From Polynucleobacter sp. 30F-ANTBAC (GTDB lineage: Bacteria > Pseudomonadota > Gammaproteobacteria > Burkholderiales > Burkholderiaceae), in assembly GCF_018882385.1 (NCBI RefSeq), contig NZ_JACVON010000002.1, forward strand, positions 124,001 to 188,000: a DNA stretch of 64,000 nt, in the 5' to 3' direction. Made by a program: the position numbers and the translations under genes. This document shows, piece after piece, positions 1 to 64,000 of this stretch. Below the pieces are notes generated by a model that saw only the letters and a program-made list of their open reading frames with translations, was not told the DNA's origin and did not search any database. Numbering within the stretch: the first letter of the stretch is position 1; every line of letters starts with the position of its first letter.

Positions 1-485
1 ATTTTTGTACTTATGTTTCGTGAAGTGATTTTCCAATCACCACTTAATCTATTAATAGTGGTTTCTGATTTATTTGACCATCCGTCATATTTTTTTGTTG
101 GTAAGGATGTGTTTTCTTCGGTAATAGTAATTAATTGATCGGCTACTTGAATTAAGGTGTAGATGGTTGGCTTGCTCTCTTGACTTGAATAGGTTGTATT
201 TTGTGGCTTTTTAACAGTCTTCCCATCTTCTATAACTGTCCACATATAAGCCTCTTCTCGTTTCTGATTTGAATCGCTATCACGAGGCTCTAAAAGAACC
301 TTTTCAAAAATAAAACTATATGTAGTATTTTTGTCCCAAACTTTTGTGAAAGTTTGATGAGTGTCTCCGCTAAATTGAATGTTTGTCTTACCCGAGCACG
401 AGAGTAGTATTGGTGGGTTACTCGGTGTTCCTTTACATCCAAAGATAGTTAATAAAGTTACTAAAAGAATTAATTTCAGTTTCAT
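1..485 (-). CDS. putative lipoprotein, C-terminus cut by the window edge
   Basis: An open frame begins at ATG 485-483 and runs off the left edge without a stop, giving about 161 residues. The N-terminus MKLKLILLVTLLTIFGC is a lipoprotein signal with a lipobox (I-F-G-C), so the product should be lipid-anchored at residue 17. The rest is polar and rich in Thr and Ser, and I recognise no domain. It starts one base after the stop of the J-domain gene, so it is the last visible gene of a five-gene minus-strand operon. The signal type is clear; the function is unknown. Confidence 0.75.
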   Translation of the reverse strand, partial: MKLKLILLVTLLTIFGCKGTPSNPPILLSCSGKTNIQFSGDTHQTFTKVWDKNTTYSFIFEKVLLEPRDSDSNQKREEAYMWTVIEDGKTVKKPQNTTYSSQESKPTIYTLIQVADQLITITEENTSLPTKKYDGWSNKSETTINRLSGDWKITSRNISTK

Positions 486-486
486 A

Positions 487-858
487 TCAACTTTTTAGTC
501 TGATGGCTTCATCGTAAGCAGCGTTAATTTCCTTTGATTTTTTTTGAGCAATCTCATTAAATTCAGGTCCCATAGAACTTACTTTATCAGGGTGATACAT
601 AGAAATTTTCTTTTTGTAGGCTGTTTTAATATCTGCTAAAGAAGCAGATGGATGAACTTCTAGGATTTCAAACCAAGATTTATTTGTACTACTTTCTTGC
701 TTTTGTTTTGGTTCATCTTGTTTTTGATATGAATTCTGCTTACTTTGCTGATTAGTTGTCCACTCAGATTCTTTTTTGAAGAATTTAATCAGAGCTGAAG
801 TACCCCAATAACCTACTAATCCAAGAACAATTACTACCCATACTTCATTACTGGTCAT
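487..858 (-). CDS. membrane-anchored J-domain (DnaJ-like) protein
   Basis: This 123-residue protein has one hydrophobic segment at about residues 5-21, a Gln/Lys/Ser-rich linker to about residue 60, and a C-terminal J domain. The HPD tripeptide needed to stimulate Hsp70 ATPase is present at residues 89-91, within helix II/III context (IKTAYKKKISMYHPDK). Topology suggests the J domain faces the cytoplasm and recruits DnaK to the inner membrane. There is no Gly/Phe or zinc-finger region, so it is a class III J protein, not DnaJ itself. Its start overlaps the upstream membrane-protein gene by 11 bases, which implies translational coupling. Client and role are unknown. Confidence 0.85.
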   Translation of the reverse strand: MTSNEVWVVIVLGLVGYWGTSALIKFFKKESEWTTNQQSKQNSYQKQDEPKQKQESSTNKSWFEILEVHPSASLADIKTAYKKKISMYHPDKVSSMGPEFNEIAQKKSKEINAAYDEAIRLKS

Positions 859-1585
859 TTTTAATTCCTAACAATTCTTTATAAGATAGGTATTTGAAAG
901 CCTCGTTCTCATCTACTTGATCAATAGCTTGACTAAGTTTTCTTGAAATGTTGTATTCCAATTCTTCAAGATTCTTAGGTGAATTGACTTGTAATGAGAA
1001 ATAATAGCCATCACAGGTGAACACCTGTTTGTTGTATATTTTTCGGACAATACTTGGAAGATATGCTGGAACAACTAAACAATCAAAAAATATAGAAATT
1101 AATGAGCCATAGGTAAGCCCTAAACCCTTACGACTAATTAGTAATAGGGTTAATGTCATTAACAAAGCCGTAAGGTGTAGCGGTAGTAAAAGTATTAAAG
1201 TGGCTCCAAGACCTTGATAAAAAGTCAAAACTGGTCCAAATAAAAGATATAAAAATGAAACTAAAGAAATCGCCTTAAATGGGAAAGCTACTTTTTGAAG
1301 AGTAATTAACTTTTCCTTTGTATTTTCAAAATTATTTGATGGCTTATCGTTGGGAGCGATGTTTAATTTCAGGAACCCCGTATATGGAATTAATAAGTTT
1401 AATAGCTGTACTTGTTTTCCTTTGATCTCAAATGTATTGAAACTAAAAGAAGGTTTGAACTTACCAGTAAAGGTTTCTGTAATTAGTATTTCTGACTTAC
1501 CTACTAATTTAATACAGTCCAGCAAATAAAAAGCTAGAGCTACTAACCAGAAAAGATATTCGGTGGTTAGTAGCTGATGAATCAT
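848..1585 (-). CDS. polytopic membrane protein, unknown function
   Basis: The 245-residue product has hydrophobic stretches near residues 10-25 and several between about 100 and 180, consistent with an inner-membrane protein of roughly four or five helices. A hydrophilic region at about 30-90 and a polar C-terminal tail lie between and after them. I do not recognise the family. Its start shares one base with the stop of the DUF2167 gene and its end overlaps the J-domain gene by 11 bases, so it belongs to the same transcript and may be a partner or client of that J protein. That link is inference from gene order. Confidence 0.7.
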   Translation of the reverse strand: MIHQLLTTEYLFWLVALAFYLLDCIKLVGKSEILITETFTGKFKPSFSFNTFEIKGKQVQLLNLLIPYTGFLKLNIAPNDKPSNNFENTKEKLITLQKVAFPFKAISLVSFLYLLFGPVLTFYQGLGATLILLLPLHLTALLMTLTLLLISRKGLGLTYGSLISIFFDCLVVPAYLPSIVRKIYNKQVFTCDGYYFSLQVNSPKNLEELEYNISRKLSQAIDQVDENEAFKYLSYKELLGIKNDQ

Positions 1586-2403
1586 TATTTTTTTCTTCCA
1601 AAAATTTTCTTAAAGATTGCTCCAATACCAGCTAAAGCAGCTAGAGCTAGGGCTCCCAAGAATTTGAAGCCACCTTTAGAGGCTACAGCTGCTGCTGCGC
1701 CACCAACAACCAAAGCTCCTAAACCATAAGCAGCGATCTTATCTCCGTCTCTAAACTCAGCGTAACGCTCACCATTTACATAATCAAAATCTTGTAAAGC
1801 TACTTTGAATGATTTTATATCTCTGTCTAAGTTAACTGGATCGGAAACAAGCGTAGCACTCATATAACCAGATCTACCAAGAATACGAGTTGTAAAGTTA
1901 ACAATAGGATTGTTTTCGTGGTCTCTCAATTTAGTAGCCCATTCCAATTGCTTAGTTTGTGAGTCGTAGCGAGGTGGGATATACCATCCATCTAGATAAA
2001 TTGGTTGAAGCCCTTGTTTCTTTCTTTCAGCTAAGCCTGCTTCGTTTCCTTCTTTCAATGCTTTTAGTAAAGCATTAGCGTCAATTTTTTCATCGTCTTT
2101 TACATATCCCTCAGCCGTGAAGTGAAATATAGAAAACCAGTTATCTTTTCCATTTAGTAATGTGTAGCTACCATTTGATGGGAGGTTTCCTGTTAGCTTT
2201 AAGAATTTATTTGTCTCAATTTCATCTAGGTAAAGCAAGCTACCTGTTAATTTCATATTTGCTCGCTCTGTAATTTTTACAGTATTGGGAGCTTTAACCC
2301 AATTAAGAGAAGCCATTTCATTAACGGCTTGTGATTGAGCTTGAGATGAAATGGCTCCAAAAATTAACAAGCTTGATAAAAAGAAATGAATAATCGGTTT
2401 CAT
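1585..2403 (-). CDS. DUF2167 family membrane-anchored protein
   Basis: The 272-residue protein has an N-terminal signal (residues 1-22, ending near SQAQS). Features typical of the DUF2167/COG4714 family are visible: a leading W-V followed by a predicted beta-rich part, a GYVKDDEKID segment, a GW-PP-YD-T-L-WA stretch, RILGRSGYM, and a C-terminal FRDGDKIAAYGLGALVVGG motif leading into a hydrophobic anchor and a basic tail (FGRKK). The molecular function of this family is not established to my knowledge. It overlaps its upstream neighbour by four bases and its downstream neighbour by one. Family assignment is confident, role unknown. Confidence 0.85.
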   Translation of the reverse strand: MKPIIHFFLSSLLIFGAISSQAQSQAVNEMASLNWVKAPNTVKITERANMKLTGSLLYLDEIETNKFLKLTGNLPSNGSYTLLNGKDNWFSIFHFTAEGYVKDDEKIDANALLKALKEGNEAGLAERKKQGLQPIYLDGWYIPPRYDSQTKQLEWATKLRDHENNPIVNFTTRILGRSGYMSATLVSDPVNLDRDIKSFKVALQDFDYVNGERYAEFRDGDKIAAYGLGALVVGGAAAAVASKGGFKFLGALALAALAGIGAIFKKIFGRKK

Positions 2404-2696
2404 AATGAATCCTGTTTTTGGTTAGAAGGTTTATATTTTTTTAGTAAGAAGTATCCACAAGCAAAATCAATTGGAATCCAAATTAATTTACTAAGGAAAA
2501 TTGCTGAAACTGGGTTAAATAGAACGGCTATCACTATCGAGATTGCTTTAGTGTTTTGATCAAGATATTTCCAGTCTCTGATCAGTAGGTAAATCATCCC
2601 AAGACAGATAAGTGGTCGGAGCAAAAGGTAATAGCCGTATGGTAACGGTAGGATGGCTATGAACATAGCCCAAGCAAGGACTTTAGTTACTGTCAA
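2400..2696 (-). CDS. small membrane protein, DUF6804-like
   Basis: This 98-residue protein is almost entirely hydrophobic, with about four short transmembrane segments. The pattern LPLPYGYYLLLR near the start and LFNPVSAIFLSKLIWIPID near residues 60-78 resembles the small DUF6804-type membrane proteins, whose function is unknown. It is the promoter-proximal gene of the five-gene minus-strand operon and overlaps the DUF2167 start by four bases. The upstream gap of 64 bases to the divergent gene at 2761 is very AT-rich and must contain both promoters. The family name is from memory and should be taken as tentative. Confidence 0.65.
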   Translation of the reverse strand: MTVTKVLAWAMFIAILPLPYGYYLLLRPLICLGMIYLLIRDWKYLDQNTKAISIVIAVLFNPVSAIFLSKLIWIPIDFACGYFLLKKYKPSNQKQDSL

Positions 2697-2760
2697 AATG
2701 GTTTTTAGAGTTAAATTAAATTATTATTTGTTCTTATAACTATAACTTATTAAATTAATA

Positions 2761-3150
2761 ATGAATCAAGTCAATACTATAAAAAGTCTATTTTTTTTGA
2801 TAACGACATTAATCACTGGACAAGCGCTTAGTCAGCGTGTTCCAGATATGGTTTGTCATCAATTAAAGATTGTTCACATTAATCCCCAAACTTTTAGCGT
2901 TAACAAAAGTGAAACGGATAACATCAAAGAGATGGATCTTTATAGGATATCAGGTGGAGAGCTATATGTTTCATCTCCAAGTAGAAAAGAATACAAGTAC
3001 AACAAGTTGGTTGAAATTGAAAAGCTACGATATTACTCTGGACATAAAACACTTTTATTCAGTCAAGACTTTACTAGCCTGATCACAACCCACACATATG
3101 AAGATGAAATTAGAGTGGGTAAATTTAGATGCTTAACTATAAAAAAGTAA
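2761..3150 (+). CDS. small secreted protein, unknown
   Basis: The 129-residue product begins with a Sec-type signal (basic start, hydrophobic core FFLITTLITG, likely cleavage after QALSQ or nearby). The mature part is polar, with no recognised motif. It has no clear ribosome binding site before the ATG, which is unusual. It is followed ten bases later by a membrane-protein gene, so a plus-strand trio of envelope genes is likely. An overlapping frame at 2870-3082 is a shadow. The function is unknown. Confidence 0.6.
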   Translation: MNQVNTIKSLFFLITTLITGQALSQRVPDMVCHQLKIVHINPQTFSVNKSETDNIKEMDLYRISGGELYVSSPSRKEYKYNKLVEIEKLRYYSGHKTLLFSQDFTSLITTHTYEDEIRVGKFRCLTIKK

Positions 3151-3162
3151 TAGAAGGACTTG

Positions 3163-3576
3163 ATGGAATTTATTGAAAAATTACCAAATTGGTTTAGATG
3201 GATTCTTGTCCCTATTTCTAGCCTATTAACTTTTGTTTTAGTTTCATTAATGGCTGTCTTGGCTATATGGATTGAAACTAAGCTCCTCGGAATTGGTGAA
3301 GGGGCTTGGCTTGATAAGATTTGGGTCAATGTAATAGCTGCTGTTCTGACTGGTTACTCGACTATTTTTGTAGGAGCATTGTTTGCTCCTTCATTTAAGA
3401 AGATTGTTGCTTTGGTATTAGGTGGTATTGTTGTCTTAGCTACAGGATTAATCCTTGGAAGCCTTATACAAAAGGGGGACTGGTGGGGGTTAATTAATGT
3501 TATATCTAACATCATTGGTGTCGGTGGAGCGATATATACAGTCTTTGAAGATAGTTCTACACAAAAAGGATTATGA
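3163..3576 (+). CDS. membrane protein, unknown
   Basis: The protein has about four hydrophobic segments spread over 137 residues, so it should be an inner-membrane protein. I chose ATG 3163 over the TTG three bases earlier because an AAGGA ribosome site lies at about 3154-3158 with usual spacing. I recognise no family. Its stop overlaps the next gene (ATGA), so the two are probably translationally coupled. It sits inside the AT-rich accessory island and shares its base composition. Confidence 0.65.
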   Translation: MEFIEKLPNWFRWILVPISSLLTFVLVSLMAVLAIWIETKLLGIGEGAWLDKIWVNVIAAVLTGYSTIFVGALFAPSFKKIVALVLGGIVVLATGLILGSLIQKGDWWGLINVISNIIGVGGAIYTVFEDSSTQKGL

Positions 3577-3911
3577 GAATGAGTTTTGTTGATAAGTTAA
3601 AAACACCTGAATCAAAAAAATATCTTCGTAACTGGTTGATCTATGGTTTTTTTATGGGGCTTCTCGGAGTCACAACTCCATATACAGGTAAGCCTGACAT
3701 TGATTGGTCTTATTTCCCTGTTTCTCTTCTTGAAGGTGTGATTTTTTCTTTGTTTTGTTTTCCTGTGTTCATATATCTTAATGAAAGGGAAAAGGAGAAG
3801 AATCAAGCAACAGTCGGAGTGAGGAGTGTTTGGGTGACTGGCTTGATAGCTATCTTTATCGTGAAAGTGGCTAGTGTGTTACTAGCTTTTTCAATGGGCT
3901 TTTTTAACTAA
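3573..3911 (+). CDS. membrane protein, unknown
   Basis: The 112-residue product has three likely transmembrane segments (about 21-35, 48-68 and 90-110). The start ATG at 3573 overlaps the upstream stop as ATGA; a second ATG two codons later is also possible. I see no motif that gives a function. It closes the plus-strand envelope trio and is followed by the palindrome-rich region upstream of the small serine recombinase. Confidence 0.6.
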   Translation: MRMSFVDKLKTPESKKYLRNWLIYGFFMGLLGVTTPYTGKPDIDWSYFPVSLLEGVIFSLFCFPVFIYLNEREKEKNQATVGVRSVWVTGLIAIFIVKVASVLLAFSMGFFN

Positions 3912-3933
3912 CCACTAATTGATTTGTAGATTA

Positions 3934-4012
3934 GATCGTTCGGAACGCTTTGAGACGCTTCGAACGATCGTTCTGAATACCGTAGAATTCTTTACGAATA
4001 ACCACTTAAGTG
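3934..4012. repeat. cluster of palindromes upstream of the small serine recombinase
   Basis: Several symmetric elements crowd this interval. GATCGTTCG at 3934-3942 is perfectly inverted as CGAACGATC at 3961-3969. CGTTCGGAACG (3937-3947), AACGATCGTT (3963-3972), AGAATTCT (3984-3991) and CACTTAAGTG (4003-4012) are self-complementary. ACGCTT occurs twice inside the first loop. Serine resolvases commonly have multi-subsite recombination sites just upstream of their own gene, so this is a candidate res or crossover site. It could alternatively be an operator for autoregulation. Confidence 0.5.
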
Positions 4013-4013
4013 A

Positions 4014-4042
4014 TTGATTTTTATGACAAAAATAGGTATAAT
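4014..4042 (+). promoter_or_regulatory. sigma70-type promoter for the small serine recombinase
   Basis: A -35 element TTGATT at 4014-4019 and a perfect -10 TATAAT at 4037-4042 are separated by 17 bases. The start codon follows at 4075 behind an AGAGGTGA ribosome site. The promoter directly abuts the palindrome at 4003-4012, so binding of the recombinase there could repress it. Confidence 0.7.
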
Positions 4043-4074
4043 TGTTATAAGAATTGAGAAAAGAGGTGACGACA

Positions 4075-4728
4075 ATGGCTGTATACGGATATGTTCGTGT
4101 TTCGACCCTTCAACAGGCTAATGAGGGTGAAAGTCTAGAAACCCAGCTCAAGCAAATTCAATCCTACGGTGTTCTTAAGGGATACAAAATTCCAGATGAA
4201 AACTATGTAACCGAGCGTGGGGTTAGTGGAAGTATTGAATTTGAGAAGCGTCCATATGGTGGAGCTTTGTTTAGCCGACTCCAGTCTGGAGATGTATTAA
4301 TCTTTTCTAAACTTGATAGAGCCTTTAGAAATACACGAAATGCTTTGAATACTCTTCACGAATTGAAGCTAAGGGGGGTCTCTGTTCACTTCATTGACTT
4401 AGGTGGAGACGTTACGAATGATGGTATCGGATCAGTAATCTTTACCATTCTCTCCGCTTTTGCTACTTTTGAAAGAGAACGAATAGCCACTAGGATTCGT
4501 GAGGTGAAGCAACTTCAAAAATCAGAAGGTAAGTTCTTGGGGGGACCTACACGCTTCGGTTATCAGGTTGTAGGTGAAAAGCTAGAAAAAAATATTAATG
4601 AACAAAAAATAATTCGTGAGATGAAAGATATGAAGAGAAGAGGAATGAGTCTTAGAAGAATTTCTTATTGGTTAGACAAGGTTCACGGAATTCAAATGGC
4701 TCATTCAACGGTTTCAACTCTTGTTTAA
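4075..4728 (+). CDS. small serine recombinase (resolvase/invertase family)
   Basis: The 217-residue protein starts MAVYGYVRVS, with the nucleophile Ser at residue 10 as in Tn3/gamma-delta resolvases and Hin/Gin invertases. The SKLDRAFRNTRN segment carries the conserved active-site arginines, and ERERIATRIRE matches the long E helix. A C-terminal helix-turn-helix-like part (RRGMSLRRISYWLDK) should bind DNA. I chose ATG 4075, behind AGAGGTGA, over an upstream TTG at 4054. Its N-terminus shares the pattern RVS..QAN.G.SL.TQL with the large integrase at 5471, hinting at common ancestry. It may resolve or invert DNA of the island. Confidence 0.88.
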   Translation: MAVYGYVRVSTLQQANEGESLETQLKQIQSYGVLKGYKIPDENYVTERGVSGSIEFEKRPYGGALFSRLQSGDVLIFSKLDRAFRNTRNALNTLHELKLRGVSVHFIDLGGDVTNDGIGSVIFTILSAFATFERERIATRIREVKQLQKSEGKFLGGPTRFGYQVVGEKLEKNINEQKIIREMKDMKRRGMSLRRISYWLDKVHGIQMAHSTVSTLV

Positions 4729-5408
4729 GATTTCTTTGGAGCTACTTTTTCGATCAGTGAGGAGAAGACGGTTAGAGCTTCACCGTATGTGTTGAATTCT
4801 TCACCACCATCAATTAATCCAAGATCATCTTCTTCCGTAATTGGAATTAATTGATCAAGATCTTTGTAATTGGAGAGATAAGACTTTGGAGCTAAAACGA
4901 TATATTTCATTTCACTCACGGGCTTTTGATGTTCTAAAACAACACAAAGAGCAAATATGTTTTCTTTGAGCCTATAAGAAACAAAATTATTAATGGCTAC
5001 ACGACCCTTCATCTTCGCTCCACCTACTTTTGCTTTTCCTTCGGCTGATAAAAGATTGTGGGCTCTAAAATTTGATACTCCCTCAGAAAGTTTCTTAGCC
5101 GTTTCTTTAGATAGATCGTATGTACGACTTAAGGCTTGGATTGACTCGACTAAAAGAGCCGATGTTTGCTTATCTGCTTCGACAACAGAGGGAGTTCTTC
5201 CTGTCCTAGATTTATATGACATAGATACAGTATCAAAATTCCCTGGAGCTGGTGGTCTCTTGGCTATTTCGAAATCACACATAGCTACTAAATCAGGAGA
5301 GCCATTCTTTAGAGCCCTACCCTTCATATCCAATAGAGCTGAAAATGTGAATTCAGCAAGCTTTTCGGGGGTGTAGTTGTGAGTAAACTTTTTTTCTGGT
5401 GTGCTCAT
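4725..5408 (-). CDS. hypothetical protein between two recombinases
   Basis: The 227-residue product is soluble, with no signal or membrane segment. Its middle (about residues 75-115) is rich in Ser, Lys and Thr and looks helical; the C-terminal half is acidic (ITEEDDLGLIDGGEEF). I recognise no domain. It converges on the small recombinase, overlapping its stop by four bases, and is divergent from the integrase start at 5471. This position suggests an element-encoded accessory or regulatory protein, for example an excision or control factor, but nothing in the sequence proves it. The antisense frame 4993-5376 is a shadow. Confidence 0.65.
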   Translation of the reverse strand: MSTPEKKFTHNYTPEKLAEFTFSALLDMKGRALKNGSPDLVAMCDFEIAKRPPAPGNFDTVSMSYKSRTGRTPSVVEADKQTSALLVESIQALSRTYDLSKETAKKLSEGVSNFRAHNLLSAEGKAKVGGAKMKGRVAINNFVSYRLKENIFALCVVLEHQKPVSEMKYIVLAPKSYLSNYKDLDQLIPITEEDDLGLIDGGEEFNTYGEALTVFSSLIEKVAPKKS

Positions 5409-5470
5409 AGAAAGCCTTTTCTTATAGTAAATGTAACAATAAACTAATTAAAAAATTCAATCTAGTCTTA

Positions 5471-7192
5471 ATGGTAACTAAAAAACTCCTTTCAAAAGAC
5501 CCTAATAAGGTATTACATATCTACACAAGGGTATCTTCAATGGCTCAAGCTAATGATGGGACATCACTAACTACACAGTTACAGTTAGGACAGAAAAAAG
5601 CAAAGCAACTTAAATTTGAAGCTAGACATTGGGACGAAGGTGGGAAAAGCTCTCATCACGAGGAAATAACAGGTCGACCAGTGTTATTAAAACTTTATGA
5701 AGCCATTAAGCGTGGTGAAGTGAAGCATTTATGGGTTTATGACCAGTCACGACTTTCTAGAAATGATCAGGTCGCTTCCATCTTTCGTTATGAGTGTAAT
5801 AAACAGGGGGTAACTCTTTACACAAAAGATGGTCAGTTTGATCTGTCCAGCCCTTCTGATAAATTGTTGAAACAGATGTTAGACGCTGTCGCTGAGTTTG
5901 AAAATTCAGTTAGAGCCGAGAGAACACGATTGGGAAAACTATCAAAAGCCACTTCAGGATTTTGGCACGGTGGACCACCACCATTTGGCTATAAGTTAGA
6001 AGATAAAAAGTTGGTAATAGACAAAGATGAATCAAAGTGGATCAAAAGGATTTATGAAGAAAGCCTAAAAGGGTCTACAACTCTTGATGTAAAGAAACTT
6101 CTTGATTCGAAAGGTGTCTCTCCACGAAGAAGGAATGGGTTGTGGTCACTTGGGTCTATTCAATCCTTAATAAAAAACACTCATTACATTGGGTATTACA
6201 GCTATCACGATAAAAAAGTAAACACAAAAATAAAGATTAGTTGTCCAGCAATTATTGAAGAAAATGTTTGGAAAGCGGTTAATTACTCCAAGACAAGAGT
6301 AATTAATAGAACACAACAAAAGAATCCAACTAAGAATTTTTATTTGCTTAGAGATCTTATGTTCTGTGGACACTGTGGGCGTCCAATTTCCGCTCGTTCT
6401 AAACCATCTAAAAAGGAAAACCTTTATTACTGTCCAAATAAAGAAAGAGATTGGGTGGTAAATGGTGGAAGTAAAGAGCCTTGGAAAAGAGGTGTGGGTT
6501 GTGGAATGGCTAGGTCTATGAATATTCCTGAAACAGATCTAGTCGTAATGGACTTAGTTACAAGCATTCATAAGAATTCAAGTACCTTGAAGGAAGAGGT
6601 AAAGAAGAGAATTCTTAAAGAGCAAGGCGTAACTCATATTAAGTCTGAGTCAGAAATTAAGTCCTTACAAAGCAAAATTAAAAGATTAGAAAGTCAGCTA
6701 AATCAAGCCAAAGAGGCTCAAGGGGCTTTGGAGTTTAATTTTTTATCTGGTGAGCTTGATAAGAAAGTTTATGAATTTGGAATAAAACAAGCTAAATCTA
6801 GAATTATTGAAATCGACACAATACTTACTAATCTTAAGTTAGAACAACAAAGTAATACTGAGTCCAAAAAGTGGGTTGATTGGGTTAAAGCTTTTGGTGA
6901 AGAAGTCGATCAAAAAACCAAGTTAACTGACGAAGACAAAAAAGCCTACTTATCTGGACTTGTTGAAAAAATTGAGGCTCGATACATAAAAGATACAAAT
7001 GAACACGAATTAACAATTATCTTTAACCTACCAATCGTTAAAGATTCAATTAAATGGAAAGATGAAAAGAAGAAGTCAAAGGGTTACACTGTTGTAAAAG
7101 GAAAAACGGAGGCTCGGGTGATGGTCAAAAAAAAAGATCCACGGTGGAAAAAGATGCCCCCCCAGCACAGCCATTCCGTTACGGTGGAGTAA
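5471..7192 (+). CDS. large serine recombinase (integrase)
   Basis: The 573-residue protein has the large serine recombinase layout: catalytic domain at about residues 14-160 with HIYTRVSS (nucleophile Ser22) and the arginine-bearing DQSRLSRN; a recombinase domain at about 170-285; a zinc ribbon at about 299-346 with CGHCG, YYC and a later GCG cysteine; and a coiled coil at about 390-440, followed by a basic C-terminus. Such enzymes integrate and excise phages and integrative elements at att sites usually adjoining the gene. No ribosome site is obvious before ATG 5471. A run of seven C at 7157-7163 lies near the end of the frame. It is the probable integrase of the island. Confidence 0.92.
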   Translation: MVTKKLLSKDPNKVLHIYTRVSSMAQANDGTSLTTQLQLGQKKAKQLKFEARHWDEGGKSSHHEEITGRPVLLKLYEAIKRGEVKHLWVYDQSRLSRNDQVASIFRYECNKQGVTLYTKDGQFDLSSPSDKLLKQMLDAVAEFENSVRAERTRLGKLSKATSGFWHGGPPPFGYKLEDKKLVIDKDESKWIKRIYEESLKGSTTLDVKKLLDSKGVSPRRRNGLWSLGSIQSLIKNTHYIGYYSYHDKKVNTKIKISCPAIIEENVWKAVNYSKTRVINRTQQKNPTKNFYLLRDLMFCGHCGRPISARSKPSKKENLYYCPNKERDWVVNGGSKEPWKRGVGCGMARSMNIPETDLVVMDLVTSIHKNSSTLKEEVKKRILKEQGVTHIKSESEIKSLQSKIKRLESQLNQAKEAQGALEFNFLSGELDKKVYEFGIKQAKSRIIEIDTILTNLKLEQQSNTESKKWVDWVKAFGEEVDQKTKLTDEDKKAYLSGLVEKIEARYIKDTNEHELTIIFNLPIVKDSIKWKDEKKKSKGYTVVKGKTEARVMVKKKDPRWKKMPPQHSHSVTVE

Positions 7193-7198
7193 TAAGTT

Positions 7199-7876
7199 TT
7201 ATTCGGGTATTGAAAAGTTCGGGAGTTTTATTTGATCTTTCTGAGATTCAAAATACATCTCCCATGGAGAGTTTGGTGGTTTGTTAACAACCAGATTTAA
7301 GCCTTGTTGAATAAAGTCTGAAACGTCAGTACTTAATTCATAGCGATCTGTAAATTCAGATATGTTAATTAATAAATTATTTAAGCTCTCATTGGCAATT
7401 AAACTTTCTTCACTCTCTGTATTTTCTAGTCTAGGTTTTAGCTTTTCGTAAACAGCCAAACCAAACCAATAATGAAGTGTAATTAGCCAAGCGTAAATGT
7501 TATAAAAATCGGCAGTTGTAGCTGTAATTTCTTTTTGTTTGAAATAAAAACCAAGGAAAGAGTCATTAAAAGTTCTTAAGCATGCCAAATGTTGCATCCA
7601 TTCTGATTCAACTTGATCCCATTCTTTGTCATCAAGCAACTCAACAATGTGACCAACTGCATATAAGATAAATTTAAATTGCTCCTTATGAACAGCGAGC
7701 TTGTCGCGATCGAGCCTTTGGGCTGCGTTCATCCATAAAGCTGTCATGTGCCAAATGATGGTCTCATGAGGCGTAAGGTTGGGGATCTTATTTGCAATTG
7801 CCAGGTATTCAGGCTGAAGAATCGCTAGTATCTCCTGAACCATTTCTTCATGTTCTGCTGACCCATACGCTGACAT
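7199..7876 (-). CDS. hypothetical protein, helical
   Basis: The 225-residue protein is predicted mostly alpha-helical, Trp- and Leu-rich, with no signal peptide or clear membrane span. I recognise no family. It converges on the integrase, leaving six bases between the two stops, and diverges from the PIN gene at 7955. It may be the first chromosomal gene beyond the island or the last gene of the island; base use is closer to the chromosomal genes to the right, but this was judged by eye only. Confidence 0.6.
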   Translation of the reverse strand: MSAYGSAEHEEMVQEILAILQPEYLAIANKIPNLTPHETIIWHMTALWMNAAQRLDRDKLAVHKEQFKFILYAVGHIVELLDDKEWDQVESEWMQHLACLRTFNDSFLGFYFKQKEITATTADFYNIYAWLITLHYWFGLAVYEKLKPRLENTESEESLIANESLNNLLINISEFTDRYELSTDVSDFIQQGLNLVVNKPPNSPWEMYFESQKDQIKLPNFSIPE

Positions 7877-7954
7877 TGGACTCTTTCATTGATTATGTTT
7901 GGTGGTTTATGATAACAACACTAAAGCTTATCAAGATAAAAATAATAAAACTCC

Positions 7955-8398
7955 ATGCGCCCAGTCGTTATATTAGATACAAACATTTTATTAGACATAC
8001 TGGTATTTGATGATCAGAGGGCGCATCCTTTAAGAGCTGCACTCGCCAATCAAGAGCTTGATGCACTTGCAACTCAGCATACTTTAGAAGAGTTAGCGGA
8101 TGTCATTAGTCGACCTCAGTTTAGTTTGGATGCTAAGAAACAAGCTGAAGTAAATTTGCAATGGCAGGCTTGGTCACGTTTGGTTCAAGAATCAGATCTT
8201 CAAACTGCTCCGTGGAAATGCAAAGATCGTGATGATCAAGTTTTCATTAATTTGGCGTTTAGTTTCAGACCATCAACTCTGATTAGCAAAGATAAGATGG
8301 TGCTCAAGATTGCTAAACGTGCTATTAAAGAAAAAGTTAGCATTACTGCTGACCATAACCAATTTCTAATGCACCAACTTCCGATTGTTGAGCAATAA
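7955..8398 (+). CDS. PIN-domain ribonuclease, putative toxin (COG1569 type)
   Basis: The 147-residue protein begins RPVVILDTNILLD, placing the first metal-binding Asp at residue 8. A conserved Glu lies in THTLEELADVI and further acidic residues in CKDRDDQVFINLA, matching the PIN fold, which cleaves RNA with divalent metal. It resembles the putative toxin-antitoxin component PIN family. No small antitoxin gene adjoins it: the upstream gene is divergent and 225 residues long, and the downstream gene encodes a transport protein. It could be a solitary toxin or a domesticated ribonuclease. Confidence 0.82.
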   Translation: MRPVVILDTNILLDILVFDDQRAHPLRAALANQELDALATQHTLEELADVISRPQFSLDAKKQAEVNLQWQAWSRLVQESDLQTAPWKCKDRDDQVFINLAFSFRPSTLISKDKMVLKIAKRAIKEKVSITADHNQFLMHQLPIVEQ

Positions 8399-8482
8399 TT
8401 TTTGCGGCGCAGCAATTTGTGCTTGATTAGTCGCTAAACATAAAGCTTAGGGTTAATTCTAGTCAAAACAAGGGCGTTCTTT

Positions 8483-8511
8483 ACGACATTTCCTTCGTTT
8501 TTCCTTACAAT
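8483..8511 (+). promoter_or_regulatory. candidate promoter of the solute-binding protein gene
   Basis: A -10 element TACAAT at 8506-8511 lies 17 bases after ACGACA at 8483-8488, which matches the -35 consensus in four of six positions. It stands 53 bases upstream of the start codon at 8565. Confidence 0.45.
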
Positions 8512-8564
8512 GGAAATTGTTGATTTGCTCATTTTTCATGGCAACAACTGATAAGGAGATAACA

Positions 8565-9548
8565 ATGAATAAGAATTTTCGTAAGGCAATGATTGCAGTT
8601 GGCGTTTTAGCCGCTGTTGTATCAGGTACTTCACATGCCGCATTCCCAGATGATAAGCCGGTAACTCTAGTGGTGCCGTTTGCTGCTGGTGGCCCTACAG
8701 ATAAAGTAGCTCGTGAATTAGCGCTTTCAATGGGCAAAGCATTAAAACAACAGGTAATTGTGGATAACACTCCTGGTGCTGGCGGCACAATTGCTGCTAA
8801 AAAAGTAATGAATGCTAAAAATGACGGTTATACGTTATTGATTCATCATATTGGTATGTCAACAGCTCCAGGTTTGTATCGTAACTTGGGCTACGATCCA
8901 TTGACAGACTTTGAGCACTTAGGCCAAGTGGCTGATGTGCCAATGGTTATGGTTGGTAACAAAGATTTGAAAGCTAAAAACATGAAAGAGTTGTTGGCTT
9001 ACATCAAATCAAAAGGTAAAGATGTCGCTTATGCCAATGCTGGTATTGGTTCAGCTAGCCACCTTTGCGGTCTTCTATTCATGAGCACCATCCAACAAGA
9101 GATGACAACAGTTCCTTACAAGGGTACAGCACCTGCGTTAACTGATTTGATGGGCGGTCAAGTGCAATTAATGTGTGACCAAACAACTAACTTAGCTGGT
9201 CAATTGAAAGCTGGTTCAGTGAAAGCTTACGGCGCTACAACAATGCAGCGTATTGCAGCTTTCAAAGATATTCCAACATTGCATGAGCAAGGTTTGAAAG
9301 ACTTCCAAGTTAACGTATGGCACGGTGTTTATGCACCTAAAGGTACGGCTAAGGATGCAACTGATAAATTATCAGCAGCTATCAAAGCAGGTATTGCAGA
9401 TGCTGGTTATAAAGCCAAGATGGCTGATTTAGGTGCCAACGTACCTAATGAGAAAAATGCTAGCCCAGCGGGTCATAAAGCTCACTTGAAGGCTCAAATC
9501 GAGTTGTGGACACCAATCATTAAGAAGGCTGGTATCTACGCAGATTAA
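8565..9548 (+). CDS. Bug/TctC family periplasmic solute-binding protein
   Basis: I place the start at ATG 8565 because a consensus AAGGAG site lies at 8553-8558; this gives 327 residues. The first 24 or so residues are a Sec signal ending SHAAF. The mature protein shows family hallmarks: VTLVVPFAAGGPTDKVAR, a VDNTPGAGGTIAAKKVM segment, and GYTLLIHHIG. These proteins bind carboxylates or similar small molecules for tripartite tricarboxylate transporters, and Burkholderiales carry many orphan copies. No tctA/tctB genes are nearby, so the ligand and transporter are unknown. A strong terminator follows. Confidence 0.93.
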   Translation: MNKNFRKAMIAVGVLAAVVSGTSHAAFPDDKPVTLVVPFAAGGPTDKVARELALSMGKALKQQVIVDNTPGAGGTIAAKKVMNAKNDGYTLLIHHIGMSTAPGLYRNLGYDPLTDFEHLGQVADVPMVMVGNKDLKAKNMKELLAYIKSKGKDVAYANAGIGSASHLCGLLFMSTIQQEMTTVPYKGTAPALTDLMGGQVQLMCDQTTNLAGQLKAGSVKAYGATTMQRIAAFKDIPTLHEQGLKDFQVNVWHGVYAPKGTAKDATDKLSAAIKAGIADAGYKAKMADLGANVPNEKNASPAGHKAHLKAQIELWTPIIKKAGIYAD

Positions 9549-9573
9549 TATGAGTTAATCTCATAGCGTTACA

Positions 9574-9605
9574 AAAGAGGTCACTATGGTGACCTCTTTT
9601 TTTAT
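9574..9605. terminator. bidirectional rho-independent terminator
   Basis: AAAGAGGTCAC (9574-9584) pairs perfectly with GTGACCTCTTT (9589-9599) around a four-base loop, followed by a T run. It separates the solute-binding gene from the convergent DUF1289 gene. Confidence 0.9.
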
Positions 9606-9614
9606 GTCTATTTT

Positions 9615-9815
9615 TTAGCTCAATTTATCTTTGCGGCGTTCTTGGATTTCTAATAACACTATTTGCTTATCCAAGTTGCTTAAGTTGCCCCAGGCAGCAA
9701 TTTCATCTAACGTTCTATAGCAACCTAAGCAGTAGAGATCGTTGTCGTCCATACGGCACAATTTAATGCATGGGGAGCCAAGTTCAGACGAAGAGCGTTC
9801 TTGGGAGTTATTCAC
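9615..9815 (-). CDS. DUF1289 family protein
   Basis: The 66-residue product carries the DUF1289 pattern: SPCIKLCRMDD, then YCLGCYRTLDEIAAW, with four cysteines that could hold a metal. The start is GTG at 9815-9813, one base after the carbonic anhydrase stop, so translation is probably coupled. These short proteins are common next to unrelated housekeeping genes in Proteobacteria and have no established function that I can name. Confidence 0.88.
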   Translation of the reverse strand: MNNSQERSSSELGSPCIKLCRMDDNDLYCLGCYRTLDEIAAWGNLSNLDKQIVLLEIQERRKDKLS

Positions 9816-9816
9816 T

Positions 9817-10482
9817 TTAAGAATAATTTTTTGACACGATAGTTTGATATCTTGACTCTAACTCGGCTGCATTTTTAATGCTGACCCCAAGATCTCTAAC
9901 ACCACCATCTTTGAGATCATAAATCCAGGCGTGGACTGTTAGATCTTGATTATTAAGCCAAGCATCTTGAACGCTTGAGGTTTGGCAGACATTCATCACC
10001 TGCTCAATTACGTTTAACTCACATAGGTGATCAAAGCGTTCAGAGTCTTGAATGATTGAACCTAAATATTTGCCATGTTTATCCTGTACATCTTGTACGT
10101 GACGAATCCAGTTATCAGCAAGTCCGATGCGAGCTTTCTTTTGAGCAGCGCGAACACCAGAACAACCATAATGTCCCACAACGATGATGTGTTTAACTTT
10201 AATGAGGTCAACGGCAAACTGAATCACAGACAAAGCGTTTAAATCTGTATGCACTACAACGTTTGCAATGTTTCTATGAACAAAAACCTCGCCGGGAGCT
10301 AGGCCAGTAATTTGGTTGGCGGGAACTCTTGAGTCGGAGCATCCAATCCATAAGTACTCGGGAGCTTGTTGGTCAACAAGTCGGCTAAAGTAATCTGGAT
10401 CTAGTTTGGTAACTGCTGCAACCCAGTCTTTATTATTTGCAAGTAATTTAGATAAGATATAGGGGTTATTGGATGTCGACAT
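9817..10482 (-). CDS. can: beta-class carbonic anhydrase
   Basis: The 221-residue enzyme interconverts CO2 and bicarbonate, supplying bicarbonate to carboxylases in the cytoplasm. The zinc ligands are visible: Cys48 in WIGCSDSR, with the Asp-Arg dyad just after it, and the His and Cys of VGHYGCSGV. Length is typical of the Can type. It lies immediately upstream of the DUF1289 gene on the same strand and is divergent from the metallo-hydrolase at 10584. Nothing unusual is seen in the active site. Confidence 0.96.
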   Translation of the reverse strand: MSTSNNPYILSKLLANNKDWVAAVTKLDPDYFSRLVDQQAPEYLWIGCSDSRVPANQITGLAPGEVFVHRNIANVVVHTDLNALSVIQFAVDLIKVKHIIVVGHYGCSGVRAAQKKARIGLADNWIRHVQDVQDKHGKYLGSIIQDSERFDHLCELNVIEQVMNVCQTSSVQDAWLNNQDLTVHAWIYDLKDGGVRDLGVSIKNAAELESRYQTIVSKNYS

Positions 10483-10583
10483 ATTTTGCTTTACGTAGTG
10501 TGTTGAACAAAAAATTCTTATTTGATCATTATAGTTATTAAAAGACCCTGCAAATTTCGGTTTAAAAAATAAGGTTATTCATA

Positions 10584-11669
10584 ATGAATTCGGCTTTTGA
10601 CACTTTAATCTTCTATCCTCTGGGCGAGGATCTCCCCTTGGTTGGGGAGGCGAAATCATTAAATCCATTTGTAAAGTGGGTTCGTATGCCGCTCCCTTTT
10701 GCTTTAAATCACATTAACTTATGGTTAATTAGAGATCGTTTTAATGGCATCGATGGTTGGACTTTGGTTGATTGTGGAATTGCTAATGAGGCAACAAAAG
10801 AAGCTTGGGAGCTTATTTTTAAAGACCAGCTTGAAGGCATGCCAGTTGTTCGCGTCATCGTTACACATATGCATCCCGATCATATTGGATTGTCATCATG
10901 GCTATGCAAGAGGTGGAATGCTCCACTATGGATGACCATGACGGATTTCATTTTTGCTAAATGGTTAATTAGTTCGGATGGAAAAAATGTAGGATCGTTG
11001 GTTGGGGGTGGTGGTGCAGCCGAACTTTTTTCAAGACATGGGCTTACTCAACAAGATGACTTAGAGAAAATTCGAGCAAGGTCTGACTACTTTAGTCAGA
11101 TGGTCCCAGAGTTACCAACCAGATTTCGCAGAATTATTGATCACGAGGCTATCTTAATTGGTAATCATGAGTGGCAAGTGGTTGTTGGTTATGGGCATGC
11201 CCCTGAGCATGCGTCTCTATGGTGCAAGGAGTTGAACTTGCTGATATCAGGAGATATGGTCCTGCCAAAAATATCGACCAATGTCAGTGTGTTTGATAGT
11301 GAGCCGGATGCAGACCCACTGGGGCTGTATTTAAGTTCTTTGGAGCGTTATCTAGAGCTACCTAAAGCGCTGATGGTGTTGCCTTCACATGGGAAACCAT
11401 TTCAGGGACTTCACCATCGAATTGGTGAGTTAAAGCAACATCACGATGACAGACTTTCTGAGACGATGCAGTTTTGCGCTAACGCCCCGGCCCACGCTAG
11501 AGATTTGGTGCCAATCCTATTTAAGAGGGAGCTGGATTTACACCAGCTCACCTTTGCTATGGGGGAGGCGATTGCTCATCTTAACTACCTTTGGCGCGCC
11601 GGGCACTTGTTGCGCGAGGTTTGCTCTGACGGGGTTTTGCGGTTTTCTTGCTTGAAAAGCTACCCGTAG
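10584..11669 (+). CDS. metallo-beta-lactamase fold hydrolase
   Basis: The 361-residue protein has the metal-binding signature THMHPDH beginning near residue 94, a later GHAPEH, and ISGDMVLP with the bridging Asp, followed by a C-terminal PSHGKP histidine. This is the layout of the glyoxalase II-like branch of metallo-beta-lactamase hydrolases, with an extra C-terminal helical part as in LACTB2-like proteins. The substrate is unknown. The last 89 bases overlap the phaM-like gene on the opposite strand, an unusually long convergent overlap in this window. Confidence 0.88.
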   Translation: MNSAFDTLIFYPLGEDLPLVGEAKSLNPFVKWVRMPLPFALNHINLWLIRDRFNGIDGWTLVDCGIANEATKEAWELIFKDQLEGMPVVRVIVTHMHPDHIGLSSWLCKRWNAPLWMTMTDFIFAKWLISSDGKNVGSLVGGGGAAELFSRHGLTQQDDLEKIRARSDYFSQMVPELPTRFRRIIDHEAILIGNHEWQVVVGYGHAPEHASLWCKELNLLISGDMVLPKISTNVSVFDSEPDADPLGLYLSSLERYLELPKALMVLPSHGKPFQGLHHRIGELKQHHDDRLSETMQFCANAPAHARDLVPILFKRELDLHQLTFAMGEAIAHLNYLWRAGHLLREVCSDGVLRFSCLKSYP

Positions 11670-12042
11670 ACATCCCTGCGGCCATATCTGTTGCCGCTTT
11701 AGTTGCCTGGCTAGCTGCCCTTTGAGCGGCTTTACCGGCTTCAGCCATGGCTTCTGGGGTCATCGCAGCACTAAAGCTTTGAAGCGCAGCCAGGGTGGCC
11801 CGTTGAACTTCAAGTCCTTGAATGGTGCTTCTTAAAACGCTCATATTCAGTTGTAACCAGTTTTCAACACTTTTTAGGTCCTGAATACGCTTATCCAATT
11901 CCTCAATATCTAAGGTTGGCATACCGGCGCCTCCGCCAATACCCGCTCCAAAGCCACTTAAATCACCAGGAGTTGGGGAATTACCCCACATTGTTTTGAA
12001 CATTTCAAGACTTTGATTGAAATCAGGCATGGCACCAAACAT
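11581..12042 (-). CDS. phaM: PhaM-like polyhydroxyalkanoate granule regulatory protein
   Basis: The 153-residue protein resembles PhaM of Ralstonia/Cupriavidus: an N-terminal PHA-granule-type helix region (FNQSLEMFKTMW), a central segment PTLDIEELDKRIQDLKSVENWLQLN, and an Ala/Lys/Arg-rich tail (SKKTAKPRQSKPRATSARR) like a histone-type DNA-binding tail. In Cupriavidus, PhaM activates PHA synthase and tethers granules to the nucleoid. Its last 89 bases lie antisense to the end of the metallo-hydrolase gene. No phaC is in the window. Identification rests on pattern memory. Confidence 0.8.
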   Translation of the reverse strand: MFGAMPDFNQSLEMFKTMWGNSPTPGDLSGFGAGIGGGAGMPTLDIEELDKRIQDLKSVENWLQLNMSVLRSTIQGLEVQRATLAALQSFSAAMTPEAMAEAGKAAQRAASQATKAATDMAAGMSTGSFSSKKTAKPRQSKPRATSARRAKGS

Positions 12043-12158
12043 AACAGCCCCCAGAAAGAAAAGTTAATAGAATCAGATAAATATGTCTAATACCGATAAA
12101 ATATAGCTTTAATTCATTTGCCGCAATCCATTTGCGGTTAAACCAAGAGTTTTTACCT

Positions 12159-13196
12159 ATGCTTTATACCCGTGGCGCAAATTTGCCAGAGTTACTCAAA
12201 AATCGAATACTGGTCTTGGATGGTGCAATGGGCACCATGATTCAGCAACGCAAGTTGTCTGAGGCTGACTATCGAGGTTTGCCACAAGTGAAGCGTTTTG
12301 AGGCCCACCCTAGCGATCTCAAAGGTAACAATGAGTTACTTAATATCACTCACCCTGAAATTATTTTAGATATACATCGACAGTATTTGGCAGCAGGAGC
12401 AGATTTAATTGAGACAAATACGTTTGGCGCTACAACGGTTGCTCAAGATGATTACAAAATGCCTGAGCTCGCTAGAGAAATGAATCTTGCCGCTGCAAAA
12501 CTTGCAAAGCAAGCATGCGACGAATTCTCAACACCAGAAAAGCCGCGATTTGTTGCTGGTGCTGTTGGTCCAACTCCAAAGACTGCTAGCATTTCTCCTG
12601 ATGTAAATGACCCTGGCGCAAGAAATGTGACATTTGAACAATTAAGGGCTGCTTATAGGGAGCAAGTTGAGGCTCTTTATGAAGGTGGCTCAGATGTGTT
12701 TCTTGTTGAGACAATTTTTGACACCTTAAATGCAAAGGCTGCTTTATTTGCCATTGATGAATTTTTTGAGGAAAAAGGTGTGCGTATTCCAGTCATGATT
12801 TCTGGAACGGTGACCGATGCGTCTGGACGAATTTTATCTGGTCAAACTGTTGAAGCATTTTGGAATAGTTTGCGCCATGCGAAGCCCTTAACATTTGGAT
12901 TGAATTGCGCGCTAGGGGCAACCTTAATGCGTCCCTATATTGCTGAACTTGCTAAGGTCTGTGACGTGGCTGTTTCATGCTACCCCAATGCTGGTCTACC
13001 GAATCCAATGAGTGACACAGGATTTGATGAAACGCCAGAAATGACGTCCAAGTTATTGGATGAGTTTTCTCGTGATGGTTTGGTTAATTTGGTGGGTGGC
13101 TGTTGCGGTACAACGCCGGCCCATATCAAAGCGATTGCCGATGCTGTTGCAAAGCGACCATCACGTCGCTGGAATGCTTACAAGGAGTCTGTGTGA
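12159..13196 (+). CDS. metH: methionine synthase, homocysteine-binding half
   Basis: This 345-residue protein is the N-terminal homocysteine S-methyltransferase module of cobalamin-dependent methionine synthase. It starts with [10 protein letters not shown] near residue 20, and the zinc-ligand cysteines appear in GLNCALG and [12 protein letters not shown] prefer ATG 12159 to the upstream TTG at 12132. It ends TGATG, sharing one base with the start of the second half, so MetH is split into two coupled polypeptides that must assemble. The arrangement occurs in other Burkholderiales. Confidence 0.93.
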
Positions 13197-15892
13197 TGGC
13201 TGAGTCAAAGATGCCTCCAATGCGCTTGGCTGGTTTAGAGCCGTGCAATATTAGTCCGCATGTGGGTTTTATTAACGTTGGTGAGCGAACAAACGTTACT
13301 GGCTCAAAGGCCTTTGCTCGCATGATTCTGAATGGTCAATACGATGAAGCTCTTTCTGTAGCGCGTCAGCAAGTTGAGAATGGCGCACAAGTTATTGATA
13401 TCAACATGGATGAAGCCATGTTGGATTCAAAAGCTGCCATGGTTCGCTTCTTGAATTTAATTGCATCAGAGCCAGATATTTCAAGAGTTCCTTTGATGAT
13501 TGACTCATCGAAGTGGAGTGTTATTGAGGCCGGTCTTCAGTGCGTTCAAGGTAAGGCTATTGTTAACTCTATTTCGATGAAAGAAGGTGAGGATGCATTT
13601 AGACAGCAAGCCAAGTTAATTCGTCGTTATGGCGCTGCTGCTGTTGTGATGGCCTTTGATGAAAAAGGACAAGCAGACACCTATCAAAGAAAAGTTGAGA
13701 TTTGCGAGCGCAGTTATCAGATACTGGTTGATGAGTTAGGTTTTCCTGCAGAAGATATTATTTTCGATCCTAATATTTTTGCTATTGCGACCGGCATTGA
13801 AGAGCATGACAACTATGCTAATGATTTCATCAATGCAACGGCATGGATAAAGAAAAACTTGCCAGGTGCCAAGGTGAGTGGCGGCGTATCCAACGTAAGC
13901 TTCTCTTTCCGCGGCAACGATGTGGTTCGTGAAGCAATTCACACAGTATTTTTGTACCATGCTATTCGTGCTGGTTTGGATATGGGCATTGTGAATGCCG
14001 GTCAGCTAGGTGTTTATGCCGATTTGGATGAAAAATTAAAAGAGCGTGTTGAAGATGTTGTGTTGAACCGCTTTTCAGAAAAAGAAGGAAAAACGCCAAC
14101 AGAGCGATTATTAGAAATTGCTGATGAATACAAAGGTGGTGGCGCTAAGGCTGAAGAGACTCTAGCTTGGCGAGATAATCCTGTGCGCGATCGATTAACC
14201 CATGCTTTAGTTCACGGCATCACGTCCCATATCGTTGAAGACACTGAAGAGATGCGTCTTGAGATTGCCGGAGCCAAGGGTCGACCCATTGAGGTGATTG
14301 AGGGTCCGCTAATGGATGGCATGAACGTGGTTGGGGATTTGTTTGGTGCTGGAAAAATGTTTTTACCTCAAGTTGTTAAAAGTGCGCGAGTGATGAAGCA
14401 AGCAGTCGCACATTTAATCCCATTTATTGAGGAAGAAAAGAGACAGATCTTGGAGCGTGGCGGTGATGTCAAGTCTCGAGGAAAAATTATCATGGCTACC
14501 GTCAAAGGCGATGTCCATGATATTGGTAAGAATATTGTGACTGTGGTTTTGCAATGTAATAACTTTGATGTGGTCAATATGGGCGTTATGGTTCCTTGCA
14601 ATCAGATTTTGAGCAAGGCCAAAGAAGAAAAAGCAGACATTATTGGCTTATCCGGTTTAATCACTCCTTCGTTAGAAGAAATGGCTTATGTGGCTGAAGA
14701 AATGCAGCGTGATGACTATTTCCGCGATAAGAAAATGCCACTTATGATTGGTGGCGCTACAACGTCACGAGTTCATACTGCAGTAAAAATTTCGCCGCAC
14801 TACGACGGACCTGTTGTTTATGTTCCAGATGCATCAAGGGCGGTGTCTGTTGCTTCAAGCTTGCTTTCAGATGACAACGCTAAAAAGTTCATTGATGATT
14901 TGGAAGTTGATTACGAAAGAATTCGTCAGCAACACGCCAATAAAAAACAAACGCCATTAATTACTCTTGAGCAAGCAAGAGCTAATAAGCAGTTAATAGA
15001 TTGGGGAAAAGAGTCCATAACCAAACCTATGTTCATTGGCCGTAGGGTTTTTAAAAATTATGATCTTGCAGAAATTGCAAGCTGCATTGACTGGACGCCA
15101 TTTTTCCAGACATGGGATCTTGCTGGTAAGTTTCCTCAAATCTTGGACGATGAGATTGTTGGAGATTCTGCCAAAAAAGTCTATCAAGACGCTCAAGACA
15201 TGTTGTTGAAAGTTATTCAAGGGCGATGGATTCAAGCCGATGCTGTAGTTGCTTTTTATCCTGCTAATAGCATTGAAGACGACATTCTGCTTTACCGTGA
15301 TGAGTCTCGCCAGGACGTTATTCTGACTTGGAAGAACTACAGGCAGCAATCCGAACGACCAGTAGTGGATGGTATTAAAAAGCCAAATCGTTGCTTATCC
15401 GATTTTGTAGCCTCAAAAGATTCTGGAGTGGCTGACTATGTCGGTATGTTTGCAGTTACCGCTGGGCATTCGATTGAGAAGAAGTTAAAAGAATTTGAGT
15501 CCAAGCACGACGACTATAGTGCGATCATGCTCAAGGCTTTGGCAGATAGATTGGCTGAAGCTTTTGCAGAAAAAATGCATGAAAGAGTTAGAAAAGAATT
15601 TTGGGGTTATGCGTCTGATGAGCACCTAACAAACTCTGAAATGATTGACGAGGCTTATGTGGGTATTCGCCCAGCCCCTGGTTACCCTGCTTGCCCGGAT
15701 CATTTGGTTAAAGAGAATATGTTTGAGGTCCTGAAGGCGGATGAGATCAACATGTCTCTGACTGAATCAATGGCCATGTTGCCAGCTTCAAGTGTGAGCG
15801 GCTTTTATATCGCAAATAGAAATGCCCAATACTTTGATGTTGGTCGCATTGGCGATGATCAAAAGGAAGATTTTGCTAAACGCCCCAAGTAA
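13196..15892 (+). CDS. metH: methionine synthase, folate/B12/activation half
   Basis: The 898-residue protein supplies the remaining MetH modules: the methyltetrahydrofolate-binding barrel (from about residue 15, with [12 protein letters not shown]), the helical cap, the cobalamin domain with the base-off motif DVHDIG (about residue 440), and the C-terminal reactivation domain that binds SAM ([12 protein letters not shown]). ATG 13196 is preceded by AAGGAG at 13182-13187 and overlaps the upstream stop by one base. The frame extends upstream to 13103, but that part is not needed. The 3' end overlaps the convergent DUF1840 gene by 17 bases. Confidence 0.95.
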
Positions 15893-16199
15893 TCATTTCT
15901 TCGTTTGTGAGAGCTGCTTTGAGTAATTGGATAAAAGGAAACACTCTTTGTCCAAAGCGATCTGCTTTGGGGGTTTTGTCTTCTAAGTCATCGCTGAGCT
16001 TGTCAGATTTAACTGCTTGTCTTAGTTCATTATCTCTGGCAATAGCTGCCTCAAGCTTTTCAATGGCAGGTTGCAGTTGCTCCACAAGGAAAATGCCTTT
16101 ACTCTCAAGCGGCTTATCAATCGTATTGAATATCAATTGGGTTAGATCGCTCAACATGAAAACGTCGGCAGAGTTTTTGCATTGAAATTTGTATAGCAT
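15876..16199 (-). CDS. DUF1840 family protein
   Basis: This 107-residue protein matches DUF1840: [16 protein letters not shown] at the start, a central helical region with repeated acidic residues, and the closing [24 protein letters not shown]. The family is nearly confined to Beta- and Gammaproteobacteria and has no known role. It converges on metH with a 17-base overlap and is divergent from argS, with 44 bases between the two starts. Confidence 0.88.
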
Positions 16200-16243
16200 G
16201 CTTCTAGATTAACATTAAAACAATAACGAAATAGATATTATTT

Positions 16244-18004
16244 ATGCTTCCTTTGATCAAAAAACAAATTATTAACTTGATGCAAGCAGCCCTAAGTGAG
16301 CTTGCAAAAGAGCGCGGCATTTCAGACGCGTTGCCTGTGCCACACCTTGAGCGACCCAAAGTGGCTGAGCATGGTGATATCGCAACTAATATTGCTATGC
16401 AACTAGCAAAAGCTTGGAAGCTTAATCCTCGAGAGCTTGCTCAAGCATTTGTAGCTAAGTTAGCTACCCAACAGAACTATTCTGATTTGTTAGCCACTTC
16501 TGAAGTTGCTGGTCCGGGATTTATCAATCTTCGCTTAACTCAAAGTGCCAAAACAAAAGTTATTGGCTCTATCTTTTCAGAGATGGATGGCTTTGGAAAG
16601 CAGTCGGCTAATGATAAAAAAGTATTGGTAGAGTTTGTATCAGCTAACCCAACAGGACCGCTTCATGTTGGGCATGGAAGACAGGCTGCACTGGGTGATG
16701 TTTTATCAAGCTTATTGCAAACCCAGGGATTGCAGGTTCATCGTGAGTTTTATTACAACGATGCGGGCGTACAAATCCAGAATTTAGCTATTTCAGTTCA
16801 AGCCAGAGCTAAAGGTTTTAAGCCGGGTGATGCAGAATGGCCAGAGCTTGCATATAACGGCGAATACATTGCAGAAATTGCCAGAGATTACAAAGCTAAA
16901 GCAACTGTGAGTGCGGCTGATGGCGGACCGGTTGTGGCTGATGGCGATATTGAGAATGTCGAAGCAATTCGACGCTTTGCTGTGGCGTATTTAAGGCGTG
17001 AGCAAGATATTGATTTGCAGTCCTTCGGTATCAAGTTTGATTGTTACTACTTAGAGTCATCGCTATATAGTGATGGAAGTGTCGAATCAGTGGTTTCAGA
17101 CCTTAAGGAAATTGGTAAGAGTTATGACTCTGAAGGCGCTCTTTGGTTAAGAACGACAGATGACGGTGATGACAAAGATCGAGTCATGCGCAAATCAGAT
17201 GGCAGCTACACCTATTTTGTCCCTGATGTGGCGTATCACGCAAGCAAGTGGTCACGTGGCTTTACGCATGTTATCAATATCCAGGGTAGCGACCATCATG
17301 GCACTATTGCCCGTGTCAGATCAGGCATTCAAGGTGTCGCTCAAAAAAGAAGATGGGATATTCCTAAAGATTACCCACAGTATGTGTTGCACAAAATGGT
17401 CACTGTGATGAAGGGTGGCGAAGAGGTAAAAATCTCAAAGCGCGCAGGATCATATGTGACCGTTAGAGACTTAATTGAGTGGTCAGGTGGTGTCTCAGAA
17501 TCCACTCCAGAAAATGAATTACCTGATGCTATTCGTCGAGGTCGTGATGCGGTGAGATTTTTCTTGATTTCACGAAAGGCCGACACGGAGTTTGTATTTG
17601 ATGTAGATTTAGCCTTAAAGCAAAATGATGAAAATCCTGTTTTTTATGTCCAATATGCGCATGCCAGAATTTGCTCCATATTGCGACAGTGGGCGGGCGA
17701 TGAAAGTCTACTAGCTAATGCGTCATTAACTTGTTTGACCAGTGCAGCTTCGGACTCATTATTGCGTCGTTTAGCTGAGTATCCGGACTTATTAACCGAT
17801 GCCGCTAGAGATATGGCGCCACATGCTGTAGCCTTCTATTTGCGTGATTTGGCAAGCGAGTTTCATAGTTTTTATAACGCAGACCGTGTGTTGGTTGATG
17901 ATGAAGAGATACGTTTAGCTAGACTTGCCTTATTGTCAGCCACAAAACAAGTCATTGCTAATGGCTTGGGTATTTTAGGTGTTTCAGCACCCAACAAAAT
18001 GTAA
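16244..18004 (+). CDS. argS: arginyl-tRNA synthetase
   Basis: The 586-residue class I enzyme charges tRNA-Arg. Domains in order: N-terminal additional domain, catalytic Rossmann fold with the HIGH-type motif HVGHG in [14 protein letters not shown], the KMSKS-equivalent KISKRAG, and a C-terminal helical anticodon-binding part ending [13 protein letters not shown]. Length is normal for the family. It begins a plus-strand run with the SPOR protein and dsbA, with 17 and 1 bases between them. Confidence 0.97.
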
Positions 18005-18021
18005 GAGGTAAGATCAGTCTT

Positions 18022-18588
18022 ATGGAAAAAAACAAACAAAATATGCAACTTCAGAATAAGAGCTCAGGCGGGACGCTCATGGGTTTTGTCCTAGGACTTT
18101 TATTGGGTTTGGCTATTGCAGTTGGTGTTGCTGTAGTTCTGAAAAAAGGAGCCCCTGAACCAAAGCTCAGCTTGAGGGCCCCTGAAGCGGTCAGCAGCAA
18201 AACAGTTGCGGCCGAAGCTGTTGAAGAAGGGGAGGTTCAAGTTGAAGACCAACCTAATCTTAACAAGTCATTGCAAAGTAAAGTGCCTCTACCAAGTGAA
18301 TCAGCTAGGAGAGATCCCATTGCTAATATAGCTGCGGCTACTCAAGGACCAGAGTACTGGTTGCAAACGGGCGCGTATAGAAGTCAAGATGATGCGCAGC
18401 GACAAAAAGCTAATTTGGCCATGCAAGGTCTTGAGGCGTTGATTTCTGAACGTGAGGTTGATGGCTCAACTCTCTGGCGAGTTCGAGTAGGGCCATATAT
18501 TGGACAGACAGAAGTGACAGAAATTAGATCAAGATTACAGGGCGCTGGAATTACATCAACTGTTATTCGTATTAATAAGGCTAACTAA
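18022..18588 (+). CDS. SPOR-domain inner-membrane protein
   Basis: The 188-residue protein has a short cytoplasmic start, one transmembrane helix (about residues 22-42), an acidic Glu-rich linker, and a C-terminal SPOR domain beginning YWLQTGAYRSQDDAQ and including SEREVDGSTLWRVRVGPY. SPOR domains bind denuded peptidoglycan at the septum, and this topology is like FtsN. The placement between argS and dsbA is common in Burkholderiales. It may be the FtsN equivalent, but I would not assign the symbol on this evidence. Confidence 0.9.
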   Translation: MEKNKQNMQLQNKSSGGTLMGFVLGLLLGLAIAVGVAVVLKKGAPEPKLSLRAPEAVSSKTVAAEAVEEGEVQVEDQPNLNKSLQSKVPLPSESARRDPIANIAAATQGPEYWLQTGAYRSQDDAQRQKANLAMQGLEALISEREVDGSTLWRVRVGPYIGQTEVTEIRSRLQGAGITSTVIRINKAN

Positions 18589-18589
18589 A

Positions 18590-19243
18590 ATGAAACTTAA
18601 TTTTTACAAAATAATTAAAAAAATTAGTTTGGGTTTGATTTGCTTAAGTTTAATCAACGCAGTTTCTGCGCAAACAAGACCGATTGAAGAGGGTTTTGAC
18701 TATCGTGTGATGCCAGCTCCGCAGGCCATCGAAGCAAAAGGAAAAATCGAGGTCCTTGAGTTTTTTTGGTACGGATGCCCTCATTGTCATGACTTTGAGC
18801 CTCAGTTGGATGCATGGGTGAAGCGTCAAGGAAAAGATGTTGTCGTCAAAAAGGTACCGGTTGCTTTTAGAGATGATTTATTGCCACATAGTCAGTTGTT
18901 TTATGCACTAGAGACTTTAGGAAAATCCAATCTGCATGCTAAGGTGATGGAGACTATGCATGTAGGCAAGAAAAAACTGCTTACTGAGTCTGAAATTACG
19001 GAATGGGCAGTGTCTCAGGGGATTGAAAGAGAAGCATTCTTAAAAGCATTTAAATCATTTACCGTGACATCTAAAGCAAGATCTGCCAATCAAATTGCAC
19101 AGGCATATAGGATTGATGGCGTGCCAACCGTAGCCATTCAGGGTAAATATATAACTTCACCATCCATCACGTCAGGATCAAAAGCAAGAGCTATCGAGGT
19201 GATGGATCATTTAGTGACTAAGGTTCGCAAAGAAAAACGTTAA
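18590..19243 (+). CDS. dsbA: periplasmic thiol:disulfide oxidoreductase DsbA
   Basis: The 217-residue protein has a signal peptide (cleavage near VSAQ), then a thioredoxin fold with an inserted helical domain. The active site is CPHC in FWYGCPHCHDFEP, and the cis-Pro loop is GVPTV. DsbA introduces disulfides into secreted proteins. It begins one base after the SPOR gene stop. A hairpin terminator follows at 19275-19314. Confidence 0.94.
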   Translation: MKLNFYKIIKKISLGLICLSLINAVSAQTRPIEEGFDYRVMPAPQAIEAKGKIEVLEFFWYGCPHCHDFEPQLDAWVKRQGKDVVVKKVPVAFRDDLLPHSQLFYALETLGKSNLHAKVMETMHVGKKKLLTESEITEWAVSQGIEREAFLKAFKSFTVTSKARSANQIAQAYRIDGVPTVAIQGKYITSPSITSGSKARAIEVMDHLVTKVRKEKR

Positions 19244-19274
19244 ATACTTGTTTCTATATTCAACTAATTAAAAG

Positions 19275-19314
19275 ACTCCGCGTCTCTCTCTAGCGAGCGC
19301 GGAGTTTCTTTTTT
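19275..19314. terminator. terminator between dsbA and the convergent NTF2-like gene
   Basis: ACTCCGCG (19275-19282) pairs with CGCGGAGT (19298-19305), followed by TTCTTTTTT. The right arm and T run lie within the last codons of the NTF2-like gene, whose stop falls in the loop. Confidence 0.8.
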
Positions 19315-19721
19315 AGAAGCCTCATGATGGCGCCGATTAAAGGCAATTTTTCATAGAGTTCTTCTGCGGCATCCCAATAATCTCTGTGTTCTGTAATCAG
19401 CGAGTCTTGGCTGATGGTTAGCCAGGAGCATCCTTTGATGACTTGTTGTTTTCTTTCATTTTTAAAGTAAAAGCGAAACTCCCATGTGAGACAGGCTTCA
19501 TGAGGGGTGCTTATGTCTTTCAATACAATAAATTGAGGTTGGTCAACCTGCTCAAACATATGAGTAAATATTTTTTTAATTGCCGTACGACCTGTAACCT
19601 CGTTAAAAGGGTCTTTAAAAACAGCGTCATTTGAATAAATATCGATCAAGTGGTCAACTGTATTTAAATTAAGACCCTCAAAACGACCAACAACGTCTTT
19701 AATGAATAAATTTTCTGACAT
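19290..19721 (-). CDS. NTF2/SnoaL-like protein
   Basis: The 143-residue protein fits the SnoaL-like NTF2 fold: an N-terminal helix followed by YSNDAVFKDPFNEVTGRTAI and later LTWEFRFYFKN and HRDYWDAAEELYEKLPLIG. The fold covers isomerases, hydratases and non-enzymatic ligand binders, so the reaction is open. It starts directly after the SDR stop and is the last gene of the light-stress operon. In related clusters a similar small protein accompanies the SDR, lipid methyltransferase and flavoprotein genes. Confidence 0.8.
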   Translation of the reverse strand: MSENLFIKDVVGRFEGLNLNTVDHLIDIYSNDAVFKDPFNEVTGRTAIKKIFTHMFEQVDQPQFIVLKDISTPHEACLTWEFRFYFKNERKQQVIKGCSWLTISQDSLITEHRDYWDAAEELYEKLPLIGAIMRLLKKKLRAR

Positions 19722-20501
19722 TTAAATTTTTACAAACTTCTTAAGCAAAAAGAAATAAATTGGATAGGGCAGTATTCGAAGAAATTTTAGGAATAAAGAA
19801 AACTGCCTTGGGAAATGAATGTCAAAATCCCCAGCCATCATGCCGTCAATAATGTGCTTGGCAGCAGCATCGCTAGTGATGAGTGCTGGCATATGAAAAT
19901 CATTTTTAGCTGTTGCTTCAGTAGCAACAAATCCTGGATTAATCATGTACACATTCACGCCTAAAGGAGCTAAGTCATAGTACAGATTTTCACAGAAATT
20001 AATCATCGCCGCCTTGCTTGGGCCGTAAGCTAGCGCCTTTGGAAGTCCGCTATACCCGGCAACGCTGCTCACGATACCAATGCCCCCATGTTTTTGACGA
20101 ATCAAGTCCGGCAAAACAACAGAGCATGCTGACATGGGGCCAATAACGTTGGTGGCAATAATATTTTTGGCTTTATCTAAATCAAATTCATCAGCTCTCA
20201 GAGGCTCATAAACACCAGCAACGTAAAGTAGCAGATCTAATTCGCCCCATGCATTTTTAATAGTGCCGTAGGCATCTTTTAATGAGGATTCATTTAAAAC
20301 ATCGCAGCTGATAACTAAGGAGCTTTCTGGTGAGAAATGACTCTGTATCTCTTTAAGGGAATCAAGCCTTCTGGAGCTTAATGCAACTTTTGCGCCAAGC
20401 TTTAAAAAGGCATGTGCAGTTGCATGGCCAATGCCACTAGATGCACCAATGATCCATATTCGCTTGCCGGAAAAATGATCAATTTTTTGATTGAGTGACA
20501 T
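19722..20501 (-). CDS. short-chain dehydrogenase/reductase
   Basis: The 259-residue enzyme has the nucleotide-binding glycine motif GASSGIG near residue 18, an internal LLYVAGVYEP, the catalytic Ser near VSSVAG, and the YGPSK catalytic Tyr-Lys pair. The C-terminal end is basic and hydrophobic (PYPIYFFLLKKFVKI), suggesting membrane association. Its start shares one base with the cfa-like stop. The substrate is unknown, but the neighbours suggest modified fatty acids or lipids. Confidence 0.87.
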   Translation of the reverse strand: MSLNQKIDHFSGKRIWIIGASSGIGHATAHAFLKLGAKVALSSRRLDSLKEIQSHFSPESSLVISCDVLNESSLKDAYGTIKNAWGELDLLLYVAGVYEPLRADEFDLDKAKNIIATNVIGPMSACSVVLPDLIRQKHGGIGIVSSVAGYSGLPKALAYGPSKAAMINFCENLYYDLAPLGVNVYMINPGFVATEATAKNDFHMPALITSDAAAKHIIDGMMAGDFDIHFPRQFSLFLKFLRILPYPIYFFLLKKFVKI

Positions 20502-21721
20502 TACTGAGGTTTCTTTAGTGTGAACTGGATAACATCTGTACTCTTTTCAGCAAAGCCGGCAGCGCAATACATTAAATAGAGATTCCAAAGTCGTATAAAA
20601 CGATCATCAAATCCCTGCGATTTAATTTCAACAAGAGCTGCATTAAATTTTTCATGCCACATGCGAAGGGTCTTTTGATAGTCGGAGCCAAACGAATAGA
20701 CTGTTTCAACAACCAGGCCAGCTTTTTCAGCTGATTCTTTGAATAGTGAGATGGTTGGCAGCATGCCCCCGGGGAAAACGTATTGTTGAATGAAGTCTGA
20801 GCTTCTTTGGTACTTATTAAAAAGCTCCTCGGCAATCACAATGCTTTGAATGCAGGCTTTTTTACCAGGCTTAAGGCATCTATAGACCATTTCAAAATAA
20901 CTAGGCCAATATGCTTGACCAACAGCCTCAAACATTTCAATGGAAGCAATACCATCATATTGCTCATCATGATCCCTGTAGTCTTTTAAAATAATACTGG
21001 ACTGGCTCTCAAAGGAGGCATCTAGACTCTCCGCCCTTTCTTTAGCGTAATGCGCTTGCTCTTGGGATATCGTTAAACAATCAATATCAATATTTTTTGT
21101 TTTAGCTGATTCCATCAAGCCGCCCCAGCCACAGCCAATTTCAAGTAAACGTTCCCCTGGTAATACGCCAGTAGATGAAATAATTTTGTTGTATTTGGTC
21201 TTTTGAGCATCTAACAAAGACATATTCTCATGCTCAAAGATGGCGCTTGAATAGGTCATGCTTGGATCAAGCCATAAAGAGTAAAAAGAATTACCAATGT
21301 CATAGTGGGCATGGATATTCTTCTTGCTGCCTTCTTTCGAGTTTTTATGGAGCCAATGCTTGATCCTGTAACCAAGCCTACCCCACCAACTTCCATAAAT
21401 TGCTTTTTCAATAACTTGGCGATTAATTAGGAAAAGTCGAAGAAGGGATTCGATGTCTGGTGAGTCCCAGTGGCCGCTCATAAAAGTTTCTGCAAAGCCA
21501 ATATCACCTGATTTCAAGCACGCCTTGCAAACAATCCAATCATGGATTTGTATTTCAGCAGCAATGCCATCATTTTTGCCTGTAAAGACAAGCGTCTGAC
21601 CCGAAGGTGTGACAAGTGTGAGTTGTCCAGCCTGGAGTTTGCTTAAAAGTTTAAGAACACCTTTGGCATACCAGGGAAGGTTTTCAACTTGGCCACTTAA
21701 CATATTGACTTGCGTATTCAT
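20501..21721 (-). CDS. cyclopropane-fatty-acid-synthase-like methyltransferase
   Basis: The 406-residue protein belongs to the Cfa family, which transfers a methyl or methylene group from SAM to the double bond of phospholipid acyl chains. The SAM loop LEIGCGWGGL is clear, preceded by HYDIGNSFYSLWLDPSMTYS, which is diagnostic. The N-terminal about 120 residues form the usual extension. In the context of a flavin oxidoreductase, DUF1365 and an SDR it may act in membrane lipid modification during photo-oxidative stress, including a furan or methyl fatty acid pathway. It overlaps DUF1365 by four bases. Confidence 0.88.
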   Translation of the reverse strand: MNTQVNMLSGQVENLPWYAKGVLKLLSKLQAGQLTLVTPSGQTLVFTGKNDGIAAEIQIHDWIVCKACLKSGDIGFAETFMSGHWDSPDIESLLRLFLINRQVIEKAIYGSWWGRLGYRIKHWLHKNSKEGSKKNIHAHYDIGNSFYSLWLDPSMTYSSAIFEHENMSLLDAQKTKYNKIISSTGVLPGERLLEIGCGWGGLMESAKTKNIDIDCLTISQEQAHYAKERAESLDASFESQSSIILKDYRDHDEQYDGIASIEMFEAVGQAYWPSYFEMVYRCLKPGKKACIQSIVIAEELFNKYQRSSDFIQQYVFPGGMLPTISLFKESAEKAGLVVETVYSFGSDYQKTLRMWHEKFNAALVEIKSQGFDDRFIRLWNLYLMYCAAGFAEKSTDVIQFTLKKPQ

Positions 21722-22494
21722 TTGCTCACTTCAGAGTCTGGTGGTACTGGCTTTGGATGAAAGGGAACACCTTTTAACCATAATTTAAGTGCTTGCCAAT
21801 GAATTCTAAAAATAACCCCAAAACTCATTGCCGGATAGCGAATTGCAGACCAGATAATGGTTCCTAGTGTAATGTCTTTTTCAATGCCATTGATGCTGGT
21901 AATTAAAACTGGACCTTCAAGGTGGTACTCAATTCGAGCAACGTGTTGCGGTGGCGCTGATAAGTGGCTAAAAAACCGAAATAAGTAAGTTCCAGTCGTC
22001 TCGCAAAAAGGGGATACATGGAAAATTTTGGTTGAGCTTAGTGTTTGCCCCCACTTAAGGTGGCCGCCTTCTTCATCGGATAAAAGGTAGCAATGTCGCT
22101 CACCAAAGGTATTGTTGACCTCGGCAATTACAGCTCTTAAATCACCCTGCTTATTTTCAAAAAACCAAAAGCTCACGGGATTAAAAACGTAGCCTAAAAC
22201 TCTTGGAAAAGTATGTAGCCAAATTTCACCCTCAACATCTTTTATGCCATGAGTTTCAACAACATCAAGAGCCCAAGCAAGTGAGTCATTGCTGCCATTA
22301 CCATGATCTTTATCGTAAAAAGATAATAAAGACGACTTGTTGTCCCCTAAGCCCCATTGCTTAATGCCATTGGCATGGTTTTTACGTTCTCGCATCGGGA
22401 TGCGCAAAGAGAAAACGGAGTAGCTGAAAGAGTTTTTAGCGGGCTTGATGCGAGCATGACGAACTTGACCAAAGCATAATTTAGCTAAGCTCAT
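21718..22494 (-). CDS. DUF1365 family protein
   Basis: The 258-residue protein matches DUF1365: an opening CFGQVRHARIKPAKNSFSYSVF, then VFNPVSFWFF in the middle and KIFHVSPFCE. The function is unproven, but the family consistently sits beside an FAD amine-oxidase-like protein and a Cfa-like methyltransferase. I place the start at ATG 22494 with a modest AAGG ribosome site, overlapping the flavoprotein 3' end by 14 bases; the frame extends to 22551 with a less likely start. The end overlaps cfa by four bases. Confidence 0.85.
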   Translation of the reverse strand: MSLAKLCFGQVRHARIKPAKNSFSYSVFSLRIPMRERKNHANGIKQWGLGDNKSSLLSFYDKDHGNGSNDSLAWALDVVETHGIKDVEGEIWLHTFPRVLGYVFNPVSFWFFENKQGDLRAVIAEVNNTFGERHCYLLSDEEGGHLKWGQTLSSTKIFHVSPFCETTGTYLFRFFSHLSAPPQHVARIEYHLEGPVLITSINGIEKDITLGTIIWSAIRYPAMSFGVIFRIHWQALKLWLKGVPFHPKPVPPDSEVSK

Positions 22495-23824
22495 AGGGCC
22501 TTGAGTCCTGATGAAGTGGTCGATGAATAATTTCTGAAATAGCCTCTGCAACTAATTCTCCAGAGCGCAATCCATCTTCATGAAAACCATAGCCTGTCCA
22601 TGCGCCACAGAACCAAGTATTTCGATTACCTTGAATCAAAGGTAGATTAGCTTGAGCCTCTACTGCAGCTTGATCAAAAATAGGATGAGCGTAGTCAATT
22701 TCAGCATGAATGCTGTGCTTATCTGGATCCATCACTGGATTTAAGCTCACAATCACTGGTTGATCTTGCCATGCTGCTGGAAGTGGCTGAAGCTTATTAA
22801 TTAGATAGTTGACGCAAACTTGTTGATCACTCATGCTGTTGGCTAGAGAGCTGGTGTAGTTCCAGGCCGCCCAGCACTTTTTATTTTTAGGTAAAAGCTT
22901 TTCATCTGTATGCAAGATGACTTTATTGCTTTGATACTTAATTGAATTGAGAATATTTTTTTCTTGTTCATGAATGTCGCTGATTAGCTCCAACGCTTGA
23001 TCGCTATGTGTTGCAAAAATCACATGATCATAGGTTTTAGTAGAGTTTCCAGAAATGACGTCAGCGTGACCATTTGCTCTCGAAACACTTGTAACCGGCT
23101 CTCGAATAAATTCGCCACCACGAGCACTAATAGCACTCACAATTCGATTGACATACTCTCTTGATCCACCATTAACGGTGAGCCACTGAGGCCTATCTGT
23201 TATTTGAATCAGTCCGTGATTATGACAAAACCTAATCATGGTAGAAATCGGAAATGAGAGCATTTGAGAAACGGAGCACGACCAAATGGCACCAACCATT
23301 GGCAAGAAATACCAGTCTCTAAAAGCCTCGCTAAACCGATGTTTCTTAATAAACTCACCAACTGACAGCTCTAGCTCGCCAACTTTGTTTTCTACTGCTG
23401 CACTTGTGCACAGTTTATTAAAGCGCAGAATGTCAGAAACCATTCTCAAAAAAGCAGGCTTGATTAAATTTTTTCTTTGGGCAAATAGCGAATCTAAGCT
23501 GGTTCCGGCCCACTCGATATTTTCCCCATAAGTTTGAGGAATGGAAGCAGAAAACGACATGTCTGATTTTGAAATCGGCACATTTAATTCATTAAATAAT
23601 CGAATCAAACGTGGATATGTACGCTCATTGAAAACTAAAAATCCCGTATCAATGCCGTGAGTGACGGGGCCATTGATCGTCTCAATCGTTAGATCAACTG
23701 TATTGCTATGGCCGCCTATATGAGATCCACCTTCATAGATGGTTAATTCTAGCCCTGGAAGTTTACTTAGCGCATGGGCGCAGCCAAGGCCTGATATACC
23801 TGCACCAACAATTGCTATTTTCAT
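22481..23824 (-). CDS. FAD-dependent amine-oxidase-like oxidoreductase (COG2907)
   Basis: The 447-residue flavoprotein begins with the dinucleotide-binding motif VGAGISGLGCA and the downstream YEGGSHIGGHS. The C-terminal WFCGAWTGYGFHEDGLRSG is the flavin-binding end typical of this NAD/FAD family. It resembles the COG2907 proteins that cluster with DUF1365 and Cfa. The substrate is uncertain, with unsaturated fatty acyl chains being the natural guess from the operon. The gene is separated from folE2 by 97 bases that contain a nested hairpin. Confidence 0.87.
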   Translation of the reverse strand: MKIAIVGAGISGLGCAHALSKLPGLELTIYEGGSHIGGHSNTVDLTIETINGPVTHGIDTGFLVFNERTYPRLIRLFNELNVPISKSDMSFSASIPQTYGENIEWAGTSLDSLFAQRKNLIKPAFLRMVSDILRFNKLCTSAAVENKVGELELSVGEFIKKHRFSEAFRDWYFLPMVGAIWSCSVSQMLSFPISTMIRFCHNHGLIQITDRPQWLTVNGGSREYVNRIVSAISARGGEFIREPVTSVSRANGHADVISGNSTKTYDHVIFATHSDQALELISDIHEQEKNILNSIKYQSNKVILHTDEKLLPKNKKCWAAWNYTSSLANSMSDQQVCVNYLINKLQPLPAAWQDQPVIVSLNPVMDPDKHSIHAEIDYAHPIFDQAAVEAQANLPLIQGNRNTWFCGAWTGYGFHEDGLRSGELVAEAISEIIHRPLHQDSRPYELS

Positions 23825-23843
23825 TTAAGAGCCATGTAAAGAA

Positions 23844-23915
23844 AACCACAAGACAACCTTGAGCATTAATAAGGGAGGGAGAGAAACACTGCTCAAAGTT
23901 TACTGTCTTGTGGTT
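23844..23915 (-). terminator. nested hairpin between folE2 and the flavoprotein gene
   Basis: AACCACAAGACA (23844-23855) is perfectly inverted as TGTCTTGTGGTT (23904-23915), 12 base pairs. Inside, TTGAGCA (23859-23865) is inverted as TGCTCAA (23890-23896). On the minus strand the outer stem is followed by TTTTCTTT, like a leaky terminator or attenuator between folE2 and the next gene. It could instead be a processing or stability element, as the 24-base loop is long. Confidence 0.6.
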
Positions 23916-23921
23916 AAAAGG

Positions 23922-24725
23922 TTATTGAGTCAATCTTTTGTCGTTAGAAAGCCAAGCGTAGGCAGAATGATTATGAATAGATTCAAAATTTTCTGATGAC
24001 ACTTCATAAGCAATGATGTTTTCTTCTTGGTGAAGTGCAACAGCAATATCTCTCACTAAATCTTCAACAAATTTAGGGTTATCGTACGCGCGCTCGGTGA
24101 CATATTTTTCATCGGGGCGCTTGAGTAGTCCCCATAGCTCACATGATGCAGCTTGCTCGGCAATTTTGATCAGATCTTCCACATGCATATCATTCGTTAA
24201 TTCTGCAGAAATGATGATGTGAGAGCGTTGATTATGAGCGCCGTATTCAGAAATCTTTTTAGAGCAAGGGCAAAGGCTTGTCACTGGAACTTGAACTCCC
24301 AATACATAACGTATCACGCCCTTTTCAGAGCTGGCTCTAATCGTAACGTCATAGTCTAAAAGACTTTGCACACCGGAGACAGGCGCGGTTTTATTGATGA
24401 AAAGGGGCATCTTCATATCAATATGGCCTTCTTCTGCTTCTAGGCGAATGAGCATATTTTTTAAAAGATCATGCATGCTATCGAAGCTAATAGGCTCGTG
24501 ATTTGACTGGAGGATTTCCAAAAATCTAGACATATGAGTGCCTTTGATATGAGCTGGCAACATCACGGTCATATCAATCATCGCAACGCTACCTTGCATA
24601 CCAGTTTTTGTTTGCAAAGTAACAGGATGACGAATGGCTTTCACGCCGACTTTTTGAATAACAATTTTTCGTTCATCAGGACTTGCTTGAACGTCTGGTA
24701 AGAAAATATTTTCTGGGGCGTTCAT
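23922..24725 (-). CDS. folE2: GTP cyclohydrolase FolE2 (type IB)
   Basis: The 267-residue enzyme converts GTP to dihydroneopterin triphosphate, the first step of folate and pterin synthesis. The FolE2 active-site cysteine lies in [20 protein letters not shown], and [18 protein letters not shown] is the usual N-terminal signature. Its start overlaps the gpx-like gene by four bases. In light-regulated clusters, folE2 probably supplies pterin for the photolyase/cryptochrome antenna or for extra folate demand; this role is inferred from context. Confidence 0.94.
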
Positions 24726-25354
24726 GGTTGCTTCTCCTTTAGTAACTTCTCAATCAAAGATGTTATTTTTTTATTGCTCGGCGAGGTCATGCTATTGAAT
24801 GAATCAACTACATTGCCTTGCCTATCAATGATGTACTTATAAAAATTCCATCGAGGTTTAGTGCCTGTTTTCTCAATCAGGCCCTTAAATAGCGGATTGG
24901 CATCTGGACCTGATAACGTTGTTTTTGCAAACATTGGAAATTTAACGCCGTAGGTATTGTGACAAAACTCAGCAATTTCTTTGTTGTTACCGGGTTCTTG
25001 TTTGCCAAAGTCGTTTGTAGGAAAACCCAAAACAACAAAACCTTGATCTTTGTATTTTGCAAAAACCTTTTCAAGGTCATCGTATTGGCTTGTAAATCCA
25101 CAATAGCTTGCTGTATTGACGACCAAAATTACTTTACCGTTGTATTGGCAAAGATTTTGAGGCGCTTCATCCTGAAGCCTTAAAAATTGCTGGGATAGTA
25201 ATGGTGGGCAGGTCATGGCTTGCGATTCCTTTGGCCAAGAGAGCGACAAGAGAAATAGGGTGGTTGTTATGAGCAGGTTCATTAAGAAAAAAGAAACCCT
25301 AGGGCTCTTTTTTCTTAATGAGGGTAGCTTGCTTTTGTTATTAACTACCTGCAT
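24722..25354 (-). CDS. glutathione-peroxidase-like thiol peroxidase with N-terminal signal
   Basis: The 210-residue protein has a basic start, a hydrophobic segment ([16 protein letters not shown]) and then a GPx fold. The peroxidatic Cys is in [12 protein letters not shown], the Gln in FGKQEPG and the Trp in WNFYKY, so the catalytic triad is present with Cys in place of selenocysteine. The signal suggests export or membrane anchoring, unusual for a bacterial GPx. I chose ATG 25354 behind AGGAG; GTG 25372 and the internal ATG at 25282 are alternatives. A perfect inverted repeat at 25279-25321 lies within codons 12-25. Confidence 0.85.
25279..25321. repeat. perfect 16-bp inverted repeat in the 5' coding region of the gpx-like gene
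   Basis: TCATTAAGAAAAAAGA (25279-25294) is perfectly inverted as TCTTTTTTCTTAATGA (25306-25321). The 11-base centre contains the palindrome CCCTAGGG (25297-25304). On the gene strand this gives A run, GC core, T run, as in a terminator, and the internal ATG at 25282 falls in the distal arm. It could attenuate transcription or hide a second start codon. Confidence 0.75.
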
Positions 25355-25414
25355 GTTGTGGTGTCTCCTCACCCAGTTTCTATATATTTAATAACCCTTG
25401 GACAGAAATGGTCT

Positions 25415-25427
25415 TTGTCTAGGGCAA
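25415..25427. promoter_or_regulatory. LitR/CarH-type operator candidate, gpx-proximal
   Basis: TTGTCTAGGGCAA is an imperfect palindrome matching the site at 25477-25489 in ten of thirteen positions. It lies 61 bases upstream of the gpx-like start and is a probable binding site of the divergent MerR-type regulator. Confidence 0.55.
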
Positions 25428-25476
25428 AAAATATCTATGTACGAATATTAAGCACAAATAGAAATAAATGCAAATC

Positions 25477-25489
25477 CTGTCTAGGACAG
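25477..25489. promoter_or_regulatory. LitR/CarH-type operator candidate, regulator-proximal
   Basis: CTGTCTAGGACAG is a perfect palindrome (five-base arms, TAG centre). A -10-like TAGAAT follows at 25492-25497, so a bound repressor would cover the promoter of the regulator-photolyase pair. The partner site is at 25415-25427. Confidence 0.65.
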
Positions 25490-25547
25490 TGTAGAATTCT
25501 TTAGTCGATACCAAGTATTAACTTGGCGACCATTGGCGAGCTTAACT

Positions 25548-26522
25548 ATGAACGTAAGATTTACTAATTTGCCAGATATGCTGAGTATTGCTGCTGTAGA
25601 GCGTGATACGGGCATTGCCAAAGACACACTCAGAGTCTGGGAGCGTCGTTACGATTTCCCTAAGCCTCTACGAGACGCAAATGATGATCGCGCCTACCCC
25701 ATTGATCAGGTAGAAAAATTAAGACTTTTAAAGCGCTTACTAGATCAAGGGCATCGTCCAGGAAGAGTTGTCCCTCTGCCAATTGAAGGATTACGCCAGT
25801 TAAATATAAAACCTGCTGTAGACACTGAAGCCATTCACGCTCACAGCCCAGTCATTTCTCAAGAGGAAATGTCCCGTTATCTAGACTTATTAAGATCTCA
25901 TCAAACTGAAGCATTGCGTCTAGCGCTTTCAACAACCATGATGAAAATCGGGTTAGATCGCTTTGTGATTGAGTTGGTGGCACCGCTAATTAAGAATATT
26001 GGCGAGTATTGGGCTGATGGAAAAATTGAGATTCATGAAGAGCATTTGTTTACAGAGCAAATTAAACATTTACTCAGAACAGCCATCAATTCTGTTCCGA
26101 GAGGACACACTGGTCAAAATGAAGATTTGGCTAGACCCAGAATATTACTAACCACATTTCCACAAGAGCAGCATAGCTTAGGCCTCTTAATGGCTGAAGC
26201 TTTAATGGCTTTAGAAGGCTGTGTTTGCGTATCACTGGGCACGCAAACTCCAATATTAGAAATTGCTCAGGCAGCAAGAGCGCAAAAAGCAGATATTGTT
26301 GCCTTGTCATTCTCATCACAAATTAATCAAAATCAAGTGGTCGACGGTTTGAAGGAGCTGCAGTCTAAGCTGGCTCCTGGCGTTGAGGTTTGGGCGGGGG
26401 GTGATAACCAAGCTCTTAAAAAGAGACCTCCAGAGCATGTGAAGATCCTAACGGCCTTACAAGATATCTCTGAAAGCATCAAACACTGGCGCACTCAACA
26501 GAAAAATCAAGAACTCAGTTGA
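25548..26522 (+). CDS. litR: B12-binding MerR-family photoreceptor (LitR/CarH type)
   Basis: The 324-residue protein has an N-terminal MerR helix-turn-helix (DTGIAKDTLRVWERRYDFPKP) and a C-terminal cobalamin-binding module. The light-sensing signature W-x9-E-H is exact: Trp155, Glu165 and His166 in EYWADGKIEIHEEH, and the lower axial ligand is His209 in EQHSLG. In characterised homologues, adenosylcobalamin holds a tetramer on DNA in the dark, and light breaks the Co-C bond and releases it. ATG 25548 is preferred to TTG 25533. The product probably represses both divergent operons. Confidence 0.9.
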   Translation: MNVRFTNLPDMLSIAAVERDTGIAKDTLRVWERRYDFPKPLRDANDDRAYPIDQVEKLRLLKRLLDQGHRPGRVVPLPIEGLRQLNIKPAVDTEAIHAHSPVISQEEMSRYLDLLRSHQTEALRLALSTTMMKIGLDRFVIELVAPLIKNIGEYWADGKIEIHEEHLFTEQIKHLLRTAINSVPRGHTGQNEDLARPRILLTTFPQEQHSLGLLMAEALMALEGCVCVSLGTQTPILEIAQAARAQKADIVALSFSSQINQNQVVDGLKELQSKLAPGVEVWAGGDNQALKKRPPEHVKILTALQDISESIKHWRTQQKNQELS

Positions 26523-28045
26523 AAAAACTTATCCTGATCCTAGGTGATCAGCTTCAGGAAGATAGCTCTGCTCTAATTGACTTTAATGCTGATCATGATG
26601 AAATTATCATGATCGAGTCTTCTGCAGAGGCTGAATACGTTTGGTCACACAAAGCTCGCATCGTACTATTTTTATCCGCGATGAGGCACTTTGCAGAGCA
26701 CTTGAATAAGAAAGGCTTCCCTCTTTCTTATTACAAAGAAAATAAACAAACAATAGTTGATGTATTGGCTCAACATATCAAGAAGCATTCAATCACTCAT
26801 TTGATATGTGTCGAGCCTGGCGAGGTTCGTCTAAGAGATGCGTTAATGGACTTAGCTCATGAGTTAAGCATTCATTTGGAGCTCAGGCCTGACACCCACT
26901 TTTATTGCGGCACGAAAGAGTTTTCAGACTGGGCTGGTGATAAAAAAGAATTGCGACTTGAATATTTTTATCGTTATATGAGGAAAAAGCATCAGGTATT
27001 GATGCAAGAAAATGGAGAGCCAGAGGGCAATTGTTGGAATTACGATCAGGAAAATAGAAAGCCATATTCTAAAAAAGGTCCTGGTTTAATTGTTGAGCCA
27101 CTTTGGTTTGAGCCTGACTCCATAACAAAAGACGTTATTACATACGTTGAAAAAGAATATGAAGATCATCCAGGAAGCCTTAATCAGTTTAAATGGCCGG
27201 TGACTAGACAAGATGCATTGCTAGCACTCGACCATTTCATTGAACATCGACTTGATCATTTTGGGACACACCAAGATGCTATGTGGACTAAAACCCCATT
27301 TGGTTGGCATTCTATTATTTCCAGCTCACTTAATTTAAAGCTGATAAGTCCTAAGGAGGTTGTTCAAGCAGCTCTCAATAAATGGGAAAGAAATCCAGAC
27401 CTCTTAAGTTCAATTGAGGGATTTATCAGGCAGATAGTTGGCTGGCGAGAGTTTGTGCGCGGCATCTATTATTTAGATATGCCAAAAATGGCAATAGATA
27501 ATCACTACAACCATCAGCGCAAGTTGCCGAAATGGTACTGGACGGGTGATACCAAAATGGCTTGCATGAAAGATGCCATTGATCAAACTTTAGAGCATGG
27601 CTATGCTCATCATATTCAGCGATTAATGATCACTGGCAACTTTGCCTTGTTGGCAGAGCTGGTGCCTCAGGAGGTTTGCGCTTGGTATTTGGCGGTATAT
27701 GTTGATGCAATAGAGTGGGTAGAACTACCAAACACCGCAGGCATGGCGTTATTTGCCAATGGCGGAAGATTTACAAGTAAGCCGTATGTCGCAAGTGGCG
27801 CTTATGTAAAAAGAATGAGTAATTACTGCCAATCTTGCAGCTACAAGAGTGAGGTTCGTTATGGTGAAGATGCATGCCCTATGACCACTTTGTACTGGAA
27901 TTTTTTACTCAAGCATCAATCGTCTTTTGAAAAGAATCCAAGAACGAAGTTAATGGTGGTTAATTTGAAGAAGATTGCTGCCGAAGACCAAGTTTTAATT
28001 GCTGAACATGCTGAAAAGATTCTGAATGATCTAGAGGTTGTTTAG
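26519..28045 (+). CDS. photolyase/cryptochrome-related protein, FeS-BCP type
   Basis: The 508-residue protein belongs to the COG3046 branch of photolyase-related flavoproteins, including the (6-4) photolyase PhrB and CryB. It begins KKLILILGDQL, contains the FAD-domain stretch RQIVGWREFVRG and GNFALLAEL, and near the C-terminus has NYCQSC followed by DACP, the cysteines expected to bind a 4Fe-4S cluster. The start is TTG at 26519, overlapping the regulator stop by four bases (TTGA), so the pair is coupled. It probably repairs (6-4) photoproducts or acts as a light sensor. Confidence 0.9.
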   Translation: MKKLILILGDQLQEDSSALIDFNADHDEIIMIESSAEAEYVWSHKARIVLFLSAMRHFAEHLNKKGFPLSYYKENKQTIVDVLAQHIKKHSITHLICVEPGEVRLRDALMDLAHELSIHLELRPDTHFYCGTKEFSDWAGDKKELRLEYFYRYMRKKHQVLMQENGEPEGNCWNYDQENRKPYSKKGPGLIVEPLWFEPDSITKDVITYVEKEYEDHPGSLNQFKWPVTRQDALLALDHFIEHRLDHFGTHQDAMWTKTPFGWHSIISSSLNLKLISPKEVVQAALNKWERNPDLLSSIEGFIRQIVGWREFVRGIYYLDMPKMAIDNHYNHQRKLPKWYWTGDTKMACMKDAIDQTLEHGYAHHIQRLMITGNFALLAELVPQEVCAWYLAVYVDAIEWVELPNTAGMALFANGGRFTSKPYVASGAYVKRMSNYCQSCSYKSEVRYGEDACPMTTLYWNFLLKHQSSFEKNPRTKLMVVNLKKIAAEDQVLIAEHAEKILNDLEVV

Positions 28046-28063
28046 TCGGGTAATATCTAGCTT

Positions 28064-28567
28064 ATGACAAATGTAGAATTTCCAAACCTATCAGCCCCCA
28101 GCTTTGAAGTAAAAATCTGTTCACAAGAAGATTTGCAAGAAAAGCTAAGCAAATTACCCAAACCTATTGTTTTTACAAATGGAGTCTTTGACTTATTGCA
28201 CCGGGGGCATGTTAGCTATCTTGCCCAAGCAAGAAGCCTCGGTAAAAGTTTAATTGTTGGAATTAATACGGATGCTTCTGTTCGGATGTTGGGGAAAGGG
28301 GATGATCGACCTCTCAATGCCGAGGCTGATCGCTTGGCATTATTAGCCGCTCTTGAGTCAGTCGATTTGGTTGTTCTTTTTTCTGAGCAAACCCCGGTTG
28401 AGCTCATTGCTCAAATTAAGCCGGATATTTATGTCAAGGGCGGTGACTATCAAATTGATACGCTTGCTGAAACTGCTCTAGTAAAAACATGGGGAGGCAA
28501 GGCTTATGCCATTCCATTTATACATGATCGCTCAACCACAGCTTTATTGAGAAAAATTAGATCCTGA
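28064..28567 (+). CDS. hldC: heptose 1-phosphate adenylyltransferase (HldE C-terminal type)
   Basis: The 167-residue nucleotidyltransferase activates D-glycero-beta-D-manno-heptose 1-phosphate with ATP to give ADP-heptose for lipopolysaccharide core. The HxGH motif is HRGH in FTNGVFDLLHRGHVSYL; GINTDASVRMLGKG and IYVKGGDY match the RfaE domain II family. It is a stand-alone adenylyltransferase without the fused kinase domain, as in many Betaproteobacteria. The 3' end overlaps the small convergent gene by 24 bases. Confidence 0.92.
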   Translation: MTNVEFPNLSAPSFEVKICSQEDLQEKLSKLPKPIVFTNGVFDLLHRGHVSYLAQARSLGKSLIVGINTDASVRMLGKGDDRPLNAEADRLALLAALESVDLVVLFSEQTPVELIAQIKPDIYVKGGDYQIDTLAETALVKTWGGKAYAIPFIHDRSTTALLRKIRS

Positions 28568-28759
28568 ACTGGCTGGTCCGGTCACCTTTAAGTTTGGTGG
28601 CGCTTGATTGGATAAGTTTGTTTTATCACTTCCAGAATTTTCAAACCATGTGTTAATGGTTTTTTGTGAGTCAAGTGGCGAGATAAGAATCAACCCCCCC
28701 ATTGCCATTGCCGCACCACTTAAAAAAAATAAAAGTAAGTTCAATTTTTGATTCATCAT
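28544..28759 (-). CDS. small membrane protein following coaX
   Basis: The 71-residue frame begins directly after the coaX stop and has one hydrophobic segment (about residues 7-26, GAAMAMGGLILIS), then a polar Ser/Asn/Pro-rich tail. Two adjacent ATG codons are possible starts (28759, 28756). In related species a SPOR-type protein often follows coaX, and this could be a shortened counterpart, but no SPOR domain is present. It overlaps the heptose gene by 24 bases. Evidence is context and the tight junction only. Confidence 0.5.
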   Translation of the reverse strand: MMNQKLNLLLFFLSGAAMAMGGLILISPLDSQKTINTWFENSGSDKTNLSNQAPPNLKVTGPASSGSNFSQ

Positions 28760-29539
28760 CTAACTCTGTTGGTGCCAAGCCAGCAAACCTTTCAGCACTA
28801 AATTATCTTCATGATGCGCTTTGATATCTCTACTTTGATGATTGAGAAGATGGTGGGCATTGCCACCGCTCAATACAATCAGATCTAATGCAACACCATT
28901 CGTTTTGGCAAGTTGTTTTGCAACTTCAATTGCGCCTAATTGGCTAGAGAGAATGCCAAATTCAATAGCTGACCGAGTGTCTACCCCTATTCCTAAGGTC
29001 AATTGATTGGCTATCGCCAAACCCTCAATTCTCAAACCTTGTGTGCCCTGGGTTAAGGAATCTTGCATTAAAGAAAAACCAGGCAGGATCCAGCCGCCAA
29101 GGTGGCGGGGTGATGAGGTCAAGATGTCGATGGTGGTTGCTGTTCCAGCCCCAACAATCAAAATATTTTTTTCTGGGAAAAGATGTTGGGCTGCAATGAC
29201 CATGGCTCTTCGATCGCTGCCGAGTTTTATTGGATCAAGATAATCGGTGCTTATTTTTTCTATGAGAGCCAATCCATTGATTAAATGCCAGGTGGCAGCA
29301 GGATAGGCTTCTTGAAAGGTGGTTTTAATTAGTTGAGTCTGTTCTATTGAAATAACACTAGAGCAAATAATTTGATCAATCTGCCATGATTTTTGTGAAC
29401 ACAATTCAATTAGATTGGACGGGGATTGATGTGAAATAAATCCATGGTCACTAAACTGTAACTCGCTATTAAGGTCTTGATTTTCAACCAAAGCCCATTT
29501 AAGTCGTGTGTTACCAATATCAATTAATAAAATACTCAT
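28760..29539 (-). CDS. coaX: type III pantothenate kinase
   Basis: The 259-residue enzyme phosphorylates pantothenate, the first step of coenzyme A synthesis. Acetate-kinase-fold motifs are clear: DIGNTRLKWAL at the start, LGSDRRAMVIAA, and VGAGTATTIDILT. It overlaps the birA stop by four bases, the standard birA-coaX pair of Burkholderiales. Length is normal. Confidence 0.95.
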   Translation of the reverse strand: MSILLIDIGNTRLKWALVENQDLNSELQFSDHGFISHQSPSNLIELCSQKSWQIDQIICSSVISIEQTQLIKTTFQEAYPAATWHLINGLALIEKISTDYLDPIKLGSDRRAMVIAAQHLFPEKNILIVGAGTATTIDILTSSPRHLGGWILPGFSLMQDSLTQGTQGLRIEGLAIANQLTLGIGVDTRSAIEFGILSSQLGAIEVAKQLAKTNGVALDLIVLSGGNAHHLLNHQSRDIKAHHEDNLVLKGLLAWHQQS

Positions 29540-30318
29540 GTTAGTGCTCTCAAAGATACGTCACCGCTAATAACTTTTTTAAGGCCCTCTGAAGTTTCAA
29601 TTAGCAAGACCCCATCGCTATCTACGCCCTTTTCAATCCCCTCGAATTGCAGTTGATTTTGTTGGTGTATTTGGCAGACCTTATTTTGATAGGCGTCCCA
29701 GTGATTCCATGTTTCTTGGAATGTCTTGAAAGAAGAGTTTTCAAATTTATCAATGACAAGACCAAGTTCTTTTAGTATCTCTAGCCAAATGATGTCTGCA
29801 TTCAATAGTTGAGGATCCACTAGATCTTCGAGACAGGCAACTTCCCTGCCAAGATGCTCTTCAAGAGCTTTTGTCTTGCTTAAGTTGAGGCCTATGCCAA
29901 TAATCAGCCAAGTTGGTTCGCCAGGCTTTAGTTGGCCGCCTTCAATCAACATGCCTGCCAGCTTTTTATTCTCTAGCAATACATCATTGGGCCACTTCAA
30001 CCCTAATTTTCTTTGGTGAAGGTCTTCAAGTGGAATCTGGGTTGCACGACTAATGCCATTTATAACAGCTAAGCCAATAGCCAAGCTTAAGCCCGATAGC
30101 TCTTGAATGGTCTTTGTAAATGGATAAGCTATTGAGAAGGTTAAGGTTTGATTGGGCGAACTCACCCAAGATCTACCCATTCTGCCTCTGCCGGCAGTCT
30201 GCTTTAGTGCTAAGCGTGCAATAGGCTCCCATAGAGAGTTGGCTCTCCAACGAGACATCAAGTCTTCATTGGTGGAAGTGCTCTCTTCCACACGCTCAAG
30301 AATCCAATTTATAGTCAT
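29536..30318 (-). CDS. birA: biotin-[acetyl-CoA-carboxylase] ligase
   Basis: The 260-residue enzyme attaches biotin to the carboxyl carrier protein of acetyl-CoA carboxylase. The biotin/ATP loop GRGRMGRSWVSSPNQTLTFS is present, with KWPNDVLLENKKLAGMLIEG further on. It begins almost at the catalytic domain and lacks the N-terminal helix-turn-helix of E. coli BirA, so it should not act as a repressor. It is the first gene of the birA-coaX operon. Confidence 0.95.
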   Translation of the reverse strand: MTINWILERVEESTSTNEDLMSRWRANSLWEPIARLALKQTAGRGRMGRSWVSSPNQTLTFSIAYPFTKTIQELSGLSLAIGLAVINGISRATQIPLEDLHQRKLGLKWPNDVLLENKKLAGMLIEGGQLKPGEPTWLIIGIGLNLSKTKALEEHLGREVACLEDLVDPQLLNADIIWLEILKELGLVIDKFENSSFKTFQETWNHWDAYQNKVCQIHQQNQLQFEGIEKGVDSDGVLLIETSEGLKKVISGDVSLRALT

Positions 30319-30344
30319 TTCAATATTGTAGGTACTATGTGCAT

Positions 30345-31433
30345 ATGTCTGATTATTTTCAACGACCTCAACGACTCCCTTGGCCAGATTTACCTATGCC
30401 AACTGCTAGGATAGCCTCACTGGTCTATATCTTGTTAATTATTTATGCGAGCATCTTCCCCTTTAACTTTAACTTTGGGGTCGGCTCAGCGGCGCTAGAT
30501 TGGATTGACGCCCCCATTCCGAGATATATCACTTCATTTGATGTCTTTACCAATATTTTGGGTTATTTGCCTTTGGGGTTTTTAACTGTTTTTGCCGTTT
30601 ATCCACGTTTGAAAGCATATAAGGCATTGGTTTTTGCGCTTTTGCTGGGGGGCATTCTTTCGGGGTCTTTAGAATCTTTGCAAACTTGGTTAACAACACG
30701 TATACCTAGTAATGTGGACTGGTGGGCAAATATCGGTGGCGCCACTTTGGGAGCGTTATTAGCTATGCCACTAGATCCAAAGTGGCTTTCTGGAAGTGGC
30801 TTTCAGCATCGGCGCATTGAGTGGTTTGGCTTGAGAACCAGTGGCATTATTTTATTGTTAGCTTTTCCATTTGCTCAGATTTACCCTCAATCAGCTTGGT
30901 TAGCCATGGGGGATTGGGGTGGTGTGTGGGTGAGCAAGTCCCTTTGGAAGGACAGTTTCAATTTTGCGGGCTTAGAGATTGCGACGACCATGCTTGCTTG
31001 GCTTGGTGCTGGATGCTCTCTGGCGCTCGCGATGCGGTCAAGAGCCCCTAAAGTGAGAATTTTATTAATGCTCTTGGTTTTTACGATTATCTTAAAAGCG
31101 TTATTTTCTGGAATCCAATTTGGGGTAGAAAGAAGCTTCTTATGGTTAACGCCATCCGCACTTTGGGGCATGATTTTTTCAAGCTTAATTTTGATAGCTA
31201 TCTTGCAGCTCAAAAATAAGTGGTTATATCTTTTTGCCATTCTCAGTTTGATTGGGATGATTTTGTTACTGAATCTCTTCCCTAAGAACCCTTACTACAC
31301 TGCTACTATTCAAGAGTGGCGCCATGGGCGATTGATACATTTCAATCATTTAATGGCCTGGCTTGCATGGATTTGGCCGATTGGGGCAGCTTTATCGATG
31401 ATCAAAGGTTTAAAGCGATCTAAATCTATATAA
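30345..31433 (+). CDS. VanZ-like family membrane protein
   Basis: The 362-residue protein has about nine transmembrane segments. The first third matches VanZ-like proteins: YASIFPFNFNF, then DVFTNILGYLPLGFL, and SLESLQTWLTTRIPSNVDWWANIGGATLGAL. The rest is a membrane extension without recognised motifs, so it is longer than typical VanZ proteins. ATG 30345 is chosen; a GTG two codons earlier is possible and no strong ribosome site is seen. The function is unknown. Confidence 0.82.
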   Translation: MSDYFQRPQRLPWPDLPMPTARIASLVYILLIIYASIFPFNFNFGVGSAALDWIDAPIPRYITSFDVFTNILGYLPLGFLTVFAVYPRLKAYKALVFALLLGGILSGSLESLQTWLTTRIPSNVDWWANIGGATLGALLAMPLDPKWLSGSGFQHRRIEWFGLRTSGIILLLAFPFAQIYPQSAWLAMGDWGGVWVSKSLWKDSFNFAGLEIATTMLAWLGAGCSLALAMRSRAPKVRILLMLLVFTIILKALFSGIQFGVERSFLWLTPSALWGMIFSSLILIAILQLKNKWLYLFAILSLIGMILLLNLFPKNPYYTATIQEWRHGRLIHFNHLMAWLAWIWPIGAALSMIKGLKRSKSI

Positions 31434-31441
31434 TTTTGTTT

Positions 31442-31753
31442 ATGAGCTACTTTAAATACCATTTATTCTTTTGTTTAAATCAACGTGAAAACGGCAAAGA
31501 CTGTTGCGCACAGCACGGTGCCAACGAGCTATTTGAATACGCCAAAATTCGTTGTAAAGAATTAGGTTTATCCGGGGAAGGTAAAGTTCGCATCAATAAG
31601 GCAGGATGTTTGGATCGTTGCGCACATGGTCCTGCGATGGTGGTCTACCCAGAGGCTATTTGGTATACAGCAGTCGATAAAAGTGACATTGATGAAATCA
31701 TTAATGAGCACTTTATAAAAGGTTGTGCGGTTGATCGTTTAAGGATCGAGTAA
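31442..31753 (+). CDS. thioredoxin-like [2Fe-2S] ferredoxin (COG3411)
   Basis: The 103-residue protein carries the cysteine set of thioredoxin-fold ferredoxins: FFCLNQ, DCCAQHG, then AGCLDRCAHGPAMVVYPE. It should bind one 2Fe-2S cluster and act as an electron carrier of unknown partner. ATG 31442 is the likely start. It is followed directly (TAAGTG) by the hydrolase gene, so the ferredoxin, hydrolase, DUF493 and lip genes form one run. Confidence 0.88.
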   Translation: MSYFKYHLFFCLNQRENGKDCCAQHGANELFEYAKIRCKELGLSGEGKVRINKAGCLDRCAHGPAMVVYPEAIWYTAVDKSDIDEIINEHFIKGCAVDRLRIE

Positions 31754-32473
31754 GTGAACCGAACCATTAAGATTCACTTTCAAGGGCCAGCGGGTTTAAT
31801 TGAAGCATCCCTGGATCTTCCAGAAGCAATCAAACATCAACCGGCAAGCTATCGTCCGAGGGGTATTGCCTTGGTGGCACATCCGCATCCTTTGCTTGGT
31901 GGCACGATGGACAATAAGGTGGCGCAAACATTAGCTAGAACTTTTGCGCAATTAGGGTACGTTACGCTAAGACCAAACTTTAGAGGTGTTGGATCTAGTG
32001 AAGGTGTGCACGATGATGGTCGAGGTGAGGCACAAGATCTCATCGCCATCATTGCTTGGATGCGAGATTCATTTAGCTGGGCTGGTATACCTGAGCTTGA
32101 GGGCCAAGCTTGGCCAGAATTAGTTGGAGAGCTGCCTTTAGCAATGGCTGGATTTTCTTTTGGTAGTTATGTCAGCAGTCATGTGGTTAGTCATCTCAAT
32201 GAGATGGGCGGGGCGCCAGAGCGTTTGATCATGGTGGGGTCTGCGACATCGAAGTGGGATGTTGCACCGGTTCCCAAAAATACCATCGTGATTCATGGTG
32301 AGGTGGATGATGTCATTCCGTTAAGCAGTGTGATTGATTGGGCAAGACCTCAAGAACTAACTGTTCAAGTCATCCCTGGCGCAGATCATTTTTTTCATCG
32401 CAAACTGCATTGCATCAGAGACTTGATCTTGAGTGCATGGCATGGCCAGCCAGATCCTAGTCAAGGAGCGTAA
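31754..32473 (+). CDS. alpha/beta hydrolase (COG2945 type)
   Basis: The 239-residue protein starts at GTG 31754 directly after the ferredoxin stop. It shows the COG2945 layout: VAHPHPLLGGTMDNKVAQTLA, RPNFRGVGSSEG, a nucleophile elbow GFSFGSYV, IHGEVDDVIP with the acid, and GADHFFH with the catalytic His. The substrate is unknown. The 3' end carries the AAGGAG ribosome site of the next gene. Confidence 0.9.
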   Translation: MNRTIKIHFQGPAGLIEASLDLPEAIKHQPASYRPRGIALVAHPHPLLGGTMDNKVAQTLARTFAQLGYVTLRPNFRGVGSSEGVHDDGRGEAQDLIAIIAWMRDSFSWAGIPELEGQAWPELVGELPLAMAGFSFGSYVSSHVVSHLNEMGGAPERLIMVGSATSKWDVAPVPKNTIVIHGEVDDVIPLSSVIDWARPQELTVQVIPGADHFFHRKLHCIRDLILSAWHGQPDPSQGA

Positions 32474-32474
32474 T

Positions 32475-32747
32475 TTGGATATCCCAAAAGAAGAATCTCT
32501 GATTAAGTACCCGTGCGACTTTCCAATTAAAGTGATGGGTAAGGCTGTGGATGGTTATGAGGCAGCCATTGAGCGATTGGTTTTAAATTTCGATCCTGCA
32601 TTTAATGTGGGAACCATTGAACGTAGACCATCTAAAAATGGTAATTACTTAGGTTTAACTGTCACAGTGAGGGTCACGAGTCGAGAGCAGTTAGACGAGT
32701 TATACCGAACTCTTTCAACTCACCCGATGGTGAGTGTTGTTTTATAA
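32475..32747 (+). CDS. DUF493 family protein (YbeD-like)
   Basis: The 90-residue protein matches the DUF493/YbeD family: SLIKYPCDFPIKVMGK, then EAAIERLVLNFDPAF, and TVTVRVTSREQLDELYRTLSTHPMVSVVL, an ACT-like ferredoxin fold. I choose TTG 32475 because AAGGAG lies at 32463-32468 with six-base spacing, although the frame is open to 32433. The gene next to lipB is a conserved arrangement from E. coli to Betaproteobacteria and suggests a link to lipoate metabolism or its regulation. Confidence 0.9.
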   Translation: MDIPKEESLIKYPCDFPIKVMGKAVDGYEAAIERLVLNFDPAFNVGTIERRPSKNGNYLGLTVTVRVTSREQLDELYRTLSTHPMVSVVL

Positions 32748-33395
32748 ATGAGCGATATTATTTTTCGTCATTTGGGGCGGCAAGATTATCTGCCTACCTA
32801 TGAAGCGATGAAAAATTTTACGGCTGAGCGTACTAATGAAACGCCGGATGAAATATGGGTTCTAGAGCACCCACCGGTTTATACATTAGGCCAAGCTGGG
32901 GATCCCATACACTTATTAGACCCTAGCGTTGAAATCCCTTTAATTTCAATTGATCGTGGTGGGCAAATTACATTTCATGGTCCAGGCCAAATTGTTGTTT
33001 ATCTTTTGTTGGATTTGCGTCGTCGCCATCTTTTTGTTCGCGATTTGGTCGCTAAGATTGAGCAAGCGATCATTGATACCTTGTTGGATGTCGGCATTGT
33101 TGGCGAACGCCAACCCGGAGCTCCTGGAATTTACTTGGCCAAACAGTCTTCTATCTCCTCGGAATTTGTGGGTGCAAAAATAGCGGCCCTGGGTCTAAAA
33201 ATTACAAAACAGTGTAGTTATCATGGTTTAGCTCTCAATGTAGATATGGATTTAAGCCCATTTTCAGCCATCAACCCTTGTGGCTACGAGGGTTTAAAGA
33301 CGATTGATCTGCGCTCCTTGGGAGTGAGCGACAATAGCGATATTGTGGCTAAATATTTATTAGGCCATTTATCTCAACAATTAGAGGTGCAGTGA
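32748..33395 (+). CDS. lipB: octanoyltransferase LipB
   Basis: The 215-residue enzyme transfers octanoyl groups from acyl carrier protein to lipoyl domains. The motif [16 protein letters not shown] is diagnostic; the catalytic Lys lies in [11 protein letters not shown] and the catalytic Cys in NPCGYEGL. It directly follows DUF493 (stop then ATG) and overlaps lipA by one base. Confidence 0.96.
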
Positions 33396-34348
33396 TGACC
33401 AAGACCTACGATCCAAGTCAAAAACAAAAGTCTGCTGATAAGACTTCACGCATTCCTATCAAGATTGTGCCAATTGAAGAGGTTCTAAAAAAACCAGATT
33501 GGATCAGAGTTAAAGCGGCTTCTGGTAATTCCCGCTTCCATGAGATTAAAAAAATATTAAGAGAAAACCAATTGGTTACAGTTTGCGAAGAAGCCAGCTG
33601 CCCTAATATTGGTGAGTGTTTTGGCAAGGGTACGGCAACCTTTATGATTATGGGTGATAAATGCACCCGTCGTTGCCCATTCTGTGATGTCGGTCATGGG
33701 CGCCCAGACCCACTTGATCTTGATGAGCCACTCAATTTAGCGAAAACAATTGCAGCCCTTAAGTTGTCCTATGTGGTGATCACCAGTGTTGATCGTGATG
33801 ACCTACGAGATGGTGGCGCCCAGCATTTTGTTGATTGCATCACCAAAACTAATGAGCTCTCACCCAATACAAGTATTGAGGTTTTAGTGCCAGATTTCCG
33901 GGGCCGCCTAGAAAAAGCATTGGATATCTTTGCAGCAGGGTTGCCGCATGTGATGAATCACAATTTGGAAACCGTACCTCGTTTATATAAAGAGGCTCGA
34001 CCGGGTTCTGATTACATGCACTCTCTTAAGTTATTAAAAGACTTTAAAGCGATGTATCCCCATGTTTCAACTAAGAGTGGCCTAATGGTGGGTCTTGGCG
34101 AAACAGATGAAGAGATTTTGGAAGTCATGCGTGATATGCGTGAGCACAACATTGACATGCTAACTATCGGACAGTACTTGGCGCCTTCAGGGCATCATTT
34201 GCCGGTGCGTCGCTATGTACACCCAGATACATTTGCTATGTTTGAAAAAGAAGCTTATGCGATGGGCTTTACCCATGCTGCTGTTGGTGCGATGGTGCGA
34301 TCTAGTTACCACGCCGATGAGCAAGCCCAGAAAGCCGGCGCTGTTTAG
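33395..34348 (+). CDS. lipA: lipoyl synthase LipA
   Basis: The 317-residue radical SAM enzyme inserts two sulfurs into octanoyl-lipoyl domains. Both clusters are covered: the auxiliary cluster cysteines in [12 protein letters not shown] and the radical [12 protein letters not shown] choose ATG 33395, which shares one base with the lipB stop and has GAGG before it, over the GTG three bases upstream. Together with lipB this completes endogenous lipoylation. Confidence 0.96.
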
Positions 34349-34366
34349 ACGCGCACTTTAAGGGCA

Positions 34367-34405
34367 TTCAAAAATCTTTGGTTTATTCAGCCAAAGATTT
34401 TTGAA
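34367..34405. terminator. perfect 15-bp hairpin between lipA and the convergent tlpA-like gene
   Basis: TTCAAAAATCTTTGG (34367-34381) is perfectly inverted as CCAAAGATTTTTGAA (34391-34405) around a nine-base loop. The right arm encodes the last codons of the TlpA-like protein and its stop falls in the loop. There is no long T run outside the stem, so termination may be shared or weak. Confidence 0.65.
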
Positions 34406-34907
34406 TTAATTGGTGGAAAGCATCCCACTCTGGTTCACCAACATACCGCTTAATAATTTTCCCCTTTTTGTTAATTACCAAAGTTGTTGGTGTTAACTGA
34501 ATCTTTCCAAAGGCCTTAGCAACACTGCCATCCGAATCTAGGGCTACTTTGAATGGTAGTTTTCGTGTTTGTGCAAAGTTAACGACATACATTGGGGGGT
34601 CATAAGACATGGCCACAGCCATCAATTCCACACCATCAGCTTTGAACTTTTCATAAGTCTCTATTAGCTGAGGCATTTCTTTGACGCAAGAAGTGCAGCT
34701 GGTTGCCCAGAAATTAATAATCGTGACTTTATTTTTAAAGTCATCTTGCGTTAATACTTTTCCAGAAATCTCAGAGAGCTTGAAGTTGGGCATCGATTGC
34801 TGAGTATCTGATGAGCAACCGGCAAGGCTAAGGAAAAGAGTTAAGCTGCTAAGTAAAAACAAGCGCTTGGATTGACTAAATAAGCTGAAAAGGGTTTGAG
34901 TAGGCAT
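34383..34907 (-). CDS. TlpA/ResA-like thioredoxin lipoprotein
   Basis: The 174-residue protein has a lipoprotein signal (LFLSLAGC, lipidated Cys near 31) and a thioredoxin-like TlpA domain. The active site is CTSC in FWATSCTSCVKEMP, and TPTTLVI holds the cis-Pro. It probably reduces periplasmic thiols, for example in cytochrome c or oxidase assembly. It is divergent from the lipoprotein gene at 34919 with only 11 bases between the starts. Confidence 0.88.
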   Translation of the reverse strand: MPTQTLFSLFSQSKRLFLLSSLTLFLSLAGCSSDTQQSMPNFKLSEISGKVLTQDDFKNKVTIINFWATSCTSCVKEMPQLIETYEKFKADGVELMAVAMSYDPPMYVVNFAQTRKLPFKVALDSDGSVAKAFGKIQLTPTTLVINKKGKIIKRYVGEPEWDAFHQLIQKSLAE

Positions 34908-34918
34908 AATCGTATTTT

Positions 34919-35518
34919 ATGCAAAATACTATTTTTATGTTGATAAAGCGCCTTTTAGTTGCAATCGTATTATTTGCCAGCATGACTGCGTGCACACCTA
35001 CCTATGATTGGCGAACAGTACGTTCAGATGATTTGTTATATGAGGCCCTGTATCCAGGCAAGCCAAGCAGGGCTGAAAAGTCGATGTTGTTTCAAGGTCA
35101 AAAATTAACGATGACCATGGAAGCTGTAAAAGTTAAAGATGCTTTATATGCTGTTGGGGTTATTCAATTGCCGCCAGATCTCAAGTCGCTTAATTTATCA
35201 AATGACCTGATGTCATTTATTCAAACGGGCATGTTGAGTAATTTAAAAACTAATCAAGCTATTGTGGCCAAACCCATCATGATTAAAACTTATCAAGGAG
35301 AGTCTTTATCTGCGAGTGAGTGGGTCGTTGATGGTGTAGGGCCAGATCAACAGCGTCGTTTGATGCGTCTTCGTTTGGTGCAAAGAACTTTCCCTGATGG
35401 TTTGGTGCAGATTTACCAACAAAGTATTTTGCAGAGTTTAAATCATGAGCCTGCTCTAGAGAAGATCTTAAGTTCTGATGAGCACAGTATGTTTTTAACT
35501 GGATTTAAGCCTTATTAA
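34919..35518 (+). CDS. putative lipoprotein, unknown
   Basis: The 199-residue protein has a signal ending in the lipobox SMTAC at about residue 25. The mature part, beginning TPTYDWRTVRSDDLLYEALYPGKPSR, has a predicted beta-rich fold with no recognised domain. ATG 34919 is taken; ATG 34937 would leave a shorter signal and neither has a clear ribosome site. It is followed by an MFS transporter one base after its stop, so the two are probably cotranscribed. Confidence 0.75.
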   Translation: MQNTIFMLIKRLLVAIVLFASMTACTPTYDWRTVRSDDLLYEALYPGKPSRAEKSMLFQGQKLTMTMEAVKVKDALYAVGVIQLPPDLKSLNLSNDLMSFIQTGMLSNLKTNQAIVAKPIMIKTYQGESLSASEWVVDGVGPDQQRRLMRLRLVQRTFPDGLVQIYQQSILQSLNHEPALEKILSSDEHSMFLTGFKPY

Positions 35519-35519
35519 G

Positions 35520-36782
35520 ATGAGGAATTCTGATTCACCAAAAATTCCTATGCAAGGTGCTTGGGCTATCCGAGTATTCCTCTGTTTCGCATTTGCTTAT
35601 TTTTTATCTTATGCATTTAGAGCAGTTAATGCTGTTATTGCACCTGAACTAATAGCCGATCTTCAAATTAGTCATTCGGAATTAGGGCTTTTATCCTCTG
35701 CATACTTTGTTGGTTTTGCAGTCATGCAAATTCCTTTGGGCATGGCTCTAGATCGTTTTGGTGCGCGCAGAACAGAAAGCGTTCTTTTATTATTTGCTTT
35801 GTTAGGCACATCTGTATTTGCTTATGCAGATAGCCTGTGGGGGCTTACGTTAGGCCGTTTATTAATTGGCATTGGAGTGTCAGCTTGCTTGATGGCTTCC
35901 TTTACAGCCTATCGTCGTTGGTTCAGTGTTGAGCAACAAAGCCAATTAGCTTCCGGCATGTTGGTTTTTGGAACTGCTGGAGCCTTGGTAACCACGATTC
36001 CAATTCAATGGGCTTTGCCGTTCATTGGGTGGCGTGGATCATTTTGGATATTGGCTGTTTTGGTGGCAATTGCATTCGTAGGCATTAGGCTAGGCATCCC
36101 TAATTTCGATGACCATCCTGCATCTAAAAAAACCGAAATAGGTGAAGCATCCTTTGGCTTAAAAGAAATTCTTTGCCACCCATTTTTTTTAAGAATGCTG
36201 CCAATTGGGATTATTAATCATGGTGGATTTTTAGCGTTACAGACACTTTGGCTTGGTCCATGGATGATCGAAGTATTGGGTTTTGATTCTACTTTTACAG
36301 CGCAAGTGTTGTTTTTATTTAACGGTGTGATGCTCTTAGGTTATGCGCTTAATGCTTGGTTTCTCCCTCGTGCGAATGCGAAGGGTTTTAAAACGCTGAA
36401 TTATGTGAAATGGTTATTGGCGATTGGTCTAGTGAGTCAGTTTTTAGCAATTTCAATCGACTCAACTTGGAGTTGGATTTTATGGATCGTCGTGGCGCTG
36501 ACTGCAACCGGACATATATTGGGACAGAGCACAGTCATTACAGCGTTTCCTTCGCGTAATGCGGGAGTTGCAGCAACCAGTTACAACTTGCTGATATTTG
36601 TAGGAGCTTTTATTTTTCAGTGGGGTATTGGCTGGGCAATTGATTTATCAGTTGCGGCAGGCATTGAAAAGATTGAAGCATTCAAGCAAGTATTAATAAT
36701 TTTCTTAGGTATTCAATTTATTTCATTTCTGTGGTTTTTGTTTTATCCAAGACCACTGAAACATCACTTAGCTGGTGTATAA
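35520..36782 (+). CDS. MFS transporter
   Basis: The 420-residue protein has twelve predicted transmembrane helices. The MFS loop motif appears as GMALDRFGARR between helices 2 and 3, and SYAFRAVNAVIAPELIADL resembles the start of the nitrate/cyanate-type and sugar-phosphate-type MFS groups. The substrate cannot be told from sequence. It follows the lipoprotein gene by one base and ends before a terminator shared with ubiK. Confidence 0.9.
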   Translation: MRNSDSPKIPMQGAWAIRVFLCFAFAYFLSYAFRAVNAVIAPELIADLQISHSELGLLSSAYFVGFAVMQIPLGMALDRFGARRTESVLLLFALLGTSVFAYADSLWGLTLGRLLIGIGVSACLMASFTAYRRWFSVEQQSQLASGMLVFGTAGALVTTIPIQWALPFIGWRGSFWILAVLVAIAFVGIRLGIPNFDDHPASKKTEIGEASFGLKEILCHPFFLRMLPIGIINHGGFLALQTLWLGPWMIEVLGFDSTFTAQVLFLFNGVMLLGYALNAWFLPRANAKGFKTLNYVKWLLAIGLVSQFLAISIDSTWSWILWIVVALTATGHILGQSTVITAFPSRNAGVAATSYNLLIFVGAFIFQWGIGWAIDLSVAAGIEKIEAFKQVLIIFLGIQFISFLWFLFYPRPLKHHLAGV

Positions 36783-36784
36783 AA

Positions 36785-36816
36785 GAAAAAGCGGGGTTGG
36801 TAAAAACCCCCCGCTT
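36785..36816 (-). terminator. rho-independent terminator for ubiK
   Basis: AAGCGGGG (36789-36796) pairs with CCCCGCTT (36809-36816). Read on the minus strand the stem is followed by TTTTTCTTTT, so it ends the ubiK-like transcript; it may also stop the MFS transcript. Confidence 0.8.
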
Positions 36817-36835
36817 ATGAAATATAGTTAAAAGA

Positions 36836-37087
36836 CTACTTCTTTTCTAGAGCTGCAACTTTTGCTTCTAGTTCTTCTAATTTCGCTCTTGTTTTTGCAA
36901 GAACTTGAGTTTGTAAATCAAACTCTTCTCGAGTGACTAAGTCCATTTTTTGAAAACCTTGGGTCATCAAGCCGCGTACATTTTTTTCTAAATCTTTAGC
37001 TGGCGACTGACGAATGGCATCTTCAACTTTACTTTGCATATCGTTGGCAATGCTTTGGACTTTTTGCATGATGTCTTGCGGGTTCAT
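36836..37087 (-). CDS. ubiK: ubiquinone biosynthesis accessory factor UbiK
   Basis: The 83-residue protein matches the BMFP/YqiC family: an amphipathic helix at the start and a C-terminal coiled coil (EEFDLQTQVLAKTRAKLEELEAKVAALEKK). In other Proteobacteria UbiK assists the aerobic ubiquinone complex. It is divergent from the nitrogen-regulated torF-glnK-amtB operon, the Burkholderiales arrangement. The promoter should lie within 37088-37140. Confidence 0.9.
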   Translation of the reverse strand: MNPQDIMQKVQSIANDMQSKVEDAIRQSPAKDLEKNVRGLMTQGFQKMDLVTREEFDLQTQVLAKTRAKLEELEAKVAALEKK

Positions 37088-37143
37088 ATCTTCTCCAGAT
37101 AAATCTTCAATACATCGTTTTTACCAAAGTTATGGATCGAGCA

Positions 37144-37173
37144 TGCACCAATTAAGTGCTTTATTTTGGTGCA
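37144..37173 (+). promoter_or_regulatory. NtrC-like enhancer sites
   Basis: TGCAC-N7-GTGCT at 37144-37160 fits the NtrC pattern TGCAC-N7-GTGCA with one mismatch. An overlapping half-matching site ends in GTGCA at 37173, and another TTGGTGC lies at about 37190-37196. They stand 96-125 bases upstream of the sigma54 promoter, a normal enhancer distance. Confidence 0.7.
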
Positions 37174-37268
37174 TGACCTAGGATTTATTTTGGTGCGGCC
37201 CACATTTATCATCAAAATAAATTGCTAAATAAGAGTTAAGTCACTGATTTATATATAAAAATAATAAC

Positions 37269-37284
37269 TGGCACAGCTATTGCA
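37269..37284 (+). promoter_or_regulatory. sigma54 (RpoN) promoter of torF-glnK-amtB
   Basis: TGGCAC-N5-TTGCA is an exact match to the sigma54 core, with GG and GC separated by ten bases. It lies 51 bases before the torF start. With the NtrC-like sites upstream it implies induction under nitrogen limitation. Confidence 0.85.
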
Positions 37285-37334
37285 TATAGAACAACAAGGA
37301 ATTTCCCTTGGATTGTTTATTAGGAGTGCACTAT

Positions 37335-38509
<1,175 letters not shown>

Positions 38510-38521
38510 GCGAGGTTAAAA

Positions 38522-40009
38522 ATGACACATTGGATTAAACGTCTACTCGCAGCAGGTGCAGCAGCTGTCGCTCTAGGTTCATTTACGATGGCCGTTTCTT
38601 CACCAGCTTTTGCTGCTGAAGAAGCTAAGCCAGCCGTAACTGCTCCTGCAGCAGCTGCAGCCAGTGCTGCACCAGCAGCTCCTGCTGCTCCAGCCCCTGT
38701 TGCCAATAAAGGTGACACAGCTTGGATCATGATTTGTACAGCATTAGTTATTCTCATGACACTTCCAGGTTTGGGTCTTTTCTACGGTGGTTTGGTGCGT
38801 AGTAAAAACATGCTCTCTGTATTGATGCAATGTATGGTGATCTTTTCATTGGTTTCCGTATTGTGGGCTGTTTATGGCTACAGTATTGCCTTCACACCAG
38901 GCGGAGCGTTCTTCGGCGGATTTGATCGTCTCTTCTTAGCTGGTTTAACACCTGAATCAATGGGTGCTACTTTCAGCAAAGGCGTTGTGATTCCTGAATT
39001 TGCATTCTTCTCATTCCAAGGTGCTTTTGCAACCATTACTTGCTGCTTGATTATTGGTGCATTTGCTGAGCGCGCTAAGTTTTCTGCTGTATTAGCATTT
39101 ATTGTTCTTTGGTTCACATTTAGCTATCTTCCAATCGCTCATATGGTTTGGTTCTGGCCTGGTCCTGATGCATATACAGATGCAGCAGCGGCAGAAGCAG
39201 CAACAGCAGCTTCGGGTTGGTTGTTCCAAATGGGTGCTTTAGACTTTGCTGGCGGTACAGTCGTTCACATCAATGCTGCGGTTGCAGGCTTGGTGGGTGC
39301 TTTTGTAATCGGCAAGCGTCTTGGTTTCGGCAAAGAAGCCATGAAGCCACACAGCTTAACTTTAACCATGGTTGGTGCTTCATTATTGTGGTTTGGTTGG
39401 TTTGGTTTTAACGCTGGTTCAGCCCTAGAAGCATCAGGTGGTTCAGCAATGGCTTTTGCTAATACATTCTTAGCAACGTCTGCTGCAGTTCTTACTTGGA
39501 CTTTAGGTGAATGGATTGGTAAAGGTAAGCCATCTATGTTGGGTGCAGCATCAGGCGCAGTTGCTGGCTTGGTGGCAGTTACTCCAGCCGCTGGTTTTGT
39601 GGGCCCAATGGGCGCCATCATCATCGGTTTGATCTCTGGCTTCTTATGCTTGTGGGGTGTGACTGGTTTGAAGCGCATTCTTGGTGCAGACGACAGCTTG
39701 GACGTATTTGGTGTTCACGGTGTTGGCGGTATCGTTGGTGCTTTATTAACAGGCGTATTTGCTGCCCCAGCTTTGGGTGGTACAGGTATCTATGATTATG
39801 TCGCTAATGCGGTATCAGCTGACTACTCTATCGTAGGACAAGTATGGATCCAAGCTAAGGCTGTATTAACCACAATCGTTTGGTCTGGCGTTGTTTCAGT
39901 CATTGCCTACAAACTAGTAGATTTGGTTATTGGCTTACGTGTGCCAGAAGACGAAGAGCGTGAAGGTTTGGATATCACGTCTCACGGTGAAACTGCATAC
40001 GAAGGCTAA
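38522..40009 (+). CDS. amtB: ammonium transporter AmtB
   Basis: The 495-residue protein has a cleavable signal, an unusually long Ala/Pro-rich stretch (about residues 30-65) and eleven transmembrane helices. The twin pore histidines lie in VVHINAAVAGLVG and GVHGVGGIVG, and the ammonium channel signature DFAGGTVVHINA is intact. It lies 12 bases after glnK. The low-complexity periplasmic N-terminus is longer than in E. coli AmtB and its antisense frames are shadows. Confidence 0.96.
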   Translation: MTHWIKRLLAAGAAAVALGSFTMAVSSPAFAAEEAKPAVTAPAAAAASAAPAAPAAPAPVANKGDTAWIMICTALVILMTLPGLGLFYGGLVRSKNMLSVLMQCMVIFSLVSVLWAVYGYSIAFTPGGAFFGGFDRLFLAGLTPESMGATFSKGVVIPEFAFFSFQGAFATITCCLIIGAFAERAKFSAVLAFIVLWFTFSYLPIAHMVWFWPGPDAYTDAAAAEAATAASGWLFQMGALDFAGGTVVHINAAVAGLVGAFVIGKRLGFGKEAMKPHSLTLTMVGASLLWFGWFGFNAGSALEASGGSAMAFANTFLATSAAVLTWTLGEWIGKGKPSMLGAASGAVAGLVAVTPAAGFVGPMGAIIIGLISGFLCLWGVTGLKRILGADDSLDVFGVHGVGGIVGALLTGVFAAPALGGTGIYDYVANAVSADYSIVGQVWIQAKAVLTTIVWSGVVSVIAYKLVDLVIGLRVPEDEEREGLDITSHGETAYEG

Positions 40010-40053
40010 AAAAGTGTTGTTCGTAAATCTGTGTGAAATGTAATGTGGAATAA

Positions 40054-40118
40054 CCCCTAATCTGAGAGGTTTAGGGGATTTAGAGAGCGGATTCTGAATA
40101 AGAACCCGCTCTTTTTTT
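40054..40118 (+). terminator. double hairpin terminator after amtB
   Basis: CCCCTAA (40054-40060) pairs with TTAGGGG (40071-40077). A second stem, AGAGCGG (40084-40090) with CCGCTCT (40106-40112), is followed by a seven-base T run. It closes the torF-glnK-amtB operon ahead of gshA. Confidence 0.85.
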
Positions 40119-40137
40119 ATCTGTCTTAAAATGGGGC

Positions 40138-41433
40138 ATGGTACCTCATTTGATAACAGCCCTTAATGGCCCTTTGCTTGAACTTGAGCGTAAGGTTTTA
40201 GAAGCCACACCTGCCATTGAAAGATGGTTCAGGATGGAATGGCAAGAGCATACGCCGCCTTTTTACTGCTCGGTGGATCTGCGTAATGCAGGCTTTAAGC
40301 TGGCGCCAGTCGACACCAATTTATTCCCAGGTGGATTTAATAATTTATCTGCGGAAATGCTTCCATTAGCAGTTCAAGCTGCAATGGCTGCTATTGAAAA
40401 GATTTGCCCTGATGCAAAAAACTTACTTTTAATACCTGAGCGACATACGCGAAATGTGTTTTATTTACAAAATATTGCTCGCCTCTCATCCATTCTGAGG
40501 CAAACAGGATTGAATGTTCGTTTAGGCTCTCTATCTGAAGAGATAACTAAGCCAACTCCAATTGATCTTCCTGATGGTCAACGACTTATTTTGGAGCCTT
40601 TGGTCAGGTTGGGAATTAAAGGTCGACGCTTGGGGTTGAAGGATTTTGATCCGTGTACGATTCTTCTAAATAATGATCTCTCAGGTGGCGTGCCTGAAAT
40701 TTTAGAAAATTTATACGAACAATATGTGCTGCCACCGCTGCACTCAGGTTGGGGTGTTCGTCGGAAGTCCAATCACTTTGACGCTTACGATGATGTTGCG
40801 AAAAAATTTGCAAAAGTGATCGATATTGATCCATGGATGATTAATCCCTATTTTACAAAATGCTCTGGAATCAATTTTCATGAAAGAATTGGAGAGCAAG
40901 ATTTGCAGGATGCAGTTGATAGCATTTTGAAGAAAACGGCTCGCAAATATCGTGAGTACGGTATTAAAGAAAAGCCTTATGTAATTGTTAAAGCTGATGC
41001 CGGCACTTACGGCATGGGCATCATGACAGTGAAAGACGCCAGTGAAGTAAAAGATCTTAATCGCAAAGAGCGAAATAAGATGAGCGTTATTAAGGAGGGC
41101 TTAGAAGTCTCCGACGTTCTAGTTCAAGAAGGTGTTTATACATTCGAAAAAATCAATGAGGCTGTATCAGAGCCCGTTGTTTATATGATGGATCGCTATG
41201 TTGTTGGTGGCTTCTATCGAGTTCACACCGGGCGTGGCGTGGATGAGAACCTAAATTCTCCAGGTATGCATTTTGTACCTCTTGCTTTTGACCATAATGC
41301 GATTCCGGATGTTGGTGCAAAACCTGGCGTTGCAGTACCTAATCGCTTCTACTTATATGGCGTTGTTGCAAGACTAGCTTTATTGGCAGCATCGCTCGAG
41401 CTTGAAAGAACTGATCCAGAAGCAGAAGGTTGA
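40138..41433 (+). CDS. gshA: glutamate-cysteine ligase, proteobacterial type
   Basis: The 431-residue enzyme forms gamma-glutamylcysteine, the first step of glutathione synthesis. It is the betaproteobacterial type, unrelated in sequence to E. coli GshA; recognisable parts are FYCSVDLRNAGFKLAPVDTNLFPGGFNNL and VIVKADAGTYGMGIMTV. No standard ribosome site precedes ATG 40138. Pairing with gshB immediately downstream supports the assignment. Confidence 0.92.
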   Translation: MVPHLITALNGPLLELERKVLEATPAIERWFRMEWQEHTPPFYCSVDLRNAGFKLAPVDTNLFPGGFNNLSAEMLPLAVQAAMAAIEKICPDAKNLLLIPERHTRNVFYLQNIARLSSILRQTGLNVRLGSLSEEITKPTPIDLPDGQRLILEPLVRLGIKGRRLGLKDFDPCTILLNNDLSGGVPEILENLYEQYVLPPLHSGWGVRRKSNHFDAYDDVAKKFAKVIDIDPWMINPYFTKCSGINFHERIGEQDLQDAVDSILKKTARKYREYGIKEKPYVIVKADAGTYGMGIMTVKDASEVKDLNRKERNKMSVIKEGLEVSDVLVQEGVYTFEKINEAVSEPVVYMMDRYVVGGFYRVHTGRGVDENLNSPGMHFVPLAFDHNAIPDVGAKPGVAVPNRFYLYGVVARLALLAASLELERTDPEAEG

Positions 41434-41435
41434 TT

Positions 41436-42377
41436 ATGAAATTTCTTTTTATAGCGGATCCACTTCAAGGATTTTCAGTAAAAAAAGAAACCACCTTGGT
41501 CATGATGGATGCTGCACATGCAGCCGGGCATGAAGTTTGGCATTGCCGTATTGATGACTTGAAAAGTATTTCTGGACAGATTAAAAGTCACTGCCAAAAA
41601 CTCAGCATCAAGCGAAATGAACCTAATTGGTTTGAGGTGTTGAAAGCGGAGCTTTGTGAGTTATCTCATTTTGATTTTGTGATCATGAGAAAAGACCCGC
41701 CTTTTGATATGAACTATGTAACCGCAACATGGTTTTTATCAGAGGCTGTTCGCCAGGGAGTTAGAGTTCTAAACGCACCTGAAGCGCTAAGGAATCATTC
41801 TGAAAAATTAGCTCTTCTGGAGTTTATGGAGTTTGCGCCACCGACCATCATCAGCCATCAGTTAGTTGATATTAAGGCGTTTCATGAGCAGCACCAAGAC
41901 ATCATTATTAAACCTTTAGATGGTATGGGTGGCATGGGGATATTTAGGGTTAAGGCGGATGGTCTTAACTTAGGTAGCATTGTTGAAACTCTAGGAAATC
42001 TGGGTGAACGAGCATTGATGGTTCAGAAATTTATTCCTGAGATTGCTAAAGGGGATAAGCGAGTTTTAGTTATTGGTGGAGAGCCGGTGCCTTACTCCTT
42101 GGCACGAATTCCTCAAGGTGGTGAGGTGAGAGGTAATCTTGCTGCTGGTGGGAAGGGTATTGCCCAGGCATTAACACCCAAAGAGCTAAAAATCGCTAAT
42201 TATTTGGGGCCTATATTGGCAAAACGAGGCCTGCATCTTGTAGGTTTAGATTTCATTGGGGACTATCTCACTGAAATAAACGTAACCAGCCCCACTTGTT
42301 TTGTTGAAATTACAGAGCAAACAGGTCATGATGTAGCTAAACAATGGCTGCAAAATTTAGAAAATACATTTAAATAA
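41436..42377 (+). CDS. gshB: glutathione synthetase
   Basis: The 313-residue ATP-grasp enzyme adds glycine to gamma-glutamylcysteine. Motifs include FIMRKDPPFDM-type FVIMRKDPPFDMNYV, KPLDGMGGMGIFR in the ATP-grasp loop, and EINVTSPTCFVEI near the end. ATG 41436 is preferred to the TTG at 41430, which overlaps the gshA stop. It runs straight into the PTS genes. Confidence 0.95.
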   Translation: MKFLFIADPLQGFSVKKETTLVMMDAAHAAGHEVWHCRIDDLKSISGQIKSHCQKLSIKRNEPNWFEVLKAELCELSHFDFVIMRKDPPFDMNYVTATWFLSEAVRQGVRVLNAPEALRNHSEKLALLEFMEFAPPTIISHQLVDIKAFHEQHQDIIIKPLDGMGGMGIFRVKADGLNLGSIVETLGNLGERALMVQKFIPEIAKGDKRVLVIGGEPVPYSLARIPQGGEVRGNLAAGGKGIAQALTPKELKIANYLGPILAKRGLHLVGLDFIGDYLTEINVTSPTCFVEITEQTGHDVAKQWLQNLENTFK

Positions 42378-42378
42378 A

Positions 42379-42828
42379 ATGGCTGGAATTTTAATTATTG
42401 CTCATGCCCCTTTAGCTTCTGCGCTGAAGGAGTTTGTGCGTCATGTTTATAGTGAGGTGCCTGACCGATTGGTGGCGCTCGATGTGATGGCGCACGAAGA
42501 CTCCAAGCTAACATTGGATAAAGCAAGGCAAGCTGCCAAAACAATTCGTTCTGAGAACGGGCTTTTGATATTGACAGACATCATGGGCGCCACACCTGCC
42601 AACGTTGCAAGTCGATTAGCGCATCTCCCTGAGTTCAAAGGGATGGTCAGAGTATTGGCTGGAGTAAATTTACCTATGCTGATGCGCGCCATTTCTTATC
42701 GGGCAGAATCAATTGATTCTGTGATGCAAAAAGCAATGCATGGTGGGCAGCAAGGCATTATTCCGATTGGTCATATAGCCGCTGCATCAGATGAGCAGTT
42801 AACAGAAAAAATGGTTAGCAAGGATTAA
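42379..42828 (+). CDS. PTS EIIA component, mannose/fructose family
   Basis: The 149-residue protein begins MAGILIIAHAPLASAL, placing the phosphorylated His at residue 9, and has LILTDIMGATPANVASRLA typical of the EIIA-Man fold. It starts one base after gshB. No EIIB, EIIC or EIID gene is near, so it probably belongs to a regulatory phosphorelay rather than sugar uptake. A related orphan set in Cupriavidus influences polyhydroxybutyrate accumulation. Confidence 0.9.
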   Translation: MAGILIIAHAPLASALKEFVRHVYSEVPDRLVALDVMAHEDSKLTLDKARQAAKTIRSENGLLILTDIMGATPANVASRLAHLPEFKGMVRVLAGVNLPMLMRAISYRAESIDSVMQKAMHGGQQGIIPIGHIAAASDEQLTEKMVSKD

Positions 42829-42830
42829 TC

Positions 42831-43100
42831 ATGCCGAGTGAAGAGATTACGATCATTAATAAATTGGGTTTACATGCCCGAGCATCAGCCAAGTTGACCC
42901 AATTAGCGGGCGAGTTCCCATGTGAGATTTTTATATCCAAAGGTGGTCGTCGCGTCAATGCAAAAAGCATCATGGGTGTCATGATGCTAGCTGCGGGTAT
43001 GGGTAGCTCTATTACGCTCGAAACTTCGGGTGAGAAAGATCAAGAAGCATTTGATGCCCTTAAAAATCTTATTAATGACAAATTTGGTGAGGGGCAGTAA
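42831..43100 (+). CDS. ptsH: HPr phosphocarrier protein
   Basis: The 89-residue protein has the active-site His15 in NKLGLHARASA and Ser46 in NAKSIMGVMML, the latter the usual target of HPr kinase/phosphorylase. It accepts phosphate from enzyme I and passes it to EIIA. It lies two bases after the EIIA gene and ends directly against the ptsI start. Confidence 0.95.
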   Translation: MPSEEITIINKLGLHARASAKLTQLAGEFPCEIFISKGGRRVNAKSIMGVMMLAAGMGSSITLETSGEKDQEAFDALKNLINDKFGEGQ

Positions 43101-44861
43101 TTGTCGTTCACACTTCATGGCGTTCCTGTAACCAATGGTATAGCGATTGGTAGAGCTCTACGTATTGCTCCATCAGCGATGGATGTTAAGCATTACTTAG
43201 TGCCTGCAGGATCTGAAAAAGATGAAGAAAAAAGACTTTTAAATGCTTTCGAGGTTGTTCGAGTTGAGCTAAAAGCGATCAGAGCAGGTCTTCCTGATGC
43301 TGCGCCTGAAGAGATGGCTGCTTTTTTGGATGTTCATGCCATGATTTTGGCTGATCCAACCCTGACCGAAAAACCATTGGAGTTAATTCAACATAGACGA
43401 TACAACGCGGAGTGGGCGCTAGCGACACAGCTTGAAGATTTGTTAGAGCAGTTCGCAGAAATTGAAGACGAGTATCTACGAGAGCGTGCCACGGATATTA
43501 GGCAGGTTGTTGAGCGTGTTATGAAAGTTCTTCATCATGGCGACGATCATCAAACACTTAACTCTTTTTATAAAAGCATTTCAGATACTGATCGCTTAAA
43601 TGAAGTAATTGTTGTAGCTCATGATATTGCCCCGCCAGACATGATGCGCTTCAAAGATATCGCTCTTGGGGGCTTCATTACAGATTTAGGCGGCAGAACA
43701 TCTCATACAGCCATTGTTGCAAGAAGTTTAGATATACCTGCTGCGGTTGGCGTTCGCCGAGCTAGTGAGTTGATTCACCAAGATGATTGGTTAATTATTG
43801 ATGGTGATCGCGGCATTGTGATTGTTGATCCTAGCCCATTAATTCTTGAAGAGTATCGCCACCTTCAATCGCAAAGAAAATTAGAAAAGAAAAAGCTCTT
43901 AAGGTTAAAGCACACGCCTACGGTGACGATGGATGGTGTTGCAGTTGATTTAATGGCTAACGTTGAAATGCCGGATGATGCAGGTTTGGCGCTTGACTCT
44001 GGAGCTGTTGGAATTGGTTTATTCCGATCCGAATTCCTTTTTATGAATCGAAAAGGCAAGATGCCCGATGAAGACGAGCAATTTGGGGCTTATAGACAAA
44101 CAGTAGAGGCCATGAAGGGTTTGCCCGTTACTATCAGAACCATTGATATCGGAGCAGATAAGCCGTTGGATGTCGACGAGGATGGTCGTTCCGCATATTT
44201 GTCGCCATTGGGATTAAGGGCTATTCGTTGGTCTTTGTCGGAGCCGGATATGTTCTTAATTCAGATTAGAGCTATCCTGAGGGCATCTATTTTTGGGCAG
44301 ATGAAAATCTTGATCCCAATGCTGGCTCATGCTCAAGAGATTGATCAAACATTAGCTTTAATTGAAACGGCCAAAAAACAATTAGAAGATCAAGGTGTTT
44401 TATTTGATCCAAATATTAAAGTGGGCGCCATGATTGAAATACCCGCTGCAGCTTTAGCCTTGCCCCTTTTTATTAAGCGTTTGGATTTTCTATCAATTGG
44501 TACCAATGACTTAATTCAATATACATTGGCAATCGATCGCGCAGATAATGCCGTTGCACATTTGTATGACCCCATGCATCCCGCTGTATTGAGGCTAATT
44601 GCTGGTGTTATTCGTGATGCTAAAGCAGTCAATATGCCCGTCTCTGTTTGTGGTGAGATGGCGGGAGAGTCATCGATGACTAGAGTGTTATTGGGTATGG
44701 GTTTAACGGATTTTTCTTTGCACTTCAATCAGCTGCTTACTGTTAAGAAAGAGGTTCTGCGTGCTGATGTGGGTAGTTTAAAAGTCGCTGTTGATCAATT
44801 GCTATCGGCAATCGAGCCGGATGAATTACAGAGCGCACTTAATAAAATTAACTCTTTATAG
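43101..44861 (+). CDS. ptsI: PTS enzyme I (phosphoenolpyruvate-protein phosphotransferase)
   Basis: The 586-residue enzyme transfers phosphate from PEP to HPr. The phosphorylated His is in DLGGRTSHTAIVARS, and the PEP-binding C-terminal domain has GIGLFRSEFLFM, SIGTNDLIQYTLAIDRAD and VCGEMAG. The start is TTG at 43101, directly after the HPr stop. The 3' end overlaps the convergent moeB/thiF gene by 14 bases. Confidence 0.95.
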   Translation: MSFTLHGVPVTNGIAIGRALRIAPSAMDVKHYLVPAGSEKDEEKRLLNAFEVVRVELKAIRAGLPDAAPEEMAAFLDVHAMILADPTLTEKPLELIQHRRYNAEWALATQLEDLLEQFAEIEDEYLRERATDIRQVVERVMKVLHHGDDHQTLNSFYKSISDTDRLNEVIVVAHDIAPPDMMRFKDIALGGFITDLGGRTSHTAIVARSLDIPAAVGVRRASELIHQDDWLIIDGDRGIVIVDPSPLILEEYRHLQSQRKLEKKKLLRLKHTPTVTMDGVAVDLMANVEMPDDAGLALDSGAVGIGLFRSEFLFMNRKGKMPDEDEQFGAYRQTVEAMKGLPVTIRTIDIGADKPLDVDEDGRSAYLSPLGLRAIRWSLSEPDMFLIQIRAILRASIFGQMKILIPMLAHAQEIDQTLALIETAKKQLEDQGVLFDPNIKVGAMIEIPAAALALPLFIKRLDFLSIGTNDLIQYTLAIDRADNAVAHLYDPMHPAVLRLIAGVIRDAKAVNMPVSVCGEMAGESSMTRVLLGMGLTDFSLHFNQLLTVKKEVLRADVGSLKVAVDQLLSAIEPDELQSALNKINSL

Positions 44862-45600
44862 AGCAAACGGGGCAGTTATCTCTTTTAGAGACTTTAATTT
44901 CTTGCATCTCAGTTGAGCGTGCGTCCCACAAAAGTAATCTTCCTGTTAGTGGCTCCCCAATATGCATAATCAACTGTAATGCTTGAGCTGCTTGCATAGC
45001 ACCAATGATGCCGACTAATGGTGAAAAAACACCCATCGTAGAGCATTGAACTTCATCAAAAATTTGTTCCGGTGGAAATAAACAGGCATAGCAAGGGGCG
45101 TTGGTTTTGCTTGAGTCTAATACGGTTACTTGACCATCAAATTTAATAGCAGAACCACTGACTAGCGGTACTCCGTGTTTGACGCACATTTTGTTGACTA
45201 ACTGTCGGGTGGTGAAGTTATCACTGCAATCTAAGACGACGGTTGTGTCTTGAAGAAGATTATCAAGCAACTTTTCATCTGCTTTTTCTTGTATCGCTTT
45301 GACAGCTAAATTCGGATTTAGTTTTTCTAGCATGTTTTTGCCAGATAAAACTTTAGCCTGTCCGATGGATTCTTGTTGATGCATGATTTGACGTTGCAGA
45401 TTGGTTAGATCAACTGTGTCATGGTCAATGAGCGTTATTTTTTGTACGCCAGCCACAGCAAGGTATGGCGCTGCAGCAGAGCCAAGGCCGCCGGCACCTA
45501 TGATGACAACATGGGCAGCCAAGATTTTTTCTTGGCCTTCAATGCCGATGTCATCTAAAAGAATATGACGAGAGTAGCGAAGAAGATCTTGATCATCCAT
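44848..45600 (-). CDS. ThiF/MoeB family adenylyltransferase
   Basis: The 250-residue protein adenylates the C-terminus of a ubiquitin-like sulfur carrier such as MoaD or ThiS. It has the ATP loop IGAGGLGSAAAPYLA, LTNLQRQIMH, the SDNF segment LDCSDNFTTRQLVN, and two CxxC zinc pairs (CYAC near 170, CPVC near the end). MoeB and ThiF cannot be separated by eye. It follows the ctpA-like gene's upstream side on the minus strand, 14 bases before it. Confidence 0.92.
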   Translation of the reverse strand: MDDQDLLRYSRHILLDDIGIEGQEKILAAHVVIIGAGGLGSAAAPYLAVAGVQKITLIDHDTVDLTNLQRQIMHQQESIGQAKVLSGKNMLEKLNPNLAVKAIQEKADEKLLDNLLQDTTVVLDCSDNFTTRQLVNKMCVKHGVPLVSGSAIKFDGQVTVLDSSKTNAPCYACLFPPEQIFDEVQCSTMGVFSPLVGIIGAMQAAQALQLIMHIGEPLTGRLLLWDARSTEMQEIKVSKRDNCPVCSIKS

Positions 45601-45614
45601 GCGCCATCACCAGA

Positions 45615-47051
45615 TTACTCAAGGCGGGATTTAGAGCGTTTGATAGATTGGCCTTTTAAATATGCTGCCGCTTGAGTCAACATAAAGTCTTCTGTAGAGC
45701 CAAATTCAGGAGGACGTTTTTTTCGATCCTTCTCTTTTTCCTCTGGAGTCTTTTTAGCATTTAGATCTTCAATGCGCTGCAACTCTTCTAATCGACGTTT
45801 TTCGCGATCGCTGATAAGTTTTTCTTCAGACGCCTGTTTATTTTTTAAATGTTTTTCGCTATCAATTTCACGAGTGATAAGAACATCATCAGGATCGCCT
45901 TCGGCATTTTGATCCACAGGGATATCAGGCTTAACACCAAATGCTTGAATTGATTTTCCAGAAGGCGTGTAGTAGTAAGCAGTTGTTAGCTTTAATGCAG
46001 AGTCAGCCGTTAATGGTCGAACGGTTTGAACTGACCCCTTGCCGAAAGTTGTCTTACCGATGATCGTGGCGCGTTTGTGATCTTGTAAAGCACCCGCAAC
46101 AATTTCTGATGCCGATGCAGAGAAAGCATTCACCATGACAACCATAGGCACTTTTTTGAAAATGGCTGGAAGCTCTGCTAATGCATCTGTATTTTCAGAT
46201 AGTCTGTAGTTGTTAAAGTTGGCATTGAATAATTGTTTGGCATCTTCAGACTGTCCCTTGGTTGAAACAACAAGAGCATCATTTTGTAAGAATGCTGCAG
46301 ATACGCCAACTGCTCCTTGCAGTAAACCGCCGCCATTGTTTCTCAGATCAAGGACTACACCTTTAATTTGAGGGGTTTTTGCGTAGAGTTCATTTAGCTT
46401 CTTCGCTAAATCAGGAATTGTTCTTTCTTGAAAGCTGGTAATTCGAACATAAGCAATGCCATCATCTAAGAATTTAGTTTTAACGGATTGAACTTTAATT
46501 TCAGCGCGAGTGATGGTGACTGGGAATGTTCTATCTTCACTCTTTCTAAAAATGGTGATGGTGATTTTTGTTCCAGGTTCACCACGCATGCGTCGCACGG
46601 ATTGATCAAGCGTCATGCCGCGAACAGGTTTGTCATCCAGTCGGGTAATGAGATCGCCTGGCTGAAGGCCAGCTCTTGCTGCAGGAGTATCTTCAATTGG
46701 ATTTAAAACCTTCACTAATCCATCTTCAGATGTGATTTCAATGCCAAGACCGGCAAATTTACCTTGTGTATGTTCTTGCATTTCTGCAAAGTCTTTTTTA
46801 TCCAAGAAAGACGAGTGCGGATCTAAACCGCTCACCATTCCTTTAATTGCATCTGTTAGCAACCTTTTATCTTCAACGGGTTCAACATAATCTCGCTTAA
46901 TTTGTCCGAAGACATTCGATAAATTTCTTAGTTCATCCAGCGGAAGGTTGGATGAGCCTTGCTGAGCTGTTGCAGATAGCTGAAGAGTTAAGGCAACTCC
47001 AGCAATCAGACCGGTGCAAACAAGGGCAATACTCTTTAGTGAGCGATACAT
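45615..47051 (-). CDS. ctpA: C-terminal processing peptidase, S41 family
   Basis: The 478-residue protein has a signal or anchor (residues 9-28), a PDZ domain (GLGIEITSEDGLVKV through RMRGEPGTKI) and the S41 protease domain. The catalytic Ser is in NAFSASASEIV and the Lys in GKTTFGKGSVQ. The last 90 residues are charged, coiled coil-like (EEKEKDRKKRPPEFG). It trims C-termini of periplasmic proteins. It follows gpmA after three bases. Confidence 0.94.
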   Translation of the reverse strand: MYRSLKSIALVCTGLIAGVALTLQLSATAQQGSSNLPLDELRNLSNVFGQIKRDYVEPVEDKRLLTDAIKGMVSGLDPHSSFLDKKDFAEMQEHTQGKFAGLGIEITSEDGLVKVLNPIEDTPAARAGLQPGDLITRLDDKPVRGMTLDQSVRRMRGEPGTKITITIFRKSEDRTFPVTITRAEIKVQSVKTKFLDDGIAYVRITSFQERTIPDLAKKLNELYAKTPQIKGVVLDLRNNGGGLLQGAVGVSAAFLQNDALVVSTKGQSEDAKQLFNANFNNYRLSENTDALAELPAIFKKVPMVVMVNAFSASASEIVAGALQDHKRATIIGKTTFGKGSVQTVRPLTADSALKLTTAYYYTPSGKSIQAFGVKPDIPVDQNAEGDPDDVLITREIDSEKHLKNKQASEEKLISDREKRRLEELQRIEDLNAKKTPEEKEKDRKKRPPEFGSTEDFMLTQAAAYLKGQSIKRSKSRLE

Positions 47052-47054
47052 GGT

Positions 47055-47747
47055 TTATTTTTCTAGGTAAAAATGTTTAATTGGTTTAAGGTTGTCATCC
47101 AGCTCATAAACAAGCGGAACGCCGTTGGGGATATTAATTTCCATAATGTCAGCGTCTGACACATCGTCCAAATACTTCACTAATGAGCGAATACTGTTAC
47201 CGTGAGCTGCAATAAGCACACGTTTACCAGCTCGAAGCGCCGGTGCAATTGACTCTTCCCAAAGTGGAATAACACGTGCCACATTGTCCTTAAGGCACTC
47301 ACCGAGAGGAATTTCTTCACGTTTTAGCTTGGCATAACGTGGGTCATTAAATGATGTTCTTGGGTCAGTTGGCTCAAGTAATGGCGGCCTCACATCGTAA
47401 GACCTTCTCCAAATATGAACTTGTTCGTCACCGTATTTAGCAGCGGTTTCAGTCTTGTTAAGACCTGCTAGAGCACCATAGTGGCGCTCATTGAGGCGCC
47501 AACTGTGAACAACGGGTAGCCAGAGTCTATCCATCGCTTCTTGAGTGTGCCAGAGTGTTCTGATCGCCCTTTTCAGCACAGAAGTGTAAGCAATGTCAAA
47601 ATCATAGCCTGCAGCCTTTAAACTCTCGCCGGCTTGGGTGGCTTGTTGGATGCCAGTAGGCGTCAAATCAACGTCTACCCAGCCTGTAAAGCGGTTTTCT
47701 AGGTTCCATTGGGATTCGCCATGGCGAATAAGTACGAGTTGTTTCAT
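47055..47747 (-). CDS. gpmA: 2,3-bisphosphoglycerate-dependent phosphoglycerate mutase
   Basis: The 230-residue enzyme interconverts 2- and 3-phosphoglycerate. The phosphohistidine motif is [18 protein letters not shown], the second His lies in [10 protein letters not shown], and [14 protein letters not shown] is diagnostic. ATG 47747 is preferred to the GTG at 47753. It is divergent from the rhodanese gene, with 22 bases between the two starts. Confidence 0.95.
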
Positions 47748-47769
47748 ATTCACATTCTATAATTTACTA

Positions 47770-48183
47770 ATGGACTTCATTACAAATACAAATAACCTTT
47801 TGCTTTTAGCCACCTTGTTGACTTCAGGTGTTGCTTTAGCCTTACCCCAGATCTTGGGTCGTCTTAACAAGCAGCTTCTTAGCGTACACACAGCCATTCA
47901 GTGGGTCAACCAAAGAAATGCGCAAATTGTCGATATCCGCACAGATCAAGAGTACAAAACTGGGCATATCGCCAACTCAAAACATTTGCCTTTGGCTGAG
48001 CTGGATGGGGGTATTCCAAAACTACGTTTAGATGCCCGCAAGCCTGTTATTTTAGTTTGTTTAAGTGGATCTAGAGCAAATACGGCTGCTAGAAAGTTTA
48101 AAAAAGCTGGATTTGATGAGGTTGCCTGCATGGAAGGCGGGGTTTCTGCCTGGAATCAGGCGGGTTTACCGTTAGTTAAATAA
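47770..48183 (+). CDS. rhodanese-like protein with membrane anchor
   Basis: The 137-residue protein has one transmembrane helix (about residues 9-24) and a rhodanese domain with the catalytic Cys in VCLSGSRANTAA and the closing GGVSAWNQAGLP. ATG 47770 is chosen; the frame is open upstream through the gpmA region only by chance. It heads the conserved run rhodanese-grxC-secB-gpsA. Confidence 0.92.
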   Translation: MDFITNTNNLLLLATLLTSGVALALPQILGRLNKQLLSVHTAIQWVNQRNAQIVDIRTDQEYKTGHIANSKHLPLAELDGGIPKLRLDARKPVILVCLSGSRANTAARKFKKAGFDEVACMEGGVSAWNQAGLPLVK

Positions 48184-48211
48184 CTCAAATCGACGCTTTT
48201 AGGAGTAAAAA

Positions 48212-48469
48212 ATGGCAAAAATTACGATGTATAGCACTCAAGTCTGTCCTTATTGTGTGATGGCAGAGCGACTTTTAACGTCAAAGGGTGTTGTGATTAA
48301 TGAAAAGATCTTAGTTGACAAGGATCCGGCTAAAAGAGATGAGATGATTGCCAAAACTGGCAGACGTACTGTTCCTCAAATTTTTATTGAGGAAACTCAT
48401 GTAGGGGGTTTTGATGATCTTGCGGCACTCGATCGTGCTGGTAAGCTAGACCCATTATTAGGTAAATAA
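48212..48469 (+). CDS. grxC: glutaredoxin 3
   Basis: The 85-residue glutaredoxin has the active site CPYC in [15 protein letters not shown], the cis-Pro loop RRTVPQIFI and [10 protein letters not shown]. It uses glutathione, made by the gshA-gshB pair in this window, to reduce disulfides. It lies between the rhodanese and secB genes with an AGGAG-type ribosome site. Confidence 0.95.
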
Positions 48470-48480
48470 ATAGGAAAATC

Positions 48481-48975
48481 ATGACAGAAGCTGCAGCCAA
48501 TAGCGCACAAGATAGCGCACCAAGTTTTCAAATTCAACGTGTTTATCTTAAGGACATGTCCTTAGAGCAACCCAATGCCCCAGAAATTCTTTTGGTTCAA
48601 GCTGAGCCAAAGTTGGAAGTTCAAGTTGATATCCAAGCCAATCAATTGGATGAGAATAATTTTCACGTGACTTTAGTTGGAACAGTAACAACTCGTATTG
48701 AAGAGAAAGTTCTCTTCTTGGTTGAGGCGCATCAGTCAGGTATTTTTGAAATGCGTCATATGCCAGCAGAACAACTTGATCCAATGCTAGGTATTGCATG
48801 CCCAACTATTTTGTTTCCATACTTAAGATCTAATATTGCTGACATGATCAGTCGTGCTGGTTTCCAGCCTATTCATTTGGCTGAGATTAATTTCCACTCG
48901 CTATATGAGCAACGTTTAGCTCAAGCAGCTGGTACCCCAGCCTCAAACGACAGCGGTATTATTTTGCCAAACTAA
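48481..48975 (+). CDS. secB: protein-export chaperone SecB
   Basis: The 164-residue cytoplasmic chaperone keeps preproteins unfolded for Sec[21 protein letters not shown] and the later [39 protein letters not shown] are diagnostic. It is 11 bases after grxC and one base before gpsA, the arrangement known across Proteobacteria. Confidence 0.96.
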
Positions 48976-48976
48976 G

Positions 48977-50014
48977 ATGAAAGTCATTTTTCTTGGGGCA
49001 GGTGCATGGGGTACAGCAATGGCGATGCACGCCTCCAAGAATCCTCTTCAATTGGATGTTGGTTTATGGAGCCGTTCTGCTGAGCAAGCCAAAGAGATGC
49101 AGACAAGCAAGCTGAATCAAAAATACTTAAAAGATATCCGTTTGCCTGACTCTCTCAAAGTGTCAGGAAGTTGGAGCGACCTATTTGCTGATGCTGCTGA
49201 AGAAGATTTGGTGGTGATTTCAACCCCAGTTTCTGGCCTAAAAGAAGTTGTTCATGCCCTTTTGGCTTTGCCTGTATGTCCCAAAAATTGGGTTTGGCTT
49301 TGCAAGGGTTTAGAGCCAGAAACCTCACTGATGCCTCATCAGGTTGTTGAGCGCGAATTAAAAGCAGCCAAGTCCGAAGGTAGAGAAATTCAGTTGGCGG
49401 TTTTATCGGGGCCTAGTTTTGCTAGTGAAGTAGCGAAAGGCATGCCTTGCGCTTTAACTGTAGCGAGCCGCTCTGAGTATTTGGTGGCATGCGTTCAGCG
49501 AGTGTTTCATTACGGCAATATGAGAATTTATGGCAGCGATGACGTCGTCGGTGTGGAGTTGGGCGGAGCCATCAAAAATGTTTTAGCCATTGCTACAGGC
49601 ATTGGTGATGGTTTGGGGCTTGGTTTAAATGCTCGTGCTGCTCTACTAACCCGAGGACTCAACGAAATGATGCGCTTGATCACTGCGATGGGTGGCAAGC
49701 CTGAAACAGCCATGGGTTTAACAGGCGTTGGCGATTTAATTTTGACTGCAACCGGCGATTTGTCACGTAACCGACAAGTTGGTTTGCAGTTAGCCTCAGG
49801 TAAAACATTATCGGAAGTATTGGCTTCGTTGGGTCATGTTGCTGAGGGAGTGCGTTGTGCGCAAGCCGTGAATGATTTGGCGATTGCTAAAAAAGTTGAA
49901 ATGCCAATTACTCAAATGGTTTGTCAGGTTTTATTTGAGCACCTCAATCTGCCAGATGCCGTCAAATTATTGATGGGTCGAGATGCCAAGCCTGAAAATA
50001 GATTGTTGAATTAA
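48977..50014 (+). CDS. gpsA: glycerol-3-phosphate dehydrogenase [NAD(P)+]
   Basis: The 345-residue enzyme makes glycerol-3-phosphate for phospholipids. The nucleotide-binding loop is [25 protein letters not shown] and [16 protein letters not shown] hold catalytic residues, and [18 protein letters not shown] is the substrate-binding signature. The 3' end overlaps trmL by four bases. Confidence 0.96.
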
Positions 50015-50481
50015 TCTCCGCCTTTAAAATCCATTTGACGCCAGGCTTCGTACACCATCACAGCTACTGCGTTTGATAGATTAAGGCTACGACTATTAGC
50101 TCTCATTGGTAAGCGCAATGCGCGTTCCGGTAAAAAATAATCTCTGATATTTTGAGCAAGCCCTTTTGTTTCTGAGCCAAAAATCAAATAATCATTCTCT
50201 AAGAACTGACAATTAGCTAATTGCGCTCGCCCTTTGGTGGTGATTGCAAACATCCGATCTTTAGAGGGTTTTTCGGATTCTAAAAAAGCGTCCCAGCTTT
50301 TATGAACTTTCATCTGCGCGTATTCGTGATAATCCAAGCCAGCACGCTTCATTCGCGAATCTTCTAAAGGAAACCCTAAAGGTTCGATCAAGTGAAGTTG
50401 AGCGCCCGTATTGGCGCACAAGCGAATGATATTTCCAGTATTGGGTGGTATTTCAGGTTCAACAAGAACAACGTTAATCAT
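50011..50481 (-). CDS. trmL: tRNA (cytidine(34)-2'-O)-methyltransferase
   Basis: The 156-residue SPOUT enzyme methylates the wobble position of tRNA-Leu. [33 protein letters not shown] and [28 protein letters not shown] are diagnostic, including the knotted C-terminal SAM site. I choose ATG 50481 because all family homology begins there; the frame opens upstream within comF. It follows comF by four bases. Confidence 0.95.
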
Positions 50482-50485
50482 AAAT

Positions 50486-51175
50486 TTATAGGGGAGTTCG
50501 AAGAATGACCCAATTATGAACACTTTGCGCGCCAAAATCTTTTAAAACTTGTGCCATGGTATTTAAGGTGGCACCTGTGGTCATGACATCATCAATGATT
50601 AATATATTTTTATTGTTGATATGGTCTAGTTTTTTGGGGTTTACTCTAAATGTATTGATTAGCCTGATCAACCTTTCTTCCCTATTGGCATGAGATTGAT
50701 CCCCCTCGATGTGGTTGCGTCCCAGTATGAATGGGTCAGCATTCATTCGATAACGTTTTGAAAATAGTTTGCATAATTCCCATGCTTGATTAAAGCCTCT
50801 TTGGTGAAGCTTGTGAGTGCTTAATGGAACAGGAATCATCCACTCAATAGGTGATTGAATCGGTGACGTATCTTTAAACATGGATTGCCATGTATCAGCA
50901 AAGCATGCAGCTAAAGCAATTTTTCCATGGTACTTGTAATCATGAAGTGACTCTGTGAGCAGCCCTCCATAACTATCAAGGCATAAGGTGCTATTGAATG
51001 CCGGAGGATGACTTTGGCACGAGTCGCAAATGTCTTGCTTGCTCAGGCAGGGAATAGCACATTGTTGGCAACGATGAGTGCGCTTATATTTGAGTAGGTT
51101 TAAGCACTTATCGCAAATGCTATTTAGTTGAAATTCCTTGCAGCCAATACAGGATGTAGGAAGAAGAAATTTCAT
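50486..51175 (-). CDS. ComF family phosphoribosyltransferase-like protein
   Basis: The 229-residue protein has an N-terminal double zinc ribbon (CIGC, CDKC, CQQC, CDSC) and a C-terminal phosphoribosyltransferase fold with the PRPP loop [17 protein letters not shown] and RGFNQAWEL. ComF takes part in DNA uptake in competent bacteria; whether this one does is unknown. ATG 51175 is the likely start; GTG 51208 would overlap the divergent gene at 51201. Confidence 0.92.
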
Positions 51176-51200
51176 GGGATGCTGAGTATACTGAGCCCCT

Positions 51201-51965
51201 ATGTCCACTTTGCCAACAATGACTTCTTCAATCCCGAATTGGTTATCTCTTGAGATAGCTCAAAGAATGGAGGAGAAATTGTCGATTGTTAGGTTAAGCC
51301 CTCAACACATTTTTCACTCGGGATGTTTGCAGCCAAAGATCATTTATAGGCGTTTCCCTAATGCAAGAAATTACTCCTCCAATCTAAGTGTTCAAAGATC
51401 ACCCTTAACAAACTTAATTTCTCAGATCTTAAAGCGACCAACATTGAAGTTTGTGTCGCTCGATGATGTTGTATGCCAGCATGCCATAGATTTGGTTTGG
51501 TCTAACTTAGAGCTTCAGCATCATTCAAGCCCTGAAGAGTTGATCAAGGCATGGGAAAGATTGCTGAAACCAGAATCACTTTTGATGTTCAGTTATTTAG
51601 GTCCTGATACGGCAAAAGAATTGCGCACAATGGGATGCTTGGATCATGCATTGCCAAGCACTTGGGATATGCACGATGTCGGTGATGCGCTATCTCAATC
51701 TGGATTTGCTGAGCCTGTGATGGATATGGAATACATCACCTTGGAATACGATAACGCTGAATTGTTGTTTAAAGATGCCGTTGAATTGGGATTTGGGGTG
51801 AGTGAGCAAATCAATGGTTTGGGCGTTGATGGATTTACAAACCCATTGCAACTGACATTAGAGGTGGTCTATGGCCATGCCTGGACTCCGAAGCAGCGCT
51901 TGTCTAGGTCGACAATGGGAGTGGCTACTATCGATATAGACCAAATTGTTAGGCAAAAAACATAG
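51201..51965 (+). CDS. BioC-like methyltransferase with degenerate SAM loop
   Basis: The 254-residue protein has the overall pattern of BioC malonyl-ACP methyltransferases: an N-terminal LSPQHIFH strand, VDLVWSNLELQ-like IDLVWSNLELQHH, and LKPESLLMFSYLGPDTAKELR with a W-D-M-H-D-V-GD segment. The SAM-binding glycine loop expected at about residues 37-46 reads IFHSGCLQPK, without the D/E-x-G-x-G-x-G motif. It may have lost SAM binding, or bind it differently. It is divergent from comF. Confidence 0.75.
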   Translation: MSTLPTMTSSIPNWLSLEIAQRMEEKLSIVRLSPQHIFHSGCLQPKIIYRRFPNARNYSSNLSVQRSPLTNLISQILKRPTLKFVSLDDVVCQHAIDLVWSNLELQHHSSPEELIKAWERLLKPESLLMFSYLGPDTAKELRTMGCLDHALPSTWDMHDVGDALSQSGFAEPVMDMEYITLEYDNAELLFKDAVELGFGVSEQINGLGVDGFTNPLQLTLEVVYGHAWTPKQRLSRSTMGVATIDIDQIVRQKT

Positions 51966-52035
51966 GTAAGCAAGCGCTCACATACAGCGTTATATAATTT
52001 GTTGTGTCATAAGTCCTGTAAAAATCAGTAATTTA

Positions 52036-52065
52036 TTGCGTTAGATCAAATTCACCAAATATAAT
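52036..52065 (+). promoter_or_regulatory. candidate promoter of the cytochrome oxidase operon
   Basis: TTGCGT at 52036-52041 and a perfect -10 TATAAT at 52060-52065 are separated by 18 bases. It is 65 bases before the coxB start, in a 164-base gap with no gene. Confidence 0.5.
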
Positions 52066-52129
52066 CATGCAAGTTCGAGCATGCCTTTTGTGCACTTCAG
52101 ATACAAGAATTTAATTAACGGAAAATAAG

Positions 52130-53284
52130 ATGAAACAACCCACATCATTAGCCGGTTTGGCACTAGGCTTTATTGGCTTACTGCACAGCAACTTAGTATT
52201 AGCTATTAATGACATGCCTGGCGGTCCTTCACGCTTTCAGTTGAATCTTCAAACACCTGCAACTAAGGTGGCAGAAGAAGTTGCTGTTTTGCATTGGATG
52301 ATGTTAGCTATTTGTTTAGTGATATTTGTTGCAGTTTTTGGCGTGATGTTTTACTCCATCTACAAACACCGTAAGTCACTAGGTCACAAATCAGCGAGTT
52401 TCCATGAAAGCACAACTGTTGAGATTATTTGGACAGTAGTGCCATTGTTAATTGTTATTGGTATGGCATTGCCAGCAACAAAGACTGTTGTTGCTATGAA
52501 AGATACAACTAATGCAGACTTGACCATTAAAGTAACTGGTTATCAATGGAAGTGGGGCTACGACTATATTAAAGGCGAGGGTGAAGGTATTTCATTCATG
52601 CAGACTTTAACAACAACACGTGAGCAAATTAACAATCAAGCAGAAAAGAGCGATACCTACTTGATGGAAGTTGATAACGAGATGGTTGTACCCGTTGGTA
52701 AAAAGATCCGTATGGTGACAACAGCTAATGATGTAATTCACTCTTGGACTATTCCGGCATTTGGCGTTAAGCAAGATGCTATTCCTGGTTTCGTTCGTGA
52801 TACATGGTTCCGTGCTGAGAAGGTTGGAACATATCGTGGTCAATGTTCTGAGTTGTGCGGTAAAGAGCACGCATTCATGCCAATCGTTGTAAAAGTGGTA
52901 ACTGATGCTGAGTACACTACTTGGGCTGCAGAGAAAAAACAACAGATGGCTGCCTTAGCGGATGATCCTGCTAAGACATACACAATGGATGAGCTTAAGC
53001 AACGTGGTGAAAAAGTTTATGCGGCCAACTGCGCTGCTTGTCACCAACCAAATGGTCAAGGCGCCGGAGCTTTCCCTGCATTGGTCGGTTCAAAGGTTGT
53101 AACTGGGCCTAAAGACGGTCAATACAAAATACTTTTAAATGGCAAAAATGCAATGCCTAAGTGGTCTCATTTGAATGATGTTGAACTAGCAGCGGTGATG
53201 ACTTACACACGCAATGCGTGGGGTAATAAAACTGGTGAGTTGATTCAGCCAAAAGATTTCACAACTGCACGTGCAGCTAAATAA
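52130..53284 (+). CDS. coxB: cytochrome c oxidase subunit II with cytochrome c domain
   Basis: The 384-residue protein carries electrons from cytochrome c into the aa3 oxidase. It has a signal, two transmembrane helices, the CuA domain with CSELCGKEHAFM ligands, and a C-terminal heme c domain with CAACH and the axial Met in NAMPKWSH. The fused cytochrome domain makes it the caa3-like subunit II common in Burkholderiales. It begins a long plus-strand operon. Confidence 0.96.
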   Translation: MKQPTSLAGLALGFIGLLHSNLVLAINDMPGGPSRFQLNLQTPATKVAEEVAVLHWMMLAICLVIFVAVFGVMFYSIYKHRKSLGHKSASFHESTTVEIIWTVVPLLIVIGMALPATKTVVAMKDTTNADLTIKVTGYQWKWGYDYIKGEGEGISFMQTLTTTREQINNQAEKSDTYLMEVDNEMVVPVGKKIRMVTTANDVIHSWTIPAFGVKQDAIPGFVRDTWFRAEKVGTYRGQCSELCGKEHAFMPIVVKVVTDAEYTTWAAEKKQQMAALADDPAKTYTMDELKQRGEKVYAANCAACHQPNGQGAGAFPALVGSKVVTGPKDGQYKILLNGKNAMPKWSHLNDVELAAVMTYTRNAWGNKTGELIQPKDFTTARAAK

Positions 53285-53324
53285 TTAATTAAGAAACTAT
53301 ACATACTAGGTAATTGGAGTAAAT

Positions 53325-54914
53325 ATGAGCACAGTAAGCCACGCACACGATCATCATGATGATCACGCACACGACCATCCACATGGATGGCGTCGTTGGT
53401 TATACGCTACAAACCATAAAGATATTGGTACTCTGTACTTAATCTTCTCTTTCGTCAGCTTAATGGCTGGTGGCGTGATGGCTCTTTTAATCCGTTTGGA
53501 ATTGTTCCAACCGGGTTTGCAGTTCATTCGTCCGGAACTATTTAACCAATTAACAACCTTGCACGGTTTGGTGATGGTTTTCGGCGCGATCATGCCGGCC
53601 TTCGTAGGCTTTGCTAACTACATGATTCCAATGCAGGTGGGCGCCTCAGATATGGCGTTTGCTCGTATGAATAACTTTAGTTTCTGGATCATGCCAGTAG
53701 CAGCAAGCTTGCTGTTATCTTCTTTCTTTGTGCCAGGCGGCGCAACAGCAGCTGGTTGGACTTTGTATGCTCCGTTATCTGTTCAGATGGGCCCTGGTAT
53801 GGACATGGCTATTTTCGCCATCCATTTAATGGGTGCTTCATCCATCATGGGTTCAATCAACATTATCGTAACTATTCTTAACATGCGCGCTCCTGGCATG
53901 ACTTTGATGAAGATGCCAATGTTCTGCTGGACTTGGTTAATTACTGCTTACTTATTGATTGCTGTTATGCCTGTTTTGGCTGGCGCGATCACGATGGTTC
54001 TAACAGATCGTCATTTCGGTACAAGCTTCTTCTCAGCGGCTGGTGGTGGTGATCCAGTTATGTATCAACATATTTTCTGGTTCTTTGGACACCCAGAGGT
54101 TTACATCATGATCTTGCCAGCGTTCGGCATCATCAGCGAAGTGATTCCTACATTTGCTCGTAAACGTTTATTCGGTTACAGCTCAATGGTTTATGCAACT
54201 GGATCGATTGCGATCTTGTCATTCATCGTTTGGGCTCACCACATGTTTGCAACAGGTATGCCAGTAACTGGCCAGCTGTTCTTCATGTACGCAACAATGT
54301 TGATTGCTGTTCCAACAGGCGTAAAAATCTTTAACTGGGTTGCAACAATGTGGAAAGGTTCAATGACCTTTGAAACACCAATGTTGTGGTCTATTGGTTT
54401 TATCTTCGTTTTCACGATGGGTGGCTTTACTGGTTTGATCCTTGCTGTTGCTCCAATTGACATCATGGTTCAAGACACCTACTACGTTGTAGCTCACTTC
54501 CACTACGTTTTAGTTGCTGGTTCATTATTTGCTTTGTATGCAGGCTTCTACTACTGGGCACCAAAATGGACTGGTTTCATGGTGAATGAATTCCGTGGCA
54601 AGGTCCACTTCTGGGGTTCAATGATTTTCTTTAACCTAACATTCTTCCCAATGCACTTCTTGGGTTTAGCAGGTATGCCACGTCGTTATGCTGACTATCC
54701 AGTTCAGTTTGCTGACTTCAACGCAGTAGCCTCTATTGGTGGTTTAGGTTTTGGTTTGATGCAGGTTTATTTCTTGTTATGGGTTGTATTGCCAACTTAC
54801 CGTGGTGGTAAGAAAGCAGAAGCCCAAGCTTGGGAAGGCGCGGAAGGCTTGGAGTGGACACTCCCATCTCCTGCACCATTCCATACTTTTGAAACTCCAC
54901 CGACAGTTAAGTAA
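53325..54914 (+). CDS. coxA: cytochrome c oxidase subunit I
   Basis: The 529-residue catalytic subunit has twelve membrane helices, the heme and CuB histidines in [16 protein letters not shown] and AHFHYVL, and the K-channel and D-channel regions of type A oxidases. The N-terminus is very His/Asp-rich ([16 protein letters not shown]), a possible metal-binding tail. It follows coxB by 40 bases with GGAG ribosome site. Confidence 0.97.
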
Positions 54915-54942
54915 TCGGTTTTAAGAACCCTATCGGAATTTC

Positions 54943-55068
54943 ATGACGCAACACAATCAACATAGAGCCAATCCTAGCGCGAGCAATCGCCGCTTGGGTT
55001 TGGTTTTATTAACAGTGGCTATTGTTTTCTTTATCGGCATCTTTACTAAGAAATTGATGTTTGGTTAA
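54943..55068 (+). CDS. cytochrome oxidase small assembly protein
   Basis: This 41-residue frame starts at ATG 54943 and ends at TAA 55066-55068, two bases before ctaG. The product has a polar start (MTQHNQHRANPSAS), a single hydrophobic helix (LGLVLLTVAIVFFIGIF) and a basic end. Position between coxA and ctaG and the short single-helix design match the small assembly proteins reported at this place in Burkholderiales. It is easily missed because it is so short. Confidence 0.78.
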   Translation: MTQHNQHRANPSASNRRLGLVLLTVAIVFFIGIFTKKLMFG

Positions 55069-55070
55069 GC

Positions 55071-55664
55071 ATGGCATTTAATATCGCTAGATACAATCGA
55101 CAAATGTTGCTGAAGCTAGTAGTTATTAGCTCAGCGATGTTTGCGTTTGGCTATGCCTTAATTCCAATGTACCGAGTCTTGTGTGAGGTTACTGGAATCA
55201 ACGTTGTAACTAGCAAAAATAACTACGGAACACGAGCTGTTCATGCGGTTGACAAAAACACACAGGTTGATGAAAGCCGCTTAATAACTATTGAGTTTGA
55301 CTCAAATACACAAGGACCATTTCGCTTTCGTTCTGTTAAAAACTCGATGCAAGTGCATCCAGGTGAAATGGTTCAGGTTGTCTATGAAGTTGTAAATACT
55401 CAAGGTCGAGCTATTTCAGCGCAAGCTATCCCAAGCTATGCGCCTAAACAGTCTACTCAGCACTTCACCAAATTAGAGTGTTTCTGTTTTGAAGAGCAGA
55501 CACTTAAGCCAAATGAGTCTCGTGAGATGCCAGTTGTTTTTGTGATTGATCCTGCTTTACCTAAGGATATTAAAAATATAACTTTGTCGTACACCTTCTT
55601 TGAAGTGGGCGCTGGTCAGAAGGTTATTACTGGTGAGCATAACAGTAAGCCTTCAAAGATTTAA
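55071..55664 (+). CDS. ctaG: cytochrome c oxidase assembly protein CtaG/Cox11
   Basis: The 197-residue protein delivers copper to the CuB site. It has one N-terminal membrane helix, LCEVTGIN, and the copper-binding ECFCFEEQTL. The periplasmic domain is beta-rich as in Cox11. It follows the small protein by two bases and precedes the DUF2970 gene by one base. Confidence 0.95.
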   Translation: MAFNIARYNRQMLLKLVVISSAMFAFGYALIPMYRVLCEVTGINVVTSKNNYGTRAVHAVDKNTQVDESRLITIEFDSNTQGPFRFRSVKNSMQVHPGEMVQVVYEVVNTQGRAISAQAIPSYAPKQSTQHFTKLECFCFEEQTLKPNESREMPVVFVIDPALPKDIKNITLSYTFFEVGAGQKVITGEHNSKPSKI

Positions 55665-55665
55665 T

Positions 55666-55875
55666 ATGCAAAAGCAAAAGCCCGGTTCTTTCGTTATGTT
55701 TCTTATTTCGATGAGAGCTGTTTTATGGGGGTTTTTGGGGGTTCGTAAGCGTTCTGGTCAAGATGCAGATATGGCATCAATTAGTTTTGTTCACATTGTG
55801 CTAGCAGGTGTATTTGGCGCAATTATTTTTATGACGATCTTGTTGTTGATTGTCAAAGCAGTTGTATCGAATTGA
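55666..55875 (+). CDS. DUF2970 family small membrane protein
   Basis: The 69-residue protein fits DUF2970: SFVMFLISMRAVLWGFLGVRKRSGQDAD followed by a C-terminal membrane helix (HIVLAGVFGAIIFMTILLLIV). ATG 55666 lies one base after ctaG. The family is restricted to the oxidase operons of Beta- and Gammaproteobacteria and has no defined function. The open frame extends upstream into ctaG only by chance. Confidence 0.85.
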   Translation: MQKQKPGSFVMFLISMRAVLWGFLGVRKRSGQDADMASISFVHIVLAGVFGAIIFMTILLLIVKAVVSN

Positions 55876-55893
55876 TTTTTTAGGAGAGTGAGA

Positions 55894-56754
55894 ATGTCTT
55901 CCAGTGTTTCAAAAGCCCCTTATTACTATGTGCCGGCTCCAACACGTCATCCAATCGTTACTAGCTTAGGTTTGCTAGCATTTGGTTGGGGTGCTTCGTT
56001 GTGGGTTAACGGCAGTACGCCAGGCATGATTTTGTGTCTTGCTGGTATTGCATGGACGATTGCCTCTTTATATATCTGGTTCGGTGATGCTATTGGTGAA
56101 TCAGAGAGCGGTATGAATAGCGTGAACGTAGACGTTTCTTACAGATGGTCTATGGCTTGGTTTATCTTCTCAGAAATCATGTTCTTTGGAGCTTTCTTCT
56201 CAGCACTTTTCTATGCAAGAAGTATTGCTATGCCATGGTTAGGTGATATTGATAATAAATTATTATGGCCTGACTTTGCTGCTACTTGGCCTCATGCAGG
56301 CCCAAGCGGCTTGGTTGAAAGCTTTAGAACAATGGGCCCATGGCCAATCCCAACAATCAATACGGCATTGTTATTGGCTTCTGGCTTAACAGTGACTTGG
56401 GCTCATCACGCTATGCGTGAAGGTCATCGTAAGCAAGTAATTCAAGGTTTGGCTGCTACAGTTGCTTTGGGTGCCATTTTTATGTGCTTCCAGGTATATG
56501 AGTACATCCATGCTTATAGCGACTTAAACTTAAAGTTAAGCTCAGGCGTGTATGGCTCAACTTTCTACATGTTGACTGGTTTCCATGGCTTCCACGTTAC
56601 GATGGGCGCTATCATGCTAGCGGTCGTTTTAGTTCGTGTTATTAAGGGTCACTTCACACCTGAGAATCACTTTGCTTTTGAAGGTGCTGCTTGGTATTGG
56701 CACTTTGTAGACGTTGTGTGGCTAGGTTTATATATCGTGGTTTATTGGATGTAA
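55894..56754 (+). CDS. coxC: cytochrome c oxidase subunit III
   Basis: The 286-residue protein has seven membrane helices and family motifs SEIMFFGAFFSALFYAR, GPWPIPTINTALLLASG and FHGFHVTMGAIMLA, ending FVDVVWLGLYIVVYWM. ATG 55894 is chosen because AGGAGAG lies at 55882-55888; a GTG at 55888 falls inside that site. It is followed by a strong terminator. Confidence 0.96.
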   Translation: MSSSVSKAPYYYVPAPTRHPIVTSLGLLAFGWGASLWVNGSTPGMILCLAGIAWTIASLYIWFGDAIGESESGMNSVNVDVSYRWSMAWFIFSEIMFFGAFFSALFYARSIAMPWLGDIDNKLLWPDFAATWPHAGPSGLVESFRTMGPWPIPTINTALLLASGLTVTWAHHAMREGHRKQVIQGLAATVALGAIFMCFQVYEYIHAYSDLNLKLSSGVYGSTFYMLTGFHGFHVTMGAIMLAVVLVRVIKGHFTPENHFAFEGAAWYWHFVDVVWLGLYIVVYWM

Positions 56755-56768
56755 ATTCCAAGGACATT

Positions 56769-56796
56769 AAAAAACGCCGCTGTTGCGGCGTTTTTT
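56769..56796. terminator. rho-independent terminator after coxC
   Basis: AAAAAACGCCGC pairs with GCGGCGTTTTTT around TGTT. The symmetric A and T runs make it bidirectional, so it may also end the DUF2909-type gene at 56847-57056. Confidence 0.92.
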
Positions 56797-56846
56797 AATT
56801 GAGGAATAAGTTGGAAGCAGGTTGGTTATGAGGTACTTGTGTCGAT

Positions 56847-57056
56847 TTAACCGGCAACCCTGATGCCAGTGCTCTGGATATAGCCAAGCGAGTGAGCAAT
56901 CCAAATGCCAATAAATAGGGCAACAGAGAGACCGATCCTGATCATCAGTGAATAAACAGTTTTAGAGCTTTTACCCTTATCTCGCATCATAAAAAAGAGT
57001 GCTGAGCCAAGGCTGCCTAAAATTAATAAAAAAGCTATAGGGATAATCCAATTCAT
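56847..57056 (-). CDS. twin transmembrane helix small protein (DUF2909)
   Basis: The 69-residue protein has two membrane helices (about residues 2-22 and 38-58) with a basic loop, matching the DUF2909/HIG1-like small proteins. It is encoded against the operon, between coxC and surf1, as in other Burkholderiales. ATG 57056 is preferred to upstream starts reaching 57092, which would overlap surf1. A role in oxidase stability is plausible by analogy to HIG1 but unproven. Confidence 0.82.
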   Translation of the reverse strand: MNWIIPIAFLLILGSLGSALFFMMRDKGKSSKTVYSLMIRIGLSVALFIGIWIAHSLGYIQSTGIRVAG

Positions 57057-57080
57057 AGGTATGCATCGTATCATTGCTTT

Positions 57081-57824
57081 ATGTTTAGACAACTAATTTT
57101 ATTGAGACCAGCAGCAACAGTTGCCACCTTGATCGTATGTTTGGCCGGTTTGCGCTTAGGTTTCTGGCAGCTTGAGCGAATGGAGCAGAAGCTTGAGCTT
57201 GCAGCTGAGGTTGTCAAAAAAGAGAATAGCCAGCCACTGTATGCCAATGATAAGAAATGGACTGTGGAAGAAGCCTTGCATCATCGGATGATTGCTAAGG
57301 GAACATATTTGGCGGATAAAACTATTTGGCTAGAAAATAGACCGCATCCCATGGGTAGAGATCCTAAGACTGGTGTAACAGTTGGCTTTTATGTCATGAC
57401 GCCTTTGATGTTGGCAGGTTCTAAGCAGGTTGTATGGGTCAATCGAGGATGGGTTCCAAGAGATGGTTTAGATCTCACAAAATTACCTCAGTTAATCACT
57501 CCAGAGACAGTCATTCAAGTTGAAGGTTTGGTTTTTGAGCATCCAGCCCGCGTTATGAGTATGGGTAATCCTGTTGCTGGAGCAGAAAAAGTAAAAATTC
57601 AGCAAAATCTAGATATTAAAAATCAAGAAGCTTATTTAGGGATCTCTCACCTACCTTTTATATTAAGAGAGATATCTGATGCAAATGATGGCATGTCGCG
57701 TCAGTGGGCTCCTCTAACAACTGGAGTTGAAAAACATCAAGGTTATGCGTTTCAGTGGTTTTCATTAGCGGCGCTTGCCGTAATATTTTGGTTAATAAGT
57801 GGTTTGTTTAGGAAAAAGCTTTGA
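57081..57824 (+). CDS. SURF1 family oxidase assembly protein
   Basis: The 247-residue protein has membrane helices at both ends and a periplasmic beta domain between, as in SURF1. Recognisable parts are LGFWQLERMEQK, WLENRP with following GFYVMTPL, VWVNRGWVPRD, and HQGYAFQWFSLA at the end. SURF1 helps insert heme a into subunit I. The 3' end overlaps the next gene by four bases if that begins at TTG 57821. Confidence 0.92.
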   Translation: MFRQLILLRPAATVATLIVCLAGLRLGFWQLERMEQKLELAAEVVKKENSQPLYANDKKWTVEEALHHRMIAKGTYLADKTIWLENRPHPMGRDPKTGVTVGFYVMTPLMLAGSKQVVWVNRGWVPRDGLDLTKLPQLITPETVIQVEGLVFEHPARVMSMGNPVAGAEKVKIQQNLDIKNQEAYLGISHLPFILREISDANDGMSRQWAPLTTGVEKHQGYAFQWFSLAALAVIFWLISGLFRKKL

Positions 57825-58480
57825 TAGAAAATAAAAATATGGATCCATTAATTCCAGCTGCTGGAGGTAAGAAAATTGATGCTGCGACCAAGAGAGGTCG
57901 CATACAGATGATTCTTTTGCTGCTCATTTGTGCATCACCCGTTATTGCATCTTATTTTACTTTTTATGTGATTAAGCCCCAAGGTGGTAAGACCAATATT
58001 GGTCAACTCATTACGCCAGTACAAACTTTGCCCGCCAATATTATTGAGCCAAGCCTTCAAGGAAAATGGACTTTATTGCTTGCAAGGCCCGCAGCTAGTT
58101 GCCAAAAAGCAGATGACGAGTGCGTTTCATTACTTTATTTAATGAGGCAGGTTCGAATTTCAATGGGTAAAGAGAGCCAAAGGGTTCAGTTGGTCTGGTT
58201 AGTGACAGATCAGGCACCTCTTCATCCTGAGATTGAAAAAGCTTACAGTATGGAATCAGCCGGGTTTAGAGTTATCAGAATGCCAAAAGACCCGTTAAAG
58301 AGTGAGCAGCTAAATCAATGGATCAATCTGGACAGTGCTGGCTCTGCGATTCAATTGCTAGACCCTTATGCTGACAAAATGATGCGCTTTGATACAAGTA
58401 AAGGTGCCCCTGACTTTAAGAAATTTTCGAAAGATTTAGAAAAGCTTTTGAAGTGGAATGTTGTCGGTAAGGTGAACTAA
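57821..58480 (+). CDS. membrane-anchored protein between surf1 and ctaA
   Basis: The 219-residue protein has one transmembrane helix (about residues 30-50) and a periplasmic domain of thioredoxin-like character (LQGKWTLLLARPAASCQKADDEC, FRVIRMPKDPL, QLLDPYADKMMRF). It lacks a CxxC pair in the usual place, having C93 and C99 instead, so a Sco-like redox role is uncertain. The start may be TTG 57821 (coupled) or ATG 57839. It is conserved in this operon position in related bacteria. Confidence 0.75.
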   Translation: MIENKNMDPLIPAAGGKKIDAATKRGRIQMILLLLICASPVIASYFTFYVIKPQGGKTNIGQLITPVQTLPANIIEPSLQGKWTLLLARPAASCQKADDECVSLLYLMRQVRISMGKESQRVQLVWLVTDQAPLHPEIEKAYSMESAGFRVIRMPKDPLKSEQLNQWINLDSAGSAIQLLDPYADKMMRFDTSKGAPDFKKFSKDLEKLLKWNVVGKVN

Positions 58481-58482
58481 TC

Positions 58483-59601
58483 ATGTCTCTTATTGCATGG
58501 GTTCAACTCTTTTTGATTGGTATGGCAATTGGCGGTTTATTGCTGCTAGTCTTATGGTGGCGTCATCGATCTTTTACTTTTCATCGATTGGTTTTATTAA
58601 CTGTATTTTTCACATTTGATTTAATTTTATTTGGTGCTTTCACTCGGTTAACCGACTCTGGTTTAGGGTGTCCTGATTGGCCGGGATGTTATGGTTCATC
58701 TAATCCACTTGCCGCCATGGCGCATATTCGTGAAGCAGAAGCTTTAATGCCAACAGGGCCTGTGACTGTCAGTAAAGCTTGGATTGAAATGCTTCATCGT
58801 TACTTTGCAATGGGTGTGGGTTTTCTAATTATTATTATGGTTGTTTGGTCTTGGACTAAGCGCCAGCTCATGGGTAATAAAATTGCTATCGTTTCAACAG
58901 CTATTTTATTTTTAGTTTGTGTTCAAGGGGCTTTCGGCGCATGGACTGTCACACTTAAGTTGCAGCCGCTGATCGTGTCAATACATTTGATGTTGGGATT
59001 AGGTTTATTAGCTTCGCTATCTTATTTATCAAATCTGACTGCAAGACTTGATTGCTCCTTTAACGAGTCTCAGTATTTAACTAAACAAACTCAGCAGGGC
59101 AGAAGGTGGGTTTGGTTGGCTTTAACGGTATTAGTTGTGCAGATATTTTTAGGGGCATGGGTGAGTACAAATTATGCTGTTCTAGCCTGTGATGACTTTC
59201 CGCTTTGCCATGGCCAGTTAATGCCTGCAATGAACTTTCAAGAGGGCTTTGTTTTTTGGAGAGAGTTAGGTAAGGCAGCAGATGGTGATCACCTCACTAT
59301 TGAAGCCTTAAGAGCCATTCACTGGACTCATCGAGCAGGTGCCATCGTTGCACTCGCCATTTTATTGTGGGTGGGCTTTAAGAATTTAAAAACAGCCATG
59401 ATTGTAGGTAGCCCTGCATTAAGACGATGGTCTTTTGCTTTACTGGGTTTGGCTCTTCTACAATTAATAACTGGCATGAGTAATATCATTTTGGATTGGC
59501 CATTGATGGCAGCACTTTTGCATACAGGCGGTGCAGCAGGTCTAGTGGTTGTTCTAGTTCGATTATTGACTCTGCGTTACGAGGAGTTCCAGCGTGTCTA
59601 A
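58483..59601 (+). CDS. ctaA: heme A synthase
   Basis: The 372-residue membrane protein oxidises heme O to heme A. Eight helices are visible, with [22 protein letters not shown] and the paired histidines of [31 protein letters not shown] and LLHTGGA. The cysteine pair in the first and second periplasmic loops ([18 protein letters not shown]) is present. It overlaps ctaB by eight bases. Confidence 0.94.
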
Positions 59602-60475
59602 ACAAGAGCTTCAAACCATGCCAAGATGGCGCCAGTATTGGGCATTAACCAAGCCACGAGTTACGCAGTTAGCCGTTTTCTGTGCAATTATTGGCATGTT
59701 CTTAGCGACACCTGGCATGGTGCCATGGAGGGTTCTGATCGGAGGCTCGATTGGTATTTGGTTGTTGGCAGGAGCAGCATTTGCGGTCAATTGTTTGGTT
59801 GAGCAAAAAGTGGATGCCAAGATGCGCAGAACAGCTTGGCGTCCTTCCGCAACTGGCGAACTGACTGATTTGCAAATTATCATTTTTGCGCTTGTTATTG
59901 GTTCCCTGGGAATGGCATTGCTCTGGTTTTTTGCAAACCCTTTAACCATGTGGGCAACTGCTGCGACATTCATTGGTTATGCGATTATTTACACGCTTTT
60001 GTTAAAGCCTGCGACGCCTCAAAATATTGTTATTGGTGGGTTGTCCGGAGCAATGCCCCCTGCTTTAGGATGGGCAGCGGTATCCAATAGTTTTCCAGCG
60101 GAAGCTTGGTTGCTGGTTCTAATTATTTTTACTTGGACGCCACCGCACTTTTGGGCTTTAGCGCTATATCGTCGAGAAGACTATAAGCAGTCAGGTTTGC
60201 CTATGTTGCCGGTGACCCATGGTGAACGCTTTACGTTGTTGCATATCCTTTTGTACACGCTGATTCTAATAGCTGCAACGATTCTGCCATTTATTTATCA
60301 AATGAGTGGTTACTTTTATTTAGTTAGCGCCTTGATTTTAGGATTTATGTTCTTAGCCTATGCCATAGCTTTATATAAAAATTACAGTGATGAGTTAGCT
60401 AAGAAAACTTTTAGATTCTCTATCATTTATTTGTCGCTATTATTTGCGGCCTTATTAATTGACCATTATTTATAA
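59594..60475 (+). CDS. ctaB: protoheme IX farnesyltransferase
   Basis: The 293-residue UbiA-family enzyme converts heme B to heme O. The prenyl diphosphate motif is in [15 protein letters not shown] and the second in [12 protein letters not shown]. Nine membrane helices are predicted. The GTG start at 59594 has GAGGAG about eight bases upstream and overlaps ctaA. It should work in sequence with CtaA. Confidence 0.95.
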
Positions 60476-60477
60476 AT

Positions 60478-61083
60478 ATGAAATCACTATCTTTTTCAAG
60501 AGTTGCTAAAACACTGGCTACTTTATGTTTGGCAACTATTCTTGCTGCATGTTCTGATGGTGCGATTAAATTCAATAATGTGGACATTACTGGTAGTAAA
60601 GCATTTGGCACAGATTTCAAATTAGTTGATCATCATGGCCAACAAAGGCAGCTGTCTGACTTTAAGGGTAAGTTGTTGGTGATGTTCTTTGGCTATACGC
60701 AATGCCCAGATGTCTGCCCAACAACCATGACTGAAATGCAGGGTGTTATGAGCTTGCTTGGCGAAGATGCTAGTCGTGTACAAGTAGTTTTTGTGACTGT
60801 TGATCCGGAACGAGATACTCAAGAATTGTTATCTCAATATGTCCCATCATTTGACTCAAGATTCCTTGGTATGAGACCAGCTAGTGCCGCAGACTTAGAG
60901 AAAGTAACGAAAGACTTTAAAGTTTTTTATAGCAAAGTTCCAGGAAAGTCTGCAACTAGCTACACGATTGATCACACGGCAGGTAGCTATGTTTTTGATA
61001 CCAAAGGAACGTTGCGCTTATTCTTGAAGCACCAACAGGGCCCTAAGCCTATTGCTGAAGACTTGGCTAAATTATTGAAGTAA
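60478..61083 (+). CDS. SCO1/SenC copper-delivery protein
   Basis: The 201-residue protein has a lipoprotein-type signal (TILAAC) and a thioredoxin-like SCO domain. The copper ligands are CPDVCP in GYTQCPDVCPTTM and the distal His in YTIDHTAGSYV. SCO proteins metallate CuA of subunit II. It starts two bases after ctaB and closes the oxidase operon. Confidence 0.93.
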   Translation: MKSLSFSRVAKTLATLCLATILAACSDGAIKFNNVDITGSKAFGTDFKLVDHHGQQRQLSDFKGKLLVMFFGYTQCPDVCPTTMTEMQGVMSLLGEDASRVQVVFVTVDPERDTQELLSQYVPSFDSRFLGMRPASAADLEKVTKDFKVFYSKVPGKSATSYTIDHTAGSYVFDTKGTLRLFLKHQQGPKPIAEDLAKLLK

Positions 61084-61092
61084 TGTGGGGCG

Positions 61093-61110
61093 CTTGGGCT
61101 TTAGCCCAAG
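61093..61110. terminator. hairpin between sco and rpoH
   Basis: CTTGGGC (61093-61099) is inverted as GCCCAAG (61104-61110) around a four-base loop. There is no T run on either side, so it may mark convergent transcript ends without being a classical terminator. Confidence 0.5.
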
Positions 61111-61122
61111 TTGTTGGATGGA

Positions 61123-61986
61123 TTAATTAGTAAGAGCTAATTTCATCTTTTTAAGTGCAGCAGCTTCAATTTGTCGAATGCGTTCTGCAGACACATTCAG
61201 CTCAGCGGCTAACTCGTGCAAGGTGCTTGCGCCAGATCCATCATCTGAAACATTTAACCAGCGTGCCGAAATAATTTTTCTGCTTCGCTCATCAAGGGTC
61301 GCAAGTGCTCTTTCAATGCCGGGGCCTTGAAGTTCATCTTGTGCTTCTTTGGCTAATACTTGCGATGGCTCGTATCGATCATCGGATAGCCAGTTAATGG
61401 GTGCGAAACTATCCTCATCAGAGGTGTCGTGAGCCTCAATGGCCATGTCGCCACCAGCAAGACGCTTTTCCATTTCCCGAACATCTTCTTGGCGAACATC
61501 TAAGGCCGTAGCAAGATGTTTAATTTCATTTGGAGATAGAGCATTTAAGCTTGGCTTGTTACTTCTCAAATTAAAGAAAAGCTTTCTGTGGGCTTTAGTT
61601 GTAGCAATCTTTACCATTCTCCAATTTTTGAGAATGTATTCATGAATCTCAGCTTTAATCCAGTGAATGGAATAAGTTACTAAACGTGTGCCTTGCTCAG
61701 GATCGTAACGTTTCACAGCCTTCATCAGGCCAATATTGCCTTCTTGAATCAAATCAGCATGAGGCAAGCCATAGCCTAGATATTGGCGTGCTATTGAAAC
61801 AACCAATCTCAAGTGAGACATCACCAAAGTTTTGGCGGCATCTAAATTTTCAAGATCTCGAAATTCGCGGGCAAGACGTACCTCTTCCGCTGCGCTCAGC
61901 ATTGGAAGTCGATTAACACTAGAAATATAGGCATCTAGGCTGCCCACATTTAACTGTGTTGGAATCATGGCATTTATGTTTGTCAT
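61123..61986 (-). CDS. rpoH: RNA polymerase sigma-32 factor
   Basis: The 287-residue heat-shock sigma factor contains region 2 (AKTLVMSHLRLVVSIARQYLGYGLPHADLIQEGNIGLMKAVKRYDPEQG), the RpoH-box region and the region 4 helix-turn-helix (LHELAAELNVSAERIRQIEAAALKKMK). The start at 61986 has no clear ribosome site; ATG 61968 is an alternative. A perfect CIRCE element spans 61996-62022 just upstream, so HrcA probably controls it. Confidence 0.96.
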   Translation of the reverse strand: MTNINAMIPTQLNVGSLDAYISSVNRLPMLSAAEEVRLAREFRDLENLDAAKTLVMSHLRLVVSIARQYLGYGLPHADLIQEGNIGLMKAVKRYDPEQGTRLVTYSIHWIKAEIHEYILKNWRMVKIATTKAHRKLFFNLRSNKPSLNALSPNEIKHLATALDVRQEDVREMEKRLAGGDMAIEAHDTSDEDSFAPINWLSDDRYEPSQVLAKEAQDELQGPGIERALATLDERSRKIISARWLNVSDDGSGASTLHELAAELNVSAERIRQIEAAALKKMKLALTN

Positions 61987-61995
61987 AGATATATA

Positions 61996-62022
61996 TTAGC
62001 ACTCATCCGTTTAGAGTGCTAA
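61996..62022. promoter_or_regulatory. CIRCE element (HrcA operator) upstream of rpoH
   Basis: TTAGCACTC-N9-GAGTGCTAA is an exact match to the CIRCE consensus. On the minus strand a TATAAT -10 lies at 62032-62027, five bases upstream of it, so a bound HrcA would cover the transcription start of rpoH. Confidence 0.93.
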
Positions 62023-62026
62023 TCCC

Positions 62027-62032
62027 ATTATA
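62027..62032 (-). promoter_or_regulatory. -10 element of the rpoH promoter
   Basis: The minus strand reads TATAAT here, preceded by TTTG-rich sequence and only a poor -35 (TAAAAC near 62055-62050). It is directly followed by CIRCE, which lies between it and the rpoH start. Confidence 0.55.
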
Positions 62033-62060
62033 AACCCATGATTTATATGGTTTTAAATTT

Positions 62061-62951
62061 TTATGGAATCAATGATTTGGCGAAATCAGCTGCGTTAAAA
62101 GGCTTTAAATCAGATAGCTGTTCGCCAAGGCCTATAGCTAGAACGCTAGGTGTGTTTTCAGGAATTTCCTCAGCAATAGCGCATAGGATGCCACCTTTTG
62201 CTGTGCCATCAAGCTTGGTCACAATAATGGCAGATAAGCCCAAGGCTTCATGAAAGGCTTTGACTTGAGAGAGTCCGTTTTGACCCGTGTTACCATCAAT
62301 TACAAGCACAGTTTCATGTGGAGCATCTGGTTGGGCTTTGGTGATGACTCGTTTCACCTTTTTAAGCTCATCCATGAGGTGGGCTTGGGTGGAAAGTCTG
62401 CCAGCTGTATCGATGATCACGACATCCATTTGGCGTGAAAGCCCAGCTTGAACTGCATCATGAGCCACAGCGCCCGCATCACCACTTTCTTGGGTGATAA
62501 CAGCCACTTGGTTCTTCTCGCCCCAGGCCATTAACTGTTCACGAGCTGCCGCACGAAAGGTATCTCCGGCCCCAAGAAGAACTTGTTTGCCTTGACCTTG
62601 AAAAAGGTGGCATATTTTGCCAATACTCGTTGTTTTGCCTGCGCCGTTAACCCCCACAATCAACCACACAGCAGGAACAGTTGTTTTATGTAAAACTGTA
62701 GAGAGTGGGTTGGATGGTCGTTCAAGCTTAGAAAGAAGATCTTCAACCAGTTTTGCAAGAATGACTTTCAGGTCTTCAACCGATTCAGTTTTTTGCTTTT
62801 TAGCCTCAATCCTTAATTCTTTGATTAGCTTTTGCGTGGCATTCATACCAACATCCCCCAAAAGAAGAGCTTCTTCTAGGGATTCATACCATTCTTCATC
62901 AACTTTTTGCCAAGAGAATAAGCTTGATAGGGTTTTACGTAATCCGAACAT
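62061..62951 (-). CDS. ftsY: signal recognition particle receptor FtsY
   Basis: The 296-residue GTPase docks SRP-ribosome complexes at the membrane. The NG domain is complete: GVNGAGKTTSIGKI (P loop), DTFRAAAREQL, DTAGRL and TKLDGTAKGG, ending GEQLSDLKPFNAADFAKSL. The acidic A domain of E. coli FtsY is absent, as is usual in small betaproteobacterial forms. It lies upstream of rpoH on the same strand, with the rpoH promoter and CIRCE between. Confidence 0.96.
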   Translation of the reverse strand: MFGLRKTLSSLFSWQKVDEEWYESLEEALLLGDVGMNATQKLIKELRIEAKKQKTESVEDLKVILAKLVEDLLSKLERPSNPLSTVLHKTTVPAVWLIVGVNGAGKTTSIGKICHLFQGQGKQVLLGAGDTFRAAAREQLMAWGEKNQVAVITQESGDAGAVAHDAVQAGLSRQMDVVIIDTAGRLSTQAHLMDELKKVKRVITKAQPDAPHETVLVIDGNTGQNGLSQVKAFHEALGLSAIIVTKLDGTAKGGILCAIAEEIPENTPSVLAIGLGEQLSDLKPFNAADFAKSLIP

Positions 62952-62972
62952 GACCGATACAATTAAATAATT

Positions 62973-64000
62973 ATGAACATATTAACAACCCTGACGACCC
63001 GACTCCCATTTTTTTTAGTGGCAGCGATGGTTGCTATTAGCTTTCCAGTCTTTGCGCAAAAACAAAAACAGCAGGACACTCATGAGTATCAACTCAAAAA
63101 TGGTCTGAAAATCATCGTTAAAGAGGATCATCGAGCACCAACAATTGCCCACATGGTTTGGTATAGAGCTGGTTCAATCGATGAGGTTAACGGCAAGACC
63201 GGCGTTGCACATGTGTTGGAGCACATGATGTTTAAAGGCACTAAAAATCTCAAGCCTGGTGAATTTTCTAAAAAGGTAGCTGAAGTGGGTGGAAGAGATA
63301 ACGCGTTCACAAGCAAAGATTTCACTGCATATTTTCAACAAATAGAAAAAAGTCATTTATCTAAGATGATGGCTCTTGAAGCAGATCGAATGGCTAATCT
63401 TCGAATTTCACCAGAAGAGTTTGCAAAAGAAATCCAAGTGGTAATGGAGGAGCGTCGATTAAGAACGGATGATAACTCTCATGCTGTTGTATATGAGCAA
63501 TTAATGGCAGCCGCTTACGCTAATTCACCCTATAGAAATCCCATTATTGGCTGGATGGATGATTTAAAAAATCTAAGCTACCAAGATGCGCTTGATTGGT
63601 ACCAAGCCTGGTATGCACCAAACAATGCTGTTTTGATTGTGGTTGGAGATGTGGTGCCTAGCGAGGTTTTGGCATTAGCTCAAAAATATTATGGCAATAT
63701 TGCAGCAAAAAAAATTCCAGAGCGTAAGCCTCAAATTGAAATTCCACAAATTGGATTCAAAAAGATTAACGTCAAGGTTCCAGCAGAAAATTCAGATATC
63801 CATATGGCTTGGAAGGCTCCTAAACTAGGCTCTCAAGACCTTGATTATGTCGAGCCATATGCCCTCAGCGTCTTGTCAGCCATATTGGATGGCCACTCTA
63901 ATTCCAGATTAAATAGAAGTTTGGTAAGAGATCAGAGAATGGCTAATAGCGTTAGCTCCTCCTATGACTTAAAGGGTCGGGGTCCTCAGTTATTCTCAAT
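62973..64000 (+). CDS. M16 family zinc peptidase, truncated by the window edge
   Basis: The frame starts at ATG 62973, divergent from ftsY, and runs off the right edge after about 342 residues. A signal peptide (ending FPVFAQ) is followed by the M16 domain with the inverted zinc motif HVLEH (HxxEH), and the later Glu in EIQVVMEERR. Such proteins are pitrilysin-like periplasmic proteases or PqqF/L-type subunits, often in pairs downstream of ftsY in Burkholderiales. The C-terminal half and any partner are outside the window. Confidence 0.93.
   Translation, partial: MNILTTLTTRLPFFLVAAMVAISFPVFAQKQKQQDTHEYQLKNGLKIIVKEDHRAPTIAHMVWYRAGSIDEVNGKTGVAHVLEHMMFKGTKNLKPGEFSKKVAEVGGRDNAFTSKDFTAYFQQIEKSHLSKMMALEADRMANLRISPEEFAKEIQVVMEERRLRTDDNSHAVVYEQLMAAAYANSPYRNPIIGWMDDLKNLSYQDALDWYQAWYAPNNAVLIVVGDVVPSEVLALAQKYYGNIAAKKIPERKPQIEIPQIGFKKINVKVPAENSDIHMAWKAPKLGSQDLDYVEPYALSVLSAILDGHSNSRLNRSLVRDQRMANSVSSSYDLKGRGPQLFS

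Follow-up and report, generated by a model that had tools for sequence, protein, structure and literature searches.

Conserved palindromic boxes between divergent light-associated genes of Polynucleobacter are very probably operators of a CarH/LitR-like B12 photoreceptor

Which protein uses the two palindromes that lie between the divergently oriented genes litR and gpx of Polynucleobacter sp. 30F-ANTBAC, and what might it control from there? A sequence-only reading of the window, by which we mean the whole 64,000-nucleotide stretch of DNA analysed here, had described them as a pair of related operators for a CarH-like regulator of divergent promoters, with looping between them as one possible mode of action. 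The two palindromes are located where that reading placed them (Table 1), with 10 of 13 positions in common and starts that are 62 bp apart, and the additional GGACAG that it mentioned near 25400 is present at 25400-25405. From the window alone, the pair is not significant, since sites with up to two mismatches are rarer than expected by chance (6 observed versus 12.5 expected); the significance comes from comparison with other genomes. In the 1.96-Mb genome, the exact sequence TGTCTAGGACA occurs once, and with at most one mismatch it occurs nine times, including the two members of the pair.

Table 1. Features of the litR-gpx region; coordinates refer to the window.
Feature	Position	Strand	Remarks
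FAD oxidoreductase, DUF1365, cyclopropane synthase-like, SDR and SnoaL-like genes	19290..23824	-	rest of divergent cluster
folE2-type GTP cyclohydrolase	23922..24725	-	divergent cluster
Glutathione peroxidase family gene (gpx)	24722..25354	-	first gene of divergent cluster
Half-site TGGACA	25399..25404	+	inverted relative to left arm of box 1, N11 between
Box 1 (LitR box) TTGTCTAGGGCAA	25415..25427	none	in 15/15 Polynucleobacter litR loci
Candidate litR -35 AGGGCA, weak	25421..25426	+	inside box 1, 17 bp from AATATT
Candidate shared near-symmetric -10 AATATTA	25444..25450	both	AATATT on plus (25444-25449), TAATAT on minus (25450-25445)
Candidate -35 of gpx-folE2 operon TTGCAT, weak	25468..25473	-	17 bp from TAATAT
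Box 2 (LitR box) CTGTCTAGGACAG	25477..25489	none	in 15/15 Polynucleobacter litR loci
Second candidate litR -10 TAGAAT	25492..25497	+	just past box 2; TSS predicted near 25503
Hairpin GUCG-AUA-CCAAGU-AUUA-ACUUGG-CGAC	25504..25530	+	predicted 5' end of litR mRNA
litR	25548..26522	+	MerR-type HTH and B12-binding domains, CarH/LitR class I type
Photolyase-related protein (PF04244, DPRP)	26519..28045	+	start overlaps litR stop

The start of litR was set at the conserved ATG at 25548 rather than at the TTG at 25533 of the ORF list. Pfam domains MerR_1, B12-binding_2 and B12-binding all scored above their cut-offs in the LitR protein, giving an HTH followed by two B12-binding domains. The Wx9EH motif is present (W155-x9-E165 H166), as it is in all 80 family loci examined, which are the best 80 of 531 relatives. 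The second B12 motif reads ExHx2Gx41SxSx27GG, with Ser256 at the position where the published pattern ExHx2Gx41SxV/Tx22-27GG has V/T; a pattern that also allows Ser is matched by 78 of the 80 loci (best 80 of 531). The best solved relatives are LitR/CarH of Thermus. An AlphaFold model of LitR (mean pLDDT 86, pTM 0.69) was superimposed on CarH cobalamin-domain chains with Z scores of 19-20 and an rmsd of 2.3-2.9 over 191-200 residues at 21-22% identity. Photocobilin proteins gave Z scores of 19.6-21.4, two of their chains (21) ranking slightly above CarH, and AppA and MetH gave scores of 15-18. The top NCBIfam match was the CarH equivalog NF052513 at 107.7 bits, which is below the curated cut-off of 400, and the protein is thus a CarH-like homologue and not an equivalog. 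On the basis of these motifs and the fold of the model, we class LitR as a CarH/LitR-like B12 photoreceptor of the class I type. The PduO-type adenosyltransferase family was identified in 30 of 30 genomes, indicating that AdoCbl could be made. Adenosyltransferases were rejected as a marker that separates genomes with litR (litR+) from those without (litR-), with the PduO family found in 30/30 and the CobA family in 0/30 genomes.

Within the genus, a litR orthologue with at least 80% identity is present in 14 of 151 Polynucleobacter genomes, the window's own counted, and a fifteenth locus (G331) was added from the family search. We refer to genomes without this orthologue as litR-; many of these contain weak B12-domain matches, mostly of less than 30% identity. 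In the 15 loci, the spacing of the boxes is 62 bp in 14 cases and 63 bp in one. The mean column identity was 0.95 for box 1, 0.92 for box 2, 0.98 for the GACA half-site, 0.92 for AATATTA, 0.97 for ATGCAAAT, 0.96 for TGTAGAATT and 0.89 for the hairpin, as compared to 0.60-0.78 for the stretches between the conserved elements. GACA is found at 9-12 bp from box 1 in 14 of the 15 loci, and a half-site at that spacing was not noticed in other genera upon inspection by eye.

Beyond the genus, we analyzed the best 80 of 531 relatives, which represent the nearest part of the family and consist of 70 non-Polynucleobacter and 10 Polynucleobacter loci. L145 and L147, the latter starting at residue 49, were left out of the box comparison. 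The 350 bp upstream of litR were searched in the 70 non-Polynucleobacter loci, and 1,468 windows from the same loci, mostly coding, served as the control. Exact TGTC-N3-GACA was found upstream of litR in 62 of these 70 loci as compared to 2 of the 1,468 control windows; when up to one mismatch was allowed, all 70 had a box, as compared to 127 control windows. Pairs separated by 62-64 bp were identified in 36 of the 70 loci and in all 10 Polynucleobacter loci of the set, and pairs at 53-54 bp in another 5 of the 70. The control windows contained six pairs at any spacing from 12 to 140 bp, two of which were at 53-54 or 62-64 bp. With a relaxed rule, the 62-64 bp pair was recorded in 50 of the 80 loci (best 80 of 531) and was missing from the other 30. 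On the LitR tree, both halves include loci with the pair; the trait changes 12 times and is more clustered than under shuffled labels. In another genus of the same family (L148-L170, 23 loci), the exact box was found in 22 loci and the strict 62-64 bp pair in none. Loss of the sites upstream of orthologous regulators, which the sequence-only reading had named as evidence against itself, was thus not what we observed: the boxes are kept at this position across the Burkholderiales. We conclude that the palindromes are real, conserved sites.

The candidate promoters between the boxes were more evident in other genera than in the window. When the paired loci of other genera were aligned by their boxes, the right half of box 1 provided a -35 for the litR direction, and a TTGAC-like -35 for the divergent direction appeared a few bases inside box 2; the two lead to overlapping -10s about midway. 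The -35 of the best plus-strand promoter was located at box 1 in 39 of the 46 paired loci among the best 80 of 531 (34/36 non-Polynucleobacter and 5/10 Polynucleobacter). For the minus strand, the best -35 was located beside box 2 in 25 of the 36 non-Polynucleobacter and in none of the 10 Polynucleobacter loci of this set. Matches to at least 9 of 12 consensus positions were obtained in 21 of the 46 paired loci for the plus strand and in 25 for the minus strand (best 80 of 531), versus 7 of 240 random segments; the plus-strand number benefits from the resemblance of the box itself to TTGACA.

Scanning the window from 25280 to 25620 with a sigma-70 consensus gave no promoter-like match, and the proposed window promoters, AGGGCA-N17-AATATT and TTGCAT-N17-TAATAT, are weak and were placed by conservation and by analogy with the other genera. 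Placed in this manner, the -35 proposed for litR on the plus strand overlaps the right half of box 1, and the candidate -35 of the minus-strand promoter is located immediately downstream of box 2. ATATTA is present at the shared -10 in 13 of the 15 Polynucleobacter loci and GCAAAT at the minus-strand -35 position in 14. The boxes thereby appear to bracket two back-to-back promoters with a common -10, the promoter role of AATATTA being suggested by analogy. On the minus strand, the close spacing of the genes suggests that the divergent cluster is co-transcribed.

Given two such promoters, occlusion is the simplest mechanism. From the sequence, its conservation, the positions of the boxes and the regulator family, we infer how binding, promoter use and the direction of the light response would fit together. 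In the dark, AdoCbl-bound LitR would occupy both boxes, each of which would cover or abut the -35 of one of the two promoters, box 1 being the -35 region for litR and the photolyase-related gene and box 2 occupying roughly positions -40 to -50 of the gpx-folE2-lipid promoter. Both promoters would be closed to RNA polymerase until light cleaves the cofactor, LitR is released and both transcripts increase. We consider it likely, with good confidence, that the palindromes are operators through which the adjacent LitR occludes both promoters in the dark and frees them in the light. The earlier proposal of a CarH-like regulator that acts through them on divergent promoters gains support from the Wx9EH motif, the near-match to the B12 motif, the CarH fold and the conserved boxes.

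The same arrangement has been taken to suggest a loop, in which LitR dimers or a tetramer would bind both boxes at once, bend the 62 bp between them and trap the shared promoter. A spacing near six helical turns (62-64 bp) in most paired loci among the best 80 of 531, and of about one turn less (53-54 bp) in four Thiomonas-like loci, would suit such a structure. However, the spacing also fits a -35/-10/-10/-35 geometry, and since two back-to-back promoters locked to the boxes account for 62-64 bp, it provides no evidence for a loop. Moreover, the Thiomonas-like set is laid out differently, with a third box, and the pair is missing in 30 of the 80 family loci (best 80 of 531). The looping part of the sequence-only reading is thus unsupported, and we regard a loop as possible but rather doubtful.

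MerR activators typically bind within the promoter spacer, and box 2 falls within the spacer of the candidate TAGAAT promoter downstream, between GCAAAT and TAGAAT, both of which are conserved in Polynucleobacter (TAGAAT or TAAAAT follows box 2 in 15/15 loci). LitR could thus activate its own gene from box 2 in the manner of MerR. In the 36 paired non-Polynucleobacter loci (best 80 of 531), nothing comparable is conspicuous past box 2, and CarH proteins are described as repressors in the available text of PMC8156234 and PMC9304148, which makes activation of this kind improbable.

If the boxes are LitR operators, they may also be present at other genes in genomes with litR, and the sequence-only reading had suggested examining whether they mark light genes. 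Within the genus, rhodopsin and osmC were marked only in litR+ genomes. A rhodopsin gene is present in 5 of the 15 litR+ Polynucleobacter genomes and absent from the window's own genome. All five contain an exact TTGTC-N3-GACAA, with five different centres, at 48-76 bp before the called start codon of rhodopsin, as compared to none of the seven litR- genomes with full rhodopsin genes (one-sided Fisher p 0.0013, uncorrected for kinship); G088, with a rhodopsin fragment below the cut-off, was left out of this count. The probability that a box of this type arises in the 230 bp upstream of each rhodopsin gene was estimated at 2-9 in 20000. One-mismatch boxes were observed at two of the seven litR- rhodopsin genes, one located at -197 and the other within the gene. 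Four of the five litR+ upstream regions have similar flanks, so that the boxes are not five independent events, whereas the flank of the fifth (G138) has diverged. In the single genome for which the whole operon was examined, rhodopsin is the first gene, followed by crtE, crtI, crtB, crtY and blh-type genes.

For osmC, the window genome has a box about 50 bp upstream of the gene. The pattern TTTGTC-N5-CAAA was found upstream of osmC in 8 of the 12 litR+ genomes with osmC versus 0 of 15 litR- genomes (Fisher p 0.0002, uncorrected for kinship). With at most one mismatch to TGTC-N3-GACA, the numbers were 6/12 versus 0/15 (p 0.003, likewise uncorrected), and with two mismatches allowed they were 8/12 versus 2/15; the contrast thus depends on the match rule. 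The box is missing in 4 of the 12 litR+ genomes, and in G016 the osmC gene is broken and its upstream region has no box. Because the litR+ Polynucleobacter are close relatives, neither the rhodopsin nor the osmC counts are independent. Besides the pair, the window's genome has seven one-mismatch sites, two in coding sequence and five not covered by an ORF; the seven include the osmC site and others near COX1, rubrerythrin/GDT1, CoA-transferase/PrpR and flagellar genes. Based on these comparisons, LitR probably controls osmC and, in litR+ relatives, the rhodopsin-crt-blh operon.

The strict 13-mer TTGTCNNNGACAA was rejected as a genome-wide regulon finder, as it occurs at 16 places in 15 litR+ genomes versus 17 in 15 litR- genomes. 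Counting as coding any place covered by an ORF of at least 90 aa, the litR+ places comprise 10 coding and 6 intergenic ones (5 at rhodopsin and 1 between convergent genes in G008), and the litR- places 16 coding and 1 intergenic (G117). Neither of the window's two sites is a strict match to this 13-mer. Control by LitR of the FAD-DUF1365-CFA cluster in Duganella-type genomes was also rejected: the cluster was found in 11 of 17 such genomes, and in all 11 the 400 bp ahead of the FAD gene lack a box. The Duganella group keeps litR and the box pair, with a porin gene, far off, as the divergent neighbour in the two loci inspected. The porin neighbour and the lack of a box before the cluster indicate that the regulon differs by lineage.

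Comparison with known systems showed both similarities and differences. The available text of PMC9304148 and PMC8156234 describes CarH operators in Thermus, Bacillus megaterium and myxobacteria as three to four tandem 11-bp direct repeats, nnnnTnnACAn, that overlap -35 regions and control crt genes, and that in some myxobacteria have been proposed to act on divergent promoters. The system studied here resembles them in its MerR-B12 photoreceptor with similar motifs and fold. It differs in that its boxes are single TGTC-N3-GACA palindromes, arranged as a spaced pair, and in its neighbours, gpx, folE2 and lipid genes together with a photolyase-like gene, and rhodopsin in relatives. The best three-repeat match in the window scored 7/12, which was reached by 497 of 500 shuffles, and the best four-repeat match 10/16, reached by 251 of 500. 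A full tandem set was found in 0 of 80 family loci (best 80 of 531), where the mean scores of 7.91 and 9.70 were in slight excess of the shuffled values of 7.61 and 9.13. Each window box holds one TnnACA unit (TAGACA) on the minus strand, which makes a single CarH-type contact per box arm conceivable.

Two sites at a light promoter controlled by a LitR-family repressor are also a feature of the class II LitR proteins PplR1/PmlR2 of Pseudomonas. As presented in the available text of PMC9758184, these recognize T(G/A)TACA-N12-TGTA(C/T)A at two sites, of which one is on the -35 and the other lies past the start, and are thought not to bind B12 and to be inhibited by a LOV partner. The best TGTACA-N12-TGTACA match in the window region scored 9/12, with a shuffled mean of 8.0. 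Neither tandem 11-bp CarH repeats nor PplR1-type sites gave a convincing match, and both were rejected as the identity of the boxes. The class III LitR of Burkholderia multivorans is reported to have a similar light gene set beside litR (folE2-litS, cryB, cfaB). To our knowledge, class III LitR lacks the B12 domain. The available text of PMC9758184 places class III mainly in Burkholderia and describes its C-terminus as different.

The mismatch to both published site types would agree with binding of the boxes by a regulator other than LitR. However, litR and the box pair are retained in the loci of Duganella and its relatives, most of which contain no match to the other eight light-cluster proteins of the window in the stretch examined, so that litR is what stays with the boxes. 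The rhodopsin and osmC boxes also follow the presence of litR, and binding by another regulator therefore seems hardly likely. That the palindromes arose by chance and have no function agrees with the lack of enrichment in the window alone, but is extremely improbable given the conservation and the comparative counts. Thus, the sites are very probably operators of the B12 light sensor LitR.

As far as could be found, this operator type is new within the LitR/CarH light-switch family; our literature search, which mostly did not cover subscription papers, retrieved neither a report of this operator nor of LitR/CarH control of rhodopsin. It offers a testable operator for B12 photoreceptors of the Burkholderiales, unlike the tandem repeats that underlie the CarH DNA-binding model, and thereby questions the generality of that model. 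A direct link from a LitR operator to proteorhodopsin is probable. On balance, we favour the view that LitR of freshwater Polynucleobacter directly controls the whole proteorhodopsin operon, with its rhodopsin, carotenoid and retinal genes, as well as photoprotection genes, via a palindromic operator unlike the CarH tandem repeats, and that the pump would be built only when light destroys the B12 cofactor. This suggests that one sensor may switch both sun protection and light harvesting, and provides a candidate answer to how rhodopsin-bearing freshwater bacteria time rhodopsin production, namely through a single cofactor-based light sensor. LitR regulons may also be readable from sequence via the box.

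Several loci deserve mention in their own right. The rhodopsin-crtE-crtI-crtB-crtY-blh operon of one litR+ Polynucleobacter (L241:2669-8946) begins with the exact box, and the upstream regions are contained in L228-L232. G031, which has no litR, encodes an OsmC 90% identical to that of the window and has no box, forming a natural pair for the gain or loss of the litR regulon. In G150:C59 (L015), the orthologue is absent and a 35%-identical LitR-like protein is located beside a second B12-domain match. In L148-L170, the arrangement differs, consisting of one TGTCCATGACA-type box with TTTGTCTAT- and TTTGTCCA-like half-sites upstream. The Thiomonas-like loci L104, L105, L116 and L117 have three boxes, of which a 53-54 bp pair is near the start of the divergent gene and the third is just before the litR start codon. 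In L073:2830-3690 and its equivalents in Duganella, Rugamonas and Massilia, about 0.8-1 kb separates the porin gene from the litR box pair. This stretch is partly conserved (69-94% in matching stretches), has no minus-strand ORF of 110 aa (L073, L112) and no Rfam match, and the candidate minus-strand promoter located between the boxes is directed into it; it is possibly a non-coding RNA or a porin leader.

Finally, the predicted 5' end of the litR mRNA contains a hairpin with a folding energy of -10.3 kcal/mol (z -1.7), and 11 of 200 shuffles fold equally well. A search of Rfam at the gathering threshold with the window and three loci gave no match. Across the 15 Polynucleobacter sequences, 88.7% of the cells pair; at two of the inner pairs, pairing is lost in 6 and 7 of the 15 rows. 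Changes on both sides were observed at 3 of 10 pairs, a number reached by 15 of 500 shuffles, and the covariation score was matched by 0 of 500 shuffles. We suggest that the hairpin may act as a 5'-terminal stem that steadies the litR-photolyase mRNA.
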